Below, piece by piece: positions 1 to 64,000 of a DNA stretch of 64,000 bases. The notes beneath the pieces were generated by a model that was given only the letters and a program-made list of their open reading frames with translations, made no database searches and was not told where the DNA came from. The stretch's first letter is position 1. Each line of letters starts with the position of its first letter. Source of the DNA: Bryobacterales bacterium (GTDB lineage Bacteria > Acidobacteriota > Terriglobia > Bryobacterales > Bryobacteraceae); the NCBI GenBank assembly GCA_027459465.1, contig DAIDIH010000057.1, positions 36,516 to 100,515 of the forward strand. Reading direction: 5' to 3'. Both the position numbers and the translations under genes were made by a program.

Positions 1-72
1 CCGGCGATCAAATACAACCGCTGGCTCGCGCAGCCGGCGGCGCTTCCGCTCCTGGAGGCCGGTGGTGACTAG
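1..72 (+). CDS. 3' end of a phage ORF, hypothetical (partial, ...PAIKYNRWLAQPAALPLLEAGGD*)
   Basis: Open from the window edge to TAG at 70-72, overlapping the next ORF start. Confidence 0.4.
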   Translation, partial: PAIKYNRWLAQPAALPLLEAGGD

Positions 73-349
73 CCTCTGCTCCAACTGCGGCCACCCGCAT
101 CCGGGGCCTCGCGAGGACCCGATGTATTCGCCGATGCGGTGCATCGCGGACCTGCGCGAGGCCATTGGGCGGCTCTTCCGCGCGATCGGCGCGGAAAAGG
201 CGCAATGCCGGGCTTGCGGGGCGGAGATCTGGTGGGTGCACCACGCCAGCGGGCGGAAGGCCCCGTACACGGCCTCCGGCCTGAACCATTTCATCGATTG
301 TCCGGGTGCGGACGAATTTCGGAAGAAGAGGAGTTCCTCTAGTGGCTGA
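62..349 (+). CDS. Small zinc-ribbon-like phage protein
   Basis: CSNCGHPH...CRACGAEIWW cysteine pairs; overlaps the neighbouring ORFs. Confidence 0.55.
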   Translation: MVTSLCSNCGHPHPGPREDPMYSPMRCIADLREAIGRLFRAIGAEKAQCRACGAEIWWVHHASGRKAPYTASGLNHFIDCPGADEFRKKRSSSSG

Positions 350-821
350 AACAATGACGTTTACGGGCGTCGAGGTGCGATACCTCGATGTCCGGCTCGA
401 TACGGACGGCTCTGGCTGCTACGCCAGGCTGCACGTGCGGGCGGACTACAGCGAGAAAATCGCGGAGGCGATGGACTGGGAAGCCATACCGACGTGTGTG
501 GAGGCGGCACAACTGTCTGGCTCGGTCGCGGCGTCCCACCTGACGCTCACGCCGAAGGAAAAAGAGCTGCGCAAGCACGAGGTGCAGATGTCGATTTCAG
601 GCGTGGACGCTTTCGAGGCGATCGCATTGCGGGGCGACGACGGACAGCTCGTCCGGCGCCAACTGCGCTTCCGCATCCGCACGGAGGACCCTGGCGCGCC
701 GGCGCTGCTCGCGTCCTACCTCCAGCGGGTCGGCGGCGCGCTGGCGACGGCGAAGGTGAGCTATGTGGTCCAGGATCGCCTGTTCGCGGAGGCGGCCGCG
801 GCCGAGGACGCGGGGGTGTAG
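342..821 (+). CDS. Hypothetical phage protein
   Basis: GTG start at 342; coding-like composition; overlaps the upstream stop. Confidence 0.55.
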   Translation: MAETMTFTGVEVRYLDVRLDTDGSGCYARLHVRADYSEKIAEAMDWEAIPTCVEAAQLSGSVAASHLTLTPKEKELRKHEVQMSISGVDAFEAIALRGDDGQLVRRQLRFRIRTEDPGAPALLASYLQRVGGALATAKVSYVVQDRLFAEAAAAEDAGV

Positions 822-823
822 GG

Positions 824-1225
824 GTGGATACGGTCGGCAAGAAAGAGACGCCGGAGGCCCGCGTGACGCGCGAGGTGAAGGCGTTCCTCCGCCGGCGCGG
901 CTGGAGGGCCATCCGGATGCAGCGGATGGCTCTACCGGGCCAGTTCTCGAGCGGCGAGCCAGGCATTCCGGATTACCTCTTTCTGCGGTACGGGGAGCGT
1001 GGAGTAGCCGTCGCGCTCTGGATCGAGTTTAAGGCCCCCGGCCACAGGCTCGGACCGAAGCAGATCGAGTGGCGGGCGAGAGAGCGCGACCGCGGAGCGG
1101 AAGTGGCGGTCGTGGACGATCCGGCGTTCTTTATGGGGTGGTACGAGCGGCAGTTCTCGTGGCTGCACGACGGCCACGTGGTGGGGCAGATTGAGATGTT
1201 CGCGGGAGAGGATTCTGGTGCCTAG
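824..1225 (+). CDS. VRR-NUC-type nuclease
   Basis: GEPGIPDYLFLRYGERGVAVALWIEFKAPGHRLGPKQIEW resembles the VRR-NUC core (PD...E.K). Confidence 0.7.
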   Translation: MDTVGKKETPEARVTREVKAFLRRRGWRAIRMQRMALPGQFSSGEPGIPDYLFLRYGERGVAVALWIEFKAPGHRLGPKQIEWRARERDRGAEVAVVDDPAFFMGWYERQFSWLHDGHVVGQIEMFAGEDSGA

Positions 1226-2114
1226 CCGATACCTGAGGGACGGGATACTGACCAGCCGCGCCGTGGACGCGCTGAGTTTCGGGGCCGAGGTGTTGTACCG
1301 GCGGCTGATGTCGGTTGTGGATGACTACGGCCGCTACTGGGCGGAGACGCCGGCTGTGGCGGCGGCCTGCTTCCCGCTGCGGTCTGCGCTGCCAGACCCC
1401 GAGGATCCGGCGTGCAAGACGGTTACCCCTGCCGAGATCAGGGGGTGGTTGGCCGAGCTCGAGCGGGAACTTATAGTCATCTACGAGGTAGACGGACGGA
1501 AGTATCTCGAAATAAAGAAGTTCGACCAGAGGGTGCAGGGTAAGTCAAAATTTCCACCGTGTTCCACGGTGAATCACCGTGATTCACCGCTTCGCGCGCG
1601 CGCCGACGACGACGACGACGAGGACGATATTCGAGGGCGAGTATCGACGACGACGACTCGCGCGCGCGAGGCTGGCCCGGTCCCCGTGTCGCCTCCGGCT
1701 CCCGCGGGAGAACTGCCGTCGTCGTCGTCGTCGCTGGCAAACTGGCCTAAGACCGTGCGGGCTGTGCGGGACCGGTGGGAGTTCGCCGACGAGGAGATCC
1801 TGCGGCGCATCGTCGATTGCGCCCTGAAGGCCGCTGCCACAGCCAACCGCGAGGTCACGGACGGCGACGTAGCGGCTGCGGTACGCCTGGGGTGGCGCGA
1901 CAGCCACCGAGGGCCGGCGGCGCTCCTGCGGGCCGTCCCAGGCGCGCTGCGGGCCTACTGGGCGCGCGGCCGGGACTCTCCGCAAGCCGGGGACGCGCGG
2001 CATGCGGGCGAGGACCTGGTCGTCACTCGGGCCGATGGCTCCGTGGACTGGGAGGCCACCGAGGCCGCGATGGCGCGCGGCCATCCAGCGGAGGCGAGGG
2101 CACACGGGGACTGA
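1218..2114 (+). CDS. Phage replication initiator-like protein
   Basis: N-terminal PSRYLRDGILTSRAVDALSFGAEVLYRRLMSVVDDYGRY resembles phage replication/DnaT-type proteins; Asp/Thr/Ser-rich linker; C-terminal domain. Confidence 0.6.
   Translation: MPSRYLRDGILTSRAVDALSFGAEVLYRRLMSVVDDYGRYWAETPAVAAACFPLRSALPDPEDPACKTVTPAEIRGWLAELERELIVIYEVDGRKYLEIKKFDQRVQGKSKFPPCSTVNHRDSPLRARADDDDDEDDIRGRVSTTTTRAREAGPVPVSPPAPAGELPSSSSSLANWPKTVRAVRDRWEFADEEILRRIVDCALKAAATANREVTDGDVAAAVRLGWRDSHRGPAALLRAVPGALRAYWARGRDSPQAGDARHAGEDLVVTRADGSVDWEATEAAMARGHPAEARAHGD
1555..1589. repeat. 10-bp-phased CACCGTG/CACGGTG iteron array (candidate replication origin element)
   Basis: CACCGTG at 1555, CACGGTG at 1565, CACCGTG at 1575, CACCG at 1585; perfect 7-3-7 inverted repeats and a 9-3-9 repeat GGTGAATCA-CCG-TGATTCACC. 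Confidence 0.6.
1605..1732. repeat. GAC/GTC trinucleotide repeat tracts inside the initiator gene
   Basis: (GAC)5 at 1605-1619, (GAC)4 at 1646-1657, (GTC)5 at 1718-1732. Confidence 0.75.
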
Positions 2115-2141
2115 GCGATGGGAGGGCGATGAGAGGGCAAG

Positions 2142-2351
2142 ATGCGAGTGCAGAAATGGCAGGAGCGCAGGGCAGAGTACCTGCGGGCGAAGGGCGCGCG
2201 CGAGTGGGTCGTCACCGGCGCCGGCGGAGTGGTGCTACTCCGCGCTGTCGTGTACGAGGGAGAGAGGCATGAGGCGCAATCAGCGGAGCATCGAGTCACG
2301 GCGGCCGAAAGCCGCAGGGAGGGCCACGGAGGCCGGGGCAGTGTTGCCTGA
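2142..2351 (+). CDS. Hypothetical phage protein
   Basis: ORF in the early cluster, RVQKWQERRAEYLRAKGAREWVVTGAGGVVLLRAVVYEGERHEA. Confidence 0.4.
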   Translation: MRVQKWQERRAEYLRAKGAREWVVTGAGGVVLLRAVVYEGERHEAQSAEHRVTAAESRREGHGGRGSVA

Positions 2352-2541
2352 CGAGCTGCCGGTGGGGGATGCGCGTCGCGGGACGGAGGCGTTCCGCGTG
2401 CGGATCGGCCACGGGGAGTTCGACCCGGCGCGGTCAGCGGTTATCGACGAGATCCTGGCGCGGATCCGGGACGGCTTGCCTGTCGCGCGACAACGCGCGA
2501 CGAAGCGCGACGGCTACGCCAGCCGGACGACGGCGGCCTGA
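2269..2541 (+). CDS. Hypothetical phage protein
   Basis: ATG start; ends within the convergent minus-strand gene. Confidence 0.4.
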   Translation: MRRNQRSIESRRPKAAGRATEAGAVLPDELPVGDARRGTEAFRVRIGHGEFDPARSAVIDEILARIRDGLPVARQRATKRDGYASRTTAA

Positions 2542-2720
2542 GGCGGCCGCAGTGCGGCCGGCGCGATGCGCCAGAGCCGGCCTACGCGGATGGCGGGAAT
2601 AGCGCCCGATCGCACCAGGCGCAGCACGGTGCGCTCGCAGACCCCGAGGTGCGCGGCGGCCTCCTTGACGCAGAGCAGCCGGTGCGTCTCGGTGGCTGTG
2701 GGGACTCTGATGGTACCCAT
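2514..2720 (-). CDS. Excisionase-family helix-turn-helix protein
   Basis: LCVKEAAAHLGVCERTVLRLVRSGAIPAIRVGRLWRI matches the excisionase/MerR-like HTH pattern. Confidence 0.75.
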   Translation of the reverse strand: MGTIRVPTATETHRLLCVKEAAAHLGVCERTVLRLVRSGAIPAIRVGRLWRIAPAALRPPQAAVVRLA

Positions 2721-2734
2721 AGTACTCTACGGTC

Positions 2735-2763
2735 ATCATACGGAGATATCCGGGATAAGTCCA
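2735..2763 (-). promoter_or_regulatory. Candidate sigma70-type promoter for the 2514-2720 HTH gene
   Basis: On the minus strand TGGACT - 17 bp - TATGAT, about 14 bp before the ATG. Confidence 0.4.
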
Positions 2764-2779
2764 CAGATTTGATCCATGA

Positions 2780-3103
2780 TTGGGCATGCGCGGATGGTCG
2801 GACCGAGATCTCCAGCGGTGGCTCAAGCTGTGGCAGCGCAGGCTGCGCCTGCAGGATTGGGGCCTCGTGGCCCGGCGCGTCGCCACCGGCGAGATGGGGG
2901 GACGGGGAGAGTGCCGGCATGGGCTAAGCGTCCGCCAGGCCGTGATACGCATCGCGAGTGATCTCACCCCGGACGAGGCGGAGCATACTCTCATCCATGA
3001 GCTGCTGCACTGTCACTGGAGCCACTATGCGCCCACTGGGACAGACCGAGCGCTGCACGAGGCCGCCATCGAGAGCGTCGCATACGCCTTGCGAGGGCGG
3101 TAA
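2780..3103 (+). CDS. Putative zinc metallopeptidase-like protein
   Basis: HTLIHELLHCHWSHY contains HExxH. Confidence 0.55.
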   Translation: MGMRGWSDRDLQRWLKLWQRRLRLQDWGLVARRVATGEMGGRGECRHGLSVRQAVIRIASDLTPDEAEHTLIHELLHCHWSHYAPTGTDRALHEAAIESVAYALRGR

Positions 3104-3540
3104 TGCCGCAGCGGTGCAAGGTGTGCGCCGCGCCCGACCGGGCCGCGATCGAATCCGCGATCGTCGCCGGCGAGAGCCTACGCGACATCGGGGCGCGACA
3201 CGGACTGACTAAGGACTGCCTGCACCGACACGCGACCCGCTGCGTGCGCCAAGCGATCCAGGTGCGGGCCGAGCAGCGCTCGGCGCGGTTGGCCGACCGA
3301 ATCCTCGACGAGATGGACGATCTGCACGCGGCGACCAGGTCGATCCTGACGGAGGCTACCCAGAGTAAAGACCTGCGGATGGCGCTGGCGGCGATCTCGG
3401 AGGCGCGGCGCAACGTGGCGCTGGCGGCGAGGATGGCCGGCACGCTCGATCCTGCCGACACTCAGCGGGGGTCGGGGCCGCTCGTCACGTGGGAGGAGTT
3501 CGTCGTGCTCTACCGCTCGGCGAGGAGCACCCAGGGATGA
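3103..3540 (+). CDS. HTH protein, possible terminase small subunit
   Basis: CKVCAAPDRAAIESAIVAGESLRDIGARHGLTKDCLHRHATRCV; lies two genes upstream of the terminase large subunit. Confidence 0.4.
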   Translation: MPQRCKVCAAPDRAAIESAIVAGESLRDIGARHGLTKDCLHRHATRCVRQAIQVRAEQRSARLADRILDEMDDLHAATRSILTEATQSKDLRMALAAISEARRNVALAARMAGTLDPADTQRGSGPLVTWEEFVVLYRSARSTQG

Positions 3541-4130
3541 CGGAGGCGCAGTGGGATCTCGTGCTGAGTGAGGTCCACACGCTGCGCGCTTGCGCCAAGC
3601 GCGTGGCGCGCAGGGTTCCGGCGCGCGTCTCCCTCGATTTCGACGAATTTTACGACGCCGGCCTCGCGGCGCTGATCTCCTGCGCTGAGCGGTACGATCC
3701 TGCGATCGGCGCGCCGTACGGGGCCTACGCACGCCGGCGCGTGCTGGGGGCGATGGTGAGTCTCCTGCGCTCGAGGTGGACGCGCGCGGACAGCCTGGAT
3801 GTGCCGCCGGACGATGCGGTGATACAGGGGCTCATCGAAAGCTGCGGGCACCCCGAGACGGCGGCAGAGCGGCTCCCGGATCCAGGACCGTTACCGGACA
3901 AGATCGCGGAGCGCCGCATTGAGGCCGAGCGCGTGCAGCGGGCGATAGCGGGGTTGCCGGCGAGGCAGCGGTGGATCCTGCTCGCCTGGTCGGATGGAGC
4001 GACGCTGCAGGCCATCGGCGAGCGGCACGCCAAGTCCACGGCCTGGGCGCACGGGCAAGTGCGCCTGGCGCTCGAGGCGCTGCGCCGGCGGCTCGCGCCG
4101 GCGGATGAGGAGGGTCGGCGTGCCGCGTGA
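3537..4130 (+). CDS. Phage-encoded sigma-70-family-like factor
   Basis: Region 2-like DFDEFYDAGLAALISCAERYDPAIGAPYGAYARRRVLGAMVSLLRS and region 4-like AIAGLPARQRWILLAWSDGATLQAIGERHAKSTAWAHGQVRLALEALRRRL. Confidence 0.7.
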   Translation: MTEAQWDLVLSEVHTLRACAKRVARRVPARVSLDFDEFYDAGLAALISCAERYDPAIGAPYGAYARRRVLGAMVSLLRSRWTRADSLDVPPDDAVIQGLIESCGHPETAAERLPDPGPLPDKIAERRIEAERVQRAIAGLPARQRWILLAWSDGATLQAIGERHAKSTAWAHGQVRLALEALRRRLAPADEEGRRAA

Positions 4131-5820
4131 TCCATTCGACCCCCAGCAGATCTACGAGCCGTTCCAGCACCACCCGACGTTCGCTCAGGAATGCTTGAGC
4201 ATCGCCAACGAGGAGGGCCTGGTCGTGCCGATGGCGCTGCAGCCGGCGCAACTGAGGCTCGATGAGGCGATCCAGCGGCAGCGGCGGCGAGGGCAGCCGG
4301 TGCGCATCGTCTACCTCAAGGCGAGGCGCGTGATGGTGTCCTCCGGCACGGCGGCGCAGATCTTCCACGCCACTGCGTTTCGCAGCGGCCAGCACGCCGC
4401 AGTGGTCGCTCACGATGAGGATACGGCGCTCAATCTGCTCAACTTCTATCGCGGCTTCGAGCGGCACTACAAGCCGTTTCGTGGCGCGATCCGGCTCCCG
4501 GACCTGGTCAAGAGCCCGGAGGGTTTGATCGAGTGGGCGAATGGCTCGTGGATCCGGATCGGCACGGCGCGCAACATCCAGTTCGGGCGCAGCTTCAATC
4601 TGCGCCGCGTGCAGCTCGATGAGTTCGCGTTCTATCCGGACCCGGCCGCCCTCATGATGGCGGTGATGTCGGCGGTGCCGAAAGATCCCGACACGATGGT
4701 TGTGGTTCCGAGCACGGCCAACGGCGTCGGCAACGGTTTCCATACGTTGTGGCTGCGCGCCACGGATCCCCAGACCCGCAGCGAGTGGGAGCCGGTGTTC
4801 TTCGGGTGGTGGGAGCATCCGGCGAACCGCCTGGCGCTTCCATACGATGCGGCCCGATTCCAAGGCTCGCTCGACGCCGAAGAGCGGGAGATCATGGCGC
4901 GCTACCGCCTGTCGCTCGAGCAGCTCGCCTGGCGCCGGTGGGTGATCGACAACGACCTCGGCGGCGACGTGGCACGGTTCCGGCAGGAGCATCCGGCGTG
5001 CCCGGAGGAGGCATTCGTCGCCTCGGGCCGCATGCGCTTCGACTTGGCCGCGATCAACCGCCAGCCGGTCCAGCGGGACGCGGTCGTGGGCGGCATCGAG
5101 CGCATCGAGCAGGGCATCGGCTCGCAGATTGTGTTCACCCCGCGCGATCACGGGGAGATCAGCCTATGGCGTCAGCCCCAGGCTGGCCGCGAGTACGTCA
5201 TCGGGGCCGACACGGCGGAGGGCCGCGATGCGAGCCTGGACGCCACGGCTTCGGACGCTGACTTCTCGGTCGCGCAGGTCTTCGACCGTGACACCGGCGA
5301 GCAGGTGGCGATCTTCCGCGCGCGGTGGAGGCCGTCGGCCTTCGGCGGCGCACTCAACTTGTTGGGGCGCTGGTACAACATGGCCGGCATTGTGCCGGAG
5401 GTCAACAGCGCCGGCATCGGCGTCGTAGACGAGTTGCTGCGCCTCGGCTATCCGCCGCAGCGAATCTATCATCGCCGGCGCGAGCCGGACCGCGATCCGT
5501 TCGAGCGGGCGGATCTGATCGGCTGGAAGACCACCACGGTCACCCGCGAGCAACTGCTGAGCAAGCTCGACACGGCGCTCCGGGAGGGTTCCATCGCCAT
5601 CCACGACCCGGTCACGGCCAACGAGCTGATGAGCTTCGTGATCTGGCCGAACGGGAAGGCCCAGGCCTCGCGGGGTTCCCATGACGACACGGTGATTGCG
5701 CTGGGCCTCGCGGTCGTCGGAATCGAGCAGATGCCGCGTCTGCGAACAACCGTGAAACCCGTGCGGCGCGGAAACGATGGAAAGGATGGGCGCGGACGCC
5801 TCGTGAGGCTGCTGAGATGA
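4120..5820 (+). CDS. Terminase large subunit
   Basis: Walker A-like YLKARRVMVSSGTA; nuclease-like region GADTAEGRD...DFSVAQVFD and GSHDDTVIALGLAV. Confidence 0.85.
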   Translation: MPRDPFDPQQIYEPFQHHPTFAQECLSIANEEGLVVPMALQPAQLRLDEAIQRQRRRGQPVRIVYLKARRVMVSSGTAAQIFHATAFRSGQHAAVVAHDEDTALNLLNFYRGFERHYKPFRGAIRLPDLVKSPEGLIEWANGSWIRIGTARNIQFGRSFNLRRVQLDEFAFYPDPAALMMAVMSAVPKDPDTMVVVPSTANGVGNGFHTLWLRATDPQTRSEWEPVFFGWWEHPANRLALPYDAARFQGSLDAEEREIMARYRLSLEQLAWRRWVIDNDLGGDVARFRQEHPACPEEAFVASGRMRFDLAAINRQPVQRDAVVGGIERIEQGIGSQIVFTPRDHGEISLWRQPQAGREYVIGADTAEGRDASLDATASDADFSVAQVFDRDTGEQVAIFRARWRPSAFGGALNLLGRWYNMAGIVPEVNSAGIGVVDELLRLGYPPQRIYHRRREPDRDPFERADLIGWKTTTVTREQLLSKLDTALREGSIAIHDPVTANELMSFVIWPNGKAQASRGSHDDTVIALGLAVVGIEQMPRLRTTVKPVRRGNDGKDGRGRLVRLLR

Positions 5821-6410
5821 GCGCGGCGATGGCAACGGCGGTGGCGCGTCTATGGACACCCCCACGAATGCGCCCGCCCGAAGTGTGTGCACCAGAGCCG
5901 GCGGCGGCCGAGAAGTGGCCGCACTCGCTCGTCATCGCCCTGAGCAGGCCGCGCTGCACGACCTGCCGCGGATCCGGCTACGCACGACTGCCGAAGGAGG
6001 GACTCCGGCAGCCATGCAAGTGCGTACTCCGGGCGGTCTTCCGCGAGTGCCGGCGCCAGTGGTGGCGGGGCAAGATGATGGCGTACAACCGCTGGCGCAT
6101 GACGGCCGGCCGCGGCCGCAAAGGCGGGTGGAGCGTCCCGGCGCTCGAGTATGTCGCCGACTTCGAGCGGCTCGCGCGGTCGGTGCTCACCCGGCGCAAG
6201 TCTGCTTACGGGGACCTGTGGCCGCTGTTCGAGCTGCACTATCTGCGCGGATATGAATGGCGCGTGTGCTGCTGGCGTCTCAGAATTTCACGCGGAGATT
6301 TCTACCACGCCGCGTACGTCGCCGAAGAGATCGTCGGGCGTGCTTGCCGCGAACTGCTGCCGTATCCCCTGCATCCCATCTACCCGTACATGCACCCGAG
6401 GCACAAGTGA
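5817..6410 (+). CDS. Conserved phage hypothetical, cysteine-rich
   Basis: Overlaps the terminase stop; CTTCRGSGYARLPKEGLRQPCKC. Confidence 0.55.
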   Translation: MSAAMATAVARLWTPPRMRPPEVCAPEPAAAEKWPHSLVIALSRPRCTTCRGSGYARLPKEGLRQPCKCVLRAVFRECRRQWWRGKMMAYNRWRMTAGRGRKGGWSVPALEYVADFERLARSVLTRRKSAYGDLWPLFELHYLRGYEWRVCCWRLRISRGDFYHAAYVAEEIVGRACRELLPYPLHPIYPYMHPRHK

Positions 6411-8572
6411 TGAACGAAGACAGCACCGCGAAACAGAAGCAGTTGCAGATCAAGCTGCGTGAAGCCGAGATCAACCGGATCGGGAACCAGGTGTGGGCGG
6501 ATTACCGCAACGGGCTGCTGGACTTCAGCCAGCTCCGTGGGCGCCTCGTCGGCTACTACCGGCGCTGGCGCTCGATGCCCGACCTCCCGGCGATCGGCGA
6601 CGAGAAGAAGTCGAATTTCCAGGTGCCGCTGATCAAGTGGAACGTGGTCGAGCGGCTGGCGAAGGAGATCGATTCGATCACGGGCGATGAGGCGCAGGTG
6701 GTCGCCGTTCCGGTCGGCCCGGCGGACGTGGCGCGCGTGCGCAAGCTCAGCCGGTACATGTCGTGGCTGGTGCTCGACAGGATGAAGATCGTGCGGCCGC
6801 TGGTGAAGTTCGTGATCTGGAAGCTGCTGTTTGGCCGGGCAATCGCGTATTCGCCGTGGGTGCGCAAGGAGCGCAAGGTCAAGGGCAAGAGCGTGGTCGA
6901 CTACGAAGCGCCGGGCTTCGAGCCGCTGTGGCTCGACGACGTTGTGCTGCCGGCGGAAGACGTCGAGACCATCCAAGACTTCAGCTTCGTGATCCGGCGG
7001 TACCGGACGACGCCCCAGGAACTGCTCGACGGCGAGAAGCAGGAGCGCTACTTCGGCATCGCCGACAATTTCCGGGAGATCGTGGGCGAATCGATCAACG
7101 GCCTGCAGCGGGAGTGGGAAGGCGACGAAATGAAGCTCACCGCGGACGAGGCCGAGGGCGTCATGTACCAGCGGCCGATCTCCGCCGGGGAGACGCTGAT
7201 GATCGTCGAGTGGTACGGCAAGTGGCGCATGCTCAAGGAGGGCGAGACGGACGCGGATCCGCTCGACTTCGAGCGCCGCGAGATGGATCAGACGGACCTG
7301 GTCGTGCGGATGATCTGGGGAACCAGGCGCGTCATCAGCGTGCAGAAACTCGAGGACCTCTACCCATCCGGGACGAGACCATTCGTCGAGTCGTCCTTCT
7401 TAAGCGAGGGCCGCTACTGGGCGCCGGGGATCTGCGAGCTGATCTGCGACGCCGAGGACGAGCTTACCAAAAACCACAACCTGGCCACGGACGCGCAGCA
7501 GCGCAGCGTGAAGCCGATCCTTGCGATCCGCGCAATGGCCGACACGGACCCCGAGGATTACACCCAGGAGCCCGGCGTCCCGCTATTTTTCGATAATCCC
7601 TCGACCGACGTGAAGGAGATCCCGTCGACGATGAATATCGCCGCGGTGCAGTGGAAAGAGCAAAGCATGCTCACCTACGTCGAGCGCGTCATGGCGCAGA
7701 ATGATATGACGCTCGGGCGCGCGCCGGACAGGCCGAACGCGCCGCGGACAGCCAGGCAGACGGTCGAGCTGCTCCAGCAGGGCAATGTAATCGCCAACCT
7801 CTACAACAAGCTTTTGTCTGAGGACATGGCCGAAATGCTGCGGCATTTCTGGTTACTGGACTACTATTTCGCGCCGAACAAGGTCTTCTTCCGAGTGACG
7901 GACCAGGATGCCGGCGGCCTCTTCCCGACCCAGGACGGCGGATCGTGGCTCGAGAATGAAGACCGCGACGGGCGATACGACTTCAGGCTGAAATTCGCCG
8001 ATAGCGTGTGGTCGCGGGAAGCGGCGAAGGAGCGGACGCTCGCCCGCTACCAGATCGACATGCAGAACCCGCTGATCACCGGGAATCCGCGTGCATTGTG
8101 GGAGGTCACAAACGCCGTCCACGCGGCGCTGGGCGACCCGAATTTCTCCGATCTGGTCGCCAAGCCTCCGGAGCCGGACCTCCCGATCGATCCGGCGCGC
8201 GAGTGGGCGATGGCGCTCGAAGGCGAGGACATCCACGTCAACCCGCTCGACAACGACCAACTGCACCTGATCCGCCATCGGAAGGACCTGGTGGACGCCG
8301 AGCAGGACCCGGAGCGCGACGAAGACGCCTTCCGGAAGCTCACGGTCCACTACATGCAGCACATCGAGCAGCTCACCCAGAAGCAGATCGTGCAGGCGCT
8401 GGCCGAGCAGGCCACCGCGGCCATCCGGAAGCTGGGCGCGGCCGGAGGGCTGCCGCCGGCGGCCCTGCAGGCTTACCAGCAGTTCCCAGGCGTCGGGATG
8501 CCAGGCGGCAATCCCCAGGCCCAACCGGCGCAGCCATTTTCGCCGGTCCCGGAGGTAGTGCATGAGCAGTGA
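6410..8572 (+). CDS. Portal protein
   Basis: Size, position after the terminase, and podovirus-type portal composition. Confidence 0.75.
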   Translation: MNEDSTAKQKQLQIKLREAEINRIGNQVWADYRNGLLDFSQLRGRLVGYYRRWRSMPDLPAIGDEKKSNFQVPLIKWNVVERLAKEIDSITGDEAQVVAVPVGPADVARVRKLSRYMSWLVLDRMKIVRPLVKFVIWKLLFGRAIAYSPWVRKERKVKGKSVVDYEAPGFEPLWLDDVVLPAEDVETIQDFSFVIRRYRTTPQELLDGEKQERYFGIADNFREIVGESINGLQREWEGDEMKLTADEAEGVMYQRPISAGETLMIVEWYGKWRMLKEGETDADPLDFERREMDQTDLVVRMIWGTRRVISVQKLEDLYPSGTRPFVESSFLSEGRYWAPGICELICDAEDELTKNHNLATDAQQRSVKPILAIRAMADTDPEDYTQEPGVPLFFDNPSTDVKEIPSTMNIAAVQWKEQSMLTYVERVMAQNDMTLGRAPDRPNAPRTARQTVELLQQGNVIANLYNKLLSEDMAEMLRHFWLLDYYFAPNKVFFRVTDQDAGGLFPTQDGGSWLENEDRDGRYDFRLKFADSVWSREAAKERTLARYQIDMQNPLITGNPRALWEVTNAVHAALGDPNFSDLVAKPPEPDLPIDPAREWAMALEGEDIHVNPLDNDQLHLIRHRKDLVDAEQDPERDEDAFRKLTVHYMQHIEQLTQKQIVQALAEQATAAIRKLGAAGGLPPAALQAYQQFPGVGMPGGNPQAQPAQPFSPVPEVVHEQ

Positions 8573-8705
8573 TCCAGGCTGGAAGCTTCCGGTGTGGCTG
8601 GGGGCGATCGTCGATCGCCATCGGCGTGTGGTGGCGTTTCTTTGGATCGTGCACCTGACGAACGGCGGTCTGAGGCAGACGACCGTGGTGGGGAGCCTGA
8701 ACTGA
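8562..8705 (+). CDS. Small phage protein (47 aa)
   Basis: ATG overlaps the portal 3' end and the stop overlaps the next ATG: MSSDPGWKLPVWLGAIVDRHRRVVAFLWIVHLTNGGLRQTTVVGSLN. Confidence 0.45.
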   Translation: MSSDPGWKLPVWLGAIVDRHRRVVAFLWIVHLTNGGLRQTTVVGSLN

Positions 8706-8971
8706 TGCCCGAGCGGCCGCTCCAAGGGAAACTGACCATCGTCTCCCGGCGCCGCGAGGACGAGGAAGCCCGCGTGCGCGAGGGCATCGACAGCCTCTTC
8801 TGGGAGGCGATGCAGGCGCGGATCCGGCGCGCCATGGCCGAGGCCTCGCAGGTGCTCGAGTCGAGCACCGATAGCTGGCGGATCGCCAGAGCGCAAGGGG
8901 CGCACGAGGCGCTCGCGAAGGTGCTCCGGATGCCGGAAGGAATGAAACGCCGCTTGCCGGGCGGCGATTAA
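8705..8971 (+). CDS. Hypothetical phage protein
   Basis: ATG start overlapping the upstream stop. Confidence 0.5.
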   Translation: MPERPLQGKLTIVSRRREDEEARVREGIDSLFWEAMQARIRRAMAEASQVLESSTDSWRIARAQGAHEALAKVLRMPEGMKRRLPGGD

Positions 8972-8982
8972 AGGACGGAGAT

Positions 8983-9174
8983 ATGCCGAAGTTCATTCAG
9001 GTTGGGGAAGCGGTTCTGAATCTCTCCTGCATCGCGTCGGTCCGGTTCGACGGGGACTCGACCTTCGTGTACATGCAGGGCGGCTACAACTACCAGTTCC
9101 GCGGGGAAGAGGCAGCCGGCGTCCGGCGCTACTTCCGCGCGACCGAGGAAGCACAGGCACAGGCAAATGGGTAA
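8983..9174 (+). CDS. Hypothetical phage protein
   Basis: SD-like ggacggag upstream. Confidence 0.5.
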   Translation: MPKFIQVGEAVLNLSCIASVRFDGDSTFVYMQGGYNYQFRGEEAAGVRRYFRATEEAQAQANG

Positions 9175-9448
9175 ACAGCATCCAGGCTTCGAAGCGCTCG
9201 TCGCCAAGGGCGAGGGCCACCGCGGCGGCTCGAAGAGCCATCCGGGATTCGACAAGCTCGTCGCCAAGGGCGAGGGCCACGAGCCGATGATCAAGCCGAG
9301 CCACAAGGGGCTGCTGCACAGGAAGCTGGGCGTGCCGCAGGGCGAGAAGATCCCCGAGGCGAAGCTCGAACAGGCGCTCCACAGCAAGAGCGCATCGGAG
9401 CGGAAGGAAGCTAACTTCGCCAAGACCGCGGAGCGTTGGAAGAAATGA
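9167..9448 (+). CDS. Small phage protein with duplicated HPGFxxLVAKGEGH motif
   Basis: HPGFEALVAKGEGH and HPGFDKLVAKGEGH; KGLLHRKLGVPQGEKIP. Confidence 0.6.
   Translation: MGKQHPGFEALVAKGEGHRGGSKSHPGFDKLVAKGEGHEPMIKPSHKGLLHRKLGVPQGEKIPEAKLEQALHSKSASERKEANFAKTAERWKK
9179..9280 (+). repeat. Direct repeat, 60-bp period, including a 25-nt exact copy
   Basis: gctcgtcgccaagggcgagggccac at 9196-9220 and 9256-9280. Confidence 0.85.
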
Positions 9449-9618
9449 ACACCTGGCTGCAATGGGCGCTCCTGACGGCGCAAAGCGCGCTGAACCTCTA
9501 CCTGCTGACGGCGTCGCCGGCGCTGATCCCGCAGGTGAACAAGCTGCTCAACGACATTCAGGCGCTGCTCAACGCCATCTCGGCGCAGAACGCAACTCCC
9601 CCTCCGCCCCAGGCATGA
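9445..9618 (+). CDS. Small phage protein
   Basis: MNTWLQWALLTAQSALNLYLLTASPALIPQVNKLLNDIQALLNAI. Confidence 0.45.
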   Translation: MNTWLQWALLTAQSALNLYLLTASPALIPQVNKLLNDIQALLNAISAQNATPPPPQA

Positions 9619-9842
9619 ACAAGGTGCTCGTCGGAAATACCGTCGAGTACACGACCAAGGCCGGGAACCCGGCGCCGGCGCTGATCGCCCGCGTGCGCTC
9701 GCAGACGCTCGGCGTATGCGACGTGCTGGCTTTCATCGGCGAGGAGCGGGAGGGCGCGGTCGCGACGCCGCGGCGGTTCCTCATGGTCGCCTACAGCCCA
9801 ACCGCCGAGCCGAACACCTGGCGCTGGCCACGCGACGAATGA
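9615..9842 (+). CDS. Hypothetical phage protein
   Basis: ATG overlaps the upstream stop. Confidence 0.5.
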   Translation: MNKVLVGNTVEYTTKAGNPAPALIARVRSQTLGVCDVLAFIGEEREGAVATPRRFLMVAYSPTAEPNTWRWPRDE

Positions 9843-10180
9843 GCGCGATCTGCACCGACCGGCTGCGCTGCAGGCTCTGCGGCAAGATGCGGCACCGGTT
9901 CGACGTGGTGGGGGCGAGCGTCCGCGGCTACACCTGCCGGGAGTGCCTGGAATGGCATTTCCACGCCATGGACGTGCTCGGAGGAGCGCCTCCCCGCGGC
10001 TGCCAGGGCTGCGGGAAGACGCCGGAGCAACTGAAACGCTCTCCGGATGACTGCGATGTGAGGATGTACGTCGTCCCGAAGGACGGGGTCTACCAACTGC
10101 TGTGCCGCGACTGCGGCAGACAGTACACGCGGCAGCGAAGAGACCTCTACCAGGGCACGGCGTTCGGCGCAACTCTCTGA
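9839..10180 (+). CDS. Zinc-ribbon phage protein
   Basis: CRLCGKMRH, CRECLEWH, CQGCGK, CRDCGRQY. Confidence 0.55.
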   Translation: MSAICTDRLRCRLCGKMRHRFDVVGASVRGYTCRECLEWHFHAMDVLGGAPPRGCQGCGKTPEQLKRSPDDCDVRMYVVPKDGVYQLLCRDCGRQYTRQRRDLYQGTAFGATL

Positions 10181-10182
10181 CG

Positions 10183-10929
10183 ATGCCAGACCCGAACGAT
10201 TCTCTTTCTTCTCCCACCCCAGACGTCCAAGGCGACGCTCCCGCTCTCCCAACTACTCGTCCAGCCGGGAGCGTCACCGCGGACGAGGTAGCCGCGCGCC
10301 TCGCCGCGCTCGAAAAGGAACGGGACGAGGCGATCTCGAAGGCCCGCGAGCAGGAGGAAGCCGCGCGGTACTGGCACGAGCAGGCCAAGGCCGCGCCGCG
10401 AGCCCCGGCGGCCGCGCCGCCAGAGGAGCCCCAGGACGAGGACGTTCTGACGCTGGCGACGCAGGGCGGCAAAGCCTTCGAGGCCTGGCTGAAGAAGAAA
10501 GGGTTCGTGAGCCGGGAGGAAGCGGCAGCCCTGGCCAAGCGGGAGGCCGACAGCCGCATCGAGGAGGCGAAGCTGCTGACCCGGTACGAGGACCTTGCCG
10601 ATCCGAAGAGCGAGTTCTTCAAGGCCACAAAAGAAATCTACGCATCGCTCGTGCGCGAAGGCGTCCCTCAGCTCACCGCGATGAAAATCGCCGCAAAGCA
10701 GGTGGACCTGGAGCGCAAGGCTCTGTCTGCGGCTTCCGACCGCGGGACAGAAGCCGAGCGGAACGCCCGGGCTGCGGCGCAAGGGAGCACCGGCAAGCGC
10801 GGCGCGGCGCCGAAAGAGCAGGACGAGGAGCTGACCGTCGAGCAGAAATGGATCGCGGATGCGATGGGCGTGAGCCACGAAGCCTACAAGAAGCGGGCCA
10901 AGGAGGGCGTGCGGTTCGGACGCGCGTAG
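10183..10929 (+). CDS. Capsid assembly/scaffold-like protein
   Basis: Acidic coiled-coil-rich protein upstream of the capsid gene. Confidence 0.5.
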   Translation: MPDPNDSLSSPTPDVQGDAPALPTTRPAGSVTADEVAARLAALEKERDEAISKAREQEEAARYWHEQAKAAPRAPAAAPPEEPQDEDVLTLATQGGKAFEAWLKKKGFVSREEAAALAKREADSRIEEAKLLTRYEDLADPKSEFFKATKEIYASLVREGVPQLTAMKIAAKQVDLERKALSAASDRGTEAERNARAAAQGSTGKRGAAPKEQDEELTVEQKWIADAMGVSHEAYKKRAKEGVRFGRA

Positions 10930-10933
10930 GAAG

Positions 10934-11515
10934 ATGGCGATGGATCACATTGCGGTTGGGCCGACGAACGAGGAACTGGATGAGCGCCAGGCGAAGGCGG
11001 CCAAGGAGGGCAAGCTGCCCCGCGTCCAGGTATTGCGGGACGGCACCGGGCCGAAGAAGCTGACGGCGCGCGACCCAGACAAGCAGATTCAGGAGCGGGA
11101 GGACTTCCGCTCGAAGGTCATCGACGAGGGCGCTTACGAGGACGTGATGCTCGCCCCCGACCCGATGCACGAGGTGGCGGCGCCGTACCTCGAACCGGGG
11201 ATGGCGTACGGATTTTTGAGCAGCGCATGCGTAAAATCGCGGGGCATGCGCGGATACCAGGTGGTCAAGGATGCCCAGGGCAATCCGGTCACCATGGGGA
11301 CCCTGACGCTGGGCAAAATCCCCCAGCGCATCAAGGACGCCCGCGAAAAGCACCAACGGGAAGAGTCCGAGTCTCAAGTCAAGTCGCTCGCGGTGGAGTA
11401 CGAACAAAAAGTCTCCCAGGTGAAGCGGACGGCGCGCGATCTCGGCCTTGCGGTTGTCGACCCCGGCGAAGTCCAGGGCGACCCGCGGGGCGGACAGCGC
11501 CTGAACATCGGCTGA
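10934..11515 (+). CDS. Hypothetical virion-module protein
   Basis: Intact ORF in the head gene cluster. Confidence 0.5.
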   Translation: MAMDHIAVGPTNEELDERQAKAAKEGKLPRVQVLRDGTGPKKLTARDPDKQIQEREDFRSKVIDEGAYEDVMLAPDPMHEVAAPYLEPGMAYGFLSSACVKSRGMRGYQVVKDAQGNPVTMGTLTLGKIPQRIKDAREKHQREESESQVKSLAVEYEQKVSQVKRTARDLGLAVVDPGEVQGDPRGGQRLNIG

Positions 11516-11571
11516 TACCGTCCAGACACACAAGATTTCGGGCGCCCTCTGGGCTGCCCTAGGAGGCCCGC

Positions 11572-12141
11572 ATGGCGGTGCAGAACGCTTTCGGCCTGCG
11601 GTGGCTCGGGATCACGCGCACTGGCGCGCCCGGCTACACGCGGCAATACGGGAAGGTGGCGACCGACGCCACCGCGATTTTCATGTCGGACGTCGTCATG
11701 AAGACGGCAGCCTCGGTGGCGGATCCCGCCGGCGGGAATCCGGCGCCGGGCTGCCAGAGCGCCAACCATGGCGTCGCCGGCACGGGCCTGTGGCTGGGGA
11801 TCAGCCTCAACTACGGCGCGGCCAACCTGGCGACGATGCACTACGTCGTGGACCAGCCGGACGCGGTGTTCCTCACGCAAAGCGACAGCGCCACGGCGGA
11901 GACCACGGCGGCCATCGTCGGCGAGAACGCCAACCTCAATGTGAGCGCCCTGGGCAATGCCCTGACGCGGCAGAGCCAGATGACGCTGAACAGCGCCTCG
12001 ATCACAGGGACGGCGGGGAAAGACGTGCGGATCCTCAGCCTCTGGGATAACCCGGTGCTCAACCCGGACAACGCGCCGTACCCGATTCTCGAAGTCCAGA
12101 TCGTGCTGCATCAGTACGCCGGTCAGAGCGCGGGGGTCTAG
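11572..12141 (+). CDS. Virion structural protein candidate
   Basis: Position before the capsid and beta-rich composition. Confidence 0.5.
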   Translation: MAVQNAFGLRWLGITRTGAPGYTRQYGKVATDATAIFMSDVVMKTAASVADPAGGNPAPGCQSANHGVAGTGLWLGISLNYGAANLATMHYVVDQPDAVFLTQSDSATAETTAAIVGENANLNVSALGNALTRQSQMTLNSASITGTAGKDVRILSLWDNPVLNPDNAPYPILEVQIVLHQYAGQSAGV

Positions 12142-12144
12142 CCC

Positions 12145-13209
12145 ATGGCTTACCCCGGCGGACCCGTGGGTCCCGGCGCCGGAACCCGGCTCCGTGGACC
12201 GATCTACGTGCAGCCCTTCGCGGGCAAAAAGCTGGCCGATGTGGCGGTCGCCGACGAGTTCGGCGTCCCGCGTCAGGGCGCTTTTCTCAACGACAACTTT
12301 TATGCGCTGGGCACATATCCCGGCGCCTCCAACGGCACGCCGACCAATGTGCAGTGCCAGGCGCTGTGCGATCTCATCGCCCGGCGCGTGGCGCAGGGCG
12401 CGGTCGTCCAATCCAGCGCGCATCGCTTCTGCTTTCGCTCGTTCGTGCCCAGCGTGACGTACTCGGGCGCGTTCATCCCGGCCAGCGCGGGGACGTTCAA
12501 CGGCGTCAACCTCGCGCTGACCGGCATTTTGGCGGCGAGCGAGACGGTTCCCATCGACATCGTCACGGGGAACGCGGCGCTGAGAAGCGCCCTGGCCGAC
12601 CGCCTGGCGGCGCAGCTCGCCTTTGCGCTCGATGCGCAGGTGCTGGGGCTGTACCCCGGCTTCGTGACGAACGCGACACAGGGGGCGAACGCAACGCCCC
12701 TGACCGACGCGGTAATCAAGGCCGCAGCGGCTGAGATCGGGCAAACGGGCGAGCCCATTATCCTCTGCGTCCACCAGCGGCAGTTCCTGGCCAACAGCCT
12801 CGACACGACCGGGATGGCGACCTCGAACATGCTGGCCGAGGACAGCCCGTGGATCGACGTCACGTCCGCGCCGGAGATCCTGGCGGGAGGGGGCACGCCC
12901 ACGGCGCAGCCGCTGAGCCTGGTTATCGCGCCCTGCCAGGGCGTTCCGACAAGCGGCTCGGCGCCGATGACGACGCACAACCTCATGTTCACGCCGAGCG
13001 CCATCGGCGTGGCCAGCGGACAGATGGTGGACGTGAACCAGGTGCTGGCGGCCGGCGTGGCGAACGCCCAGGCCTCGGCCTCGTTCCAGAATCTCGCCGT
13101 CAGCGTTTTCGTGAACAATTCCGGAGCGGGGAATCAAACCGTGTACGCCGCGGCCCTGTTCGGTGTCGCGGTGCTCAACGCCGCGCGTGGCGTACAGGTC
13201 ATCAGCTAG
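12145..13209 (+). CDS. Virion structural protein candidate
   Basis: Gly/Ala/Val-rich protein adjacent to the capsid gene. Confidence 0.5.
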   Translation: MAYPGGPVGPGAGTRLRGPIYVQPFAGKKLADVAVADEFGVPRQGAFLNDNFYALGTYPGASNGTPTNVQCQALCDLIARRVAQGAVVQSSAHRFCFRSFVPSVTYSGAFIPASAGTFNGVNLALTGILAASETVPIDIVTGNAALRSALADRLAAQLAFALDAQVLGLYPGFVTNATQGANATPLTDAVIKAAAAEIGQTGEPIILCVHQRQFLANSLDTTGMATSNMLAEDSPWIDVTSAPEILAGGGTPTAQPLSLVIAPCQGVPTSGSAPMTTHNLMFTPSAIGVASGQMVDVNQVLAAGVANAQASASFQNLAVSVFVNNSGAGNQTVYAAALFGVAVLNAARGVQVIS

Positions 13210-13218
13210 GAGACAACG

Positions 13219-14142
13219 ATGTTAATCCGCAGTAGCTTACCGGATCTTTATTTGCAGAGCGCGCTGCCTGCGATCGACGAAGTCGTGATGACGAAGTACG
13301 CGCAGTACCCGGAGCAGTTCTCCCGGGTGTTCCGCGTGCTGAAGTCCAACCGCTCGATCGAGCAGACGACCGAAGTCACCGGCTTCGGCGACTTCGCGCA
13401 GGTCCCGGAAAACGACTCGACGATCTACGATCAGCCGTTGCCCGGGTTCAATCGGACCTACGTCCATGCGCAGTACAGCCTGGGCTTCAAGGTCTCGAAG
13501 GTCGCCTTCGACGACGACCAGTTCGAAGTGGTGAGGAAACTCGCCGGCGAGCTGGGCCGGTCGGCGAAGGAGACGCGGGAGATCATTCCCGCGAACATCT
13601 TCAACCAGGGGCGGAACGTGCTCTATCCGGGGCCGGACGGCGTCCCGCTGTTCTCGACGGCGCACCCGCTGATCGGCGGGGGGACGCAGACGAACATGCT
13701 CAGCTATTCGAGCGATCCGGACGTGACGAGCCTCCAGCTTGCGTTGACGGATATGCGCACCACGGTCGACCACCGGGGCAAGAAACTGCGCATCCCGCCC
13801 AAGACGCTGATCGTTCCGCCGAAGTTCGAATTCGTGGCGAGCGAGCTGCTGGCCGGCGCCGACTGGCGGCCGGACACCGCGGACCGCACGATCAACGCGT
13901 TCCGCGAGCGCAACGGGATGCCCAGCTTCCAGGACCGCATGGTCTGGGAATACCTGACCACGACCGACTGCTTTATCGAAGCGGCGGTCGAGGACACGGA
14001 ACTGCGGTTCTACAACCGCGAGCCCTTCAACACGGTCCACGACATCGACTTCGACAGCCGCGCCATCAAGACGGCGGGATGGATGCGCTTCAGCGTGGGC
14101 TGGAACAGCTTTTACGGCATCTACTGCATTCCGGGGCTCTGA
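13219..14142 (+). CDS. Major capsid protein (Mu-like head subunit type)
   Basis: HAQYSLGFKVSKVAFDDDQFEVVRKLAGELGRSAKETREI...GPDGVPLFSTAHPLIGGGTQTN...LIVPPKFEFVASELL. Confidence 0.8.
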   Translation: MLIRSSLPDLYLQSALPAIDEVVMTKYAQYPEQFSRVFRVLKSNRSIEQTTEVTGFGDFAQVPENDSTIYDQPLPGFNRTYVHAQYSLGFKVSKVAFDDDQFEVVRKLAGELGRSAKETREIIPANIFNQGRNVLYPGPDGVPLFSTAHPLIGGGTQTNMLSYSSDPDVTSLQLALTDMRTTVDHRGKKLRIPPKTLIVPPKFEFVASELLAGADWRPDTADRTINAFRERNGMPSFQDRMVWEYLTTTDCFIEAAVEDTELRFYNREPFNTVHDIDFDSRAIKTAGWMRFSVGWNSFYGIYCIPGL

Positions 14143-14154
14143 GGAGACACGGAC

Positions 14155-14541
14155 ATGGCGGCAACGAACAAGGCGCGCCGCCAACTGCTGGCGAGCGCAG
14201 TGCGGTCGGCGACCACCGTCGCCGGACCGTTCACGGACGACTTCGGGCGCTTTCTGCGCCTGTACCTGAACGTGACGGCGGCCAGCGGCACCGGCGGCCT
14301 CACCGTGCAGCTCCGCGGCTACGACCCCGTGAGCGGCGTGGCGATGCCTCTCAACAGCGGCGGCACGGCGATCACGGCGGCTGGCGCGTACGTTTTCGAG
14401 TTCGGCCTGGCGGAGGCGGCGGCGAGCGGGGCCGTCCATGACGCCGTGGCGAGGCCGCTGCCCTGCGTCTACGACGTGCAGGTGACGCACGGGGACGGCT
14501 CGAACTACACGTACTCGCTGGGGGCGGAGGCTTTCCAGTGA
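14155..14541 (+). CDS. Small virion protein candidate
   Basis: Directly downstream of the capsid gene. Confidence 0.45.
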   Translation: MAATNKARRQLLASAVRSATTVAGPFTDDFGRFLRLYLNVTAASGTGGLTVQLRGYDPVSGVAMPLNSGGTAITAAGAYVFEFGLAEAAASGAVHDAVARPLPCVYDVQVTHGDGSNYTYSLGAEAFQ

Positions 14542-15284
14542 TCCGCGCCGCGGCGATCGCGGCGCTTATCGCGGCACTGGGCGCCGCGCAGGCCTTGACG
14601 CCCGGCAGCGGGCAGGCGCCAAGCGCCTCCACGCAGGTGCTTTCCTTTGCGGGCCGTACCGGGGCGGTGGCTCCGATGGCGAGCGACTACAGCTTCTCGA
14701 TGCTTGCGGGTACGGCGGCGTCGAACCAGCTTCCGCCGCTCAGCGCGATGATCGGCCTCGTCAACCTCAGCCAGATCAATTCGAGCGGGTTCACAGCGGG
14801 GAGCGTGATCGGCTGGAATGGCTCGGCTTTCGTGCCGATGACCCTGAGCCAGATCGGCGGTCAACTCTACTTGACCCAGATCGCCAGCGGAGGCGCGGCG
14901 GCGGGGAACGTGCTCACCTTCGGCACGTCGTCGTGGGGACCCGGCTCGGGCCTCAGTGGCGGCAGCGGGGGCGCCGTGGCCAGCGTGTTCGGGCGCACGG
15001 GCAGCGTGATCGCGCAGACGGGCGACTACAGCTACAGCCAGATCTCCGGGACGCCCGTGTTTGTGGACCAGATCACCCCCTCTGGCACAATCAACGGCAC
15101 CAACAACGTCTTCACAATTCCGGGCGTTCCTGCAGCCGGCAGCCTCTACCTGTGGCGCAACGGGATGCTCATGAAGCAAGGTCCCCCTCCCGGCGACTAC
15201 ACGCTCAGCGGGACCACGATCCAGTTCAACAGCGGCTCGATTCCGCAGACGGGAGACACCCTGCTGGCCAGCTACCGGCAGTGA
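14538..15284 (+). CDS. Tail fibre/appendage-like protein
   Basis: Repeated FAGRTGAV..ASDYSFS / FGRTGSVIAQTGDYSYSQI motif typical of phage appendage proteins. Confidence 0.6.
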   Translation: MIRAAAIAALIAALGAAQALTPGSGQAPSASTQVLSFAGRTGAVAPMASDYSFSMLAGTAASNQLPPLSAMIGLVNLSQINSSGFTAGSVIGWNGSAFVPMTLSQIGGQLYLTQIASGGAAAGNVLTFGTSSWGPGSGLSGGSGGAVASVFGRTGSVIAQTGDYSYSQISGTPVFVDQITPSGTINGTNNVFTIPGVPAAGSLYLWRNGMLMKQGPPPGDYTLSGTTIQFNSGSIPQTGDTLLASYRQ

Positions 15285-15293
15285 GGCGCGGAT

Positions 15294-16217
15294 ATGGGCT
15301 ACATGACCTGGGGACAACTTCGGATGCAGGTGCAGCAGACGCTGCCGGGCCTGACGCTCGACAAGTGCGACGAGTACCTGAACACGACCTACGCCCGCGT
15401 GCTCGACCACCGGAAATGGCTGGGACTCGAGGAAACGGCTTACGTCGAGACCGCAGCGCCGTATCAGTCCACGACCGACACCGTGACGCTGACCCAGGGC
15501 TCGAACGCCGTGACGGGAGTTGGGACCAGTTGGACGAGCGCGCTGACCGGCTTGAAATTCCAGACCCAGCAGACGGGCGCGATTTACACGTTCACGGTGC
15601 TGACGGCGACGACGGCGACGCTTGATCGCCCCTACGAGGGAACGGGCGGCTCCGGACTCGCTTACTGGCTGCTGACGCTCCGGTATCCGCTGCCTACGGA
15701 CTGCAAGCGCGTGATCGACGTGCTGAGCGCCGACGACGGCTATCCGCTGGCCGACCTGAGCACGCGGAGCCTCGACGGCGCGGTCGGATGGCGGGACGTG
15801 GTGGGAATGCCGGCGGTTTACAACGTGCGGCCGAGCCCGGAAGCCCTCGACGGGGGCACCACGTGGCAGATCGAGTTCTACCCGATCGCGCAGTACGCCA
15901 AGGGTTACCTCGTGCGCTACGAGCGCAGCACGAGCGCTTTCAACGGAACGAACACGGCGTCTTCGCCGCTGCCGTTCGTTTCAGATCAAGTCCTGCTGAG
16001 CGGAGCGCGGGCGAAGGCGTACGCGGACGCCGGACGCCGCGGGGAGTACAACAGCCAGATCGCGTTCCAGGAAAGGCTGTTCGCCGACGAGCTGAACACG
16101 ATGGCGAAGGCCGACCGCCGGAAGGGCAACACGCGGCCCTTCCGCGTGCCGGACCGCTTCACGCGGCACCGGCTCGAGCGGATGCTGCGATCGGCGTTCC
16201 CGAGGATTCTGGGGTGA
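15294..16217 (+). CDS. Head-tail adaptor-like protein
   Basis: Size, position and the DEYLNTTYARVLDHRKW N-terminal helix; podovirus adaptor-like. Confidence 0.45.
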   Translation: MGYMTWGQLRMQVQQTLPGLTLDKCDEYLNTTYARVLDHRKWLGLEETAYVETAAPYQSTTDTVTLTQGSNAVTGVGTSWTSALTGLKFQTQQTGAIYTFTVLTATTATLDRPYEGTGGSGLAYWLLTLRYPLPTDCKRVIDVLSADDGYPLADLSTRSLDGAVGWRDVVGMPAVYNVRPSPEALDGGTTWQIEFYPIAQYAKGYLVRYERSTSAFNGTNTASSPLPFVSDQVLLSGARAKAYADAGRRGEYNSQIAFQERLFADELNTMAKADRRKGNTRPFRVPDRFTRHRLERMLRSAFPRILG

Positions 16218-16221
16218 CGCC

Positions 16222-16953
16222 GTGCAGCTATCCGACATGGCGTCGCGGGTGCTGGCGCGGCTCGATCAGCCCTCGACTGGCAGCTACTACACCCACGGCG
16301 AAACCGTCAGCGCTCTGAACGAGGCGCAGCGGTTTTTCTGCTTTCTCACTCTCGGCTACCAGAAGACGCTCACGGCGGCGATCCAGATGCTGGCCGGGAA
16401 CCCAACGGTCCGGATGTTGACGATCTTCGGAGACTGGCTCGTTCCGCTCCGGGTGAACATTCACGGCGGCGCGCAGCTTCGTCCGGTGCGCCTGGCGGAC
16501 CTCGACAGCCTGGATGCGGACTGGCAGAACGTGGCGGCGACCACATCGAGCCCGGTGGCGCGCTACGCGGCGCTCGGCTTCGATCTGCTGGCGCTTTATC
16601 CGCAGCCGCAGACGGCGGCGGTGAACTTCGATTTCACCTACGCGGCGTCGCCTCCCCCGATGGCCGCGGACACGGACGTTCCTGTGGTTCCGGGCGAGCA
16701 CCACGCCGACTTGGTCGATTACGCAACGTACCGGCTGCGCTACCGGGAGGGCGGCGCGGAATTCGAGAAAGGGCTGCCCTACTTCCGGCGATTCCTGGAT
16801 GGGGCGGCCAAGTACGGGCGCTACATACGCCAGCGCAACCTGGCGGCCCGTTACGACAAGCTGCCCTTCGAAATCGAGCGCGCGGACCTTTCGGCGCTGC
16901 TGGACCTGGATAAACGGCTGGTGCCGGTAAGGAGATCACCCAATGGCGAATGA
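16222..16953 (+). CDS. Head-tail adaptor-like protein
   Basis: ETVSALNEAQRFFCF; LRPVRLADLDSLDADWQ resembles the 18329-18973 product. Confidence 0.5.
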   Translation: MQLSDMASRVLARLDQPSTGSYYTHGETVSALNEAQRFFCFLTLGYQKTLTAAIQMLAGNPTVRMLTIFGDWLVPLRVNIHGGAQLRPVRLADLDSLDADWQNVAATTSSPVARYAALGFDLLALYPQPQTAAVNFDFTYAASPPPMAADTDVPVVPGEHHADLVDYATYRLRYREGGAEFEKGLPYFRRFLDGAAKYGRYIRQRNLAARYDKLPFEIERADLSALLDLDKRLVPVRRSPNGE

Positions 16954-18319
16954 CCTTGGATATACGCCCGGAAGCGGGGCTTTAGTGAGCACGATTCAGG
17001 CATCGAGCGACGCCTCGCACGTGCAGCTTGTCGCCCTGAGCGCGATCGAGGCGACGGGAGACCGCTCGCCGATCCCAGCAGACCCGAACAACGGCCTGGG
17101 CGTCGAGATCCTGGCGATCTCGCCGACGCTGAGCCTTCCTATCACGAACTACGCCGGAGGGCGGCTGACGGTGGACGCGAGCCAGACGAACCTGAGCGTC
17201 CAGAACGTCACCGGCGGCAGCCTGACGGTCGGGGCTCCCGTGGGGACGCCCGTGGCCGTGCGCATCAGCAATGGCTCGGCCTTCGTCGACACGATCCCGG
17301 TGTCGATCGGCGGGACGGTGACGGTCGCGGGCACGGTGAATGTCGGGAACACGCCCAGCGTGGCGCAGAGCGGCACGTGGAATATCGGCACGGTCACTTC
17401 CATCACGAACACGGTGACGGTGGCCGGCAGCGTGAGCGTGACGGGGACCGCCACGGTGGCCGGTACGGTGACCGCGAACCAGGGAACGCCCGCGGCGGTG
17501 GCGAACGCGTGGCCGGCGAAAGTGACGGACGGCACGAACACCGTCGGCACGACGCTGACCGGCGGAAAATACGGGCTGAACGTCCAAGTGATCGGGCAGA
17601 CGGGCGGCGGCTACAGCCAGCAGGACCTGACGGCGTTCACGGTGGGCACCACGCCGGTCGAAGTGATCGGCGGCATCTACGATGACTCGATCGCCACGGC
17701 GCCCAGCGCCGGGCAGGTGACGGTGCTTCGGCTGACGCTGGCCCGCGGGCTGCACGTCAATCTGAGGGACTCGAGCGGAAACGAGCTGGGAGGCTCCGCA
17801 GACCCGCTGTACGTGCAGGCGGTGGGGACCAACTTCCCGCATAACCTCGTGCAAGTGGGCGGCACTGCGGTAGTGACCGCGGCGGCGGGCGTCCAGAAAG
17901 TCGGGATATCGGATGCGGGAGGAAACGCCTTCAGCCAGGTGAACCCCCTGCAGACGCAGAACGCCCCGAGCGGCCAGACCGGCGGGGCGACGCAGACCAT
18001 CTTCCGGTCGAGCGTGAACCTGACGGCGCTGTCGAGCGGCAACGTGCTGCACACGCCGGTGGGAGGGCAGCGGTTCTTCCTTGAGGCGCTGGTGATCGTC
18101 GTGGCTGGCACCGGCGCGGGCAGCTACCAGATCACGGTATACGACAACACGAATTCCGCCTCCACAATCCTGTGGCAGGGCGTCGCGCCCGCGGGCGTTT
18201 ACACGCTCACTCCGGCGCGGCCGATCGCCTCGGCTGCCGCCAACAATGTCCTCCGCGTAGACATCACGGGCAGCGGAACGGTCAACTGCTGGATCACGGC
18301 GATCGGATACGACGCGTAA
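16943..18319 (+). CDS. Tail fibre-like protein with Val/Thr/Gly beta-repeats
   Basis: GTVTVAGTVNVGNTPSVAQSGTWNIGTVTSITNTVTVAGSVSVTGTATVAGTVTANQG. Confidence 0.55.
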   Translation: MANDLGYTPGSGALVSTIQASSDASHVQLVALSAIEATGDRSPIPADPNNGLGVEILAISPTLSLPITNYAGGRLTVDASQTNLSVQNVTGGSLTVGAPVGTPVAVRISNGSAFVDTIPVSIGGTVTVAGTVNVGNTPSVAQSGTWNIGTVTSITNTVTVAGSVSVTGTATVAGTVTANQGTPAAVANAWPAKVTDGTNTVGTTLTGGKYGLNVQVIGQTGGGYSQQDLTAFTVGTTPVEVIGGIYDDSIATAPSAGQVTVLRLTLARGLHVNLRDSSGNELGGSADPLYVQAVGTNFPHNLVQVGGTAVVTAAAGVQKVGISDAGGNAFSQVNPLQTQNAPSGQTGGATQTIFRSSVNLTALSSGNVLHTPVGGQRFFLEALVIVVAGTGAGSYQITVYDNTNSASTILWQGVAPAGVYTLTPARPIASAAANNVLRVDITGSGTVNCWITAIGYDA

Positions 18320-18328
18320 GGGCGACCG

Positions 18329-18973
18329 ATGCCGATCCTGCTATTCCCGCAGGGGGCCGCGGCGCTTGGGCTCGATATCGCCGCGGTCGCCTCCGACATC
18401 CTGCCGGCGCTGGGCGCGGCGAACTTCGCCGATCTGGACTGGTGCACCGAGACGGAGCTGCTCGACTACGCAGACGAAGCGGCGCGCCGGCTGGCGTCGA
18501 AGGTCTCGGTGTGGGTGAACCGGTACGGGCTGCAGACGGTGAACCCTGGCACGCAGCCCGCTCCGGCGCCCTCGGACATGATCGACGCGATTCACGTGAG
18601 CTGGAACGGCGCGTCGCTGAGGCCGGCGTCCGCGCTCGATCTCGAAAGCTATGACTCCGGGTGGCAGTCCACCACGGGAACCCCGGCGCGGTTCTCGATC
18701 GACGCCGGCGCCGGGCAGATTTTCCTGTACCCGGCGGTGACGGTGAGCGGAACGCTCGCGACGATCTATCACCAACTGCAACCGCAGATCGCAGTGGGGG
18801 CGAGCGTGGTGAACGCGCCGACGGTGTTCTGGGACTTCTTCGGCCTGGCGATGCTCGCCGGGGCGCGCGGCAAGGAAAGCGAGCAGGCGATGCCCGAGAT
18901 GGCGGCGCACTTCGAACAGCGGATGACGCTGTTTGAGCAGATCGCCCAGCAATACTGGGGGGCCGCGCAGTAA
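18329..18973 (+). CDS. Head-tail adaptor-like protein
   Basis: LRPASALDLESYDSGWQ resembles the 16222-16953 product. Confidence 0.5.
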   Translation: MPILLFPQGAAALGLDIAAVASDILPALGAANFADLDWCTETELLDYADEAARRLASKVSVWVNRYGLQTVNPGTQPAPAPSDMIDAIHVSWNGASLRPASALDLESYDSGWQSTTGTPARFSIDAGAGQIFLYPAVTVSGTLATIYHQLQPQIAVGASVVNAPTVFWDFFGLAMLAGARGKESEQAMPEMAAHFEQRMTLFEQIAQQYWGAAQ

Positions 18974-21900
18974 TGGCATACAAGCAAAGCAAGCTCCAGG
19001 TGCTGAGCGGCAGTCTGAATCTGCTGACGCCGCCGGACAAAATCGCGGCGACAGATGCGCAGCAGCTCGAGAATTTCCGGCTCGACCAGGCCGGAGCGCT
19101 GGTGGGGCGCGCGCCGGTGTATTCGCTGGGCTCGTTCGGCAGCGGAGGAGACATCCAGAAGATCGCGGCGGTAAAGCCGGATCAGGTTTACGTCGGCCTC
19201 GGGAACTCGCTCTACCGCTATCCGAGCGGGTCGCTGGTGACTAGCGGCATGAGCGGAAGGCCCTTCGGGTTTGCCGCGATGAACGGCTTCGCGTGGATCA
19301 TGGACCAGAACGTCCAGGGCCGCGACGACGGAACCACGTTCACGAGCAGCGTGCCCGCGCCTCCGACGTCGGCGCCCGTCTTGAATTCGATTCCCTACAC
19401 GGAGCCGAACCCGCTTGGGCTGCAGGGCACGTACCAGTATTACGTCACGTTTGTGACGGCGCTTGGCGAAACGAACCCGAGCCCCGCAAGCGCCGAGATG
19501 ACGTTCGCGACGCCAACGTATCCCGACCTGATCGACATCGCGATCAGCCCGGATCCGACCGTCATTGCGCGGAACATCTACCGCATCGGCGGGGTTCTGG
19601 GGCAGCCGTACCTGGTCGGGACGCTCAACGACAATTCGACCGCTTCTTTCCTCGACACGATGAGCGACGTGGAGGCCGCGGCGCAGGGAGTGGCGCTGGC
19701 CTTCGACCACGATCCGCCGCCGGCCGCGCAGGGCCTCGCGGGGCCATATTTCGGTCGCCTCCTCGCCTTCAACACGGCGGCGAACCCGAACCGCCTGTGG
19801 TGGACGAAGCCGGGGCAGCCGGAATACTGGCCGGGGGCGAGCTACGCGGCCGGCAACTGGGTCGACGTGGGAGACAGCGGCGAAGCAATCCTGGCGGTCA
19901 CCTGCCATGCGCGCTTCGCGATCATCTACAAGGAGCGCAGCATCTGGCGGCTGATCGGAGATCCGGACACCGGATTCCTGGAGATCGCCAACCCGAAGAT
20001 CGGCATTTTCGGGCCGAACGCGGTGACGAACGCCGGCGCTGTGGATTACTTCGCCGGCACCAGCGGCGGCTATCGGGGCATCTATTCGACCGCCGACGGC
20101 GTCAACTGCACGAAGCTGACAGCGAAGGTGGATCCGATCTTCCAGGCCGGTCAGGAATGGCCGGCGCCAGGCGGATTCCGCGTGCCGGTGCAGCCGCTCG
20201 ATTACGGCTACCTCGGACAGTGCGCGATCGAGTTCGTCGGCAGCCAGGTGTTCTTCAGCTACCGCGAAACGCAGACCACCGCGCCTACAACTTCGAACAC
20301 GTGCACGCTGGTGCTGAACATCGACACGGGCGACATCGGGACGCTGCGTGTCCAGAACCTGCTGGGCAGCTACCAGGGCGGATTCACGGCGCTCTACTAC
20401 AGCGGCGATCAGCTTTGGGGCGGCACGGGGAACTGGATGGCGCGCATCGACGGCGAACTGGCGCTCCTGCCCTCGAACGCGCCGGACATGGCCGGAGAGC
20501 AGATCTCGTACATATTCCAGAGCCGGGCCGAGGACGCGGGTTACCCCGACAACCAGAAGGTCTTCCTCGACCTGGCGCTCGACTTCACGTACCCGTTCGG
20601 CGTAGCCCAGGTTTACGCGGTGACGGACAACGGGACGGCGAAAACGCAAGTGGCGGCGCTGACCGCAACGGGAGGCCTGCGCCAGAAGATCACGATTTCG
20701 CTGGAGGAGCTGCGGGCGACCAACCTGTCGATCCGCATCGAGGCGCAGGGCGGCAACGGGCTTCAGATCCACGCGATTTACCTGTACTACTACGTGGACG
20801 CGAGGCTGGCGGACAACGTGATTACGGTGCCATTCCAGCTCGCGCCGGGCGGCCAGGTGGTTCAGGTGAAAGAGCTGCAGGTGGACGCGGACACGACCAA
20901 CGGGCCGATGACGGTGAATTGGCTGAGCGACTTGCCGGGGAACGAGTTGACGCTGCGCGTATCGCCGCAGGTTCCGGCCTCGACCGGGCGACGGCCGTAC
21001 CAGCTTCCGATCTCGCTGGTCGAAGGAAGGCTGTTCCAGTTTGCCGCGGCGGCGGTGCAGGGCGCGTTCCGGCTCTACGGGGCGCGGGCGCTGATCCGCG
21101 TGATCGGCACTTACATCGAGGGGTACGAGGCCGCAGCGGGGTTCGTCTGGGACTCGATGGATGAGGATTTCTCGACGGGCATCACGCACATCCCGCGCGG
21201 GTATGCGATCAGTTTGTACGCGAATCCCATCAAGCAGGCGCGGGAGATCGCGCTGCAGATGGAGAGCACGGGGCCCGTGACGGTGACGCTGTGGAGCGAC
21301 TTGCCGGGCGACCAGATCGCGGCGCGGGCCAGTTTCACGGTGAACACCGGCGCTCCGGAGACGACGGTTTACGGGCGGCGCGAGGTGCGCCTGCCGCTGC
21401 CGGCGGGGCTGAACCACGAGATCGAGGGCCGCGTCTTCCGGCTGCAGATCGCGGGGAACTATCAGTTCAAGTTGTACCAGGCGGCAATCGAGATCCTACC
21501 GATCGGCGTGTATGTCGAGGCGTACGAGGCCGCGGGAGGGGCCGTTTACGATTCCCGCGAGATCGACCTGGGGACGCCGAAGCCGAAAGAGGCGCGCGAA
21601 ATCGAGTTCGATATCGACACCGCGGGCGTGACGGCGACGCTGCTCACCGATCTTCCGAGCGGCGTGATGACCGTGGCGTGGACGGCGACGGTGGCGACGA
21701 GCGGCCGCGAGAAGATCATGCTCGCGCTGCCGCTGCTCGAGGGGCGCATGTTCCGGCTGATCCTGACGAGTTCGAACTCGTTCAAGCTCTACGGAGCGCG
21801 GATCTTCGCGCGCGTGTTCGGGCAGTACCTCACCGGCGGGGAGGGGACGAGCGGCGCTTTCTGGGACACCACGGAGCTTGATCTCGGCACGCAGGCGGTG

Positions 21901-23103
21901 AAGCAGATCCGCGAGATCGAACTGGATACCTGGGCGTACGGGACGGCGACGGTGACCGTGTATACGGACCTGCCGGGGAACGCGATGGCGGTGCGGCAGA
22001 CGTTCACCTACGGGCCGAATCCCACGCGGCGCCAGGTGCGCATCCCGCTGCAGCAGGGCGCCGTGCCCGAGAATTACCTGTTCGGGCGCCTGATCCGCGT
22101 GACCATCCAGAGCAACCAGAGCGTGAAGCTGTTCGGCGCGAGAATTCACACGCGCCCCGCAGGCGTCTACATCGAGGGTTACGAGTCGGTGGCCGGCGCG
22201 GTGTGGGATTCGACTGCGATCGACCTGGGCTCGAACGCGGTGAAGCAGATCGACGAGATCCGCGTGGAACGGGACACGGACGGCCCGGCGTCGCTGGCGC
22301 TGTGGACCGATTTGCCGGGCGAAGCCTACGCGCTGCGCTATACGGGCGCGATCGCCGTGAAGGCCGTGCCGAGGGCCTGGGCGACGATTCCGGTTCCGGC
22401 AGGAATCGAGGCGCGGTCGCTCCGGCTGATCGCGTCGGGGAGTTCCGGACTGCGGCTGTACCGGATCCAGATCCGCGCGCGCCAAGTGGGGCGCTACATC
22501 GCGGCGCAGTCGCCGGGCGACTCGACCGACGCTCTCGTGACGAGCGAGTTCGATTTCGGCTCCGAGCGGGTGAAGCCGTTCAAGAAAATCTGGGTCGATA
22601 TCGAGACGGACGGCACGGGCAGCGTCACCTTGCAGTTGTTCACCGACCAGAGCGGCGAGATGGCGCAGGCGTACCAGACGACGCTCTCGACGGGCGGCGT
22701 CCGCAAGACCTTCAAGCTGTATCTGCCGTTGAACACCCGCGGGCGGCTGCTGCGCATCCAACTGGGAGGGCCGACGGCGGCGATTCTGTACCGGATCCGG
22801 GTTTGGACAAGGCCGCTGAACCAGGCCGGGGCGCAGTGGGGCTGGCACGATTACCCGGTGGAGCAAAGCTCCGTGCTGCCGGAGTGGACGGACGTGGCGC
22901 TCGATCGCACGCCGGAGGCCTTCGAGTGGGCGCCGCTGCCGGTGGAACCGACGCCTCCGGAGTGGGCATGGATGCCCTTCCCGGTATCCCCGACGCCGGC
23001 GCAGTGGCAATGGGCGAAGGTGCTGAGCGTCGCCGAGACGAGCGATTCCTGGACGTGGGTCGCCATTCCCGGATCGGAAGATCCGGCGGTGGCGAGCGAG
23101 TGA
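18973..23103 (+). CDS. Large tail nozzle/hub-like protein with tandem C-terminal beta modules
   Basis: N-terminus typical of podovirus tail nozzle proteins; repeated (W/Y)xDLPG...G(A/R)..R..G.Y.EGYE modules; Trp/Pro-rich tail. Confidence 0.6.
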   Translation: MAYKQSKLQVLSGSLNLLTPPDKIAATDAQQLENFRLDQAGALVGRAPVYSLGSFGSGGDIQKIAAVKPDQVYVGLGNSLYRYPSGSLVTSGMSGRPFGFAAMNGFAWIMDQNVQGRDDGTTFTSSVPAPPTSAPVLNSIPYTEPNPLGLQGTYQYYVTFVTALGETNPSPASAEMTFATPTYPDLIDIAISPDPTVIARNIYRIGGVLGQPYLVGTLNDNSTASFLDTMSDVEAAAQGVALAFDHDPPPAAQGLAGPYFGRLLAFNTAANPNRLWWTKPGQPEYWPGASYAAGNWVDVGDSGEAILAVTCHARFAIIYKERSIWRLIGDPDTGFLEIANPKIGIFGPNAVTNAGAVDYFAGTSGGYRGIYSTADGVNCTKLTAKVDPIFQAGQEWPAPGGFRVPVQPLDYGYLGQCAIEFVGSQVFFSYRETQTTAPTTSNTCTLVLNIDTGDIGTLRVQNLLGSYQGGFTALYYSGDQLWGGTGNWMARIDGELALLPSNAPDMAGEQISYIFQSRAEDAGYPDNQKVFLDLALDFTYPFGVAQVYAVTDNGTAKTQVAALTATGGLRQKITISLEELRATNLSIRIEAQGGNGLQIHAIYLYYYVDARLADNVITVPFQLAPGGQVVQVKELQVDADTTNGPMTVNWLSDLPGNELTLRVSPQVPASTGRRPYQLPISLVEGRLFQFAAAAVQGAFRLYGARALIRVIGTYIEGYEAAAGFVWDSMDEDFSTGITHIPRGYAISLYANPIKQAREIALQMESTGPVTVTLWSDLPGDQIAARASFTVNTGAPETTVYGRREVRLPLPAGLNHEIEGRVFRLQIAGNYQFKLYQAAIEILPIGVYVEAYEAAGGAVYDSREIDLGTPKPKEAREIEFDIDTAGVTATLLTDLPSGVMTVAWTATVATSGREKIMLALPLLEGRMFRLILTSSNSFKLYGARIFARVFGQYLTGGEGTSGAFWDTTELDLGTQAVKQIREIELDTWAYGTATVTVYTDLPGNAMAVRQTFTYGPNPTRRQVRIPLQQGAVPENYLFGRLIRVTIQSNQSVKLFGARIHTRPAGVYIEGYESVAGAVWDSTAIDLGSNAVKQIDEIRVERDTDGPASLALWTDLPGEAYALRYTGAIAVKAVPRAWATIPVPAGIEARSLRLIASGSSGLRLYRIQIRARQVGRYIAAQSPGDSTDALVTSEFDFGSERVKPFKKIWVDIETDGTGSVTLQLFTDQSGEMAQAYQTTLSTGGVRKTFKLYLPLNTRGRLLRIQLGGPTAAILYRIRVWTRPLNQAGAQWGWHDYPVEQSSVLPEWTDVALDRTPEAFEWAPLPVEPTPPEWAWMPFPVSPTPAQWQWAKVLSVAETSDSWTWVAIPGSEDPAVASE
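20540..22830 (+). repeat. About seven tandem ~100-125-aa protein modules
   Basis: Recurring KxIxEI...TDLPG...GRLFR...FKLYGARI..R...GxYIEGYE.AxGxVWDS. Confidence 0.75.
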
Positions 23104-23109
23104 GGCGCG

Positions 23110-23613
23110 ATGCCATCGACGAACGCCCACACATGGCTTGAGCTGCCCCCGAACAAGAACGTGGACCCCGCGTTTCTGCGCCAGGTGAACGATTCGATGC
23201 GGGAGATTGCGCGCCAGCTCGATTCGATCGGCGGGGCATCGTCGTCTGCGGCGCCAGCGGCGGGAGGGTCGACGCCGGCGCAAGCGATCACCGGGGGAGA
23301 AGCCGTGCTGAGCGTGGGGGGAACGCTGGCGATTCAGTCGAACGCGGCGCCTCTGCTGACCGTCCCGGCGATCACGCCGGTTTCGATTACGGCGCTGGTG
23401 AAGCAGGCGCCGCAGGGAGGCAGCGTTCAGGTGCAGCTCAACGTTGCGGGGCAGAAGTACCTGACGGTCACGGTGGCGCAAGGGCAGACGAGCGGGAGCG
23501 CCACAGGCTCGAGCTTCGCCGCGATTGCCGCCGGCAGCCTCCTGACGATGGATATCGTTGCGGTGGGAACGACGTTTCCGGGCTCGGACCTGAGCCTGAT
23601 CGTGGGGTTCTAG
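23110..23613 (+). CDS. Virion structural protein candidate
   Basis: Small beta-rich protein between the tail genes. Confidence 0.45.
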   Translation: MPSTNAHTWLELPPNKNVDPAFLRQVNDSMREIARQLDSIGGASSSAAPAAGGSTPAQAITGGEAVLSVGGTLAIQSNAAPLLTVPAITPVSITALVKQAPQGGSVQVQLNVAGQKYLTVTVAQGQTSGSATGSSFAAIAAGSLLTMDIVAVGTTFPGSDLSLIVGF

Positions 23614-23616
23614 CCC

Positions 23617-26373
23617 GTGGCGTCGATCAGCAAGTTCCAGCCGGACCGATGCCTGTATATTCGCGGGTTCGACGGTTTCGGGGCGAGCGCGGCGCTGTGG
23701 GGCGCGAGCCCTTCCGGCTTCACGGTCAGCGGGATCTTCCGCGCGGCCGACGACTTCGCGGTGCTGGTGATTTACGACGCCGACGATTTCTTCGAGCACC
23801 CGGTGAACCGGTATTTGCCGGATTTCGACCTGACCGGGCTGGTGCTCGAATTCGACGTGACCTACACGGGGCTGCAGCCGCTCGACTCGGATAAGTACCC
23901 GACCATCGACTGGCCGTATCTGGACGTGATCACGGAGGCTGGGGCGAGCGTGCAGGTCCCCCTATTTGCCCACGCCACGCAGGCCGGGGGCACGTACGCG
24001 CAGGCGAGCGCGACGGTGACGGTGAGCGCCGCGCCCGCGGTGGCCTACGATCGCGTGACGATCTGGTACGAGAACAACGCCGCGGATTTCATCGCGTCTG
24101 GGGGCGAGACCGCGGCCACGGTGGCGGCGAACCTGGCCGCTCAGATCTCGGCGTGGACCGACCTTGAGGCAACCGCGACGGGGCCGACGATCCTCATCAG
24201 AGCCCGGAAGGCCGGCGTGGACGGGAACCTGATCACCCTCTACACGCAGTCGAAGACTTCGACGCTCACGCTTAGCCCCGCTGTCGTGCCGCTGGCGGGA
24301 GGGTCGAGCGATGCGGTTTGGCATATCAAACTCGACTTCTCCGCGTTGGGAATACCAAACATTCGCCAGGCGTGGATGACGTTCGCGCCGCCGCTCACTT
24401 CGGGACCGTTCACGGCTCTGGAGTGGCAGGCCGTTTTCACGGGGTGGGGAATCACGGCCGATCCGAATAATTTAGGAACTTTCCGCGTGGCGGCGCCGGG
24501 CAGCGTGCGCGTGGAGGAGACCGATTCGTGGTGCAAGCTGAGCGGCTCCGGATGGTCGAGCACGTCGGCGGGAGGGTTCTACTCGAAGGGATTCGCCGCG
24601 CTCACGGCGCACCCCGGCGACTCGGCGACGGTGAGCTACTGGTGCCAGAGCGTGCACGATCTGTACCTGGGCACGGCGCTGTGGACGAGCTACGGCCAGG
24701 TTTCGGTGTCGATTGACGGTGGGAGTCCGGTGACGGTCGACACGTACCTCAACGCGAGCGAGCCGGTGGTGACGCGGCGGCTGGTGGCGGCGGGGATTTC
24801 GCCGGGGCAGCACACGGTGACGATTACGCTGCTGGGGACCTCGACGGGAGGGGGAACGAATTTCTACTTCGACTTCCTGGAGGCGGCCGTGGTGGGCGAT
24901 CCACCGGCGTGGGCGACGCCGGATGCGGGAAGATCGGCCGCCCTCGACTATGATACCGACTCCACCTACAAACTGAGCCCTCAGCGGCTGATGGCGACCT
25001 TCGATCAACTGGGACTCGCCGGGCCGATGAACCTGTACGGCGGTGTGTTCTGGGCGCTGCAGCGGAAGGCCTCGGGGGGCGTCCTCCCGCAGGTGACGCT
25101 CGACTTTGGCCAGCGGACGTACTCGAGCGGGACGGGCGTCGGGGACGGCGATCAGGTGTTCATCGAGGTGGGCACGTCGCTCTACGGCAAGACCATCTTC
25201 CCGGCTGACACAGCGGACTCGATCGCGTCGCATTTCGCCTACTTTCTGAACGAGGCGAGCGTGGGCGTGTGGGCGTCGGCGAGCGGGAGCGTACTGACGG
25301 TGGGGTGCCGCGCGGCGGGGTCCGCGTTTTCGTTCGCGTTCGCGGCATACGTGAACCATCCGACCTCGCCGCTGAATTACACGGGCGGCCTGACGGGGGG
25401 CGTTCAACCGAACTGGATGTACGACCCATCGCAGACGCCGGCCCTGGCGCGAGGCTTCCGGGACTGGCTGGCGGACCTTTGCGGGGAGGCGAAGTCGCGC
25501 GGCTACGAGCTGGTGGTGAGCTTCTCGATGGAGTTCGTCTACCCGCCAGACGACCCGGCGAACGGGCAAGTGTGGGCGCAGCGGTTTCCAGACGGGACGC
25601 CGGTGACGACGGCGACGGGGTTCTCGACGCTGGTTTCGACGCAGTGCTCGTTTACTACGGAGGTGCGCCTGGCGCACCAGGCAATCTTCGCCGCGGTGGC
25701 GGCCATCCAGGCGGCAGCCGGGCTCACGCCGGCTGTCCAGTTCGGGGAGTTTTCCTGGTGGTACTTCGCCAACTCCTATGGGATGGCGTTCTACGACGCC
25801 GAGACGGCGGCTGCGGCGATCGTGAGCATCGGAAGGCCCCTGCATGTATTCTCCACGCCGAACGACGACCCGAGCGCGTGGCCCCTCGACTCGGCTTTCC
25901 TCGCCGGCCGGCTGGCGGGCTACGTGATCGAGCTGGCCGCGTATCTGCGCAGCTTGTACCCGACGATTCAGATCGAGTGGCTGCTGCCCTACGACGTGAA
26001 CTACCCGGAGCCGGTGGGGCTCTACAGCCTGGGCGGCAGGCTCATCCACTACGTGAACATCCCGTCGTGGCTGATCGCCCCGGCTTCGTCGCCCTTCACG
26101 CTCGTGAAGATGGAGGCGCTGGATTTCGGCTCGGCCGACCGCAACATGACGCTCGCGCTGGCGGCGATGCAGTTTCCGTTCGGCCAGGGATGGCCTGCCT
26201 CGAAACTGCGGTACCTGTGCCCGGTGTTCAACGGCGGCTGCCCCTACCGGCGCGAGCGGTGGCTAGCGTTTTCAGTGGGTTACCAAGTGGTGCTCGATTG
26301 GGCGAAGGACCACTTGGAGTTATTCGGGTGGGACGTGAACGGAAAGGACCTGGACATGGCGCAGCTTTTGTAA
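23617..26373 (+). CDS. Tailspike/host-interaction protein with probable glycoside-hydrolase-like C-terminal half
   Basis: 918 aa; ELVVSFSMEFVYPP, VQFGEFSWWYFANSYGMAFYDAET, LLPYDVNYPEP suggest a TIM-barrel-like segment. Confidence 0.5.
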   Translation: MASISKFQPDRCLYIRGFDGFGASAALWGASPSGFTVSGIFRAADDFAVLVIYDADDFFEHPVNRYLPDFDLTGLVLEFDVTYTGLQPLDSDKYPTIDWPYLDVITEAGASVQVPLFAHATQAGGTYAQASATVTVSAAPAVAYDRVTIWYENNAADFIASGGETAATVAANLAAQISAWTDLEATATGPTILIRARKAGVDGNLITLYTQSKTSTLTLSPAVVPLAGGSSDAVWHIKLDFSALGIPNIRQAWMTFAPPLTSGPFTALEWQAVFTGWGITADPNNLGTFRVAAPGSVRVEETDSWCKLSGSGWSSTSAGGFYSKGFAALTAHPGDSATVSYWCQSVHDLYLGTALWTSYGQVSVSIDGGSPVTVDTYLNASEPVVTRRLVAAGISPGQHTVTITLLGTSTGGGTNFYFDFLEAAVVGDPPAWATPDAGRSAALDYDTDSTYKLSPQRLMATFDQLGLAGPMNLYGGVFWALQRKASGGVLPQVTLDFGQRTYSSGTGVGDGDQVFIEVGTSLYGKTIFPADTADSIASHFAYFLNEASVGVWASASGSVLTVGCRAAGSAFSFAFAAYVNHPTSPLNYTGGLTGGVQPNWMYDPSQTPALARGFRDWLADLCGEAKSRGYELVVSFSMEFVYPPDDPANGQVWAQRFPDGTPVTTATGFSTLVSTQCSFTTEVRLAHQAIFAAVAAIQAAAGLTPAVQFGEFSWWYFANSYGMAFYDAETAAAAIVSIGRPLHVFSTPNDDPSAWPLDSAFLAGRLAGYVIELAAYLRSLYPTIQIEWLLPYDVNYPEPVGLYSLGGRLIHYVNIPSWLIAPASSPFTLVKMEALDFGSADRNMTLALAAMQFPFGQGWPASKLRYLCPVFNGGCPYRRERWLAFSVGYQVVLDWAKDHLELFGWDVNGKDLDMAQLL

Positions 26374-26402
26374 GGGCGCCCGGCCCGCTGCGATTCCCGG
26401 AT

Positions 26403-27173
26403 GTGCGGACTGCCGGAGCAATCGAGGTGCGTGAGCCGTTCCCCGCCGAGGCGTGGCCTCGGGTGTGGGCGTGGTCCGAGGGCCTTCGCAACCGGCTGTA
26501 CGACGACTTTGCGCCGGCGAATGTGCACGATTTCGTGACGCGGATGGAGCGGCTCGCCGAGCGAAGCCTGACGATGGGGGTCTGGCGCGGACCGGAACTC
26601 GGGGGCGTCCTCGTCTTCGAGCCGATCTCGCCTTACGTGCTTTCGGCGCACGTCGTCTTCCGCCGCTCTTTCTGGGGGCACGCGACGACGATTCCGGGCT
26701 GCCGGATGTCGATCGAAAGGGCCTTCGCGAACACGCAGTTCGGGAAGATCTGCGGGATCGTGTTCGCCGATAACGCGGCCGTGCGGGCGATGTACCGGCG
26801 GCTCGGGTTCCGGGACGAGGCCCTTCTGCGCGGCCAGACGGTGCGCGGCGGGGCGCCGGCAGACATTGTGATTTGCGGCCTGACGCGGGCCGAGTGGAAG
26901 GAACTGAAGGATGCTTACGACGCTAATGGGCGGCCTGCTCGGCGGTCTCTCGAACACGACGAGCGCGCGGACGACGACCAATACCAACACCTACACGCCA
27001 GCGCAGACGCAACTGCAGAACCAGGTGCTCAGCACGCTCAGCGGCGACCTGGCCAACCCGAACACGGAGTTCGCGCCGGTGGAGGCCTCCGGGCTGAGCG
27101 CGATCGACCAGAGCAACACCGGGCTGCTGGATCAGATGAACCGGGAGCTGGCGGCAAGGGGATTCACCAATAG
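26403..27173 (+). CDS. GNAT-family acetyltransferase-like protein in the virion module (start uncertain)
   Basis: IERAFANTQFGKICGIVFADNAAVRAMYRRLGFRDEALLRG matches the GNAT C-terminal pattern; no stop before 27171-27173. Confidence 0.65.
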   Translation: MRTAGAIEVREPFPAEAWPRVWAWSEGLRNRLYDDFAPANVHDFVTRMERLAERSLTMGVWRGPELGGVLVFEPISPYVLSAHVVFRRSFWGHATTIPGCRMSIERAFANTQFGKICGIVFADNAAVRAMYRRLGFRDEALLRGQTVRGGAPADIVICGLTRAEWKELKDAYDANGRPARRSLEHDERADDDQYQHLHASADATAEPGAQHAQRRPGQPEHGVRAGGGLRAERDRPEQHRAAGSDEPGAGGKGIHQ

Positions 27174-27465
27174 CGGCGAATCGAACCTCAACATGGAGCA
27201 GATTCTGGCCGGCGAAGCGGGCCAGAAGGCGAACTTCGAGGGCCAGCTGGCGGGCCAGAAGATCGGGCAGCAGGACACGCTGCTGTCGGACGCGCTGAAC
27301 GCCGGGTTCAACCCCGTGGGGTCGAAAACCGTGGGGCCGGGCAGTGTTGGTGCTGGCGCGCTTGGCGGAGGCCTGGCGGCGCTCATGCAGAGCGTAAACC
27401 AGGGCATCCAGTTGAACAACAACAGCGGCGGCGGCGGCGGCAACGGCGGCGGAGGAGGGAACTGA
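26911..27465 (+). CDS. Internal virion protein candidate
   Basis: Gln/Asn/Gly-rich, SNTTSARTTTNTNTYTPAQTQLQNQVL; position equivalent to podovirus ejection proteins. Confidence 0.5.
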   Translation: MLTTLMGGLLGGLSNTTSARTTTNTNTYTPAQTQLQNQVLSTLSGDLANPNTEFAPVEASGLSAIDQSNTGLLDQMNRELAARGFTNSGESNLNMEQILAGEAGQKANFEGQLAGQKIGQQDTLLSDALNAGFNPVGSKTVGPGSVGAGALGGGLAALMQSVNQGIQLNNNSGGGGGNGGGGGN

Positions 27466-27466
27466 C

Positions 27467-28564
27467 ATGGCGGCGCAAGCGGATTACCTGAGCCCGTTCC
27501 TGCAGGCGTTGACGCAGGGAACGGAGATGGTGGCGAGGCTGCGGCAGGCCGCGGACCAGCAGCAGCAGCTTGCCGAGAAACAGCGCCAGTTCGATCTCGA
27601 TCAGCAGCTTCGCAACCGCGAATTCGATCAGAAGCAGGCGCAGAACGACTTCACGAACCGGATGGCTCTGAACCAGGCCGGGGCGCAGCCGGTGCAGAAC
27701 GGGCGGTACACGATGCCGAGCCCGGTGGGACCAGGCGTGATCGGGCCGGTGCCGGACGGCTCGATTCCGGTCGCGCAGACGGACCAGACGGTGCCGTGGG
27801 GGGGCCAGCAGTACCGGCTGCCGAGTCCGGAGGAGCAGCTCGCGCGAAAGGCCGAGGAGGCGAAGACGCTCGCCAACGCGAAGAGCTTCCAGTTCTCCCT
27901 TCCGGACGCGTTCGCCGACGCTCTTGGGCATCCGCGCGGAACGACGGTGACCATCGAGCACCCGCCGACGCTGGGCGAGCTGGCTCAGATGACGAACGCG
28001 GCCGCGCCGCCCGCGCCTCCGAAGAAGGCCAACAAGCAGGTGAGCTATCGCGCCGACGACCGGGGCACTGTGACCCCGCTGATATTCGACCCGGAGACGG
28101 GGACTACGACGCCCGGCAAACGGATCGCCGGGATCGACAAGACCAAGGCAGCCGCGGACGGCGGCGCGGGAGCGGGGAAGCCTGCGACGCGGGCGGAGTT
28201 CGAGAGGGTGACGGCGGCGCGCGACGCCGATCTCAGCAAGAGCGAGGCGCAGCTCCGGAAGGACCTGGCCGATCCGATGGCGAAGACGGCGCAGGGCGTG
28301 CACGCGGCGTATCTGGCGCATGCCCAGCGGCGCGCGGATGCGCAGAAGAAGTACGAGGACTCGATCGCGGAGCTGACGGGACATCCGGTCCCGCACAACG
28401 CCGCGTTCGATAACGAGCTCGCGGCGATCCAGAACCATCCGCTGGCGAAGAACTGGAAGGACGCGACGGCCCCGGCTAGCCAGGTTCCGGATGGCACGAC
28501 GGCAACCGGGCCGGGCGGCAAGAAGCTGGTGCGGAGGGGCGGCCTGTGGGTACCGGCGTCGTAG
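27467..28564 (+). CDS. Internal virion protein candidate
   Basis: Q-rich coiled-coil N-terminus; upstream of the giant ORF. Confidence 0.5.
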   Translation: MAAQADYLSPFLQALTQGTEMVARLRQAADQQQQLAEKQRQFDLDQQLRNREFDQKQAQNDFTNRMALNQAGAQPVQNGRYTMPSPVGPGVIGPVPDGSIPVAQTDQTVPWGGQQYRLPSPEEQLARKAEEAKTLANAKSFQFSLPDAFADALGHPRGTTVTIEHPPTLGELAQMTNAAAPPAPPKKANKQVSYRADDRGTVTPLIFDPETGTTTPGKRIAGIDKTKAAADGGAGAGKPATRAEFERVTAARDADLSKSEAQLRKDLADPMAKTAQGVHAAYLAHAQRRADAQKKYEDSIAELTGHPVPHNAAFDNELAAIQNHPLAKNWKDATAPASQVPDGTTATGPGGKKLVRRGGLWVPAS

Positions 28565-31500
28565 GAACGCCGGACCTTCCTCCGGGATTCACCATTGACG
28601 CGCAGCCGACCGCGGCGGTGAACCCGAAGGGGACGCCGGACCTTCCTCCAGGATTCACGATTGACACGCAGCCCGCGAAAGCCGCGCCGCGGAAGGGAAC
28701 CTTGGCCACCCTGCTGCCGGACGTTTCGGCGACGGTCCAGGCGATCAAGGGAATGGCGGCCGACCTGGCCGACCGCATGACGCGGCCGGCGTTCGGACTA
28801 GGGCAGCGCGGCGCCGGCGAGACGGCCGTGCAGCCGTGGGCGGACCTGGCCGGAAAAGCCGAGGAGCAGTTGGGCGCGCCGCTGCGCAATGTGCCCGGCG
28901 GCGGCTACCTGCTCGACGCGCTCGAGGGCGCGACGAAGGCCGCGCCACCGATCGTCGGAGGGGCGCTCGATTTCGCCACGTCGCCCGCTGGAGCCTTGAC
29001 GATGATGGCCGGTCCGGCGGCCGAAGCGCTCGCTCCGAATGCCGCAGGATACGTGGAACCGGCGCTCAAGACCGCTTTCAGTACGCAGATGGCGCCGCAG
29101 GCGGCTTCGGGAATCAAGAAGGCGATCGCCGATCCGAGCGGGGAGAACGTGGGCGCCGCGCTGGCCTCTACGGGCGCCGCGCTGTCTCCAGCGGCCCCGG
29201 AGCTTGCGGCCGGAGTCAGGGGCGGTCTGGAAGCGCCGGGGAAGGCGATCGAGGCGCACAACGCGCGAGCGGCGGCGCTGGTAGAGCAGGAGCGCCGCGC
29301 GGGGCAGCAAATCGAGGGAGGGCGCAAAGCGCTCGGGGCAGATTCGATCCCCGTGAGGGTCGGGGACCAGACCTACACCGTCGAGGCCGTGAAGGGGAGC
29401 GGTTCGACGACGCGGCCGGCGTATCTAATCCGCAACGCCGAAGGCAAGCCGGTGTTCGCTGGATACGGCGAGAATGCGCAGGGTTACCTGCGGATGGTCG
29501 GGGCGACGCCGCTAAATGAGCCGGCTGCGAAGGAAGCGACGTACGAGGAATCGCAGCCGACGGGGCCGGTGCCGCAACCGCCGCCGGCGGTGCGCGCCTC
29601 TGAGCGCGCCAAGGCGGCTCGTCCCCAGGTCCCCGAGACGGGGCCGAGCGACCTCGTCCAGCGTGTCCAGGACGCGCGGGAGAACCTGGCGCAGCAGATG
29701 GCAGGAAAGCCGTTCCGTGAATTGACGAATCCCGAGCGGCTGGTAATCGACCACTTCGTCACGCAAGGATACGGATTCAGCGCCCAGGCGCAAAAGGAGA
29801 ACCAGAATGGCAACGTTTCTGACGCCCATGCTGCCCAACCGCGGAGTCAAGCCGCCCAAGGGCAAGAAAACCCCGTCGCCGGTAAGCAGCTCGCGGCTCC
29901 GGCCGGGAAGCCTGCAGAAAGCGCTCGACCGGGGAACGCGCAAGCAGTCGCCGCGCGGCCCGAAGCGCCCAGGCTTGCGGCTCCCGTAGCGGCCAAGCCT
30001 GCGCCTCCCGTAGCGCCTGCGGCGCCGCAGGAGGCCGCGGCGTCCCAGGCGCCCCCGGCGGCATCCGGTCCGCAGAACGGGGCGCGCGCCCCCAAGGTGC
30101 AGCCGGCTTACGGCAATCGCACCGACGTGATGATCCCCGGCGAGAACACGCGCTACCCGGTCCGCTACGCGGTGCGCGAGGCGGCGGATGTCCAGCCGTC
30201 CCACAATCCGTTCAGCTTCGAGCCAAATCCGAGCTACGAGCACACGAACGACCGCGACTATTCGAATCCCCAGAATTCGGCGCGGGTGATTGAACACGGC
30301 AAGCAGCTTGAGCCGCGGGTGGTGTTGGCAAACACGCCCACTGCCGAGCAGGGCGCGCCGATCATCGACACACGCGGGAACGCACTCGGCGGCAATAACC
30401 GGACGATGGCCATCAAGCGCGCCTACGCCTACTCGCCGGAGCGCGCGCAAGCCTATCGCGACGAGCTGACGAACCGGGCACAGCAGTTCGGGATCGACCC
30501 GCAGGAGATCGGGCGCTTCCGCGAGCCCGTCCTGGTCCGCGAAATGGCGCACCCGACAAGCGGCCCCGAGGCGCAGATCGCCATCACCGACCTGAACAAG
30601 ACGGCGACCGCGCAGACGACGCCGGCCGAGCAGGCCGTGAAGGACGGCAAGCGTCTGACGCCCTCGACGGTCTCCGAGATCGGCGCGCGGATTCAGGACA
30701 CGGGCGAAAACTCGACGCTGGCTCAGGCCATCGGCGGCGAGAGAGGCTCCGAGGTCCTCCAGCTCCTCGTCAAGGACGGCGCGGTCACCCCGCAGGAGGC
30801 GAACGGTTATGTGGACGAGCGCGGCCACCTGACCCCGGAAGCCAAGGACCGGATTGCGAAGGCGCTGGTGGGCAGGCTGTATGAGACGCCGCAGCAGTTC
30901 GCGTCCACGCCTCCGGAGATGCGCGCCAAGCTCGAGCGCATCGCGCCGCAGGTTCTGCGCACGGAGGGACGCGCGGAATGGTCCCTCGCGCCGGCTGTGC
31001 GGGAGGCCGCGGCGGCGCTCGAGGACGCCCGGGCGCACCGCATCTCGAATCTGGACGATCTCTCCAAGCAGCGCACGCTGGACGGCGCACCGGCGCGGAC
31101 TTACTCGCCGGAAGCGATCGCCATCGCCAAGAAGCTGCAGGAGAGCCCCACACGGGCCGCGGCGGCGTTCCGGCAGTACGCCAACGACGAGGCGCTCAGC
31201 AGACCGGGGATGCAGAGCGCGCTGTTCGAGCCGCCGAGCCAGCACGAGGCTTTCGCGGCGGCGTTCGGGGCGCAGCGTGCGATCCAAACTTCGCGGGAAG
31301 TCAGTGCCCCAAGATTGCGCGCCGCCTCCTGGCCATACGTCCAAGGCGCGCCGGACATGTTTCACGCGGCGGCCATGCGCTTCGAGCCAGTGGAGCTCCC
31401 CGAGCGGGATTCGTCGCGCGCGGTGGCGTTCGTCACCAACCGCAGCGGTATGGAATTCCTGTCGCGGTGGAGCGGGGGTGTCCCAGACAGGGATTCCGAG

Positions 31501-34500
31501 TCGCTTACCGGCGTGCACCTCGGCCCGGATGTGGCGGCCACGCTCGCGAAGGAGCTGGGGCAGCGGGCGGCGGCGCGGCCGGGAAGCGCGTTGCAGGGGC
31601 TTATCGAGGCGGCAGCGGCCGCCGCGCGGGACGGCCGTTCGCTGATCGCGGTGCGCGGCGAACGCGGCGACGCCCACGAGGAGATCCGGGAGGCGCTCGC
31701 GGAAGAACTCGACCATGCCAGGCAGCGCGCCGTGACCGGCGGCAACCTCAGCTTCTCGCACCTCGGGGAATCCGCAGCGCCATTTGTCGACAGCAGCCTC
31801 GGCAGTCGCGCGCTCCGCGCTCTCCGGGAGAGCTATCCGCTCCGGTCGCCGCACGAAGCGGCGGCGGAGATCGGCGTGCGCTTGATGAGGCGCGGCGGCC
31901 ACGAGCCTCTAGGCCTCGACATCGGCGAGGCGCGGCTCCTGGGGGCGCAATATGTGCGAGCCTTGAGGAAGGAGTACGGGTATGGACGAGCAACAAAAGA
32001 CGTCGCCGGAGAAGTCTTCGCGGCCCTCCGACGCAGAAATCGAGGAGGCCCAGCAGAACCTGGAGCAAGCGCTCCGGGCCTACGACGAGGAGGGGGAAGC
32101 GGGCCTGCACCGGGAGATGCAACGCGTTCACCCGCGGAGCGCCCTGAAGACCGTCACCAGACGGGGAGCGCAGTTCACCCACCGGGAAGGGAAACCGCCC
32201 GCGCCATCGATCCCCTACACGCCATCCAACGCAGCGAAGGTTCTGCGCGAGGCGATAACGCAGCGCGGCCCGTCGGCGAACGCGACCGCGAGGCCGGGGG
32301 GATCTCCGTCTCCGCAGCCACCCTCGGACTCGACAAGTTCCTCGCGGACGACGTAAGGCCGGCTGTCCAGGCGACGGCTGAGAACGTCGCCTCGACTATC
32401 GGCGACGCGATGCGGGCGGTTGCGCCGGCGGCTATGTCGGCGCCGGGGCGGCTGGGCTCGGAGATCTTCCGCGAGAGCGCGGCCGAGATGGCGCGCGCCT
32501 ACGACCGCGCGGAGGCGGCGCTGGCGAAGGCGAAGGACTTCTTCGAGCGCCAGGACCCGGCGGAAAACTACGAATTCATCCGGCGCATGGAAGCGGGGCT
32601 GCCGCAGAAGACGCGGGATCTCGACGCGGTGGCGAAGGTCCTGCGGACGACGCTGGACGAGCTCCGCGCCCAGGTCCAGGGGCTCGGGAAGGGCAAGCTG
32701 CAGCAGTATTACGAGAACTACTTCCCGCACATCTGGCAGAACCCGAGGCGCGCGGCCGAGGTATTTGGCGCGTTCTTCGGGCGCAGGCCGCTGGAGGGCG
32801 GCAAGGCGTTCCTGAAGAAGCGCACGCTTCCGACTTTCGAGGACGGCCTCAACGCGGGGCTGAAGCCTGTGAGCGACAATCCGGTCGAGCTGGTGCTGCT
32901 GAAAGCCCGCGAGATGGACCGGTACATCATGGCGCACAGCGTGCTCAACGAGTGGAAGCACACGGGCCTGGCGAAATTCGTTCCGGCGATCGGCGGACAC
33001 GCTCCGGGCGGCTTCCGGCGCATCGAAGATCCGATCGGGGTGGTGTACGGCAACCCCGAGCAGAAGGTGAGCGAATACCTGAACAAGGGCCTCGTTTCGG
33101 GGCTGCGCGACATCCTCGCTGCCTTGAAGCTAGACCACCGGCGCAGGATGCGGATGCCCGGAGGGCCTGGGACGCTGGGCGTGGCGTGGAAGGGCACGAA
33201 CCGGCTGGCCACGAAGTTCGCCACCGACGAGCAGGTGCTCGCGCACGAGATCGGGCATCACCTCGAGTTCCAGCACCCGTTTATCCAGGACATGCTGCAT
33301 CATCCGGACGCGAAGACCCGCGCGGCGCTCAAGCGCGAGCTGCGCGACCTGGCCGATCTGCGGTATGAGACCAATCCGGCGGCGTCGCAGCACTTCAAGA
33401 GCTACGTCCGCTCGGCCGATGAGAAGGCTGCCGCGGTGGTGCAGGCCTACGTGGCGGCGCGGGACAGGATGCGCCAGGTTGCGCCGACGGTGATGAGCGA
33501 GTTCGAAAAACACATCGCGAATACGCCGGCGGCCGGACTGAAGGACATCCGGCCATCGCTTGAGAGCGAGCGGATGGAGCAGACGATTCACGCCGGCGGC
33601 CTGGTCGTGCGCGGGCACTGGTATGCGGCGGACGGCGCGGCGACGATTCTCGAAAACTACCTTTCGCCGGGGCTGCGGCGGTTCGGGGCTTACCGGACGC
33701 TGATCGGTCTCAACAACGTCCTCACGCAGGCCAAGCTGGGCATGAGCGCATTCCACGTAGGGAAGGTCACGCTCGAGGCGCAGATCACGAAGCTCGCCGG
33801 CGCGATCGAGATGGCGCTGCGGGGCAGGCCTCTCGCGGGATTGAAGGCTGCGGCCGAGGCCGCGGCGCCGGGGCTGCCGGCGGCGCGGATGCTGACCGAG
33901 GGCAGCAAGATGCTCCGGGAGTGGTACAAGCCCGGCAGCGAAGGCGGCGCGATCGCGGAGATGGTGCGGCACTACGTCGAGGGCGGCGGCAGAGCGCGGA
34001 TGGACGAGTTCTACCGGACGCACGCGGCGCAGCAGATGATGCGCGCGTTGCGGCGCGGCAACTGGGCCGGCGCGGCCGTTCGGGCGCCGTTCGCGGCGAT
34101 CGAGACGATGGCGAAGCCGATCATGGAGTTCCTCGTGCCGCGGATGAAGATGGGCGCGTTCGCCGACGGAATGCGCGTGGGACTCGAGCGGTTGGGGCCT
34201 GGCGCGACGGCCGAGCAGGTGCGCGCCGAAGCGGCGCGGCGGGCGGACGAAGTGGATAACCGGCTGGGCCAGATGGTCTACGACAACCAGTTCTGGAACC
34301 GGACGGTGAAGGACCTGGCGATGGTTTCGATGCTATCGCCGGGGTGGAACGTGGGAACGCTCAAGGCCGTGGGCGGAGGGTTGTTCGACGCGGTGAAAGA
34401 GCCGCTTCGGCTCGCGGGAGGGGCCAAGCCGGCCGACCTCCGGCTGGACCGGATTTCGTATGTGGCGGCGATGGTGGCGATTCACATGCTGTACAGCGCC

Positions 34501-35319
34501 ATCTACCAGTACCTGCACACCGGCCAAGCGCCGGACCAGGCCGAGGACTATTTCTTCCCGCGCACGGGAGAGCTGGACGCGAGCGGGCGCCCGCAGCGGG
34601 CCGTGATTCCGAGCTACCTCAAGGACGCTTACGACCTTGGGACCGCGCCGGCGCGGACGCTGGCGAACAAGACGTCTCCGGTTCTGAGCATGCTGAGCGA
34701 GCTGGTGCGAAACCAGGATTACTTCCACCGGGTGATCCGGAACCCGGACGACCCGGTCGAGCAGCAGTTCGCCGAAGTGGCGCAGTACCTGGGACGGGCG
34801 GCGGAGCCGCTGGGGATCGAACGCGCGGGCCAGGAGCGGGCGGCGGGCGCCAGCCCCGAGCGCCAGGCCGAGCAGTTCTTCGGGATGTCGAACGCGCCGA
34901 GCGACCTCGACCGGACGCCGGCGGAGCGGCTGGCGGCGCAGCTCGAGGAGGCCGAGATTCCGGCCGGAGGGCGGACGGCGGAAGAAATGGCGCGGCGCGA
35001 GGCGGCGCACAATATCACGCGGCTGATGCGGGCCGGAGGAGACTGGGCCGCGGCGGCCGAGCGGGCGATGGAGGCCGGCACACTGTCGAGCGCCGACGTG
35101 AAGCGCGCGATCAAGCGCGGCGAGCTGGTTCCGTTGGCGGCGCAGTTTGAAGGATTGAGCGCGGAGAACGCGATGAAGGTATGGCGGGCGGCGTCGCCGG
35201 AAGAACGCCGGATGCTGGCGCCGCAGTTGGCGCGCAAGATCCGGGACTTGAAGAATGCGCCGGCGGATGTGGAAAGGACGCTTGCGCCGAAGATGCTGGC
35301 GGCGCTGGCGGCGCAATAG
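28546..35319 (+). CDS. Giant polyvalent internal-virion/ejection protein candidate (2257 aa as an open frame)
   Basis: GTPDLPPGFTID tandem repeat; ParB/DdrB-like segment; zincin-like LAHEIGHHLEFQH; position after the smaller ejection-protein candidates. Confidence 0.6.
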   Translation: MGTGVVGTPDLPPGFTIDAQPTAAVNPKGTPDLPPGFTIDTQPAKAAPRKGTLATLLPDVSATVQAIKGMAADLADRMTRPAFGLGQRGAGETAVQPWADLAGKAEEQLGAPLRNVPGGGYLLDALEGATKAAPPIVGGALDFATSPAGALTMMAGPAAEALAPNAAGYVEPALKTAFSTQMAPQAASGIKKAIADPSGENVGAALASTGAALSPAAPELAAGVRGGLEAPGKAIEAHNARAAALVEQERRAGQQIEGGRKALGADSIPVRVGDQTYTVEAVKGSGSTTRPAYLIRNAEGKPVFAGYGENAQGYLRMVGATPLNEPAAKEATYEESQPTGPVPQPPPAVRASERAKAARPQVPETGPSDLVQRVQDARENLAQQMAGKPFRELTNPERLVIDHFVTQGYGFSAQAQKENQNGNVSDAHAAQPRSQAAQGQENPVAGKQLAAPAGKPAESARPGNAQAVAARPEAPRLAAPVAAKPAPPVAPAAPQEAAASQAPPAASGPQNGARAPKVQPAYGNRTDVMIPGENTRYPVRYAVREAADVQPSHNPFSFEPNPSYEHTNDRDYSNPQNSARVIEHGKQLEPRVVLANTPTAEQGAPIIDTRGNALGGNNRTMAIKRAYAYSPERAQAYRDELTNRAQQFGIDPQEIGRFREPVLVREMAHPTSGPEAQIAITDLNKTATAQTTPAEQAVKDGKRLTPSTVSEIGARIQDTGENSTLAQAIGGERGSEVLQLLVKDGAVTPQEANGYVDERGHLTPEAKDRIAKALVGRLYETPQQFASTPPEMRAKLERIAPQVLRTEGRAEWSLAPAVREAAAALEDARAHRISNLDDLSKQRTLDGAPARTYSPEAIAIAKKLQESPTRAAAAFRQYANDEALSRPGMQSALFEPPSQHEAFAAAFGAQRAIQTSREVSAPRLRAASWPYVQGAPDMFHAAAMRFEPVELPERDSSRAVAFVTNRSGMEFLSRWSGGVPDRDSESLTGVHLGPDVAATLAKELGQRAAARPGSALQGLIEAAAAAARDGRSLIAVRGERGDAHEEIREALAEELDHARQRAVTGGNLSFSHLGESAAPFVDSSLGSRALRALRESYPLRSPHEAAAEIGVRLMRRGGHEPLGLDIGEARLLGAQYVRALRKEYGYGRATKDVAGEVFAALRRRNRGGPAEPGASAPGLRRGGGSGPAPGDATRSPAERPEDRHQTGSAVHPPGRETARAIDPLHAIQRSEGSARGDNAARPVGERDREAGGISVSAATLGLDKFLADDVRPAVQATAENVASTIGDAMRAVAPAAMSAPGRLGSEIFRESAAEMARAYDRAEAALAKAKDFFERQDPAENYEFIRRMEAGLPQKTRDLDAVAKVLRTTLDELRAQVQGLGKGKLQQYYENYFPHIWQNPRRAAEVFGAFFGRRPLEGGKAFLKKRTLPTFEDGLNAGLKPVSDNPVELVLLKAREMDRYIMAHSVLNEWKHTGLAKFVPAIGGHAPGGFRRIEDPIGVVYGNPEQKVSEYLNKGLVSGLRDILAALKLDHRRRMRMPGGPGTLGVAWKGTNRLATKFATDEQVLAHEIGHHLEFQHPFIQDMLHHPDAKTRAALKRELRDLADLRYETNPAASQHFKSYVRSADEKAAAVVQAYVAARDRMRQVAPTVMSEFEKHIANTPAAGLKDIRPSLESERMEQTIHAGGLVVRGHWYAADGAATILENYLSPGLRRFGAYRTLIGLNNVLTQAKLGMSAFHVGKVTLEAQITKLAGAIEMALRGRPLAGLKAAAEAAAPGLPAARMLTEGSKMLREWYKPGSEGGAIAEMVRHYVEGGGRARMDEFYRTHAAQQMMRALRRGNWAGAAVRAPFAAIETMAKPIMEFLVPRMKMGAFADGMRVGLERLGPGATAEQVRAEAARRADEVDNRLGQMVYDNQFWNRTVKDLAMVSMLSPGWNVGTLKAVGGGLFDAVKEPLRLAGGAKPADLRLDRISYVAAMVAIHMLYSAIYQYLHTGQAPDQAEDYFFPRTGELDASGRPQRAVIPSYLKDAYDLGTAPARTLANKTSPVLSMLSELVRNQDYFHRVIRNPDDPVEQQFAEVAQYLGRAAEPLGIERAGQERAAGASPERQAEQFFGMSNAPSDLDRTPAERLAAQLEEAEIPAGGRTAEEMARREAAHNITRLMRAGGDWAAAAERAMEAGTLSSADVKRAIKRGELVPLAAQFEGLSAENAMKVWRAASPEERRMLAPQLARKIRDLKNAPADVERTLAPKMLAALAAQ
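31982..32356 (+). CDS. Embedded alternative-frame ORF inside the giant gene (124 aa)
   Basis: aaggag 7 nt before the ATG; MDEQQKTSPEKSSRPSDAEIEEAQQNLEQALRAYDEEGEAGLHREMQRV has more gene-like composition than the enclosing frame. Confidence 0.5.
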   Translation: MDEQQKTSPEKSSRPSDAEIEEAQQNLEQALRAYDEEGEAGLHREMQRVHPRSALKTVTRRGAQFTHREGKPPAPSIPYTPSNAAKVLREAITQRGPSANATARPGGSPSPQPPSDSTSSSRTT

Positions 35320-35321
35320 GG

Positions 35322-35522
35322 ATGGATCCGATTCGGGATGCGGGAATTCTGGTGAGCGCGGTCGCTGCCGTTGCGTCGGTGGCCGGCATGGTCGTCAACC
35401 TCAAGGTGCGCGCTGAGGTGGCGGACTTGCGCGTCGAGATGGAGCGCGCGCGGCGCGAAGACGGCGACAAGATGCGGGAGTGGGTGGAGGGGCGGCTGGC
35501 GCAGCGGGAGGGGTGGGTCTAG
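35322..35522 (+). CDS. Small membrane protein, holin/Rz-position candidate
   Basis: AGILVSAVAAVASVAGMVVNL TM segment followed by a charged helix; follows the last virion gene. Confidence 0.4.
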   Translation: MDPIRDAGILVSAVAAVASVAGMVVNLKVRAEVADLRVEMERARREDGDKMREWVEGRLAQREGWV

Positions 35523-35600
35523 ACAGCGGGCGCCGGCGCGGCTCGATGAAGGAGAACATGCGCCGGCCCCGGCTGCACGGCTAACGGCAGTATAGGCAAT

Positions 35601-35738
35601 TCACGTGGTTTTGTGAAGGGCCGCGAGCCTTACCACGCCCAGGCGCGGCCCGATCCTGGATGCTGTCTGTGCTGGAGCCGTCAAAGCCGACAGGGCCATG
35701 ATGGATCCAGACAGGAGGGCCAGGGTGCGATGGGTCAA
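35601..35738 (-). CDS. Unannotated 45-aa secreted/membrane peptide candidate (TTG start)
   Basis: Minus strand aaaggaggtga, 8 nt, then TTG; LTHRTLALLSGSIMALSALTAPAQTASRIGPRLGVVRLAALHKTT*. Confidence 0.5.
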   Translation of the reverse strand: MTHRTLALLSGSIMALSALTAPAQTASRIGPRLGVVRLAALHKTT

Positions 35739-35766
35739 TGCGCTCACCTCCTTTCGTGCCCCGGAA

Positions 35767-36012
35767 TCAGAACGTGAGTGCGGCGGGGTTGACGCACTGC
35801 GCGGCGCGGTCCTCTCCGGCCTCGACGACGAGGATGGGCGAGCCCGGCGGGAGCGCCAGGCCGACTGTGGCGAGGATCGCCACGGCGCTCATGTTGGCCC
35901 GGACCATCAGGACGCCTTCGGACAGCTCGATCGTTTCGAACGCATGGAGGGCGCGCCGTACGATGTCCGTCCAGGGCGCATCCGTGAGCACCAGATAGCA
36001 CCACATACGCAT
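35767..36012 (-). CDS. Hypothetical protein of the leftward cassette
   Basis: MRMWCYLVLTDAPWTDIVRRALHAFETIELSEGVLMVRANMSAVAIL... Confidence 0.45.
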   Translation of the reverse strand: MRMWCYLVLTDAPWTDIVRRALHAFETIELSEGVLMVRANMSAVAILATVGLALPPGSPILVVEAGEDRAAQCVNPAALTF

Positions 36013-36080
36013 TCCGAGTGAGCGTTGCGCGGAGAATTTCTCTCGCGGGGATTCCCTAGGCGTACTATCCTGGCGGTCCC

Positions 36081-36314
36081 TTACCGGACTACAAGGCGCT
36101 GCCGGCGCGTGGTTCCGGCGTACGACACCTGGAGGAAGCAGGTTCGGCGACCTGGTTCGACAGCAGCCCCTTCGGCCAGACGGGCGATGACGGCGGCGGC
36201 GATGCGGTCGCGCGTGGCGCGGAAGGATTCGATCTGGGCGTCGATCTGGAGGATGGTTTCGAGGTCGGCCTGCGTCACTTCGCCGGCGCGTGGGGGAAGC
36301 ACGAGGAGTTTCAC
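36081..36314 (-). CDS. Hypothetical protein of the leftward cassette
   Basis: MKLLVLPPRAGEVTQADLETILQIDAQIESFRATRDRIAAAVIARLAEG... Confidence 0.45.
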   Translation of the reverse strand: MKLLVLPPRAGEVTQADLETILQIDAQIESFRATRDRIAAAVIARLAEGAAVEPGRRTCFLQVSYAGTTRRQRLVVR

Positions 36315-36321
36315 GGCGCGG

Positions 36322-36645
36322 CTATCGGCTGCCGGCGCCGGTTTCTTTAGCGGATTTTTCGTGGGAAGCAGCGCGGTGAAAGATCAGGAGGGTTTGCTGG
36401 ACGGCGGTGATGGCTTCCCGGCTTCCCGAGGCGAGGATGTCAGTGAGCATTTCGTGCCAACGCGTCGTTTGTTGTGATCGAGTTTCAGTAATTCGCTCAT
36501 CTCCGTGAACGAATCGCTCAATGGCGGCGATTACCACGTCGCTTTGACTCCTATCTTGTTGAGCACAAGCGATTTTGAATTCTCGTTGGAGATCGGACGG
36601 GATTCGGAAGCTCGTCGTTGAGATTTTTTTCTCGTTCTCTGTCAT
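36322..36645 (-). CDS. Ribbon-helix-helix-like transcriptional regulator
   Basis: ISTTSFRIPSDLQREFKIACAQQDRSQSDVVIAAIERFV is RHH-like. Confidence 0.65.
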   Translation of the reverse strand: MTENEKKISTTSFRIPSDLQREFKIACAQQDRSQSDVVIAAIERFVHGDERITETRSQQTTRWHEMLTDILASGSREAITAVQQTLLIFHRAASHEKSAKETGAGSR

Positions 36646-36705
36646 TGCGTTAGAGCTTTACGTGCTGATTGCTGTATTGCTTTATTGCGGCGCTTTTGTC
36701 ATTAT
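36644..36705. promoter_or_regulatory. Divergent operator/promoter region with 8-bp-periodic ATTGC repeats
   Basis: ATTGC at 36644, 36668, 36676, 36684; rightward TTGCTT-17-CATTAT (36677-36705). Confidence 0.5.
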
Positions 36706-36711
36706 CGCGTC

Positions 36712-36957
36712 ATGGCAGACACCACAACGGTAACACGTTGGCAGCACGCCGAAAGCTGGACTCAGACCACAGTCCGGGTGGATGACAAGCTCATGGCGGC
36801 GGCTAAGATTGCTGGCTTCCGCGCCAAGATGACGCTCCAAGACATGTTCCTCGAAGGGCTTTTCTTGCGGCTGGCGCTTATGGAGGGTGGGGAGGAGAAG
36901 CTCATCCAGGCGGCGCGAGGCCTCGTTGGCGAGGTTGCCCATGAGTGCCACAGCTAA
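36712..36957 (+). CDS. RHH-like small DNA-binding protein
   Basis: QTTVRVDDKLMAAAKIAGFRAKMTLQDMFLEGLFLRLALMEGG. Confidence 0.5.
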   Translation: MADTTTVTRWQHAESWTQTTVRVDDKLMAAAKIAGFRAKMTLQDMFLEGLFLRLALMEGGEEKLIQAARGLVGEVAHECHS

Positions 36958-37408
36958 CCGTGCACCGTATCCGGAGGCCGTGTCACTTGACCGGTCCTCG
37001 GCGTACCAGGGCTACGAGGGAGATAACCGCCGGTACTTGCGGCTGAAGTTTCACGGGGCGCTGCTGGCGAGCGTGCATATCGAGGCGGACCGGCTGGAGC
37101 GGGACTCGTTCACCTGGACCTGCTATTTCAGCGGCGAGACGGTGGCGGTGATCTGGGACCGGGGCGACTCGCCGGCCTTTGCCGGTTTCCGCCGGGGGGA
37201 TCGGGTGGAAGTGTGGCTCGAGTCGGAGCGCCGGTTTTGCTGGGGGATGCTGGCGCAGGACTACGAGGAGGGGGCGTTCCTCCGGGTGGTCACGGACGAG
37301 TACGGCGAGGAAGCCGAAGTTCCTTACCGGGATTTGCGGGAGTGGCGCGCCGGCGACCGGGCGATGGCCGAGCAGCGGCGCCTGATGTTGTTTCAGTCGG
37401 TTTCGTGA
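36941..37408 (+). CDS. Hypothetical phage protein
   Basis: ATG overlaps the upstream gene. Confidence 0.45.
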   Translation: MSATANRAPYPEAVSLDRSSAYQGYEGDNRRYLRLKFHGALLASVHIEADRLERDSFTWTCYFSGETVAVIWDRGDSPAFAGFRRGDRVEVWLESERRFCWGMLAQDYEEGAFLRVVTDEYGEEAEVPYRDLREWRAGDRAMAEQRRLMLFQSVS

Positions 37409-37424
37409 CGAGGGAGGTTGGGGA

Positions 37425-37652
37425 ATGAAACCACGCATTCGTGTGGAGTTCAACGGTTCCCAGATCCGGGAAATCGTGAAGCAGTACCTAGAAAACAATT
37501 TCACGACGCCTGGTCCGGGCGCTTGGAACATTTCGGGCGGTCACACGGTTATTACCGCCGATTTCGAATACGCGCCAGAGGAGATGGCGGCACCGGCCGA
37601 GGAGTCCATGGCGGGGGCCGCGCTGGCCAAGCAGTTAGAAGAGGCGTTGTAG
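37425..37652 (+). CDS. Hypothetical phage protein
   Basis: agggaggttggggaATG SD. Confidence 0.5.
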   Translation: MKPRIRVEFNGSQIREIVKQYLENNFTTPGPGAWNISGGHTVITADFEYAPEEMAAPAEESMAGAALAKQLEEAL

Positions 37653-37654
37653 CC

Positions 37655-38296
37655 ATGGGTTCGCTTCCACTTGAGCCAGTCGCCGCGCCGGAGCAGGTAT
37701 TGCACTTCGACCGGGACGAGCACCGGTATTGGCTGGAGCCGAGCGGGGAGTCGCTGCCGAGCGTGACGACGGTGCTCAAGGAGAGCGGGCTGATCGACTA
37801 TTCGATGATCCCGCAGGACGTGCTGCAGAACGCGGCGCGGCGCGGGACGGCGGTTCACCGGACGCTCGAGCTGCTGGACCTCGATCTGATGGACCGCGCG
37901 GCGGTGGCTGCCGAGATCGAGCCGTACGTGGCGGCTTACGAGAAGTTCGTGGCCGACAGCGGATTCGGCGTGGCGGCGATCGAGTGCCGGCGGTGGCACA
38001 AGACCTACCGCTACGCGGGGACGTTCGACCGCGATGGCGTGTTCGGGGACGGATCGCTGGCCGTCCTCGATTTCAAGACCGGTTTGGTGCTGGACGCGCA
38101 CGCGCTGCAGCTTGCGGCGTATACGGCGTTCCGGCCTGAGCCGCGCAAGTACCGGCGTATCGCTCTGCAGTTGAGCGGGGATGCAACGTACCGCGCGCAT
38201 GAGTATCTGGCGCGGGATTTCCAGAGCGACCTGAACGTGTTTCTGAGCGCTCTGGCGTGTGTGAAGTGGGCGAGAAAGGAGCGGAGAGGGCGATGA
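37655..38296 (+). CDS. PD-(D/E)XK exonuclease (RecB/Cas4-like)
   Basis: RRGTAVHRTLELLD...YAGTFDRDGVFGDGSLAVLDFKTG...HALQLAAYTAF. Confidence 0.75.
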   Translation: MGSLPLEPVAAPEQVLHFDRDEHRYWLEPSGESLPSVTTVLKESGLIDYSMIPQDVLQNAARRGTAVHRTLELLDLDLMDRAAVAAEIEPYVAAYEKFVADSGFGVAAIECRRWHKTYRYAGTFDRDGVFGDGSLAVLDFKTGLVLDAHALQLAAYTAFRPEPRKYRRIALQLSGDATYRAHEYLARDFQSDLNVFLSALACVKWARKERRGR

Positions 38297-38574
38297 GCCA
38301 AATCAAGATTTCGCCGGCCGACGCTGTGCGGCTGCGCGGGATGGGCGTCATGGAGAGCGACGCCGCGGTGGATTGGGCGAAGACGGTGGTGCGGCTGACG
38401 GCGCAGAAATGCGATGCCGAGGACCGGCTGAAAGCCGCGCTGGCCGAAGTCGAGACGGCGCGGGAAGAGGCGGCCGCGGCCGCGCGGCAGACGAATTACG
38501 TCGTGCTTCTGGCGGCGCTGTGCGCGCCGGTGCTGGCGGTGATCCTGCACCTGATTCTGGGAGGTGGGCGATGA
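38293..38574 (+). CDS. Small C-terminally anchored membrane protein
   Basis: C-terminal VVLLAALCAPVLAVILHLILGG. Confidence 0.45.
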   Translation: MSQIKISPADAVRLRGMGVMESDAAVDWAKTVVRLTAQKCDAEDRLKAALAEVETAREEAAAAARQTNYVVLLAALCAPVLAVILHLILGGGR

Positions 38575-39302
38575 GCGGCGCTCTGTCGTGGGGAGTGAGC
38601 GACATATCGGTTGCGCCGGGGATGCCGGCTGAGGTTCGGGAAGTGCAGGAGCAGGCGCTGAGCTGGCCCTTGCGCGCGGAGGCGTACGCGGTGACGGACG
38701 CCAAGACTTATGCGGCCGGGTGGGAGCACTTGAAGGGCATCAAGGCGCTGCGCGCGGAGGCCGAGAAGACCTTCCGGCCGATCATCGAGAAGGCCCACGC
38801 GGCGCACAAGGAAGCGTGCGCGCAACTGAAGAAGGTCGATCAGCCGCTCGAGCAGGCCGAACGGACGATCAAGGGCAAGCTGGCGCTGTACGAAGAGGAG
38901 CAGGAGCGGCTGCGGCTCGAGGAGCAGCGGCGGCGCCAGGCGATCGAAGAGGAGCAGCGCGAGGCGGAACTCGAACAGGCGATCGAGGAGGCCGAGGCGC
39001 AGGGCGCGACGGTAGCCGAGATCGAGGCGATGATCGACCAGAGCGCGGCGGCGCCGGCGCCTCCGCTGGTGGTTGCGCCGGCGGTGGCGCGTCCCACGGG
39101 TGGGACGGTCAGCAAGCGGTGGGATGTCGAGGTCACCGATAAGCAGGCGCTGATCGCGGCGTGCGCGAAAGACCCGCGCTTCTCGAACCTGCTGGAAGTG
39201 AACGTGGTCGCGGCGCGGCAACTGGCGCAGGCGCTGGGGACGATGTTCGCGGTGCCTGGGCTCCGGGCGTATCAGAAATCCGTCGTGGGGGTGCGGCAAT
39301 GA
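38571..39302 (+). CDS. Coiled-coil phage protein of the recombination cluster
   Basis: Central EEEQERLRLEEQRRRQAIEEEQREAELEQ; overlaps its neighbours. Confidence 0.5.
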   Translation: MSGALSWGVSDISVAPGMPAEVREVQEQALSWPLRAEAYAVTDAKTYAAGWEHLKGIKALRAEAEKTFRPIIEKAHAAHKEACAQLKKVDQPLEQAERTIKGKLALYEEEQERLRLEEQRRRQAIEEEQREAELEQAIEEAEAQGATVAEIEAMIDQSAAAPAPPLVVAPAVARPTGGTVSKRWDVEVTDKQALIAACAKDPRFSNLLEVNVVAARQLAQALGTMFAVPGLRAYQKSVVGVRQ

Positions 39303-40099
39303 GCACGCAGGCGCAGGGCGTCGTGCAGATGGCGGAGGCGACGGAGATTGTCCAGTTCGGATCGTTCCGCTCGCCGGAGACCTCGATCCGGGAGGCCGAG
39401 ATCGTGGCGAAGACCTTCCAGCGGAAGGCGATGCAGATGGAGTTGTACCAGCAGATCGGCCCGTCGAAGCACCTGAAGATCGAGGGCTGGCAGATGCTGG
39501 GGGCGATGTACCGGGTGACGACCGGCCTGGTCGAGGACCACTACATCGAGATCGGCGACGCGCACGGGTATGAGGCGACGGCCGAGGCGATCTGGGTGCC
39601 GACTTCTCAGCGCGTGAGCCGGGCGACCGCGATGTGCCTCAGCGACGAGGATAACTGGGGCGTGCGGCCGAAGTACGAATGGGTCGACGGCAAGAAGACG
39701 ATGACGGGGCACGTGCGCGTCCCGCTGCAGCAATTGCGGTCGATGGCCCAGACGCGGGCCAGTTCGAAGGCCTACGCCAACCTGCTCAAGTGGGTCGCGC
39801 GGATGGCCGGCTTCGCGCCGACGCCGGCGGAAGAAGTGGGACCTGGCGATGGCGGCGGCGAGCCGACGAGAGGCGCAAGGACGCCGTATCGGGAGCCGCA
39901 GCCGCGGAACGACGAGACGCATGGCGCCGGCGTCATCAGCGAGAAGCAGGCCACGCGGCTATGGGCGATCGCGCGGACGGCGAACCGGAGCGCGGCGGAT
40001 GTCGGAGCGATTCTTGCGCGGTACGGTTTCCAGACCGCGCAGGAGGTGACGCGGGCGCTGTACGAGCAGATCTGCTCCGAGATCGGGGGCCAGTCATGA
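39299..40099 (+). CDS. Recombination-associated (possible single-strand annealing) protein
   Basis: QQLRSMAQTRASSKAYANLLKWVARMAGFAPTPAEEV pattern; downstream of the exonuclease. Confidence 0.4.
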   Translation: MSTQAQGVVQMAEATEIVQFGSFRSPETSIREAEIVAKTFQRKAMQMELYQQIGPSKHLKIEGWQMLGAMYRVTTGLVEDHYIEIGDAHGYEATAEAIWVPTSQRVSRATAMCLSDEDNWGVRPKYEWVDGKKTMTGHVRVPLQQLRSMAQTRASSKAYANLLKWVARMAGFAPTPAEEVGPGDGGGEPTRGARTPYREPQPRNDETHGAGVISEKQATRLWAIARTANRSAADVGAILARYGFQTAQEVTRALYEQICSEIGGQS

Positions 40100-40599
40100 C
40101 GAGCGGGCTCAAGATCCGATTGCTCGAGATGCGCATCGCGCTGTTGCGAATCGCGCTGAGAGCGGTGACCGGCAGCGCGGATGCGGACGATCACGCAGCC
40201 GCCGAGCACGTCCTGGCCCGCGACGCAGAGATGGAAGCGGAGATGGGCTGGGCCGAGGAGAGCTCCGCGGCTCCGCAGACCGCTCCGGGGAGCGCTTCCG
40301 GCGCCAAGAGAGCGGCGCGCCGGAAGCCGAGGCCTCATCCCGAGGCCGTAGCGCAGGCGGGGGCGGCGCCGGGAAAGCCGGTACATCCGGTCCTCGGTCC
40401 CACGCAGCAGCGAATCATCGCGGCGCTGACGCGGGAGCCGATGACGAGCGGCGAGCTGATCAAGAGGCTGGGCTTCCCCAGCGGAGCGGTCTACTCGTCG
40501 CTGTCCATCCTGCGGCAGCGGGGCCTCGTCGAGACCTTCGTCGACGAGGCGGATGGCCAGCGCAAGAATCGCGTCCGGGAGGCCGCCAATGCAGCGTAA
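40096..40599 (+). CDS. Winged-helix DNA-binding protein
   Basis: LGPTQQRIIAALTREPMTSGELIKRLGFPSGAVYSSLSILRQRGLVE. Confidence 0.55.
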   Translation: MTSGLKIRLLEMRIALLRIALRAVTGSADADDHAAAEHVLARDAEMEAEMGWAEESSAAPQTAPGSASGAKRAARRKPRPHPEAVAQAGAAPGKPVHPVLGPTQQRIIAALTREPMTSGELIKRLGFPSGAVYSSLSILRQRGLVETFVDEADGQRKNRVREAANAA

Positions 40600-40798
40600 A
40601 CCTGTCGTCAGCTCGAATGTGAAGTCGATCGGCTACGACGCGGAGCGCCGCGTGATGGAGGTCGAGTTCCGCAACCTCGGCGTGTACGAGTACGAGGGCG
40701 TCGAGCCGGAGCTTTACCAGCGGCTCATCGACGCGCCCAGCGTGGGCGGCTTCCTGCATAAGCACGTGCGCGGCCGGTTTCCGGTCCGGCGCCTCTAG
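40589..40798 (+). CDS. KTSC-domain protein
   Basis: SSNVKSIGYDAERRVMEVEFRNLGVYEYEGVEPELYQRLIDAPSVGGFLHKHVRGRF. Confidence 0.75.
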   Translation: MQRKPVVSSNVKSIGYDAERRVMEVEFRNLGVYEYEGVEPELYQRLIDAPSVGGFLHKHVRGRFPVRRL

Positions 40799-40813
40799 CT
40801 GTTCCCCTCCGAC

Positions 40814-40857
40814 GCCGCTGGCGGATTTTGTTCCTTCTGCCGCCAGCGGCTCTTTTT
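40814..40857 (+). terminator. Rho-independent terminator
   Basis: GCCGCTGGCGG / CCGCCAGCGGC perfect 11-bp stem followed by TCTTTTT, 15 nt after the KTSC stop. Confidence 0.8.
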
Positions 40858-40870
40858 GGATTCGGTTCCG

Positions 40871-41066
40871 AGCGGGAACCACAGGGGGCGAAATGCCCGG
40901 GGCCTGCGCGAGCCATAGCACGCGGGCTAACTCCCATCCTGTGGTTTCCGCTGGGCGCCGAGCCCAGAAATTCCGGCAATGATGCCGGAGGCCGGCCAGG
41001 GCGGTCTGGCGAGATGTGGTTGCGGCCCGGCAGGCGCGCCGAGCGGGGCGCGGAAAGGAGCTTTCC
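40871..41066 (+). ncRNA. Candidate structured phage RNA (multi-hairpin)
   Basis: 15-bp outer stem 40871-40885/40938-40952 (one G-U) enclosing two hairpins, then stems 40951-40967, 40972-40989, 40995-41010, 41052-41066. Confidence 0.4.
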
Positions 41067-41068
41067 TC

Positions 41069-41098
41069 ATGCCCACCCCGATCATCATCTTCTGGTAG
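41069..41098 (+). CDS. Nine-residue peptide ORF MPTPIIIFW*
   Basis: aaaggag SD 8 nt upstream, within hairpin GGAAAG-gag-CTTTCC. Confidence 0.3.
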   Translation: MPTPIIIFW

Positions 41099-41180
41099 CC
41101 GACGGGCGCCAGGAGCGCAACAAGGAGCGCGGGCGGCCTCGCTCGGGGGAGGGGGGCCGCCGGCGCGAAGGGAGAGAGAG

Positions 41181-41402
41181 ATGGCCGAGCAGCGGATCGT
41201 GACGTGCGACATCTGCGGTGTTGTCAAGAAGGAGACGAACCACTGGTGGGCTGTAGTACGTGTAAATACGCCTCGCGAGAACCGCAGGTTTACCGTGTAC
41301 CCGTGGGCCAACTTCGACCCCAGCGCCGGAGACCGCTGGGACCTGTGCGGGTCCGCCTGCCTGCACGGCGCGCTCACCGCGTTCGAGGAGGACGAGAGAT
41401 GA
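41181..41402 (+). CDS. Small zinc-finger-like phage protein
   Basis: CDICGVVKKETNHWW...CGSACLHGA; gggagagagagATG. Confidence 0.55.
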   Translation: MAEQRIVTCDICGVVKKETNHWWAVVRVNTPRENRRFTVYPWANFDPSAGDRWDLCGSACLHGALTAFEEDER

Positions 41403-41554
41403 GGGCGATCCTGGACGGATTTCTGCAGGTGCTCGGCGCCGCGTCGGTGCTGATCAGCGTGACGTGCGCGCTGCGCCTGGCGCTGGACCTGTTGGGGATC
41501 TGGCGGGATCCGGACGAACGGTTCGAGGAGGGGCGCGATGAGTACCGCTCCTGA
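41399..41554 (+). CDS. Small membrane protein
   Basis: FLQVLGAASVLISVTCALRLALDLLGIW; overlaps the upstream stop. Confidence 0.45.
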   Translation: MRAILDGFLQVLGAASVLISVTCALRLALDLLGIWRDPDERFEEGRDEYRS

Positions 41555-41622
41555 CGATAAATCCGGGCGTCTCGGCCCGATAGCCGGATGTGACCCAGCA
41601 GAAGACGGAGGATCGCGCTACG

Positions 41623-42828
41623 ATGTCCATCTTTGGAGGCGGCGAGATGGCGCGGCGGAGGGGACAGCGGACGGGGCACCTCTACAAGCGGGCCGGGGTG
41701 TGGTATCTGCGCTACCGGGTGGACAGCGTGGAGACGGACCCGGAAACGGGCAAGCGCAAGCGCGAACGGCTCACGGTGCCAATTGCCCTGGCGAGCGGAC
41801 CGAGGGGAGTGGCGAAGCGGGAGGCACAGCGGATCGCCTGGGACGAATACCTGAGCAAACTGGACCAGGCGGCGATGCGGCCCGGGTCGATGCGGACGCT
41901 GCAGGAGTTTGTGGCGGAGCGGTTCGAGGCGGACGTGCTGCCGGCGCTGAAGCCGACCGGTCGGGCGTTCTATCGGTATATCCTGGGCCGGCATGTGCTG
42001 CCGGAACTGGGCGGCCTGGCGATGCGGGAGATAGACACCGCCTCCGTGCAGGCGCTGCTGAACCGGAAGCTGAAGCAGAAGCTGAGCACGCAGACGGTGA
42101 CTCACATCCGGAACTGCCTGTCGGCGGTGCTTCGGCACGCGAAGACGATGGGGTGGTTCGCGGGGGACCTGCCGACTGCTTCGGTGAGGCTGCCGGAGAT
42201 GAGGCGCAAGGAGCGCCGGGCGCTCCGGTGGGAGCAGGTGTGCGCGCTGGCGCGGACAGTGCCGGAGCCGGTGGCGACCTTGGTGGTGTTCCTGGCGGTG
42301 ACGGGGCTGCGGATCGGCGAGGCGATGGGACTGCGGTGGAGGTGGGTGAATCTCACCGCCGAGCCGGCGATCGTCGAGGCGGAGGTGATTCCGCCGATGT
42401 CGGTGGCCGTGCGCGAGAACTACGTGCGCGGGCGGTACCAGAGCCTCAAGACGGCGCGCAGCTCGCGGAACGTGCCGGTGCCGGCGTGGTTTGCTCCGCG
42501 CCTGGCGGCGTTGATGACTACGGGGATCAGCGCTACCCCGGAGGATCCGGTGTTTCGGGCGAGCAACGGGCATCCGCTCGACCAGCACAACCTGGCGCGG
42601 CGGGCGCTCAAGCCGGCGGCGCAGGCGCTCGGGATGCCGTGGGTGAGCTGGCATTGCCTGCGCCACACGAACTCGACGCTGGCGGACGCGGCGGGGTTGA
42701 GCCTGAGCGAGCGGCAGCGGATACTGGGCCACGCGACGGGGGAGATGAGCCTGCATTACACGCACGCGGAGCTGGAGCAGATCCGGGAGCGGTGGGAACG
42801 TGCGGTGGATCCGAAACTGCTCCAGTAG
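41623..42828 (+). CDS. int: Tyrosine recombinase/integrase
   Basis: Catalytic pattern LRIGEAMGLRW...WHCLRHTNSTLADAAGLSLSERQRILGHATGEMSLHYTH; adjacent to att. Confidence 0.92.
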   Translation: MSIFGGGEMARRRGQRTGHLYKRAGVWYLRYRVDSVETDPETGKRKRERLTVPIALASGPRGVAKREAQRIAWDEYLSKLDQAAMRPGSMRTLQEFVAERFEADVLPALKPTGRAFYRYILGRHVLPELGGLAMREIDTASVQALLNRKLKQKLSTQTVTHIRNCLSAVLRHAKTMGWFAGDLPTASVRLPEMRRKERRALRWEQVCALARTVPEPVATLVVFLAVTGLRIGEAMGLRWRWVNLTAEPAIVEAEVIPPMSVAVRENYVRGRYQSLKTARSSRNVPVPAWFAPRLAALMTTGISATPEDPVFRASNGHPLDQHNLARRALKPAAQALGMPWVSWHCLRHTNSTLADAAGLSLSERQRILGHATGEMSLHYTHAELEQIRERWERAVDPKLLQ

Positions 42829-43034
42829 TGTGGCTCTCGCGCTCGGAATGCAGTGAGCTTGCGAGCCTCCTGGCGCACTACATGGTCCTGCTGCAGCAGC
42901 AGTTGGATGCCATCTGTGCGCCGGCCCCGGATGACATGGACCCGGCTGGGCACAGCGTGAGCCAGAAGGCGCTGGGGTACGCGCGGTGGCTTCTGGCGCG
43001 TGCCGAGGCGTGGTGGAAGCGCCTGAGGGGATGA
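42828..43034 (+). CDS. Small hypothetical prophage protein
   Basis: GTG overlaps the int TAG; VWLSRSECSELASLLAHYMVLLQQQLDAI. Confidence 0.4.
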   Translation: MWLSRSECSELASLLAHYMVLLQQQLDAICAPAPDDMDPAGHSVSQKALGYARWLLARAEAWWKRLRG

Positions 43035-43342
43035 CGGTGGCGAAGATAAGGGCCGTCCCGATTCCGTCGTCCGACGATCCGGCGCTCGCACTCGCCGTAC
43101 TGATATTGGCCGATGACCGGCTGCTCGGCGCAGTGACGGTGAATGCAAGGGGCAGGAGACACCGGACATTCGAGGCTTTAGTGCTCGACACCGTGGGCGT
43201 GCGCAAAGTTGGGGAAGATCCAGACAGCGTGAGGGCCTGCCAGATGGTACTGGATGCGATAAGACCCGCTTGCCGCGATTCTGCTGATTCTGGCCACCAG
43301 TTGGCCACGGAGCCACAGAAAACTGGAGGAAACGAGGCATGA
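43031..43342 (+). CDS. Hypothetical prophage protein
   Basis: ATG overlaps the upstream stop; ends 4 nt before the tRNA-like 3' segment. Confidence 0.4.
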   Translation: MTVAKIRAVPIPSSDDPALALAVLILADDRLLGAVTVNARGRRHRTFEALVLDTVGVRKVGEDPDSVRACQMVLDAIRPACRDSADSGHQLATEPQKTGGNEA

Positions 43343-43345
43343 TAG

Positions 43346-43395
43346 ACTGCCTTACAAGCAGGAGGTCCGCGGTTCGAGCCCGCGACCGCCCACCA
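43346..43395 (+). other. Right attachment site: 3' segment of tRNA-Val(TAC)
   Basis: ACTGC-CTTACAA-GCAGG anticodon arm, CGCGG-TTCGAGC-CCGCG T arm, ACCGCCC-A-CCA; no D arm or 5' acceptor GGGCGGT upstream. Confidence 0.85.
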
Positions 43396-43403
43396 ATTCC
43401 CCC

Positions 43404-43649
43404 ATGCCCGACACCCAATCCGAACTCCTCATCGCCTGCTTCCAGAAGGTCTTCCCCAACCTCTCCCGCGCCGCCATCCCCCACGCAAGCCACGCCACCC
43501 TCGCCGCCTGGGACTCCGTCGCTCACGTCACCCTCCTCAGCCTCATCGGCGAAGCCTTCTCGCTCGACATCGACTTCGAAGAGTTCGAAGAAGCCACCTC
43601 CTTCGCTTCCATCCTCGACCTCGTACGCCGGCTCGCGCCAAACGCCTGA
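43404..43649 (+). CDS. Acyl carrier protein-like
   Basis: WDSVAHVTLLSLIGEAFSLDIDFEEFEEATSFASILDLV with the phosphopantetheine DS motif. Confidence 0.75.
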   Translation: MPDTQSELLIACFQKVFPNLSRAAIPHASHATLAAWDSVAHVTLLSLIGEAFSLDIDFEEFEEATSFASILDLVRRLAPNA

Positions 43650-43659
43650 CGCGCCCGCT

Positions 43660-44610
43660 CTACTTCAGCGCCGGCTCGTGCACCATCACCGGCTGCACCC
43701 AATGCCGGTACATCCGCACCTTCCCCCGCACCGCTTCGTGATACATCTCCCGCAAACTCCGCGTCAGCGGCCCGATCGTCCCATCCCCCACCAGGCGGTG
43801 ATCCACCTTCGTCACCGGCGCCAGCTCCACCGCCGTCCCCGTGAAGAAGATCTCGTCCGCGATATACAACTCGCTCCGGTCAATCGACCGCTCCACCACC
43901 GGCACGCCCATGTCGTGCGCCAGCGTCATCACGCTCGCCCGCGTGATCCCTTCCAGAATATTGTCCGAAGCCCCCGGCGTAATCAGCTTCCCCCCGCGCA
44001 CAATAAAGATATTGCACGTCGCCCCTTCCGCCACGTGCCCGTTCTCGCTCAGGAAAATCGCCTCGTCGAACCCCGACCGCTTCGCATCCGCCGTCGCCAG
44101 CGCGCTGTTCACATACGCCCCGCAGATCTTCGCCCGCCCCGGTATCGCGTTGTCCTCCACCCGCCGCCACGCCGACACCCCCGCGTGCAGCCCCTTCTCC
44201 GAATCCAGGTACACCCCGAACGGCATCGCCACAATCGCAAACGCGTCCGTCTCATCCGGACTCACCCCCACCCGCTGCGCCGACTTGAACGCCAGCGGCC
44301 GCACGTAAATGTCCGTCGTGAACCCGTTCCGCACACAAAGCTCCGCCGTGATCTCGCACAGCGCATCCGCCGATGCCGGAATCTCGATGTTCGGTATCCG
44401 CGCATTATGCTTCCACCGCTCGTAATGATCGAGCGGCCGCACCAGCATCACGCTCTCTTCTTCCGCGTTCCAATACCCGCGAATCCCCTCGAACACGCCC
44501 GTCCCGTAGTTCAGCGCATGCGTCAATATCCCCACCTGCGCCTCGCCCAGCGGCATGTACCGGTTCTTGAAATACACAATCGTCTTCGGATCCGGCTCAT
44601 TCGTTACCAT
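43660..44610 (-). CDS. ilvE: Branched-chain amino acid aminotransferase
   Basis: HALNYGTGVFEGIRGYW, GVSAWRRVEDNAIPGRAKICGAYVNSALA, EGATCNIFIVRGG. Confidence 0.9.
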   Translation of the reverse strand: MVTNEPDPKTIVYFKNRYMPLGEAQVGILTHALNYGTGVFEGIRGYWNAEEESVMLVRPLDHYERWKHNARIPNIEIPASADALCEITAELCVRNGFTTDIYVRPLAFKSAQRVGVSPDETDAFAIVAMPFGVYLDSEKGLHAGVSAWRRVEDNAIPGRAKICGAYVNSALATADAKRSGFDEAIFLSENGHVAEGATCNIFIVRGGKLITPGASDNILEGITRASVMTLAHDMGVPVVERSIDRSELYIADEIFFTGTAVELAPVTKVDHRLVGDGTIGPLTRSLREMYHEAVRGKVRMYRHWVQPVMVHEPALK

Positions 44611-46063
44611 GACGTCTCTCCTTCCGAACTATGTCCCTTCCCGCCTCCAGCGCCTTCCGGTCCAGCTCCAGCCATCCCGCCCGCTTCACCAGCTTTTTGA
44701 GCGCCTGGTCGGCAAACTCCCCTCCCACCACATCCGCCGCTTCGAGCAGCGCCCCCAGCGCCACAATGTTCCCCGCCTTCGAACTTCCCAACTCGTCCGC
44801 AATCCGCGCAAACTCGCCCGCAATCACGCGCACGTCGCCCCTCCGGCAGTCCTCCGGAACCGCCGCGCCGTTGTACAGCACATACCCTCCCGGCACAACC
44901 TCATGCAGAAACTTCCTGAGCGACGGCTCGTTCAGCGCAATCAGCACGTTCGGCTTCGACACCAGCGGCGAATCCACCGGCTTCCCCGACAGCCGCACAT
45001 GGCAGTTCGACGTCCCGCTCCGCATCTCCGGCCCGTACGACGGCAGCCACGAAACCTCGAGCCCCGCATCGAGCCCCGCCTCCGCCAGCACCTCGCCCAG
45101 CATCAGCACGCCCTGCCCGCCAAACCCCGCTACCTTGATCCGCCAGTCCACGCTGCGGTCCGCCCGCCCCGTGGCGTGATCCCCGTTCTCTTCAATCTCC
45201 AGCAGCGCCGGCAGCTCGCTCAGCGCAGCCGCCGCCTTCCTCGCCGGCCGCACCGCCGCCGCCGGCGTCTTGTCCCGCACCACCCCCAACGGATAAATCT
45301 TCGCCATCTCCTCCCGCACCCGCTTCTGCGCCTCCACCGGCGTCTCGTTCCAAATCGTCGGGCACGGCGACAGCACCTCGATCAGCGAAAAGCCCAACCC
45401 CTTCACCTGGTTCTCCAGCCCCTTCCGGATCGCCTTCGCCGCCTGCATCACCTGCTTCGAGTTCCCCAGCGCCACCCGCTCCAGGTACACCGGCGCCTCG
45501 AGCGAGTCGAGCGTCTCCACCACATGCAGCGGATAGCCTTCGTTCCAGATGCTCCGCCCATACGGACTCGTCGTGCTCACCGCCCCCACCGGCGTCGTCG
45601 GCGCAAGCTGCCCGCCCGTCATCCCGTAAATCGCGTTGTTGATGAATATCACCGTAATCGGCTCGCCCCGGTTCGCCGCATGAAGAATCTCCGCCGTCCC
45701 GATCGCCGCCAGGTCCCCATCGCCCTGATAGCTGATCACCACCGCCTCCGGCCGCGCCCGCTTGATCCCCGTCGCCGCCGCCGGCGCCCGCCCGTGCGCC
45801 ACCTGAACATTCCCGACATCGAAGTAGTAATACGCAAACACCGAGCAGCCCACCGGACTCACCAGCACCGCCCGGTCCTGCACCCCCAACTCGTCAATCG
45901 CCCGCGCCAGCAGCTTGTGCGCCACCCCATGCCCGCACCCCGGGCAGTAGTGCGTCTGGTGCTGCAGCTCCGATTTGCGCTCGTACCGCTCGTAAAACGC
46001 CGCCGCCTTCTCGTGCAGTATCTCCATCCCCTCCAGCGCCCGATTCAAACCACCCTCAGACAT
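44597..46063 (-). CDS. 2-oxoacid:ferredoxin oxidoreductase, fused TPP-binding (beta) and gamma subunits
   Basis: [18 protein letters not shown]...[39 protein letters not shown] then [46 protein letters not shown]. Confidence 0.88.
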
Positions 46064-47150
46064 GCACCACCTCCAACTCCGGCTCGTGCGCCCTCACCCC
46101 ATGCCTCGCGCACACGCCCTTCACAAACCGCACGATCTCGTCCGTCGACGGAACGTTCCCGCCGCTCCGCCCGTAAAACTCCACCGGCCGCCGTCCCTCC
46201 ACCGCCAGCCGCACATCGTCCACCATCTGCCCCGTACTCATCTCCACCACCCCGAACAACGACGCCCTCTCCGCCAGCCGCTTCACCGCCTCCACCGGAA
46301 ACGGATACAGCGTCACCGGCCGCAGCAGCCCCACCGGCCAACCCTCGCCCCGCATCTCCTCCACCACGGACTTCAGCAGCCGCGCCACAATCCCGTAGCC
46401 CATCAACACGACCTCGGCGTCCCCGGTCCGGATCTCCTCGCTGCGAACTTCCTCCTGCTCGCACCGCCGGTATTTCTCTTCCAGCTTCCGCACGTGCGCC
46501 TCGAGCTCATCCGCCTCCAGAAAAATCGAAGTAATCAGGTTCTTCCGCGTCTCCGCCGTCCCCTCCACCGCCCAGTCGTGCCGCGGCGGCGCCACCGCCC
46601 TCGGCAGAAACTCCACCGGCTCCATCATCTGCCCGATCATCCCGTCCGCCAGCACAAACACCGGGTTCCGGTACTTGTCCGCCAGCTCGAACGCCAGCGC
46701 CGTCAAATCCGCCATCTCCTGCGCCGAATCCGGCCCGAGCACAATCGTCCGGTACGACCCGTGCCCGCCCCCCTTCACCACCTGCCGGTAATCGGCCTGC
46801 TCCGGAGCGATGTTTCCCAGCCCCGGCCCCCCGCGCATAATGTCCGCCACCACGCACGGCAACTCCGCCCCGGCCAGATAACTCAACCCCTCCTGCATCA
46901 AACTGATCCCCGGCCCCGACGACGCCGTCATCACCCGCACCCCCGCCGACGCCGCGCCGTAAATCATGTTGATCGCCGCCGTCTCGCTCTCCGCCTGCAA
47001 AAACACACCCCCCACGAGCGGCATGTACTTCGCCGCCGCTTCCGTAATCTCGCTCGCCGGCGTAATCGGATACCCGTAAAACGCCCGGCATCCGGCCAGA
47101 ATCGCGCTCTTTACAATCGCCTCGTTACCCTTGATCAGTTGCTTGCCCAT
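46056..47150 (-). CDS. 2-oxoacid:ferredoxin oxidoreductase alpha subunit (VOR/KOR-type)
   Basis: [38 protein letters not shown]. Confidence 0.9.
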
Positions 47151-47164
47151 CGCGCCACCTCACC

Positions 47165-47404
47165 TCAAGCCGCCGCCCGCAACCGCTTATAAACCCGGAT
47201 CGCCCCCGGCTCCGGGCAAACATAGAAACACAACCCGCACCCGCTGCACCCCTGCCCCGCATACTCCGCCGTGTGATACCCGTACCGGTTCAGCGCCTCG
47301 CCCAGTCGCAACACCTTCGGCACGCACGCCTCCACGCACAGCCCGCAGCCCTTGCACTCCTCCCCGTCAATTGTGACGTAACCCTTATCCAGCTTCTCCG
47401 CCAT
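47165..47404 (-). CDS. 4Fe-4S ferredoxin-type (delta) subunit
   Basis: [16 protein letters not shown]...[14 protein letters not shown]. Confidence 0.9.
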
Positions 47405-47414
47405 ACCGCCTCCT

Positions 47415-48728
47415 TCAACTCACCAGCGCCGGCGCCAGGTACTTCGCCTTCGCCGCATACTCGGTCAACTCATCCCGAAACTTCGGATGCGCGATCCCAA
47501 TCAATGCCTCGGCCCGCTGCCGCAGCGTCTTCCCATGCAGCGACGCCACCCCGAACTCCGTCACCACGTAATGCACATCCGCCCGCGACGTCACCACCCC
47601 CGTCCCCGCGTCCGGCATCGCCGCAATCCGCGAAATCGTCCCGCCCTTCGCCGTCGCCGGCAGCGCAATCACCGGCCGCCCGCCCTTGGCCCGCGCCGCG
47701 CCCCGCAGAAAATCCACCTGCCCCCCAAACCCGCTGTACGGCCGCGTCCCAATCGAGTCCGAACACACCTGCCCCGTCAAATCCACCTGCATCGCCGAAT
47801 TGATCGCCACCATGTTCTCGTTCCGCGCCACCACAAACGGATCGTTGACATATTTGATCGGATGAAACTCGAAAAACGGGTTCTCCTCGAGGAAATCGAA
47901 CAGCTTCTTCGTCCCCAGCACAAACCCCACCACCGCCTTCCCCGTGTGCAGCGTCTTCCGCGCCCCGTTGATCACACCCTTCTCAATCAGCGGAATCACC
48001 CCGTCCGACACCAGCTCGGAATGAATCCCCAGGTCCCGATGGTCTTCTAAACAGGTCAGCACCGCATCCGGAATCCCGCCGATCCCCAACTGCAGCGTCG
48101 CCCCATCCGGCACCAGCCCCGCCACGTTCTCCGCGATCCTCCGGTGCACCTCCGTGTACGGCTCCCGCTCGAACTCGAGCAGCGGCCGGTTCGTCTCCAC
48201 CGCCGCGTCCACCTCGCTCACATGCAGGAAGCAGTCCCCGTACGTCCGCGGCATCTGCTCGTTCACTTCCGCAATCACATATTTCGCCGACCGCGCCGCC
48301 GTCAGCGAACAGTCCACCGCCACGCCAAAACTCATGTACCCATGCCGGTCCGGCGGCGCCACCTGCACCAAAGCCACATCCAGCGGCAGCGCCCCGTTCG
48401 TCAACAAATCGTCGATCTCGCTCAAAAAAACCGGCGTATAATCCGCCCGCCCGCTCTGCACCGCCTCCCGCACATTCGAGCCCATGAACAATGCGTTGTG
48501 CCGGAAAATCCCCTCATACTCCGGCCTCGCATACGCCGCATCGCCCAGCGTCAGCATGCTCGTCACTTCTACGTTCCGCAACACCGGCGCCCGTCCCACC
48601 AGCGCATCCACCAAAGGCTGCGGCGTCGCGTTCCCCTGCTGGATCCACACCCGGTCCCCGGACTCCACCACCCGCAGCGCCTCCCGCGCCGTCTTCCTCT
48701 TCGCCTCGTACTCTTCCCGCCACGCCAT
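47415..48728 (-). CDS. Acetyl-CoA hydrolase/transferase family CoA-transferase
   Basis: [83 protein letters not shown]. Confidence 0.88.
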
Positions 48729-48885
48729 CCCGCAATTCCCCCGTATCTAATCTATAAACACCACTTTCATGTGGTGCTTGCTCTTCACCCACCCAAAGCA
48801 TAATCCCGTTTCCCTGTTCCGTCAATGCACGCCGCGCCTCCCCGGACCACCTGCCCTCCGGTGCGAAAATCGATCAGGAGCGCTT

Positions 48886-50277
48886 ATGGACCCCGAAGCC
48901 GGGAACCCGTCCCTACGCTTTCGTCTCGAGCACGACTCCATGGGGGACGTGCGCGTTCCCGCCGAAGCCCTCTATGGAGCGCAGACGCAGCGCGCGGTCG
49001 AAAACTTCCCCATCAGCCGGCTTCGCTTCCCCCGGCCCTTTCTCCGCGCCCTCGGCCTCATCAAAGCCTGCGCCGCTCGCGTCAACGCGCAACTCGGCGC
49101 ACTCCCGCCCGCCCTCGCTGCCGCCATCGAGAACGCGGCCAATCAAGTGACGGAGGGCGCCCACGACGCCCACTTCGTCGTCGACGTGTTCCAGACCGGA
49201 AGCGGCACCTCCACCAACATGAACGCCAACGAGGTCATCGCCCGGCTTTCCCACACGCACCCGAATGATCACGTCAACCGCAGCCAGTCGAGCAACGACG
49301 TGATCCCCACCGCCATCCACATCGCCGCCGCCGAACTCGCAACCGGCCAATTGCTGCCGGAAATGGAGAAACTCCGCTCGGCCCTCGAGCAAAAATCGCT
49401 CGAGCTTTGGGACGTCGTCAAGGTCGGCCGCACTCACCTGCAGGATGCCGTTCCCCTCCGCCTCGGCCAGGAATTCAGCGGCTACGCCCGCCAGGTGGAA
49501 CTCGCCGCGGCGCGCCTGACTCTCGCCCTCGACGGGATTTATGAGTTACCCATCGGAGGAACCGCCGTCGGCACCGGACTCAATGCCCCGCCCGGCTTCG
49601 GCGCCGCCGTCACCCAACTCATCGCCGGCCGCACCGGCCTTCCCTTCCGCGAAGCCCGCAACCACTTCGAAGCCCAGGCCGCCCGCGACGCCGTATCCTT
49701 TCTAAGCGGCGCCCTGAGAACTTACTCGATCGCCCTCACCAAGATCGCCAACGATATCCGCTGGCTCGCCTCCGGCCCGCGCTGCGGCATCGCCGAAGTC
49801 CGCCTGCCGGCCGTGCAGCCTGGCTCCAGCATCATGCCGGGCAAAGTCAACCCCGTCATCGCCGAAAGCGTCCTCATGGTTTGCGCCCAGGTAATCGGCT
49901 ACGACGCCGCCATCGCCTGGGCCTGCGCCGCCGGCAATTTCGAACTCAACACCATGATGCCCGTCATCGCCTATGATCTGCTCGAGTCTCTCGATATCCT
50001 CGCCGCGGCCACACGCAACTTCACCCAACGCTGCGTCGAAGGCATCGAGGCCGACCCCGATCGCGCCCGCTCGCTCCTTGAGCGCTCCTTCGCCCTCGCC
50101 ACCGCCTTAGCCCCCGAAATCGGCTACGAACGCACCGCCGCCATCGTCCACGAAGCCTGGCAGTCCAATCGCTCGGTCCGCGAAGTCGCCGAAGAAAAAA
50201 GCGGCCTGTCTGCCGAAAGGCTGAACCAACTCTTCGACGCGGCCCGGCAGGCCGGCGGCCCACCACACCCACCCTAA
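48886..50277 (+). CDS. fumC: Class II fumarase
   Basis: GSGTSTNMNANEVIARL, GSSIMPGKVNPVIAES signature; full length. Confidence 0.92.
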   Translation: MDPEAGNPSLRFRLEHDSMGDVRVPAEALYGAQTQRAVENFPISRLRFPRPFLRALGLIKACAARVNAQLGALPPALAAAIENAANQVTEGAHDAHFVVDVFQTGSGTSTNMNANEVIARLSHTHPNDHVNRSQSSNDVIPTAIHIAAAELATGQLLPEMEKLRSALEQKSLELWDVVKVGRTHLQDAVPLRLGQEFSGYARQVELAAARLTLALDGIYELPIGGTAVGTGLNAPPGFGAAVTQLIAGRTGLPFREARNHFEAQAARDAVSFLSGALRTYSIALTKIANDIRWLASGPRCGIAEVRLPAVQPGSSIMPGKVNPVIAESVLMVCAQVIGYDAAIAWACAAGNFELNTMMPVIAYDLLESLDILAAATRNFTQRCVEGIEADPDRARSLLERSFALATALAPEIGYERTAAIVHEAWQSNRSVREVAEEKSGLSAERLNQLFDAARQAGGPPHPP

Positions 50278-50417
50278 CCGCCTCGAAATCCCTCTTCCCA
50301 CTCCCCCGCCGCGCCATTCTTCTTCCTTGACGCTGCCCATTTTGTCCCTATACAATCGGCAAATCGATCCAACGGTCGATGCTCGCCGGCCCGAAATACG
50401 CGCCTGGGAGGGCTCGG

Positions 50418-51134
50418 ATGCGGAACACTCTCGTCACATTCATTGCGTTGGCGTCGGCACTTCTGATTTCCTCGCCGGACGCAGGCCGGCAGGCAGTCGC
50501 ACAGGAGGCAAACACAGCCTATCCGAGGATGGCTCCCCTGGACCAGTATCTGATCTCCGACGAAAACTCCGAGATTGCGCTCGCCCGCAGCGCCGCGCCG
50601 AAGTCCATTTCCGCCGCGGCCGCCGTGATGGTGCTGGGGCGCAAGGGCTACAAGACCGCTGTGAAGGGCACAAATGGATTTCTCTGCCTCGTCGAGAGAT
50701 CGTGGGCGCAGGACTCCGATAACGCGGAGTACTGGAACCCGAAGATGCGCGCGCCCCATTGCTTCAACGCCATCGCCGCAAAGACCTTTGCGCCCATTTA
50801 TCTGAGGAAGACCAGACTCGTGCTGGCGGGAAAGTCGAGAGAGGAAGTCGCCCGGGAAATTGCAGCCGCGCTGGACAACAAAGAGTTACCCGCCCTGGAG
50901 CCAGGCGCGATGGCTTATATGATGTCGAAACAGCAGTACTTGAACGACCACGATAAGAATTGGCGCTCGCATGCGATGTTTTTCTTCGCCGGCGACATGA
51001 CCAACAGCTTCGCCGCCTCCGCTCCCGACTCGCCGGTCATGGTGGCGCATGACCCGGAAAGTCGCGTCACCGTTCTGTTCCTCCTCGCAGACAAGTGGTC
51101 CGATGGTTCGCCCGCTCCATCGAACACGCCCTGA
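50418..51134 (+). CDS. Secreted hypothetical protein
   Basis: Signal peptide MRNTLVTFIALASALLISSPDAGRQAVAQ. Confidence 0.65.
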   Translation: MRNTLVTFIALASALLISSPDAGRQAVAQEANTAYPRMAPLDQYLISDENSEIALARSAAPKSISAAAAVMVLGRKGYKTAVKGTNGFLCLVERSWAQDSDNAEYWNPKMRAPHCFNAIAAKTFAPIYLRKTRLVLAGKSREEVAREIAAALDNKELPALEPGAMAYMMSKQQYLNDHDKNWRSHAMFFFAGDMTNSFAASAPDSPVMVAHDPESRVTVLFLLADKWSDGSPAPSNTP

Positions 51135-51158
51135 TCCGCGCCCTGCCCCCGCCCCCGC

Positions 51159-52814
51159 TCACATCTCACCCCGCTTCGCCGCCCCCACCGCATGCTCCGC
51201 CGCCCGGTACGCCAGCGCCTGTATCGTCGCCGTCGGCTGCTGCCTCCCCGACGTCACGAAGTTACTCCCATCCACCAGATACAGGTTCCGAACGTCATGC
51301 GTCCGGCTATGCGCATCCACCACAGACTTCAACCGGTCCCGCCCCATCCGGCAAGTCCCCATCAGGTGCCGGCTCGGCATGTTATCCGTGACGGCCCACG
51401 GCTGAACCCACGTCTTCTTCGCCCCCGCCGCGTCCAGAATCTCCACTTGCTTCCCGATCAGCCATTTTATCGTCGCCGCATCGTCCGGATGATAGTCGTA
51501 GGTAATCCTCACCGCCGGCAACCCCCACGCATCTTTCACCTGAGGATCCAGAGTAACCGTGCTCTTCGCCTGCCCGAGCGACGTCGCGTGCGATAACAGC
51601 GCCATCGTGCGGCTGAAGTAAGTTCCAAGTAAGTTCTTGTACTCACTCCCCCACCGCGGCGCATCCGCCGGCAGTCCATGCAGCGCAAATCCCGCCGGAT
51701 AAAAATCGAACCGCGCATCGATCCCGCCGCCGCCATAGAATCCGCGCTTGGGGTCCGCCGCATAGTAATCGTGAATCAGCCGCGTTACCTGAATCCCTTT
51801 GTACTCATTCAGCGGATGCTCGAACAGGCCCTGCACTTCGGACCCGTTATCCCACATGAGGTACTTCCCCACCAGGCCGCTCGAATTCGCCAGACCCTCC
51901 GGAAAACGCGCCGACTTCGACAGCAGCAGTAACTTCGGCGTCTCCACCCCATTGGCGCAAACAAACACCGCCTTCGCCCGCTGAATGACTTCTTGCCGCC
52001 TCCCGTCAAAGTAAACCGCGCCCGTCGCCCGCCCCGCGCTGTCGGTCTCAATCTTCCGCACGTAGCAGTTCGCCCGCACCTCGCACCGCCCCGTCGCCTC
52101 CGCCGCCGGAATCACGCTCACCAGCGTGCTCGACTTCGCCCGCATCTCGCACCCGAACGATTCGCAAAATCCGCAGTTCGAGCACGCCGCCCGCCCTTGA
52201 TACGGCCGCGAAAGTATCGCCACCGGCGCCGGAAACGGATGCAGCCCCAGCTTCTTCGTCGCCCGCTCGAACAGCACCCCCGAAGACTTCACCGGCATCG
52301 GCGGCAGCGGATACGGCTTCGATCGCGGCGCCTCGAACGGATTCGCCCCCGCCAGCCCTGACACGCCCAACTCGTACTCGGCCTTCGTGTAATACGGCTC
52401 CAGGTCCGCATAAGAGATCGGCCAATCCTGAAGTTCGGCCCCGCTTACCTCGCCGAACAAACTCCGCTCCCGGAAATCGCTCTCATGAAACCGCCAGTAG
52501 TTGGCGGTAAAATGCACGCTGCCTCCGCCCACCTGCCGCCCGTATTCGATCGCTTTCATCGGTACCGCAACATCCGCCTCCGACTTACGATGCAGGATCG
52601 GCTGAACCTTCGGATCGTTCGTCAACCCCGGCTCAAACGTGTACTTGATTTCATCGTGCGAGTAATCCTTCTCGTGTAAGTAGGGCCCTTGCTCCAGCAC
52701 CACCACCTGAAACCCCGCCGTCGCTAACTCCTTCGCCACAACGCCCCCCGCCGCGCCCGCCCCGATCACCAGAAAATCAACGCGGTCCGAAGGCCGGAAC
52801 TTCACCCCGCTCAT
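51159..52814 (-). CDS. GMC-family oxidoreductase
   Basis: DFLVIGAGAAGGVVAKELATAGFQVVVLEQG; C-terminal NLYLVDGSNFVTSGRQQPTATIQALAYRAAEH. Confidence 0.9.
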   Translation of the reverse strand: MSGVKFRPSDRVDFLVIGAGAAGGVVAKELATAGFQVVVLEQGPYLHEKDYSHDEIKYTFEPGLTNDPKVQPILHRKSEADVAVPMKAIEYGRQVGGGSVHFTANYWRFHESDFRERSLFGEVSGAELQDWPISYADLEPYYTKAEYELGVSGLAGANPFEAPRSKPYPLPPMPVKSSGVLFERATKKLGLHPFPAPVAILSRPYQGRAACSNCGFCESFGCEMRAKSSTLVSVIPAAEATGRCEVRANCYVRKIETDSAGRATGAVYFDGRRQEVIQRAKAVFVCANGVETPKLLLLSKSARFPEGLANSSGLVGKYLMWDNGSEVQGLFEHPLNEYKGIQVTRLIHDYYAADPKRGFYGGGGIDARFDFYPAGFALHGLPADAPRWGSEYKNLLGTYFSRTMALLSHATSLGQAKSTVTLDPQVKDAWGLPAVRITYDYHPDDAATIKWLIGKQVEILDAAGAKKTWVQPWAVTDNMPSRHLMGTCRMGRDRLKSVVDAHSRTHDVRNLYLVDGSNFVTSGRQQPTATIQALAYRAAEHAVGAAKRGEM

Positions 52815-53368
52815 TCCTTCTCCCCACTTACTTCCGCGTCGTAGTAACCAAACGGCGGCTGGTACGCCATCCATCCCTCAAACCCGATCTGCCGCCACCC
52901 GACTTTCCCCCGGTTCCCCCCATACCTCGGATCACCCAGAAACCCAAGCACCGTATGCGTCCGGAGTAACTCGAAGAATTCCGTATTCTCAATGCTCCGG
53001 ATCAGCGCCTTCTGCTGCTCATCGCTCAGCGCCGCGATCCCCGCCGAACCCGGAAACATCTCCAGGCGCTTCTTCTGTAACTCCGCCATCCCCGTCCGGT
53101 ACGCCTCCCGCTCATCACGCGCAAACGTCTCGAGCGCCCGGTCGATAAAGTAAATCACGCCCGCCTCCCGCGCCCCCGGCCCATCCGTCGACGGAATAAT
53201 CTGCGCCGCAATCGCCTCAATCTCCCCGGCGCTGTCCTTGTCGAAACTCTTAAACTCCCCACCCCCGGCCTGCACCCGCTCCCGCGCCTGCTCCTGCGCG
53301 GCGATTAGCTCCGGCCACGCCGCCATCGCCAGCGACGACAACATCCACTCCCTCCGCGTTGCGCCCAT
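52811..53368 (-). CDS. Gluconate 2-dehydrogenase subunit 3-like protein with Tat-like leader
   Basis: TRREWMLSSLAMAAWP; FDKDSAGEIEAIAAQIIPSTDGPGAREAGVIYFIDRAL; overlaps the GMC gene. Confidence 0.8.
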   Translation of the reverse strand: MGATRREWMLSSLAMAAWPELIAAQEQARERVQAGGGEFKSFDKDSAGEIEAIAAQIIPSTDGPGAREAGVIYFIDRALETFARDEREAYRTGMAELQKKRLEMFPGSAGIAALSDEQQKALIRSIENTEFFELLRTHTVLGFLGDPRYGGNRGKVGWRQIGFEGWMAYQPPFGYYDAEVSGEKE

Positions 53369-53463
53369 AGTGTGTTGCATTATCCCACGGACGTAAGTTA
53401 CTTGGGTCGCCCAGTCCCTCGCGGCGGCACGGCGCTATACTGGGCGCCTGAGGGAGGTGTGCT

Positions 53464-53736
53464 ATGCCGAAGTTCGTAATCGAAAGAGAAATCCCGGGAG
53501 CCGGAAAACTGTCCCCAGCCGAGTTACACTCGATCGCCCAGAAGTCCTGCAACGTCCTCCGCGCCATGGGGCCGCAAATCCAATGGGTCGAAAGCTTCGT
53601 CACCGACGACAAAATCTACTGCGTCTACATCGCTCCCGATGAAGCCGCCGTCCTCGAACATGCCCGCCAGGGCGGCTTCCCCGCCAATCGCATCTCTGAG
53701 GTCCGCTCCGTGATCGATCCAACTACTTCCGAGTAG
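53464..53736 (+). CDS. DUF4242-like small protein
   Basis: MPKFVIEREIPGAGKLSPAELHSIAQKSCNVLRAMGPQIQWVESFVTDDKIYCVYIAPDEAAV. Confidence 0.7.
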   Translation: MPKFVIEREIPGAGKLSPAELHSIAQKSCNVLRAMGPQIQWVESFVTDDKIYCVYIAPDEAAVLEHARQGGFPANRISEVRSVIDPTTSE

Positions 53737-53766
53737 AACCGCTACCGCACCCTAACGCCATCCTCG

Positions 53767-54351
53767 TCACTTCCGCGCCGCGAACGCCCGCCAGAACGCG
53801 TCCACCACCGCTTCCGCGCGCGGCCTCTGATCTTCCTGTGCCTCCCCGTCCTTGTGAAAGATATGCCAATACAGCATGGGCCCCAGCAACAGGCCGATCG
53901 CCATCTCCGCATCCAACCCCGCCTGCAACTCGCCTTTCTTCATCCCCCGCTCCACCAGCCGCCGAATCTCCCGCCTCGCCGGATCCGTCACCATCCTCCG
54001 CCACGCCGCCCCGAACGTCCGGTTCCGCGCCGAGTAGGCAATCACGTGCGGAAGAATCTTGTCCCGAAGCTCCGGATTCTCCGGCGGCCGGTAAGCCAGC
54101 AGCGCCGCCATGTCCGCCCGCGTGTCGCCCGTGTCGAACTTCGGCCGCGCCTTCAACCCGCTCGCCTCCGCCAGCATCTCCATAAGCAGCGCTTCCTTAT
54201 TCGCCCAATGCTTGTAAATCGTCGCCTTGCTCACGCCCGATCTGCGCGCCACCGCATCCATGCTCGTCCCCTCGATGCCCTGCTCGGCAATCAGTTCCAG
54301 CGCCGCCTTCAGCACTTTCTTGTGCGCGCTGGCGCTCGGTCCCCTCGGCAT
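53767..54351 (-). CDS. TetR-family transcriptional regulator
   Basis: KKVLKAALELIAEQGIEGTSMDAVARRSGVSKATIYKHWANKEALL. Confidence 0.92.
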   Translation of the reverse strand: MPRGPSASAHKKVLKAALELIAEQGIEGTSMDAVARRSGVSKATIYKHWANKEALLMEMLAEASGLKARPKFDTGDTRADMAALLAYRPPENPELRDKILPHVIAYSARNRTFGAAWRRMVTDPARREIRRLVERGMKKGELQAGLDAEMAIGLLLGPMLYWHIFHKDGEAQEDQRPRAEAVVDAFWRAFAARK

Positions 54352-54354
54352 CCC

Positions 54355-55101
54355 TCAAACCTCGATCTTCGAGAACAAGTGACTTCCGGCGCCCAGCAAC
54401 ACCAGCGCCACCGCCGCCAGCACCGCGACATCGGCCGCAAGCCCGAATTCCGCCCGGCCAATCAGCGTGCTTCTTAGCCCGTCCACCCCGTAGGCCAGCG
54501 GGTCCATCCGAGTAATGACGCTCAGCACCCGCGGCAGATGGTCGAGCGGAAAAAGCGCGCCCGAAAGGAAAAACACCGGCATCACCAGAAAATTCATCGT
54601 GAGCTGGAACCCCTGTATATTCTCGATCGCCGAGCCGATCGCCGTCCCCAGCGCGCTGAATAGCGCCGCGATCAGCCCCATGAACAGCAGCGCCAGCGGC
54701 AGCATCCGCAAATCCACTACCCGGAATCCGGCCACGAACGCTACCACCGCCACCAGCAGTCCCTGGATGCACGCCACCGTCGCCCCGCCCAGCGTCCGGC
54801 CCAGCATCACCTGAATCCGCGGCACCGGAGCAACGAGCGTCTCTTTCAAAAACCCGAACTGCCGGTCCCACAGAAGGCCCATTCCCGAGAAGACCGAGCT
54901 GAAAAGCACCGTCATCGCAATCACCCCCGGCGCCACAAACTGCACGTAACTTCCTTCGCCCGCCCTCTGGAACACCGGCCCCAGTCCGAAACCCAATGCC
55001 AGCAGATAAAGTAGCGGCTGCCCGAGCGATGCCACCACCTGCGCGCGCGACCGCACGTACCGCCGCAGCTCCCGCAGCCACAATATGTAAATCGCGCTCA
55101 T
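54355..55101 (-). CDS. ABC-2 type transporter permease
   Basis: Multiple TM segments; LVAPVPRIQVMLGRTLGGATVACIQGLLV. Confidence 0.88.
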   Translation of the reverse strand: MSAIYILWLRELRRYVRSRAQVVASLGQPLLYLLALGFGLGPVFQRAGEGSYVQFVAPGVIAMTVLFSSVFSGMGLLWDRQFGFLKETLVAPVPRIQVMLGRTLGGATVACIQGLLVAVVAFVAGFRVVDLRMLPLALLFMGLIAALFSALGTAIGSAIENIQGFQLTMNFLVMPVFFLSGALFPLDHLPRVLSVITRMDPLAYGVDGLRSTLIGRAEFGLAADVAVLAAVALVLLGAGSHLFSKIEV

Positions 55102-55892
55102 CGGCGGTTCCCCCACATCCTCGCCATCGTCTTCAGTTGATCGCGGCCCGCGTCCGCCGCCTCATCCCGGATCGTCGATCCCGTCAGCGCCAGGAACGCC
55201 TCTTCGAGCGATTCTTTCCCCGTCTGCTGCTTCAACTCCTGCGGCGAACCCAGCGCCACAATCTTCCCGTGGTCCATAATCGCGATCCGCTGCGCCACCC
55301 GTTCCGCCTCATCCATGTAATGCGTCGTCAGGAACACCGTCACCCCCTCGGTCTGATTCAGATGCTTCACATGGGTCCACAGTTGGTTCCGCGTCTGCGG
55401 ATCCAGCCCCAGCGTCGGCTCGTCCAGGAACAGAATCTTCGGCGTGTGCAGCAACCCTCGCGCAATCTCCAGCCGCCGCTTCATCCCTCCCGAAAACATC
55501 TTCACCAGGTCGTTGCGCCGCTCCCACAACTCGAACAGCCGCAGCAGCCGCTCGGTCCTTTCCGCCCGCACCTTCCGCGGCACGTGATAAAAAACCCCGT
55601 GCAGTTCCATGTTTTCCTGCGCGGTCATGTCTCCATCGAGACTCGGATCCTGAAACACAATCCCAAACCGCCGCCGCACCTCGTGAGGGTGCTTGGCCAC
55701 ATCGAGCCCATCGATCTCGATCGCCCCCGCCGTCGGCCGCAACAGCGTCGTCAGCATCTTGATCGTAGTCGTCTTCCCCGCCCCATTCGGCCCCAAAAAC
55801 GCGAAGATCTCCCCCGCCCCGACCTCGAACGAAATCCGGTCGACCGCGCAGAAATCCCCGAATTGACGAACAAGATTCTCAACCCGGATCAT
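55098..55892 (-). CDS. ABC transporter ATP-binding protein
   Basis: Walker A GPNGAGKTTTIKML; FSGGMKRRLEIARGLLHTPKILFLDEPTLGLD. Confidence 0.95.
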   Translation of the reverse strand: MIRVENLVRQFGDFCAVDRISFEVGAGEIFAFLGPNGAGKTTTIKMLTTLLRPTAGAIEIDGLDVAKHPHEVRRRFGIVFQDPSLDGDMTAQENMELHGVFYHVPRKVRAERTERLLRLFELWERRNDLVKMFSGGMKRRLEIARGLLHTPKILFLDEPTLGLDPQTRNQLWTHVKHLNQTEGVTVFLTTHYMDEAERVAQRIAIMDHGKIVALGSPQELKQQTGKESLEEAFLALTGSTIRDEAADAGRDQLKTMARMWGNRR

Positions 55893-55899
55893 TTAACCA

Positions 55900-55928
55900 A
55901 TACTAAACGGTTCAGTTTAGTTCGTCAA
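55900..55928 (-). promoter_or_regulatory. Promoter with embedded TetR-type palindromic operator for the ABC/TetR operon
   Basis: Minus strand TTGACG-17-TAGTAT; perfect palindrome ACTAAAC-GGTTCA-GTTTAGT at 55902-55921. Confidence 0.75.
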
Positions 55929-56025
55929 CCCAAAACCGCCGCCGAATTAAACGGGCCCGCCCGTAGCGATTCAAGTTTCTGGCGAAGCCGTCCTCGTCTT
56001 GGCGAGTGACCTCGTAGCTCATCCC

Positions 56026-56490
56026 TCAGGAGATCGACTTGAGCGGAATCGTTTCGCCCCGCCCATGCTCCTCCAGCGCCGCGCGCAGGATGGCATCAAG
56101 CTCAGGGTCCAGCATAGACTCGAGTGCAACGATGCAGTCTTTTATCTGCTCGTTGCAACTCTCCAAGCAGCGAAGCGGCTCCCCCGCCTCGGGATCCTCA
56201 AAGTAACTCCGTTCCCTCGCGGTAGCAAGCGTACGCTTGGCCATCTGCTCCAACGGCAGTAGCTTCGCATGGAGCGACTGCACCAGCTCCCGGTCGTACG
56301 TGGCGGACTGCACAACGCGATCCGCGATGTAGAGCGCAGCCGCGTAAGGCCGCAGCATGTCCAGCACCGCGCGCGGCAGCACCTGCCTCGCCCGCTCGCC
56401 AGCCTCGGCATCGTCGATGTTCTTACGCGCAGCGCTGGCGAGCGCGGCTTGTTGCTCCATCTCTTCGCCAATGATGCCGAGTGTTGACAT
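56026..56490 (-). CDS. Hypothetical protein
   Basis: MSTLGIIGEEMEQQAALASAARKNIDDAEAGERARQVLPRAVLDML... Confidence 0.5.
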   Translation of the reverse strand: MSTLGIIGEEMEQQAALASAARKNIDDAEAGERARQVLPRAVLDMLRPYAAALYIADRVVQSATYDRELVQSLHAKLLPLEQMAKRTLATARERSYFEDPEAGEPLRCLESCNEQIKDCIVALESMLDPELDAILRAALEEHGRGETIPLKSIS

Positions 56491-56594
56491 CGCGATACCC
56501 TCCCACAGACCATGATGACACGCAGCCGCGCACGACAATTCTTCGCTCCCGCCCCGCTGCACCGCCTTCGAACAACAGACCCCGCTGCCTCACC

Positions 56595-57137
56595 TCAGAC
56601 AGACCGACGCCCCCTCTCGATCGCTTCCCAGTCTTCCCGTAACGTATAGAAAAACACGGCCGCCTCACCTTTCCTCACGAAATCCCGCCGCGCCGAATGA
56701 ATCCGGCCAGCCACGGCACAGGACGCCTGATTCGACGGCCGAACGATCGAGCAGACAAGGTCGCAGGATGTGCGGGTAAATCCAAGATCAAGGCAGCCTC
56801 GCGCAGCCTCGGTGGCATAGCCCTTGCCGCGTTCGCTTTCGAGCACGTGGTAGCCGATCTCCAGTTCCATCCGGCCCTCCACCTCCTGATACGTCAGCCC
56901 ACAGTCCCCGATGAATCTTCCCTCCGCCTTCAACTCGACCGCCCACAGCCCGAATCCTTATTCGTCGTAGTTCCTCAGGTTCCACTCGATCCATGCCCGT
57001 ACCCGCGACAGGTCCCTCATCTCCGGATAAAAGCGCCGCGCGTACGGATCGGCGAACACCTCGAAGAGCGCCGCTTCATCCGCAAGACTGTACGGGCGCA
57101 GCCGCAGCCGTTCCGTCTCGAGAATTTCGATGGCCAT
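56595..57137 (-). pseudogene. GNAT (RimJ/RimL-type) acetyltransferase interrupted by an in-frame TAA
   Basis: MAIEILETERLRLRPYSLADEAALFEVFADPYARRFYPEMRDLSRVRAWIEWNLRNYDE*GFGLWAVELKAEGRFIGDCGLTYQEVEGRMELEIGYHVLESERGKGYATEAAR; TAA at 56958-56960. Confidence 0.8.
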
Positions 57138-57247
57138 GTCGTCAGCTACAAACTTTCCCAGCCGCGCCGGCGGGACCGCCGCAATCCTCGCGCGGCCTCC
57201 GCGCAGCGTCCCCTGCTGAGAGGCGCCAATATATGATGGGCCACGAG

Positions 57248-57485
57248 TCATTCCAGCCCATCCTCGCCCCAGCGCCTAGCCCTTTGAATCCCGGCAAACC
57301 CCGCCGCCGTCAGCGTATCGCGAATCTCTTCTTCGCTCCAGCAGACCTCTTCTACGCGCTCCGCGGGCCGCGCGGCACATTCCCCGCCACCACGCCAAAC
57401 GTCTTCCCCTTTCTCGACCCGGATCCTCATCTCACCATACATCGGACTCCCGATCACGTACTGCCCGCTCGCCGGATCCACCGCT
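57248..57485 (-). pseudogene. Composite gene remnants: GH92 C-terminal fragment plus methyltransferase-like C-terminal fragment
   Basis: AVDPASGQYVIGSPMYGEMRIRVEKG parallels VNPASGEYMIGSPMYGEMSIRLENG of the intact GH92 gene; frameshift at a G run, then CWSEEEIRDTLTAAGFAGIQ. Confidence 0.65.
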
Positions 57486-57597
57486 GTCCCGGATCGAGCA
57501 CGCCGTGCAGCGCGTGACATGGAGCGGCACGGACCCCCGTGCTCACCCATGCAATGCCGGTATTTTCGGCAAAATAAGGGGGTCCGCAAGAAGTTCC

Positions 57598-58587
57598 ATG
57601 ATGACCGCTGCCTCCGCCTCGCTGATACAACAGTTGCAGCCAAGGATCGTCGAAACGCGGGCGCGCCTTCAGACCGCCGCGCAGACCGTATCGGCTGATT
57701 ACGTCAATGACCTTCTGGCCGAGATTGACGCGGCTTTAGAAAGGATCAACGACGGCTCTTTCGGCAACTGCGAAGTCTGCCACCTCGCGGTCGAAGCCGA
57801 TCGCCTTCGGCAAAACCCGTTTGAACGATTCTGCCTGGACCACCTGAACGAAGCGCAACGCCGGGCGCACGAACAGGATCTTGAACTCGCAACCCGGATC
57901 CAGTCCCAACTACTGCCGGCCAGCGACATTACTTCCCGGAGCTGGAGCGCCCATTACCGATACCAACCGGCCGGCCTCGTTGGGGGCGATTACTGCGAAA
58001 TTGCGCCCTCGGCCGATGGCGCGTCGGTCTTCTTCGCGCTGGGCGACGTCACCGGCAAAGGCGTCGCCGCATCATTGCTCATGACGCATCTCAACGCGAT
58101 CTTTCGCAGCTTGCTTTCCCTCGATTTGCCGCTTGCCGAGATGATGATGCGTGCAAACCGTCTGTTTTGTGAAAGCACGCCGGCCACGCACTCCGCAACG
58201 CTGGTCGCGGGTCGAACTACGGCGAGCGGCGTGGAACTGTGCAATGCCGGCCATTGCAGGCCCTTGGTGCTACGGCATGACGAAATAGAGCGGATTGATT
58301 CCACGGGGCTGCCGCTGGGTCTTTTTTGCGGCAGCGGGTACACGGTCAGGCACATCGCCCTCGATCTCCGGGACAGCCTCGTCTTATACTCGGATGGCAT
58401 TACAGAAGCCCAGGATCCGGAAGGCAACCCATACGAGGAGGACCGGCTCAGCGCCTCCTTGCGCGGCCAGGCGGAACGGGGTGCGATAGCGATGGCCGAC
58501 AGCGTCCTGCGTGATGTCGAGCGTTTTCGCCGTGCTGCTCCCCAACAGGACGATATAACTCTGCTGATCCTTTGGCGGCATTGCTGA
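57598..58587 (+). CDS. SpoIIE/PP2C-type phosphatase with N-terminal DksA/TraR-like zinc-finger segment
   Basis: EIDAALERINDGSFGNCEVCHLAVEADRLRQNPFERFCLDHL then RIQSQLLPA...VGGDYCEIAPSADGASVFFALGDVTGKGVAASLLM. Confidence 0.82.
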   Translation: MMTAASASLIQQLQPRIVETRARLQTAAQTVSADYVNDLLAEIDAALERINDGSFGNCEVCHLAVEADRLRQNPFERFCLDHLNEAQRRAHEQDLELATRIQSQLLPASDITSRSWSAHYRYQPAGLVGGDYCEIAPSADGASVFFALGDVTGKGVAASLLMTHLNAIFRSLLSLDLPLAEMMMRANRLFCESTPATHSATLVAGRTTASGVELCNAGHCRPLVLRHDEIERIDSTGLPLGLFCGSGYTVRHIALDLRDSLVLYSDGITEAQDPEGNPYEEDRLSASLRGQAERGAIAMADSVLRDVERFRRAAPQQDDITLLILWRHC

Positions 58588-58597
58588 CCCGCCTCTC

Positions 58598-60820
58598 CTA
58601 CCTCGCCGCAATCAACCCCGGCCGCCACCCGCTCCCCCACCGCGACGCCGTCGGCCCCATCTTAAACTTCAGCGTCGCCCCGGACTGAATCTGCTCCCAC
58701 GTGATCACCGGTTCGTTCAGCGCCTTCCCATCGAGCGTCGCCGACTGAATATAGAGATTCTTCGCGGACACATTCTCCGCCACCACGCGAAACGTCTTCC
58801 CGTTTTCGAGCCGGATACTCATCTCGCCATACATCGGGCTGCCGATCATATACTCCCCGCTCGCCGGATTCACCGGATAAAATCCCATCGCCGTAAACAG
58901 CAGCCACGCCGACATCTGCCCGCAATCGTCGTCCCCATCCAGGCCGCCTTCGTCGTAGCCGTACTCGGCCGCCGCAATCTCCCGTACCTTCGCCTGCGTC
59001 TTCCACGGCTGGCCGGCGAAATCGTACAAGTAACCGTAATGGTGGCTCGGCTCGTTGCTGTGCACGTTATGCCCGCCGCGGAAGTGCGCATCGAGTTTCG
59101 CCGCATACGCTTCTCTGCCGCCTAACAGTTGAATCAGCCCCGCCTGGTCGTGCAGCGGCGAAAAGGTATAAACCCACGCATCACCTTCCGTCCACCCCGA
59201 AACCGAACGATTGCCCGGCGTATCCCGCGGCCCGCCGATCGGCGCCCACTTCCCGTCGGACGTTTTTCCGTTCATCAGCCCCAGCGCCGGGTTGAACAAA
59301 TGCCGGTCGTTTAGCGATCGGCGCAGGAAGAACCGGGAATCGTCCTCCCGCCCCAGCGCTTTCGCAATCTGCGCCACGCACCAGTCGTCGTAGCTGTCCT
59401 CCAGCGTCCGCGACGCTGCTTCATCCGTCTTGTCCGTCGGAATGAAGCCAAGCTCTTTGTAATAAGTCAGCCCGCCCCGTGCTTCGTACGGCGTTCCCGG
59501 TTCGCGATCCACCCAGCGCCGCGTCGTGTCTCCGTCCGGTGGAACCATGGCGTCTTTGTAAACCGCCTTCCACGCCAGTTCCCGGTCGAAACCGTGAAAC
59601 CCTTTGCGGATCGCCTCCGCCACCAGCGAATCCGCATGCGTCGCGATCATGATGTTCGTGTACGACGGGTTCGGCCACTTCGGCATCCATCCGCCTTCCT
59701 CGAAGTTCTGAAGCAGCGCCGTGATCATCCCATCGATCCGCTCGGGCGCAAACAGCGTCAGCAGGCTGTTTTCCGCCCGGAAGGTGTCCCAGATCGAATA
59801 CGCCGTGTAGCTTTCTCCGTTGTGCACCCGGTCGTCGAACGCGCTGTAATACCGGCCGTATTCGGAAAATTCGCGCGGATAAAGCAGCGCGTGATAAAGA
59901 GCCGTATAAAGCCGCGTCTTCTCGCGGTCCGTCGCTCCTTCCACCCCGAGCCGGCTTAGTTTTTCTACCCACGCCGCGTGCACCTTCGCGCGCACCGCGT
60001 CGAAATCCCAGTCCGGAATCTCGTGCCGCAGATTCGCCCGCGCCTGCTCAACGCTCAGGAACGAGGTGCCCACGCGAACTTCCACGAACTCGCCCGGCCG
60101 GAACTCCGCATACGCTCCCCGGCTTGTCGACGCGTCCTTGTTTTCGAGGCCGTAGGTGGCTGCGTGCCGCGGCGCCTGCCGGAACTCGACCGCGAAGTAG
60201 CCTCGGAAGTTCGGCAGCTTAAAAGGTCCCAGGTGCGCGTCCATGCGATGCGGGTTGTAGCCCGTGATTTCGCCGGTACTTTGATCCACTGCCGCAAAGC
60301 CCGGCACGCCCGGCCGCGAAATTTCAACCAACACGCGCGCCGTGCCTGAGTCCGGAAACCGGAAACGAAAATAGGCGCACCGCGCTGAGGCCGTCATTTC
60401 CGCCCGAATCTGCTCGCCATTCTGCGTGCGCAAGGTCACTGCGTAGTAATCCGGCCGGGCGGTTTCCTCGCTGTGCGAGAAAGCAAGCCCGCGCGCTTCC
60501 GGCGTTGTGCGCAGTTCGCCCACCTCCGGCATCAAAGTGATGTAGCCGTAGTCGCCCATCCAGATCGCCGGTTGATGCGTTCCGATGAACCCGCTGATCG
60601 CCCGATCGTCGTACTCATACGACGTCACGCTGATCTTGTTCTGCCGCGTCTGCGGCGTCCAGTCCGTCATCGCGAACGGAGGCCCGGCAAACGGCATCGT
60701 CCCGCCGTAACCGATGCTGCTGCGCTCGGTTCCAATCAGCGGATTCACGTAACCAATCGGGTCGGGGCCGGCGGCCAAAACCGCGGAGACAAAAAGAAGA
60801 CAGAGCAAAAATCGGCGCAT
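58598..60820 (-). CDS. GH92 family alpha-1,2-mannosidase-like enzyme
   Basis: YVNPLIGTERSSIGYGGTMPFAGPPFAMTDWTPQTRQN; EGDAWVYTFSPLHDQAGL; DGDDDCGQMSAWLLFTAMGFYPVNPASGEY. Confidence 0.9.
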   Translation of the reverse strand: MRRFLLCLLFVSAVLAAGPDPIGYVNPLIGTERSSIGYGGTMPFAGPPFAMTDWTPQTRQNKISVTSYEYDDRAISGFIGTHQPAIWMGDYGYITLMPEVGELRTTPEARGLAFSHSEETARPDYYAVTLRTQNGEQIRAEMTASARCAYFRFRFPDSGTARVLVEISRPGVPGFAAVDQSTGEITGYNPHRMDAHLGPFKLPNFRGYFAVEFRQAPRHAATYGLENKDASTSRGAYAEFRPGEFVEVRVGTSFLSVEQARANLRHEIPDWDFDAVRAKVHAAWVEKLSRLGVEGATDREKTRLYTALYHALLYPREFSEYGRYYSAFDDRVHNGESYTAYSIWDTFRAENSLLTLFAPERIDGMITALLQNFEEGGWMPKWPNPSYTNIMIATHADSLVAEAIRKGFHGFDRELAWKAVYKDAMVPPDGDTTRRWVDREPGTPYEARGGLTYYKELGFIPTDKTDEAASRTLEDSYDDWCVAQIAKALGREDDSRFFLRRSLNDRHLFNPALGLMNGKTSDGKWAPIGGPRDTPGNRSVSGWTEGDAWVYTFSPLHDQAGLIQLLGGREAYAAKLDAHFRGGHNVHSNEPSHHYGYLYDFAGQPWKTQAKVREIAAAEYGYDEGGLDGDDDCGQMSAWLLFTAMGFYPVNPASGEYMIGSPMYGEMSIRLENGKTFRVVAENVSAKNLYIQSATLDGKALNEPVITWEQIQSGATLKFKMGPTASRWGSGWRPGLIAAR

Positions 60821-60915
60821 GAGGGATCACCGATACTTTATCGGGTTGCCGGACAAAACGTGTGCACCCGCCCTTGCCTTGTGGTGGCAAATCGCGGGGA
60901 GTTATACTGCAAGCC

Positions 60916-61938
60916 GTGGGGTCCATCCCATGGGCTGTTGTCGCAGGTGCGCTTTTCCCGAGCCTCGCCCTCGCCGAGGCTTCGCTCCCGACAAACATCT
61001 TCGCCCCGGCTTCCACGCCCGCGCAGATCGTCCACGGGCTAAGCTTGTTCGTTCTTGCCGTCACCGGCGTCATCTTCGTCGTCGTCTTCAGCCTCCTGGC
61101 CTACTCCGCGATCAAGTTCCGGCGCCGCCCGGATGACGACGGCCGCGAGCCGTTCCAGATCTACGGCAGCGACCAACTCGAACTGGCCTGGACCGTAATC
61201 CCGATCATCATCGTCATGGTGCTGTTCCTCACCTCGGCCCGCGTGCTCCACACGGTCCAGGACGCGCGGAAGCCGAAGAGCGCGATTGACGTCACCGTCG
61301 TCGGCCACCAGTTCTGGTGGGAGTACCGCTATCCGCAGTACGGCTTCGTCACCGCGAACGAGTTGCACGTGCCGGTCAGCGATCCCAAGCACCCGACTCC
61401 GACTTACTTAAAACTTCTCTCCGCCGACACCGACCACAGTTTCTGGGTGCCGCGCCTGGCGGGGAAAACGGACCTCATTCCGAACCATCCGAACGAGATG
61501 TGGATCGACCCGCACGAAACCGGCCTTTATCTCGGCCAGTGCGCGCAATATTGCGGCACCGAGCACGCCAAGATGCTGCTGCGCGTCTACGTCGAAAGCC
61601 GCCAGGACTTCGACCGCTGGGTTCGCCGGCAGCAGCAGGCGCCCGCCGCGGTTTCACCGGGAGACGCCGCCGCGGGCCAGCGCGTCTTCGAGAGCACCGC
61701 CTGCATCAACTGCCACGCCGTTTCGGGCACCAACGCCAACGGCAAGTTCGGTCCCGACCTGACGCACCTGATGAGCCGGACCACGATCGCTTCCGGCGCC
61801 GTGCCCAATACGCCGGCCAACCTGCGCGCCTGGATCGACAACCCCGATACCTTCAAACCCGGGTCACTGATGCCGGCGATGAATCTTACTCCGAAGGAGC
61901 TCGATGAAGTAACTACTTACTTACTAACTCTTCACTAA
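60916..61938 (+). CDS. coxB: Cytochrome c oxidase subunit II with C-terminal cytochrome c domain
   Basis: QFWWEYRYPQYGFVTANELHVPV, GQCAQYCGTEHAKM CuA motif, CINCH heme motif. Confidence 0.93.
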   Translation: MGSIPWAVVAGALFPSLALAEASLPTNIFAPASTPAQIVHGLSLFVLAVTGVIFVVVFSLLAYSAIKFRRRPDDDGREPFQIYGSDQLELAWTVIPIIIVMVLFLTSARVLHTVQDARKPKSAIDVTVVGHQFWWEYRYPQYGFVTANELHVPVSDPKHPTPTYLKLLSADTDHSFWVPRLAGKTDLIPNHPNEMWIDPHETGLYLGQCAQYCGTEHAKMLLRVYVESRQDFDRWVRRQQQAPAAVSPGDAAAGQRVFESTACINCHAVSGTNANGKFGPDLTHLMSRTTIASGAVPNTPANLRAWIDNPDTFKPGSLMPAMNLTPKELDEVTTYLLTLH

Positions 61939-61973
61939 CTTACAGCGAGCAAAAAGGAGCACAGGAAAGCATC

Positions 61974-63659
61974 GTGTCGTCGGAATCGTTGCCCATCTCC
62001 GGTTTGGCCGGCCTCGAGACCAGGCCGCGGCATACGTGGCTGGAGGTCCTGCACGAGTGGCTCGTCACGGTCGACCACAAAAAGCTGGGGATCATGTACA
62101 TCGTCTACGCCCTGCTTTTCCTGGTGGTCGGAGGCGTCGAAGCCAGCATTCTGCGCATCCAGTTGGCGGTACCCAACGCGCATTTCGTCTCGCCGCAGGT
62201 TTTCAACCGCATGTTCACCATGCACGGCACCACGATGATTTTCTTCGTGGCCATGCCGGTCCTGATCGGCTTCGCCAACTACCTGGTTCCGCTGATGATC
62301 GGCGCGCGGGACATGGCTTTCCCGCGGCTGAACGCGTTCAGTTTCTGGCTCACCGCCTTCGGCGGGCTGTTGCTGTATTTCAGCTTCCTTGGCGGGGACG
62401 GGCTTTACGGCGCGGGCAGCACGCCGGACGTGGGCTGGTGGGCCTACGCGCCGCTGACTTCGGTTGCTTTCTCGCGCGGCCACAGCACGGATTACTGGAC
62501 CATCTCGCTGCTGGTTTCCGGCTTCGGCACCATCGGCGCGGCGGTGAACATCGTGGCGACGGTGCTTTCGATGCGCTGCCCCGGCATGACGCTGGGCAAA
62601 ATGCCGCTGCTGGCCTGGCTGAACCTGGTGATGGCGGGCATGCTGCTGTTCACGATCACGCCGCTGACCGCCGCGCAACTGATGCTCATGGTGGACCGCT
62701 ACATGGGCGGGCACTTCTTCGACACGCAGGCCGGAGGGTCGGCGGCGATCTGGATGCACTTCTTCTGGATCTTCGGGCACCCGGAGGTCTATGTGCTCAT
62801 CATTCCCTGCTTCGCCTTCGTGAGCGAGATTGTGCCCGTGTTCTCCCGCAAGCCGATTTTCGGCTACCCGATCATGGTTGCGGCGACGGTCTGCATCGGG
62901 TTTGTGAGCCTCAGCGTCTGGGCGCACCATATGTACACGATCGGCATGACGTCGTACGAGAACGCGTTCTTCGTGCTCACGACGATGGCGGTCGGCGTGC
63001 CCACCGGCATCAAGATCTTCAACTGGCTTGGCACGATGTGGGGCGGCAAGATCCGCTACGAACTTCCGATGATGTGGTGCCTGGGCTTTCTGTTCCAGTT
63101 CCTCATCGCCGGGTTGACGGGCATCATGCTTGGCGCGGCTCCGTTCGACTGGCAGTTGGGCAACTCGTACTTCGTTGTCGCGCACTTTCACTACGTGATC
63201 GTTGGCGGGATTCTGTTCGCGCTGTTCGGCGCGTTTTACTACTGGTTCCCGAAGATGACGGGACGGATGCTCGACAAAAAGCTCGGCCACTGGCATTTCT
63301 GGCTGTTCCTTTTCGGCTTCCACATGACGTTCGACTTCATGCACATTCCGGGCCTGCTCGGCATGCCGCGGCGGATCTACACCTACGAGCCCGGACGGGG
63401 CTGGGCGGTGTGGAACCTGATTGTCACCATCGGCGTGTTTTTCCAGGCCGTGGCGGTGATTCTGTTCGTGCTGAATATGATTCATTCGTACTTCCGCGGG
63501 CGCGTGGCGGGCAACGACCCGTGGGACGCCTGGACGCTCGAGTGGGCCACCACTTCGCCGCCGCCCGAATATAACTTCGCCGTGATTCCGGAAGTCAGAA
63601 GCCGGCGCCCGTTGTGGGACCTCAAGCATCCCGAGGACCCGGATTGGAAATACGAATGA
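61974..63659 (+). CDS. coxA: Cytochrome c oxidase subunit I
   Basis: Haem-copper oxidase core WMHFFWIFGHPEVYVLIIPCF, GANYLVP-type helices; full length. Confidence 0.95.
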   Translation: MSSESLPISGLAGLETRPRHTWLEVLHEWLVTVDHKKLGIMYIVYALLFLVVGGVEASILRIQLAVPNAHFVSPQVFNRMFTMHGTTMIFFVAMPVLIGFANYLVPLMIGARDMAFPRLNAFSFWLTAFGGLLLYFSFLGGDGLYGAGSTPDVGWWAYAPLTSVAFSRGHSTDYWTISLLVSGFGTIGAAVNIVATVLSMRCPGMTLGKMPLLAWLNLVMAGMLLFTITPLTAAQLMLMVDRYMGGHFFDTQAGGSAAIWMHFFWIFGHPEVYVLIIPCFAFVSEIVPVFSRKPIFGYPIMVAATVCIGFVSLSVWAHHMYTIGMTSYENAFFVLTTMAVGVPTGIKIFNWLGTMWGGKIRYELPMMWCLGFLFQFLIAGLTGIMLGAAPFDWQLGNSYFVVAHFHYVIVGGILFALFGAFYYWFPKMTGRMLDKKLGHWHFWLFLFGFHMTFDFMHIPGLLGMPRRIYTYEPGRGWAVWNLIVTIGVFFQAVAVILFVLNMIHSYFRGRVAGNDPWDAWTLEWATTSPPPEYNFAVIPEVRSRRPLWDLKHPEDPDWKYE

Positions 63660-64000
63660 CGCTGCCGCAAGCAATGCCCGCCGCGCCGGAAGCCTGGACG
63701 CTGCCGAGCAAGGGGCGCGTGGCGATGCTCAGTTTCATCATCGCCGAGACGTCGATTTTCACCATATTCGTTGTCGCCTACCTTTTCTATCTGGGCAAGA
63801 GCCTGAGCGGGCCGACGCCGCGGCAGGTTCTTGAAATTCCGATCTTCAGCACCATCTGCCTGCTTTCGAGCAGCATTACGATTCACCTCGCGGTTCATTA
63901 TCTCCGGCAGGCGAAATATGCCGCCTTCAAACTCGCCTGGTTTCTGACCTTCGCGCTTGGGGCGATCTTTCTGATCGGCACCGGCATCGAATGGCACAAG
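63656..64000 (+). CDS. coxC: Cytochrome c oxidase subunit III (partial at window edge)
   Basis: RVAMLSFIIAETSIFTIFVVAYLFYLGKS...IEWHK; ATG overlaps the coxA stop. Confidence 0.88.
   Translation, partial: MTLPQAMPAAPEAWTLPSKGRVAMLSFIIAETSIFTIFVVAYLFYLGKSLSGPTPRQVLEIPIFSTICLLSSSITIHLAVHYLRQAKYAAFKLAWFLTFALGAIFLIGTGIEWHK

Follow-up and report, generated by a model that had tools for sequence, protein, structure and literature searches.

A family of phage replication initiators with a winged-helix N-domain carries phased arrays of short sites, followed by a short-repeat tract, in the part of the initiator gene that encodes the linker, and both elements are conserved there as DNA. The member described here lies in a 64-kb window, the whole stretch of DNA (64,000 nucleotides) that was analysed. 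The best reading is an intragenic origin, similar to those of lambda O and the RepA_N plasmids, which belongs to a distinct initiator family; that the protein binds the array and that the region acts as an origin are inferences. The array at 1555-1591 would be where the product of the same gene binds, and the region from 1555 to about 1660, perhaps to 1732, would be the phage origin of theta replication. The probability of this reading is put at roughly 0.8, in the absence of binding or origin-mapping data.

The initiator gene and its repeats

The surrounding DNA is apparently a prophage, on a 100.5-kb contig. The initiator gene comes after a gene for a VRR-NUC nuclease and before terminase and portal-like genes. 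Judged by sequence, the protein is a member of PHROG families 5810, 1408 and 2149, 'replication initiation protein', which its N-domain matches (1.1e-10, 2.6e-10 and 1.9e-6, respectively). A sequence search of the PDB with the protein found no relative, and the C-terminal part has no clear relative among the homologues. The AlphaFold2 model of the N-domain (pLDDT 88, pTM 0.80) has helices at residues 21-33, 44-51 and 71-82 and a wing at 86-99. Two further genes lie near the left end of the prophage, upstream of the window start: one for a Mom-like DNA modification protein (L160:16958-17488, about 0.5-1.1 kb upstream; PHROG 1384, 1.8e-35), and one for a regulator with a metallo-protease match (L160:14964-16145, about 1.9-3.1 kb upstream). 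The features of the gene are as follows.

1218-2114, plus strand: initiator gene, GTG start, 298 aa, with winged-helix N-domain, linker and C-terminal part (PHROG matches; MPxR start conserved in homologues)
1218-1556, plus strand: winged-helix DNA-binding domain plus tail, codons 1-113 (AlphaFold2 model)
1527-1538, plus strand: Q104-R-V-Q107, the motif that predicts array class (directly follows the wing in the AlphaFold2 model)
1555-1561, plus strand: iteron 1, CACCGTG (from the sequence; array absent from shuffles)
1565-1571, plus strand: iteron 2, CACGGTG (from the sequence)
1575-1581, plus strand: iteron 3, CACCGTG (from the sequence)
1585-1589, plus strand: partial iteron 4, CACCG (from the sequence; iterons 1-4 spaced by exactly 10 bp)
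1593-1603, no strand: alternating CG run (second run at 1659-1668; enriched 3' of the array in homologues)
1604-1657, plus strand: short-repeat tract, (GAC)5 at 1605-1619 and (GAC)4 at 1646-1657 (counterpart of the AATCC and GNAGNC tracts of homologues)
1718-1732, plus strand: (GTC)5 tract, inverse complement of (GAC)5 (17-nt perfect inverted repeat, 1604-1620 / 1717-1733)

The four iterons occupy codons 113-124, in the linker. A sequence-only reading had reported CACCGTG-type 7-mers at 1555, 1565, 1575 and, in part, 1585, exactly 10 bp apart, and the sequence confirms them; a truncated final unit also closes most class-1 arrays of homologues. The 7-3-7 inverted repeats of that reading are perfect. 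Its 9-3-9 repeat was also found, but pairs fully only if one G-T pair is admitted, and a longer perfect inverted repeat of the 11-1-11 type is present (1567-1577 / 1579-1589). CACCGTG is the reverse complement of CACGGTG, from which it differs in the central base only, and the centres run C/G/C. The alternating orientation that had been described is therefore no more than the central C or G of a 7-mer, CACSGTG, that is otherwise palindromic, and it was dropped as a special feature.

With up to three mismatches allowed, 0.01 matches to the three-site pattern are expected by chance in the window, and no other match was found there except the pattern's own shifted register. Permutation of synonymous codons within the gene, a fair null because the protein is fixed, rebuilt a three-site array in 35 of 200,000 trials. 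Since the 10-bp period is no multiple of 3, a protein repeat does not explain the array.

The (GAC)5, (GAC)4 and (GTC)5 tracts listed earlier are present and encode DDDDDEDD, STTTT and SSSSS, respectively. It is uncertain whether the (GTC)5 tract is part of the origin. Apart from the two alternating CG runs, the window has none that reaches 10 nt. Unlike the usual unwinding element, the GAC tract is GC-rich; the AT-rich unwinding region expected beside the array of a lambda O-like origin is lacking here.

Conservation of array and tract as DNA

About 200 homologues were gathered by alignment-based searches of IMG/VR and GTDB genomes, and from phage records. The window protein as a direct query of IMG/VR gave no match, and the homologues were reached via alignments instead; an early match (L003) lies in a genome of the same family. 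The homologues come from phages of Firmicutes, Proteobacteria and Acidobacteria and, further off, of actinobacteria, with an N-domain identity of roughly 30-55%. Relatives in the PHROG families are present in Paenibacillus, Gordonia, Streptomyces, Moorella and gut phages. No plasmid-borne relatives were found with L163 as the query.

Most of the homologues have phased arrays at the same position in the gene. In many of them, CACSGTG sites lie in the linker right after a conserved motif of the QxhXxKxSKFP type, and span several codon phases and peptides (WVTVDHGESP, CVTVSHRDPP, TEIHGESPWPTVSHS and STVIHGESRCATVSHGESP). The proposed check, that the 7-mers should persist at 10-bp spacing while the encoded peptide varies, was passed across the homologue set: place and period are kept, codon phase and peptide differ, and the DNA signal exceeds the synonymous-codon null in the linker alone.

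The last point rests on the self-similarity of linker DNA compared with synonymous-codon permutations in 137 non-redundant homologues (<85% N-domain identity). The mean z reaches 3.0 for period 10, 1.5 for period 11 and 1.7 for period 20, and stays near 0 for periods 7, 8, 13, 14, 16, 17 and 19. Two control stretches taken from these genes give a period-10 mean of 0.1-0.2. The periodicity is significant at p<0.01 in 71 of the 137 homologues and at p<0.05 in 89; the other 48, about a third, have no significant 10- or 11-bp signal. A DNA pattern scan of IMG/VR that was blind to protein returned 12 stretches, 5 of them in initiators of the window type.

Phased CACSGTG arrays also occur outside the initiator family, several of them in apparently non-coding DNA (L006/L010/L012/L013, L007, L014 and L015). 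No N-domain match to the family was found in the DNA examined at these loci, and the arrays are possibly iterons of other replicons or regulatory sites.

The second tract, with repeats of 3-7 bp, lies 3' of the array. It reads AATCC(A/G) in phages of Firmicutes and GNAGNC in proteobacterial-type phages, and the window has GAC repeats. The AT content of AATCC-type tracts is moderate. Of 48 genes with such tracts, 43 use more than one reading frame, with NPNP, SESE and IQSNP as the products; the GNAGNC tract is mostly translated as DVDV, GDGD or EDED, and as RSRS or TESE in others. The frame differs across phages, so it is the DNA and not the peptide that is conserved. Alternating CG runs follow the array in 15.6% of homologues, compared with 2.5% of synonymous permutations. 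Distant relatives in Streptomyces and Gordonia phages (L247, L248, L249) and in a Paenibacillus phage (L246) have different linker repeats, (GGAACAGG)n with period 8 and (GAACA)n with period 5, in several reading frames.

Array classes and the residue beside the wing

At least six array sequence classes exist among the homologues: (TCAC S GTGA N), (TTGC S GCAA N), CAATTG, TGATATCA/CANATG, GCANATGC (11 bp) and GGTCATC/CAGATGAC. Apart from CACSGTG, the classes were drawn up by visual inspection of the first homologue set. The units are near-palindromic on average (0.81 versus 0.64 for shuffled units), so that half-sites alternate every 5 bp. Palindromy is weakly significant for single arrays (29% at p<=0.05), and the claim is limited to the shift in the mean.

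Array class co-varies with a residue beside the wing. A single N-domain column (residue 99 in L034, Q107 in the window) separates the CACSGTG genes from those with other recognised arrays. In the first set, it holds Gln in 31/31 CACSGTG genes and Arg in 48/48 genes with other recognised arrays, with a mutual information of 0.97 bit; the next best N-domain column reaches 0.50. Among 63 later homologues that served as a hold-out, CACSGTG sites were present in 8/8 Gln proteins and absent from the array region of the Arg proteins. In the combined non-redundant set, CACSGTG accompanies Gln (at the fourth position of QR[IV]Q) in 30/31 cases and Arg in 1/102, the exceptions being L061, which has the Gln motif but no array, and L230, whose single site lies at a distance. 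The Fisher p of the association is 1.7e-27, uncorrected for kinship. Neighbouring residues of the motif likewise track array class.

On a tree built without the motif columns, the class residue changes 11-16 times; such trees are based on about 100 columns or fewer. If only well-supported branches are counted, five independent pairs are left; in each of them residue and iteron switch together, but so small a number cannot by itself attain p 0.05. The window protein sits among Arg-type relatives, apart from the Gln proteins of gut phages. Its Gln and CACSGTG array therefore look, from the sequences, as if they had been gained separately, or as if motif and array had been transferred as one block. 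With about 11 codons between motif and array, joint inheritance without contact is possible.

Some homologues have additional elements. A second small CACSGTG-type array with 10-bp phasing lies at the extreme 3' end of two genes (gene positions 654-670 in L177 and 660-670 in L189). In L181, a Gln-type protein with a single linker site, three 10-bp-phased CACCGTK sites lie within the part that encodes the N-domain (gene positions 221-247). Eight homologues (L087, L093, L095, L106, L128, L129, L139 and L143) have an HNH nuclease domain between winged helix and array, that of L093 being PF01844 with weak similarity to the HNH of IscB. The arrays of the HNH-insert homologues are mostly of class 2 (GCSGC) and still lie just 5' of an AATCC tract; in these, a nuclease directed at the origin could have been fused to the initiator or nested within it.

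Readings of the array and comparison with known systems

That the linker DNA is kept as a binding site and origin, as the sequence-only reading proposed, is supported by the conservation at the DNA level; binding and origin function remain inferences. The winged-helix domain and the post-wing QRVQ peptide are predicted to bind the half-sites TCAC/GTGA. Because these alternate every 5 bp and recur at each helical turn, the initiators would stack on one face of the DNA. The resulting complex might strain or open the adjoining short-repeat tract, whether GAC as in the window or AATCC or GNAGNC as in homologues, and might contact its single strands in a sequence-specific way; this step is a weakly supported inference. 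The exchangeable C-terminal part may recruit the helicase or its loader, as inferred from one homologue with a DnaD/DnaB_2 domain (L125) and from relatives whose genes adjoin those for DnaC or other ATP-binding proteins. Counted for the origin reading are these replication-module neighbours, the winged-helix model and the second arrays in L177/L189 and L181. GC skew, computed over the full 100-kb contig, stays uniform along the prophage; it leaves no mark at the site and is uninformative on the origin.

Three other explanations have to be weighed. Firstly, the array might serve as an operator for its own gene or operon, under the control of the protein itself or of another regulator, with the origin at some other place. 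Arrays of binding sites suit regulators too, and there is a promoter-like match at 1449-1477, but in all homologues the array lies 340 bp inside the coding sequence and not at its start, a second, multi-frame repeat tract would not be needed, and the protein family is annotated as initiators. An operator instead of an origin is thus improbable; the two roles could coexist. Secondly, the palindromes might act as RNA, in mRNA hairpins that affect translation or termination. The fold of 1540-1740 has a z of -2.7 and a terminator-like hairpin is found on the minus strand (1573-1553); against this, there is no Rfam match, and neither exact 10-bp phasing of 3-8 units nor co-variation with a DNA-binding-domain residue would be needed for a hairpin, which leaves very little room for the RNA explanation. 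Thirdly, a conserved linker peptide or low-complexity codon slippage is the least credible source of the repeats: the linker peptides are of low complexity and simple tracts can slip, but the frame shifts at every unit of the 10-bp period, synonymous permutation abolishes that period, iteron sequences vary between clades following a protein residue, and AATCC tracts occur in several reading frames.

It is tempting to extend the intragenic-origin reading to a very large family of phage initiators with self-encoded origins. Iteron specificity would reside in the post-wing peptide Q-x-h-[Q/R]-x, with Gln or Arg at one position and its neighbours switching between at least six iteron classes. The multi-frame AATCC, GNAGNC and GAC tracts, with their odd peptides (NPNPNP, SESESE, DGDGDG), would be single-strand elements read by sequence by a non-AAA+ initiator, a functional counterpart of the DnaA-trios. 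This remains speculative, and we do not hold it to be probable.

The intragenic-origin reading itself predicts origins, with base precision, in many uncultured phages that lack annotated ones, and accounts for the puzzling low-complexity linkers of phage replication proteins as DNA-driven. It also provides a simple and testable rule of protein-DNA specificity, one residue for one iteron class, which appears to have been switched several times. Such switching plausibly makes replicons independent of, or resistant to, rivals, as with plasmid and satellite origins.

Intragenic origins have long been known. In lambda O, the origin lies in the middle of the initiator's own gene and encodes the linker that follows an N-terminal DNA-binding domain (PMC7466680). 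The window shares with it an array of palindromic initiator sites, then a second tract, in the linker of the initiator gene (PMC7466680). A site array inside the linker, one mark of a lambda O-like origin, is present and conserved; binding by the protein is not shown. The iterons of ori-lambda are four inverted repeats of 18-19 bp, spaced by 20-24 bp, and its tract is AT-rich, whereas the units of the window family are 7-10 bp long, exactly 10 bp apart, and the tract need not be AT-rich. The window protein has no Pfam or NCBIfam match to lambda O, and its PHROG matches are 5810, 1408 and 2149; a direct comparison with O was not made. The likeness to lambda O that had been suggested is architectural, without evidence of homology in sequence or fold.

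In the PLE satellites, origin sequence and RepA N-domain co-vary and are swapped together, in connection with the Odn nuclease (PMC8263062). Co-variation of origin and initiator N-domain is common to these modules and the window family; unlike the latter, PLEs have their origin in non-coding DNA and a protein of the RepA_N type, and only five PLE variants were compared. Plasmid origins are known to need iterons in phase with the helix (PMC5043065). In a mycobacteriophage, an origin within repA or upstream of it has been suggested, without repeats having been found (PMC7157519). PHROG 5810, 1408 and 2149 are protein families only, and in the literature, which was covered in part, no description was found of embedded iterons or a residue-to-iteron rule for them.

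Lambda O is no closer an analogue of the window system than the initiators of RepA_N plasmids. The window protein has no Pfam match to RepA_N (PF06970) at E<=1. By fold comparison its N-domain is a generic winged helix with CodY/MarR-like best matches; 4pql, deposited in 2014 under the title 'N-terminal domain of DNA binding protein' and probably the pSK41 RepA N-domain, ranks 26th (TM 0.45). In the DnaD-related initiators of the pSK41 type, a winged-helix N-domain binds iterons central in rep, and the linker that they encode is dispensable (PMC5703833). In pPR9, N-domain and origin were exchanged as one unit (PMC5703833). With the pSK41 type, the window family shares a winged-helix N-domain, the similarity in fold being generic, and the position of the iterons, centrally within the initiator gene.
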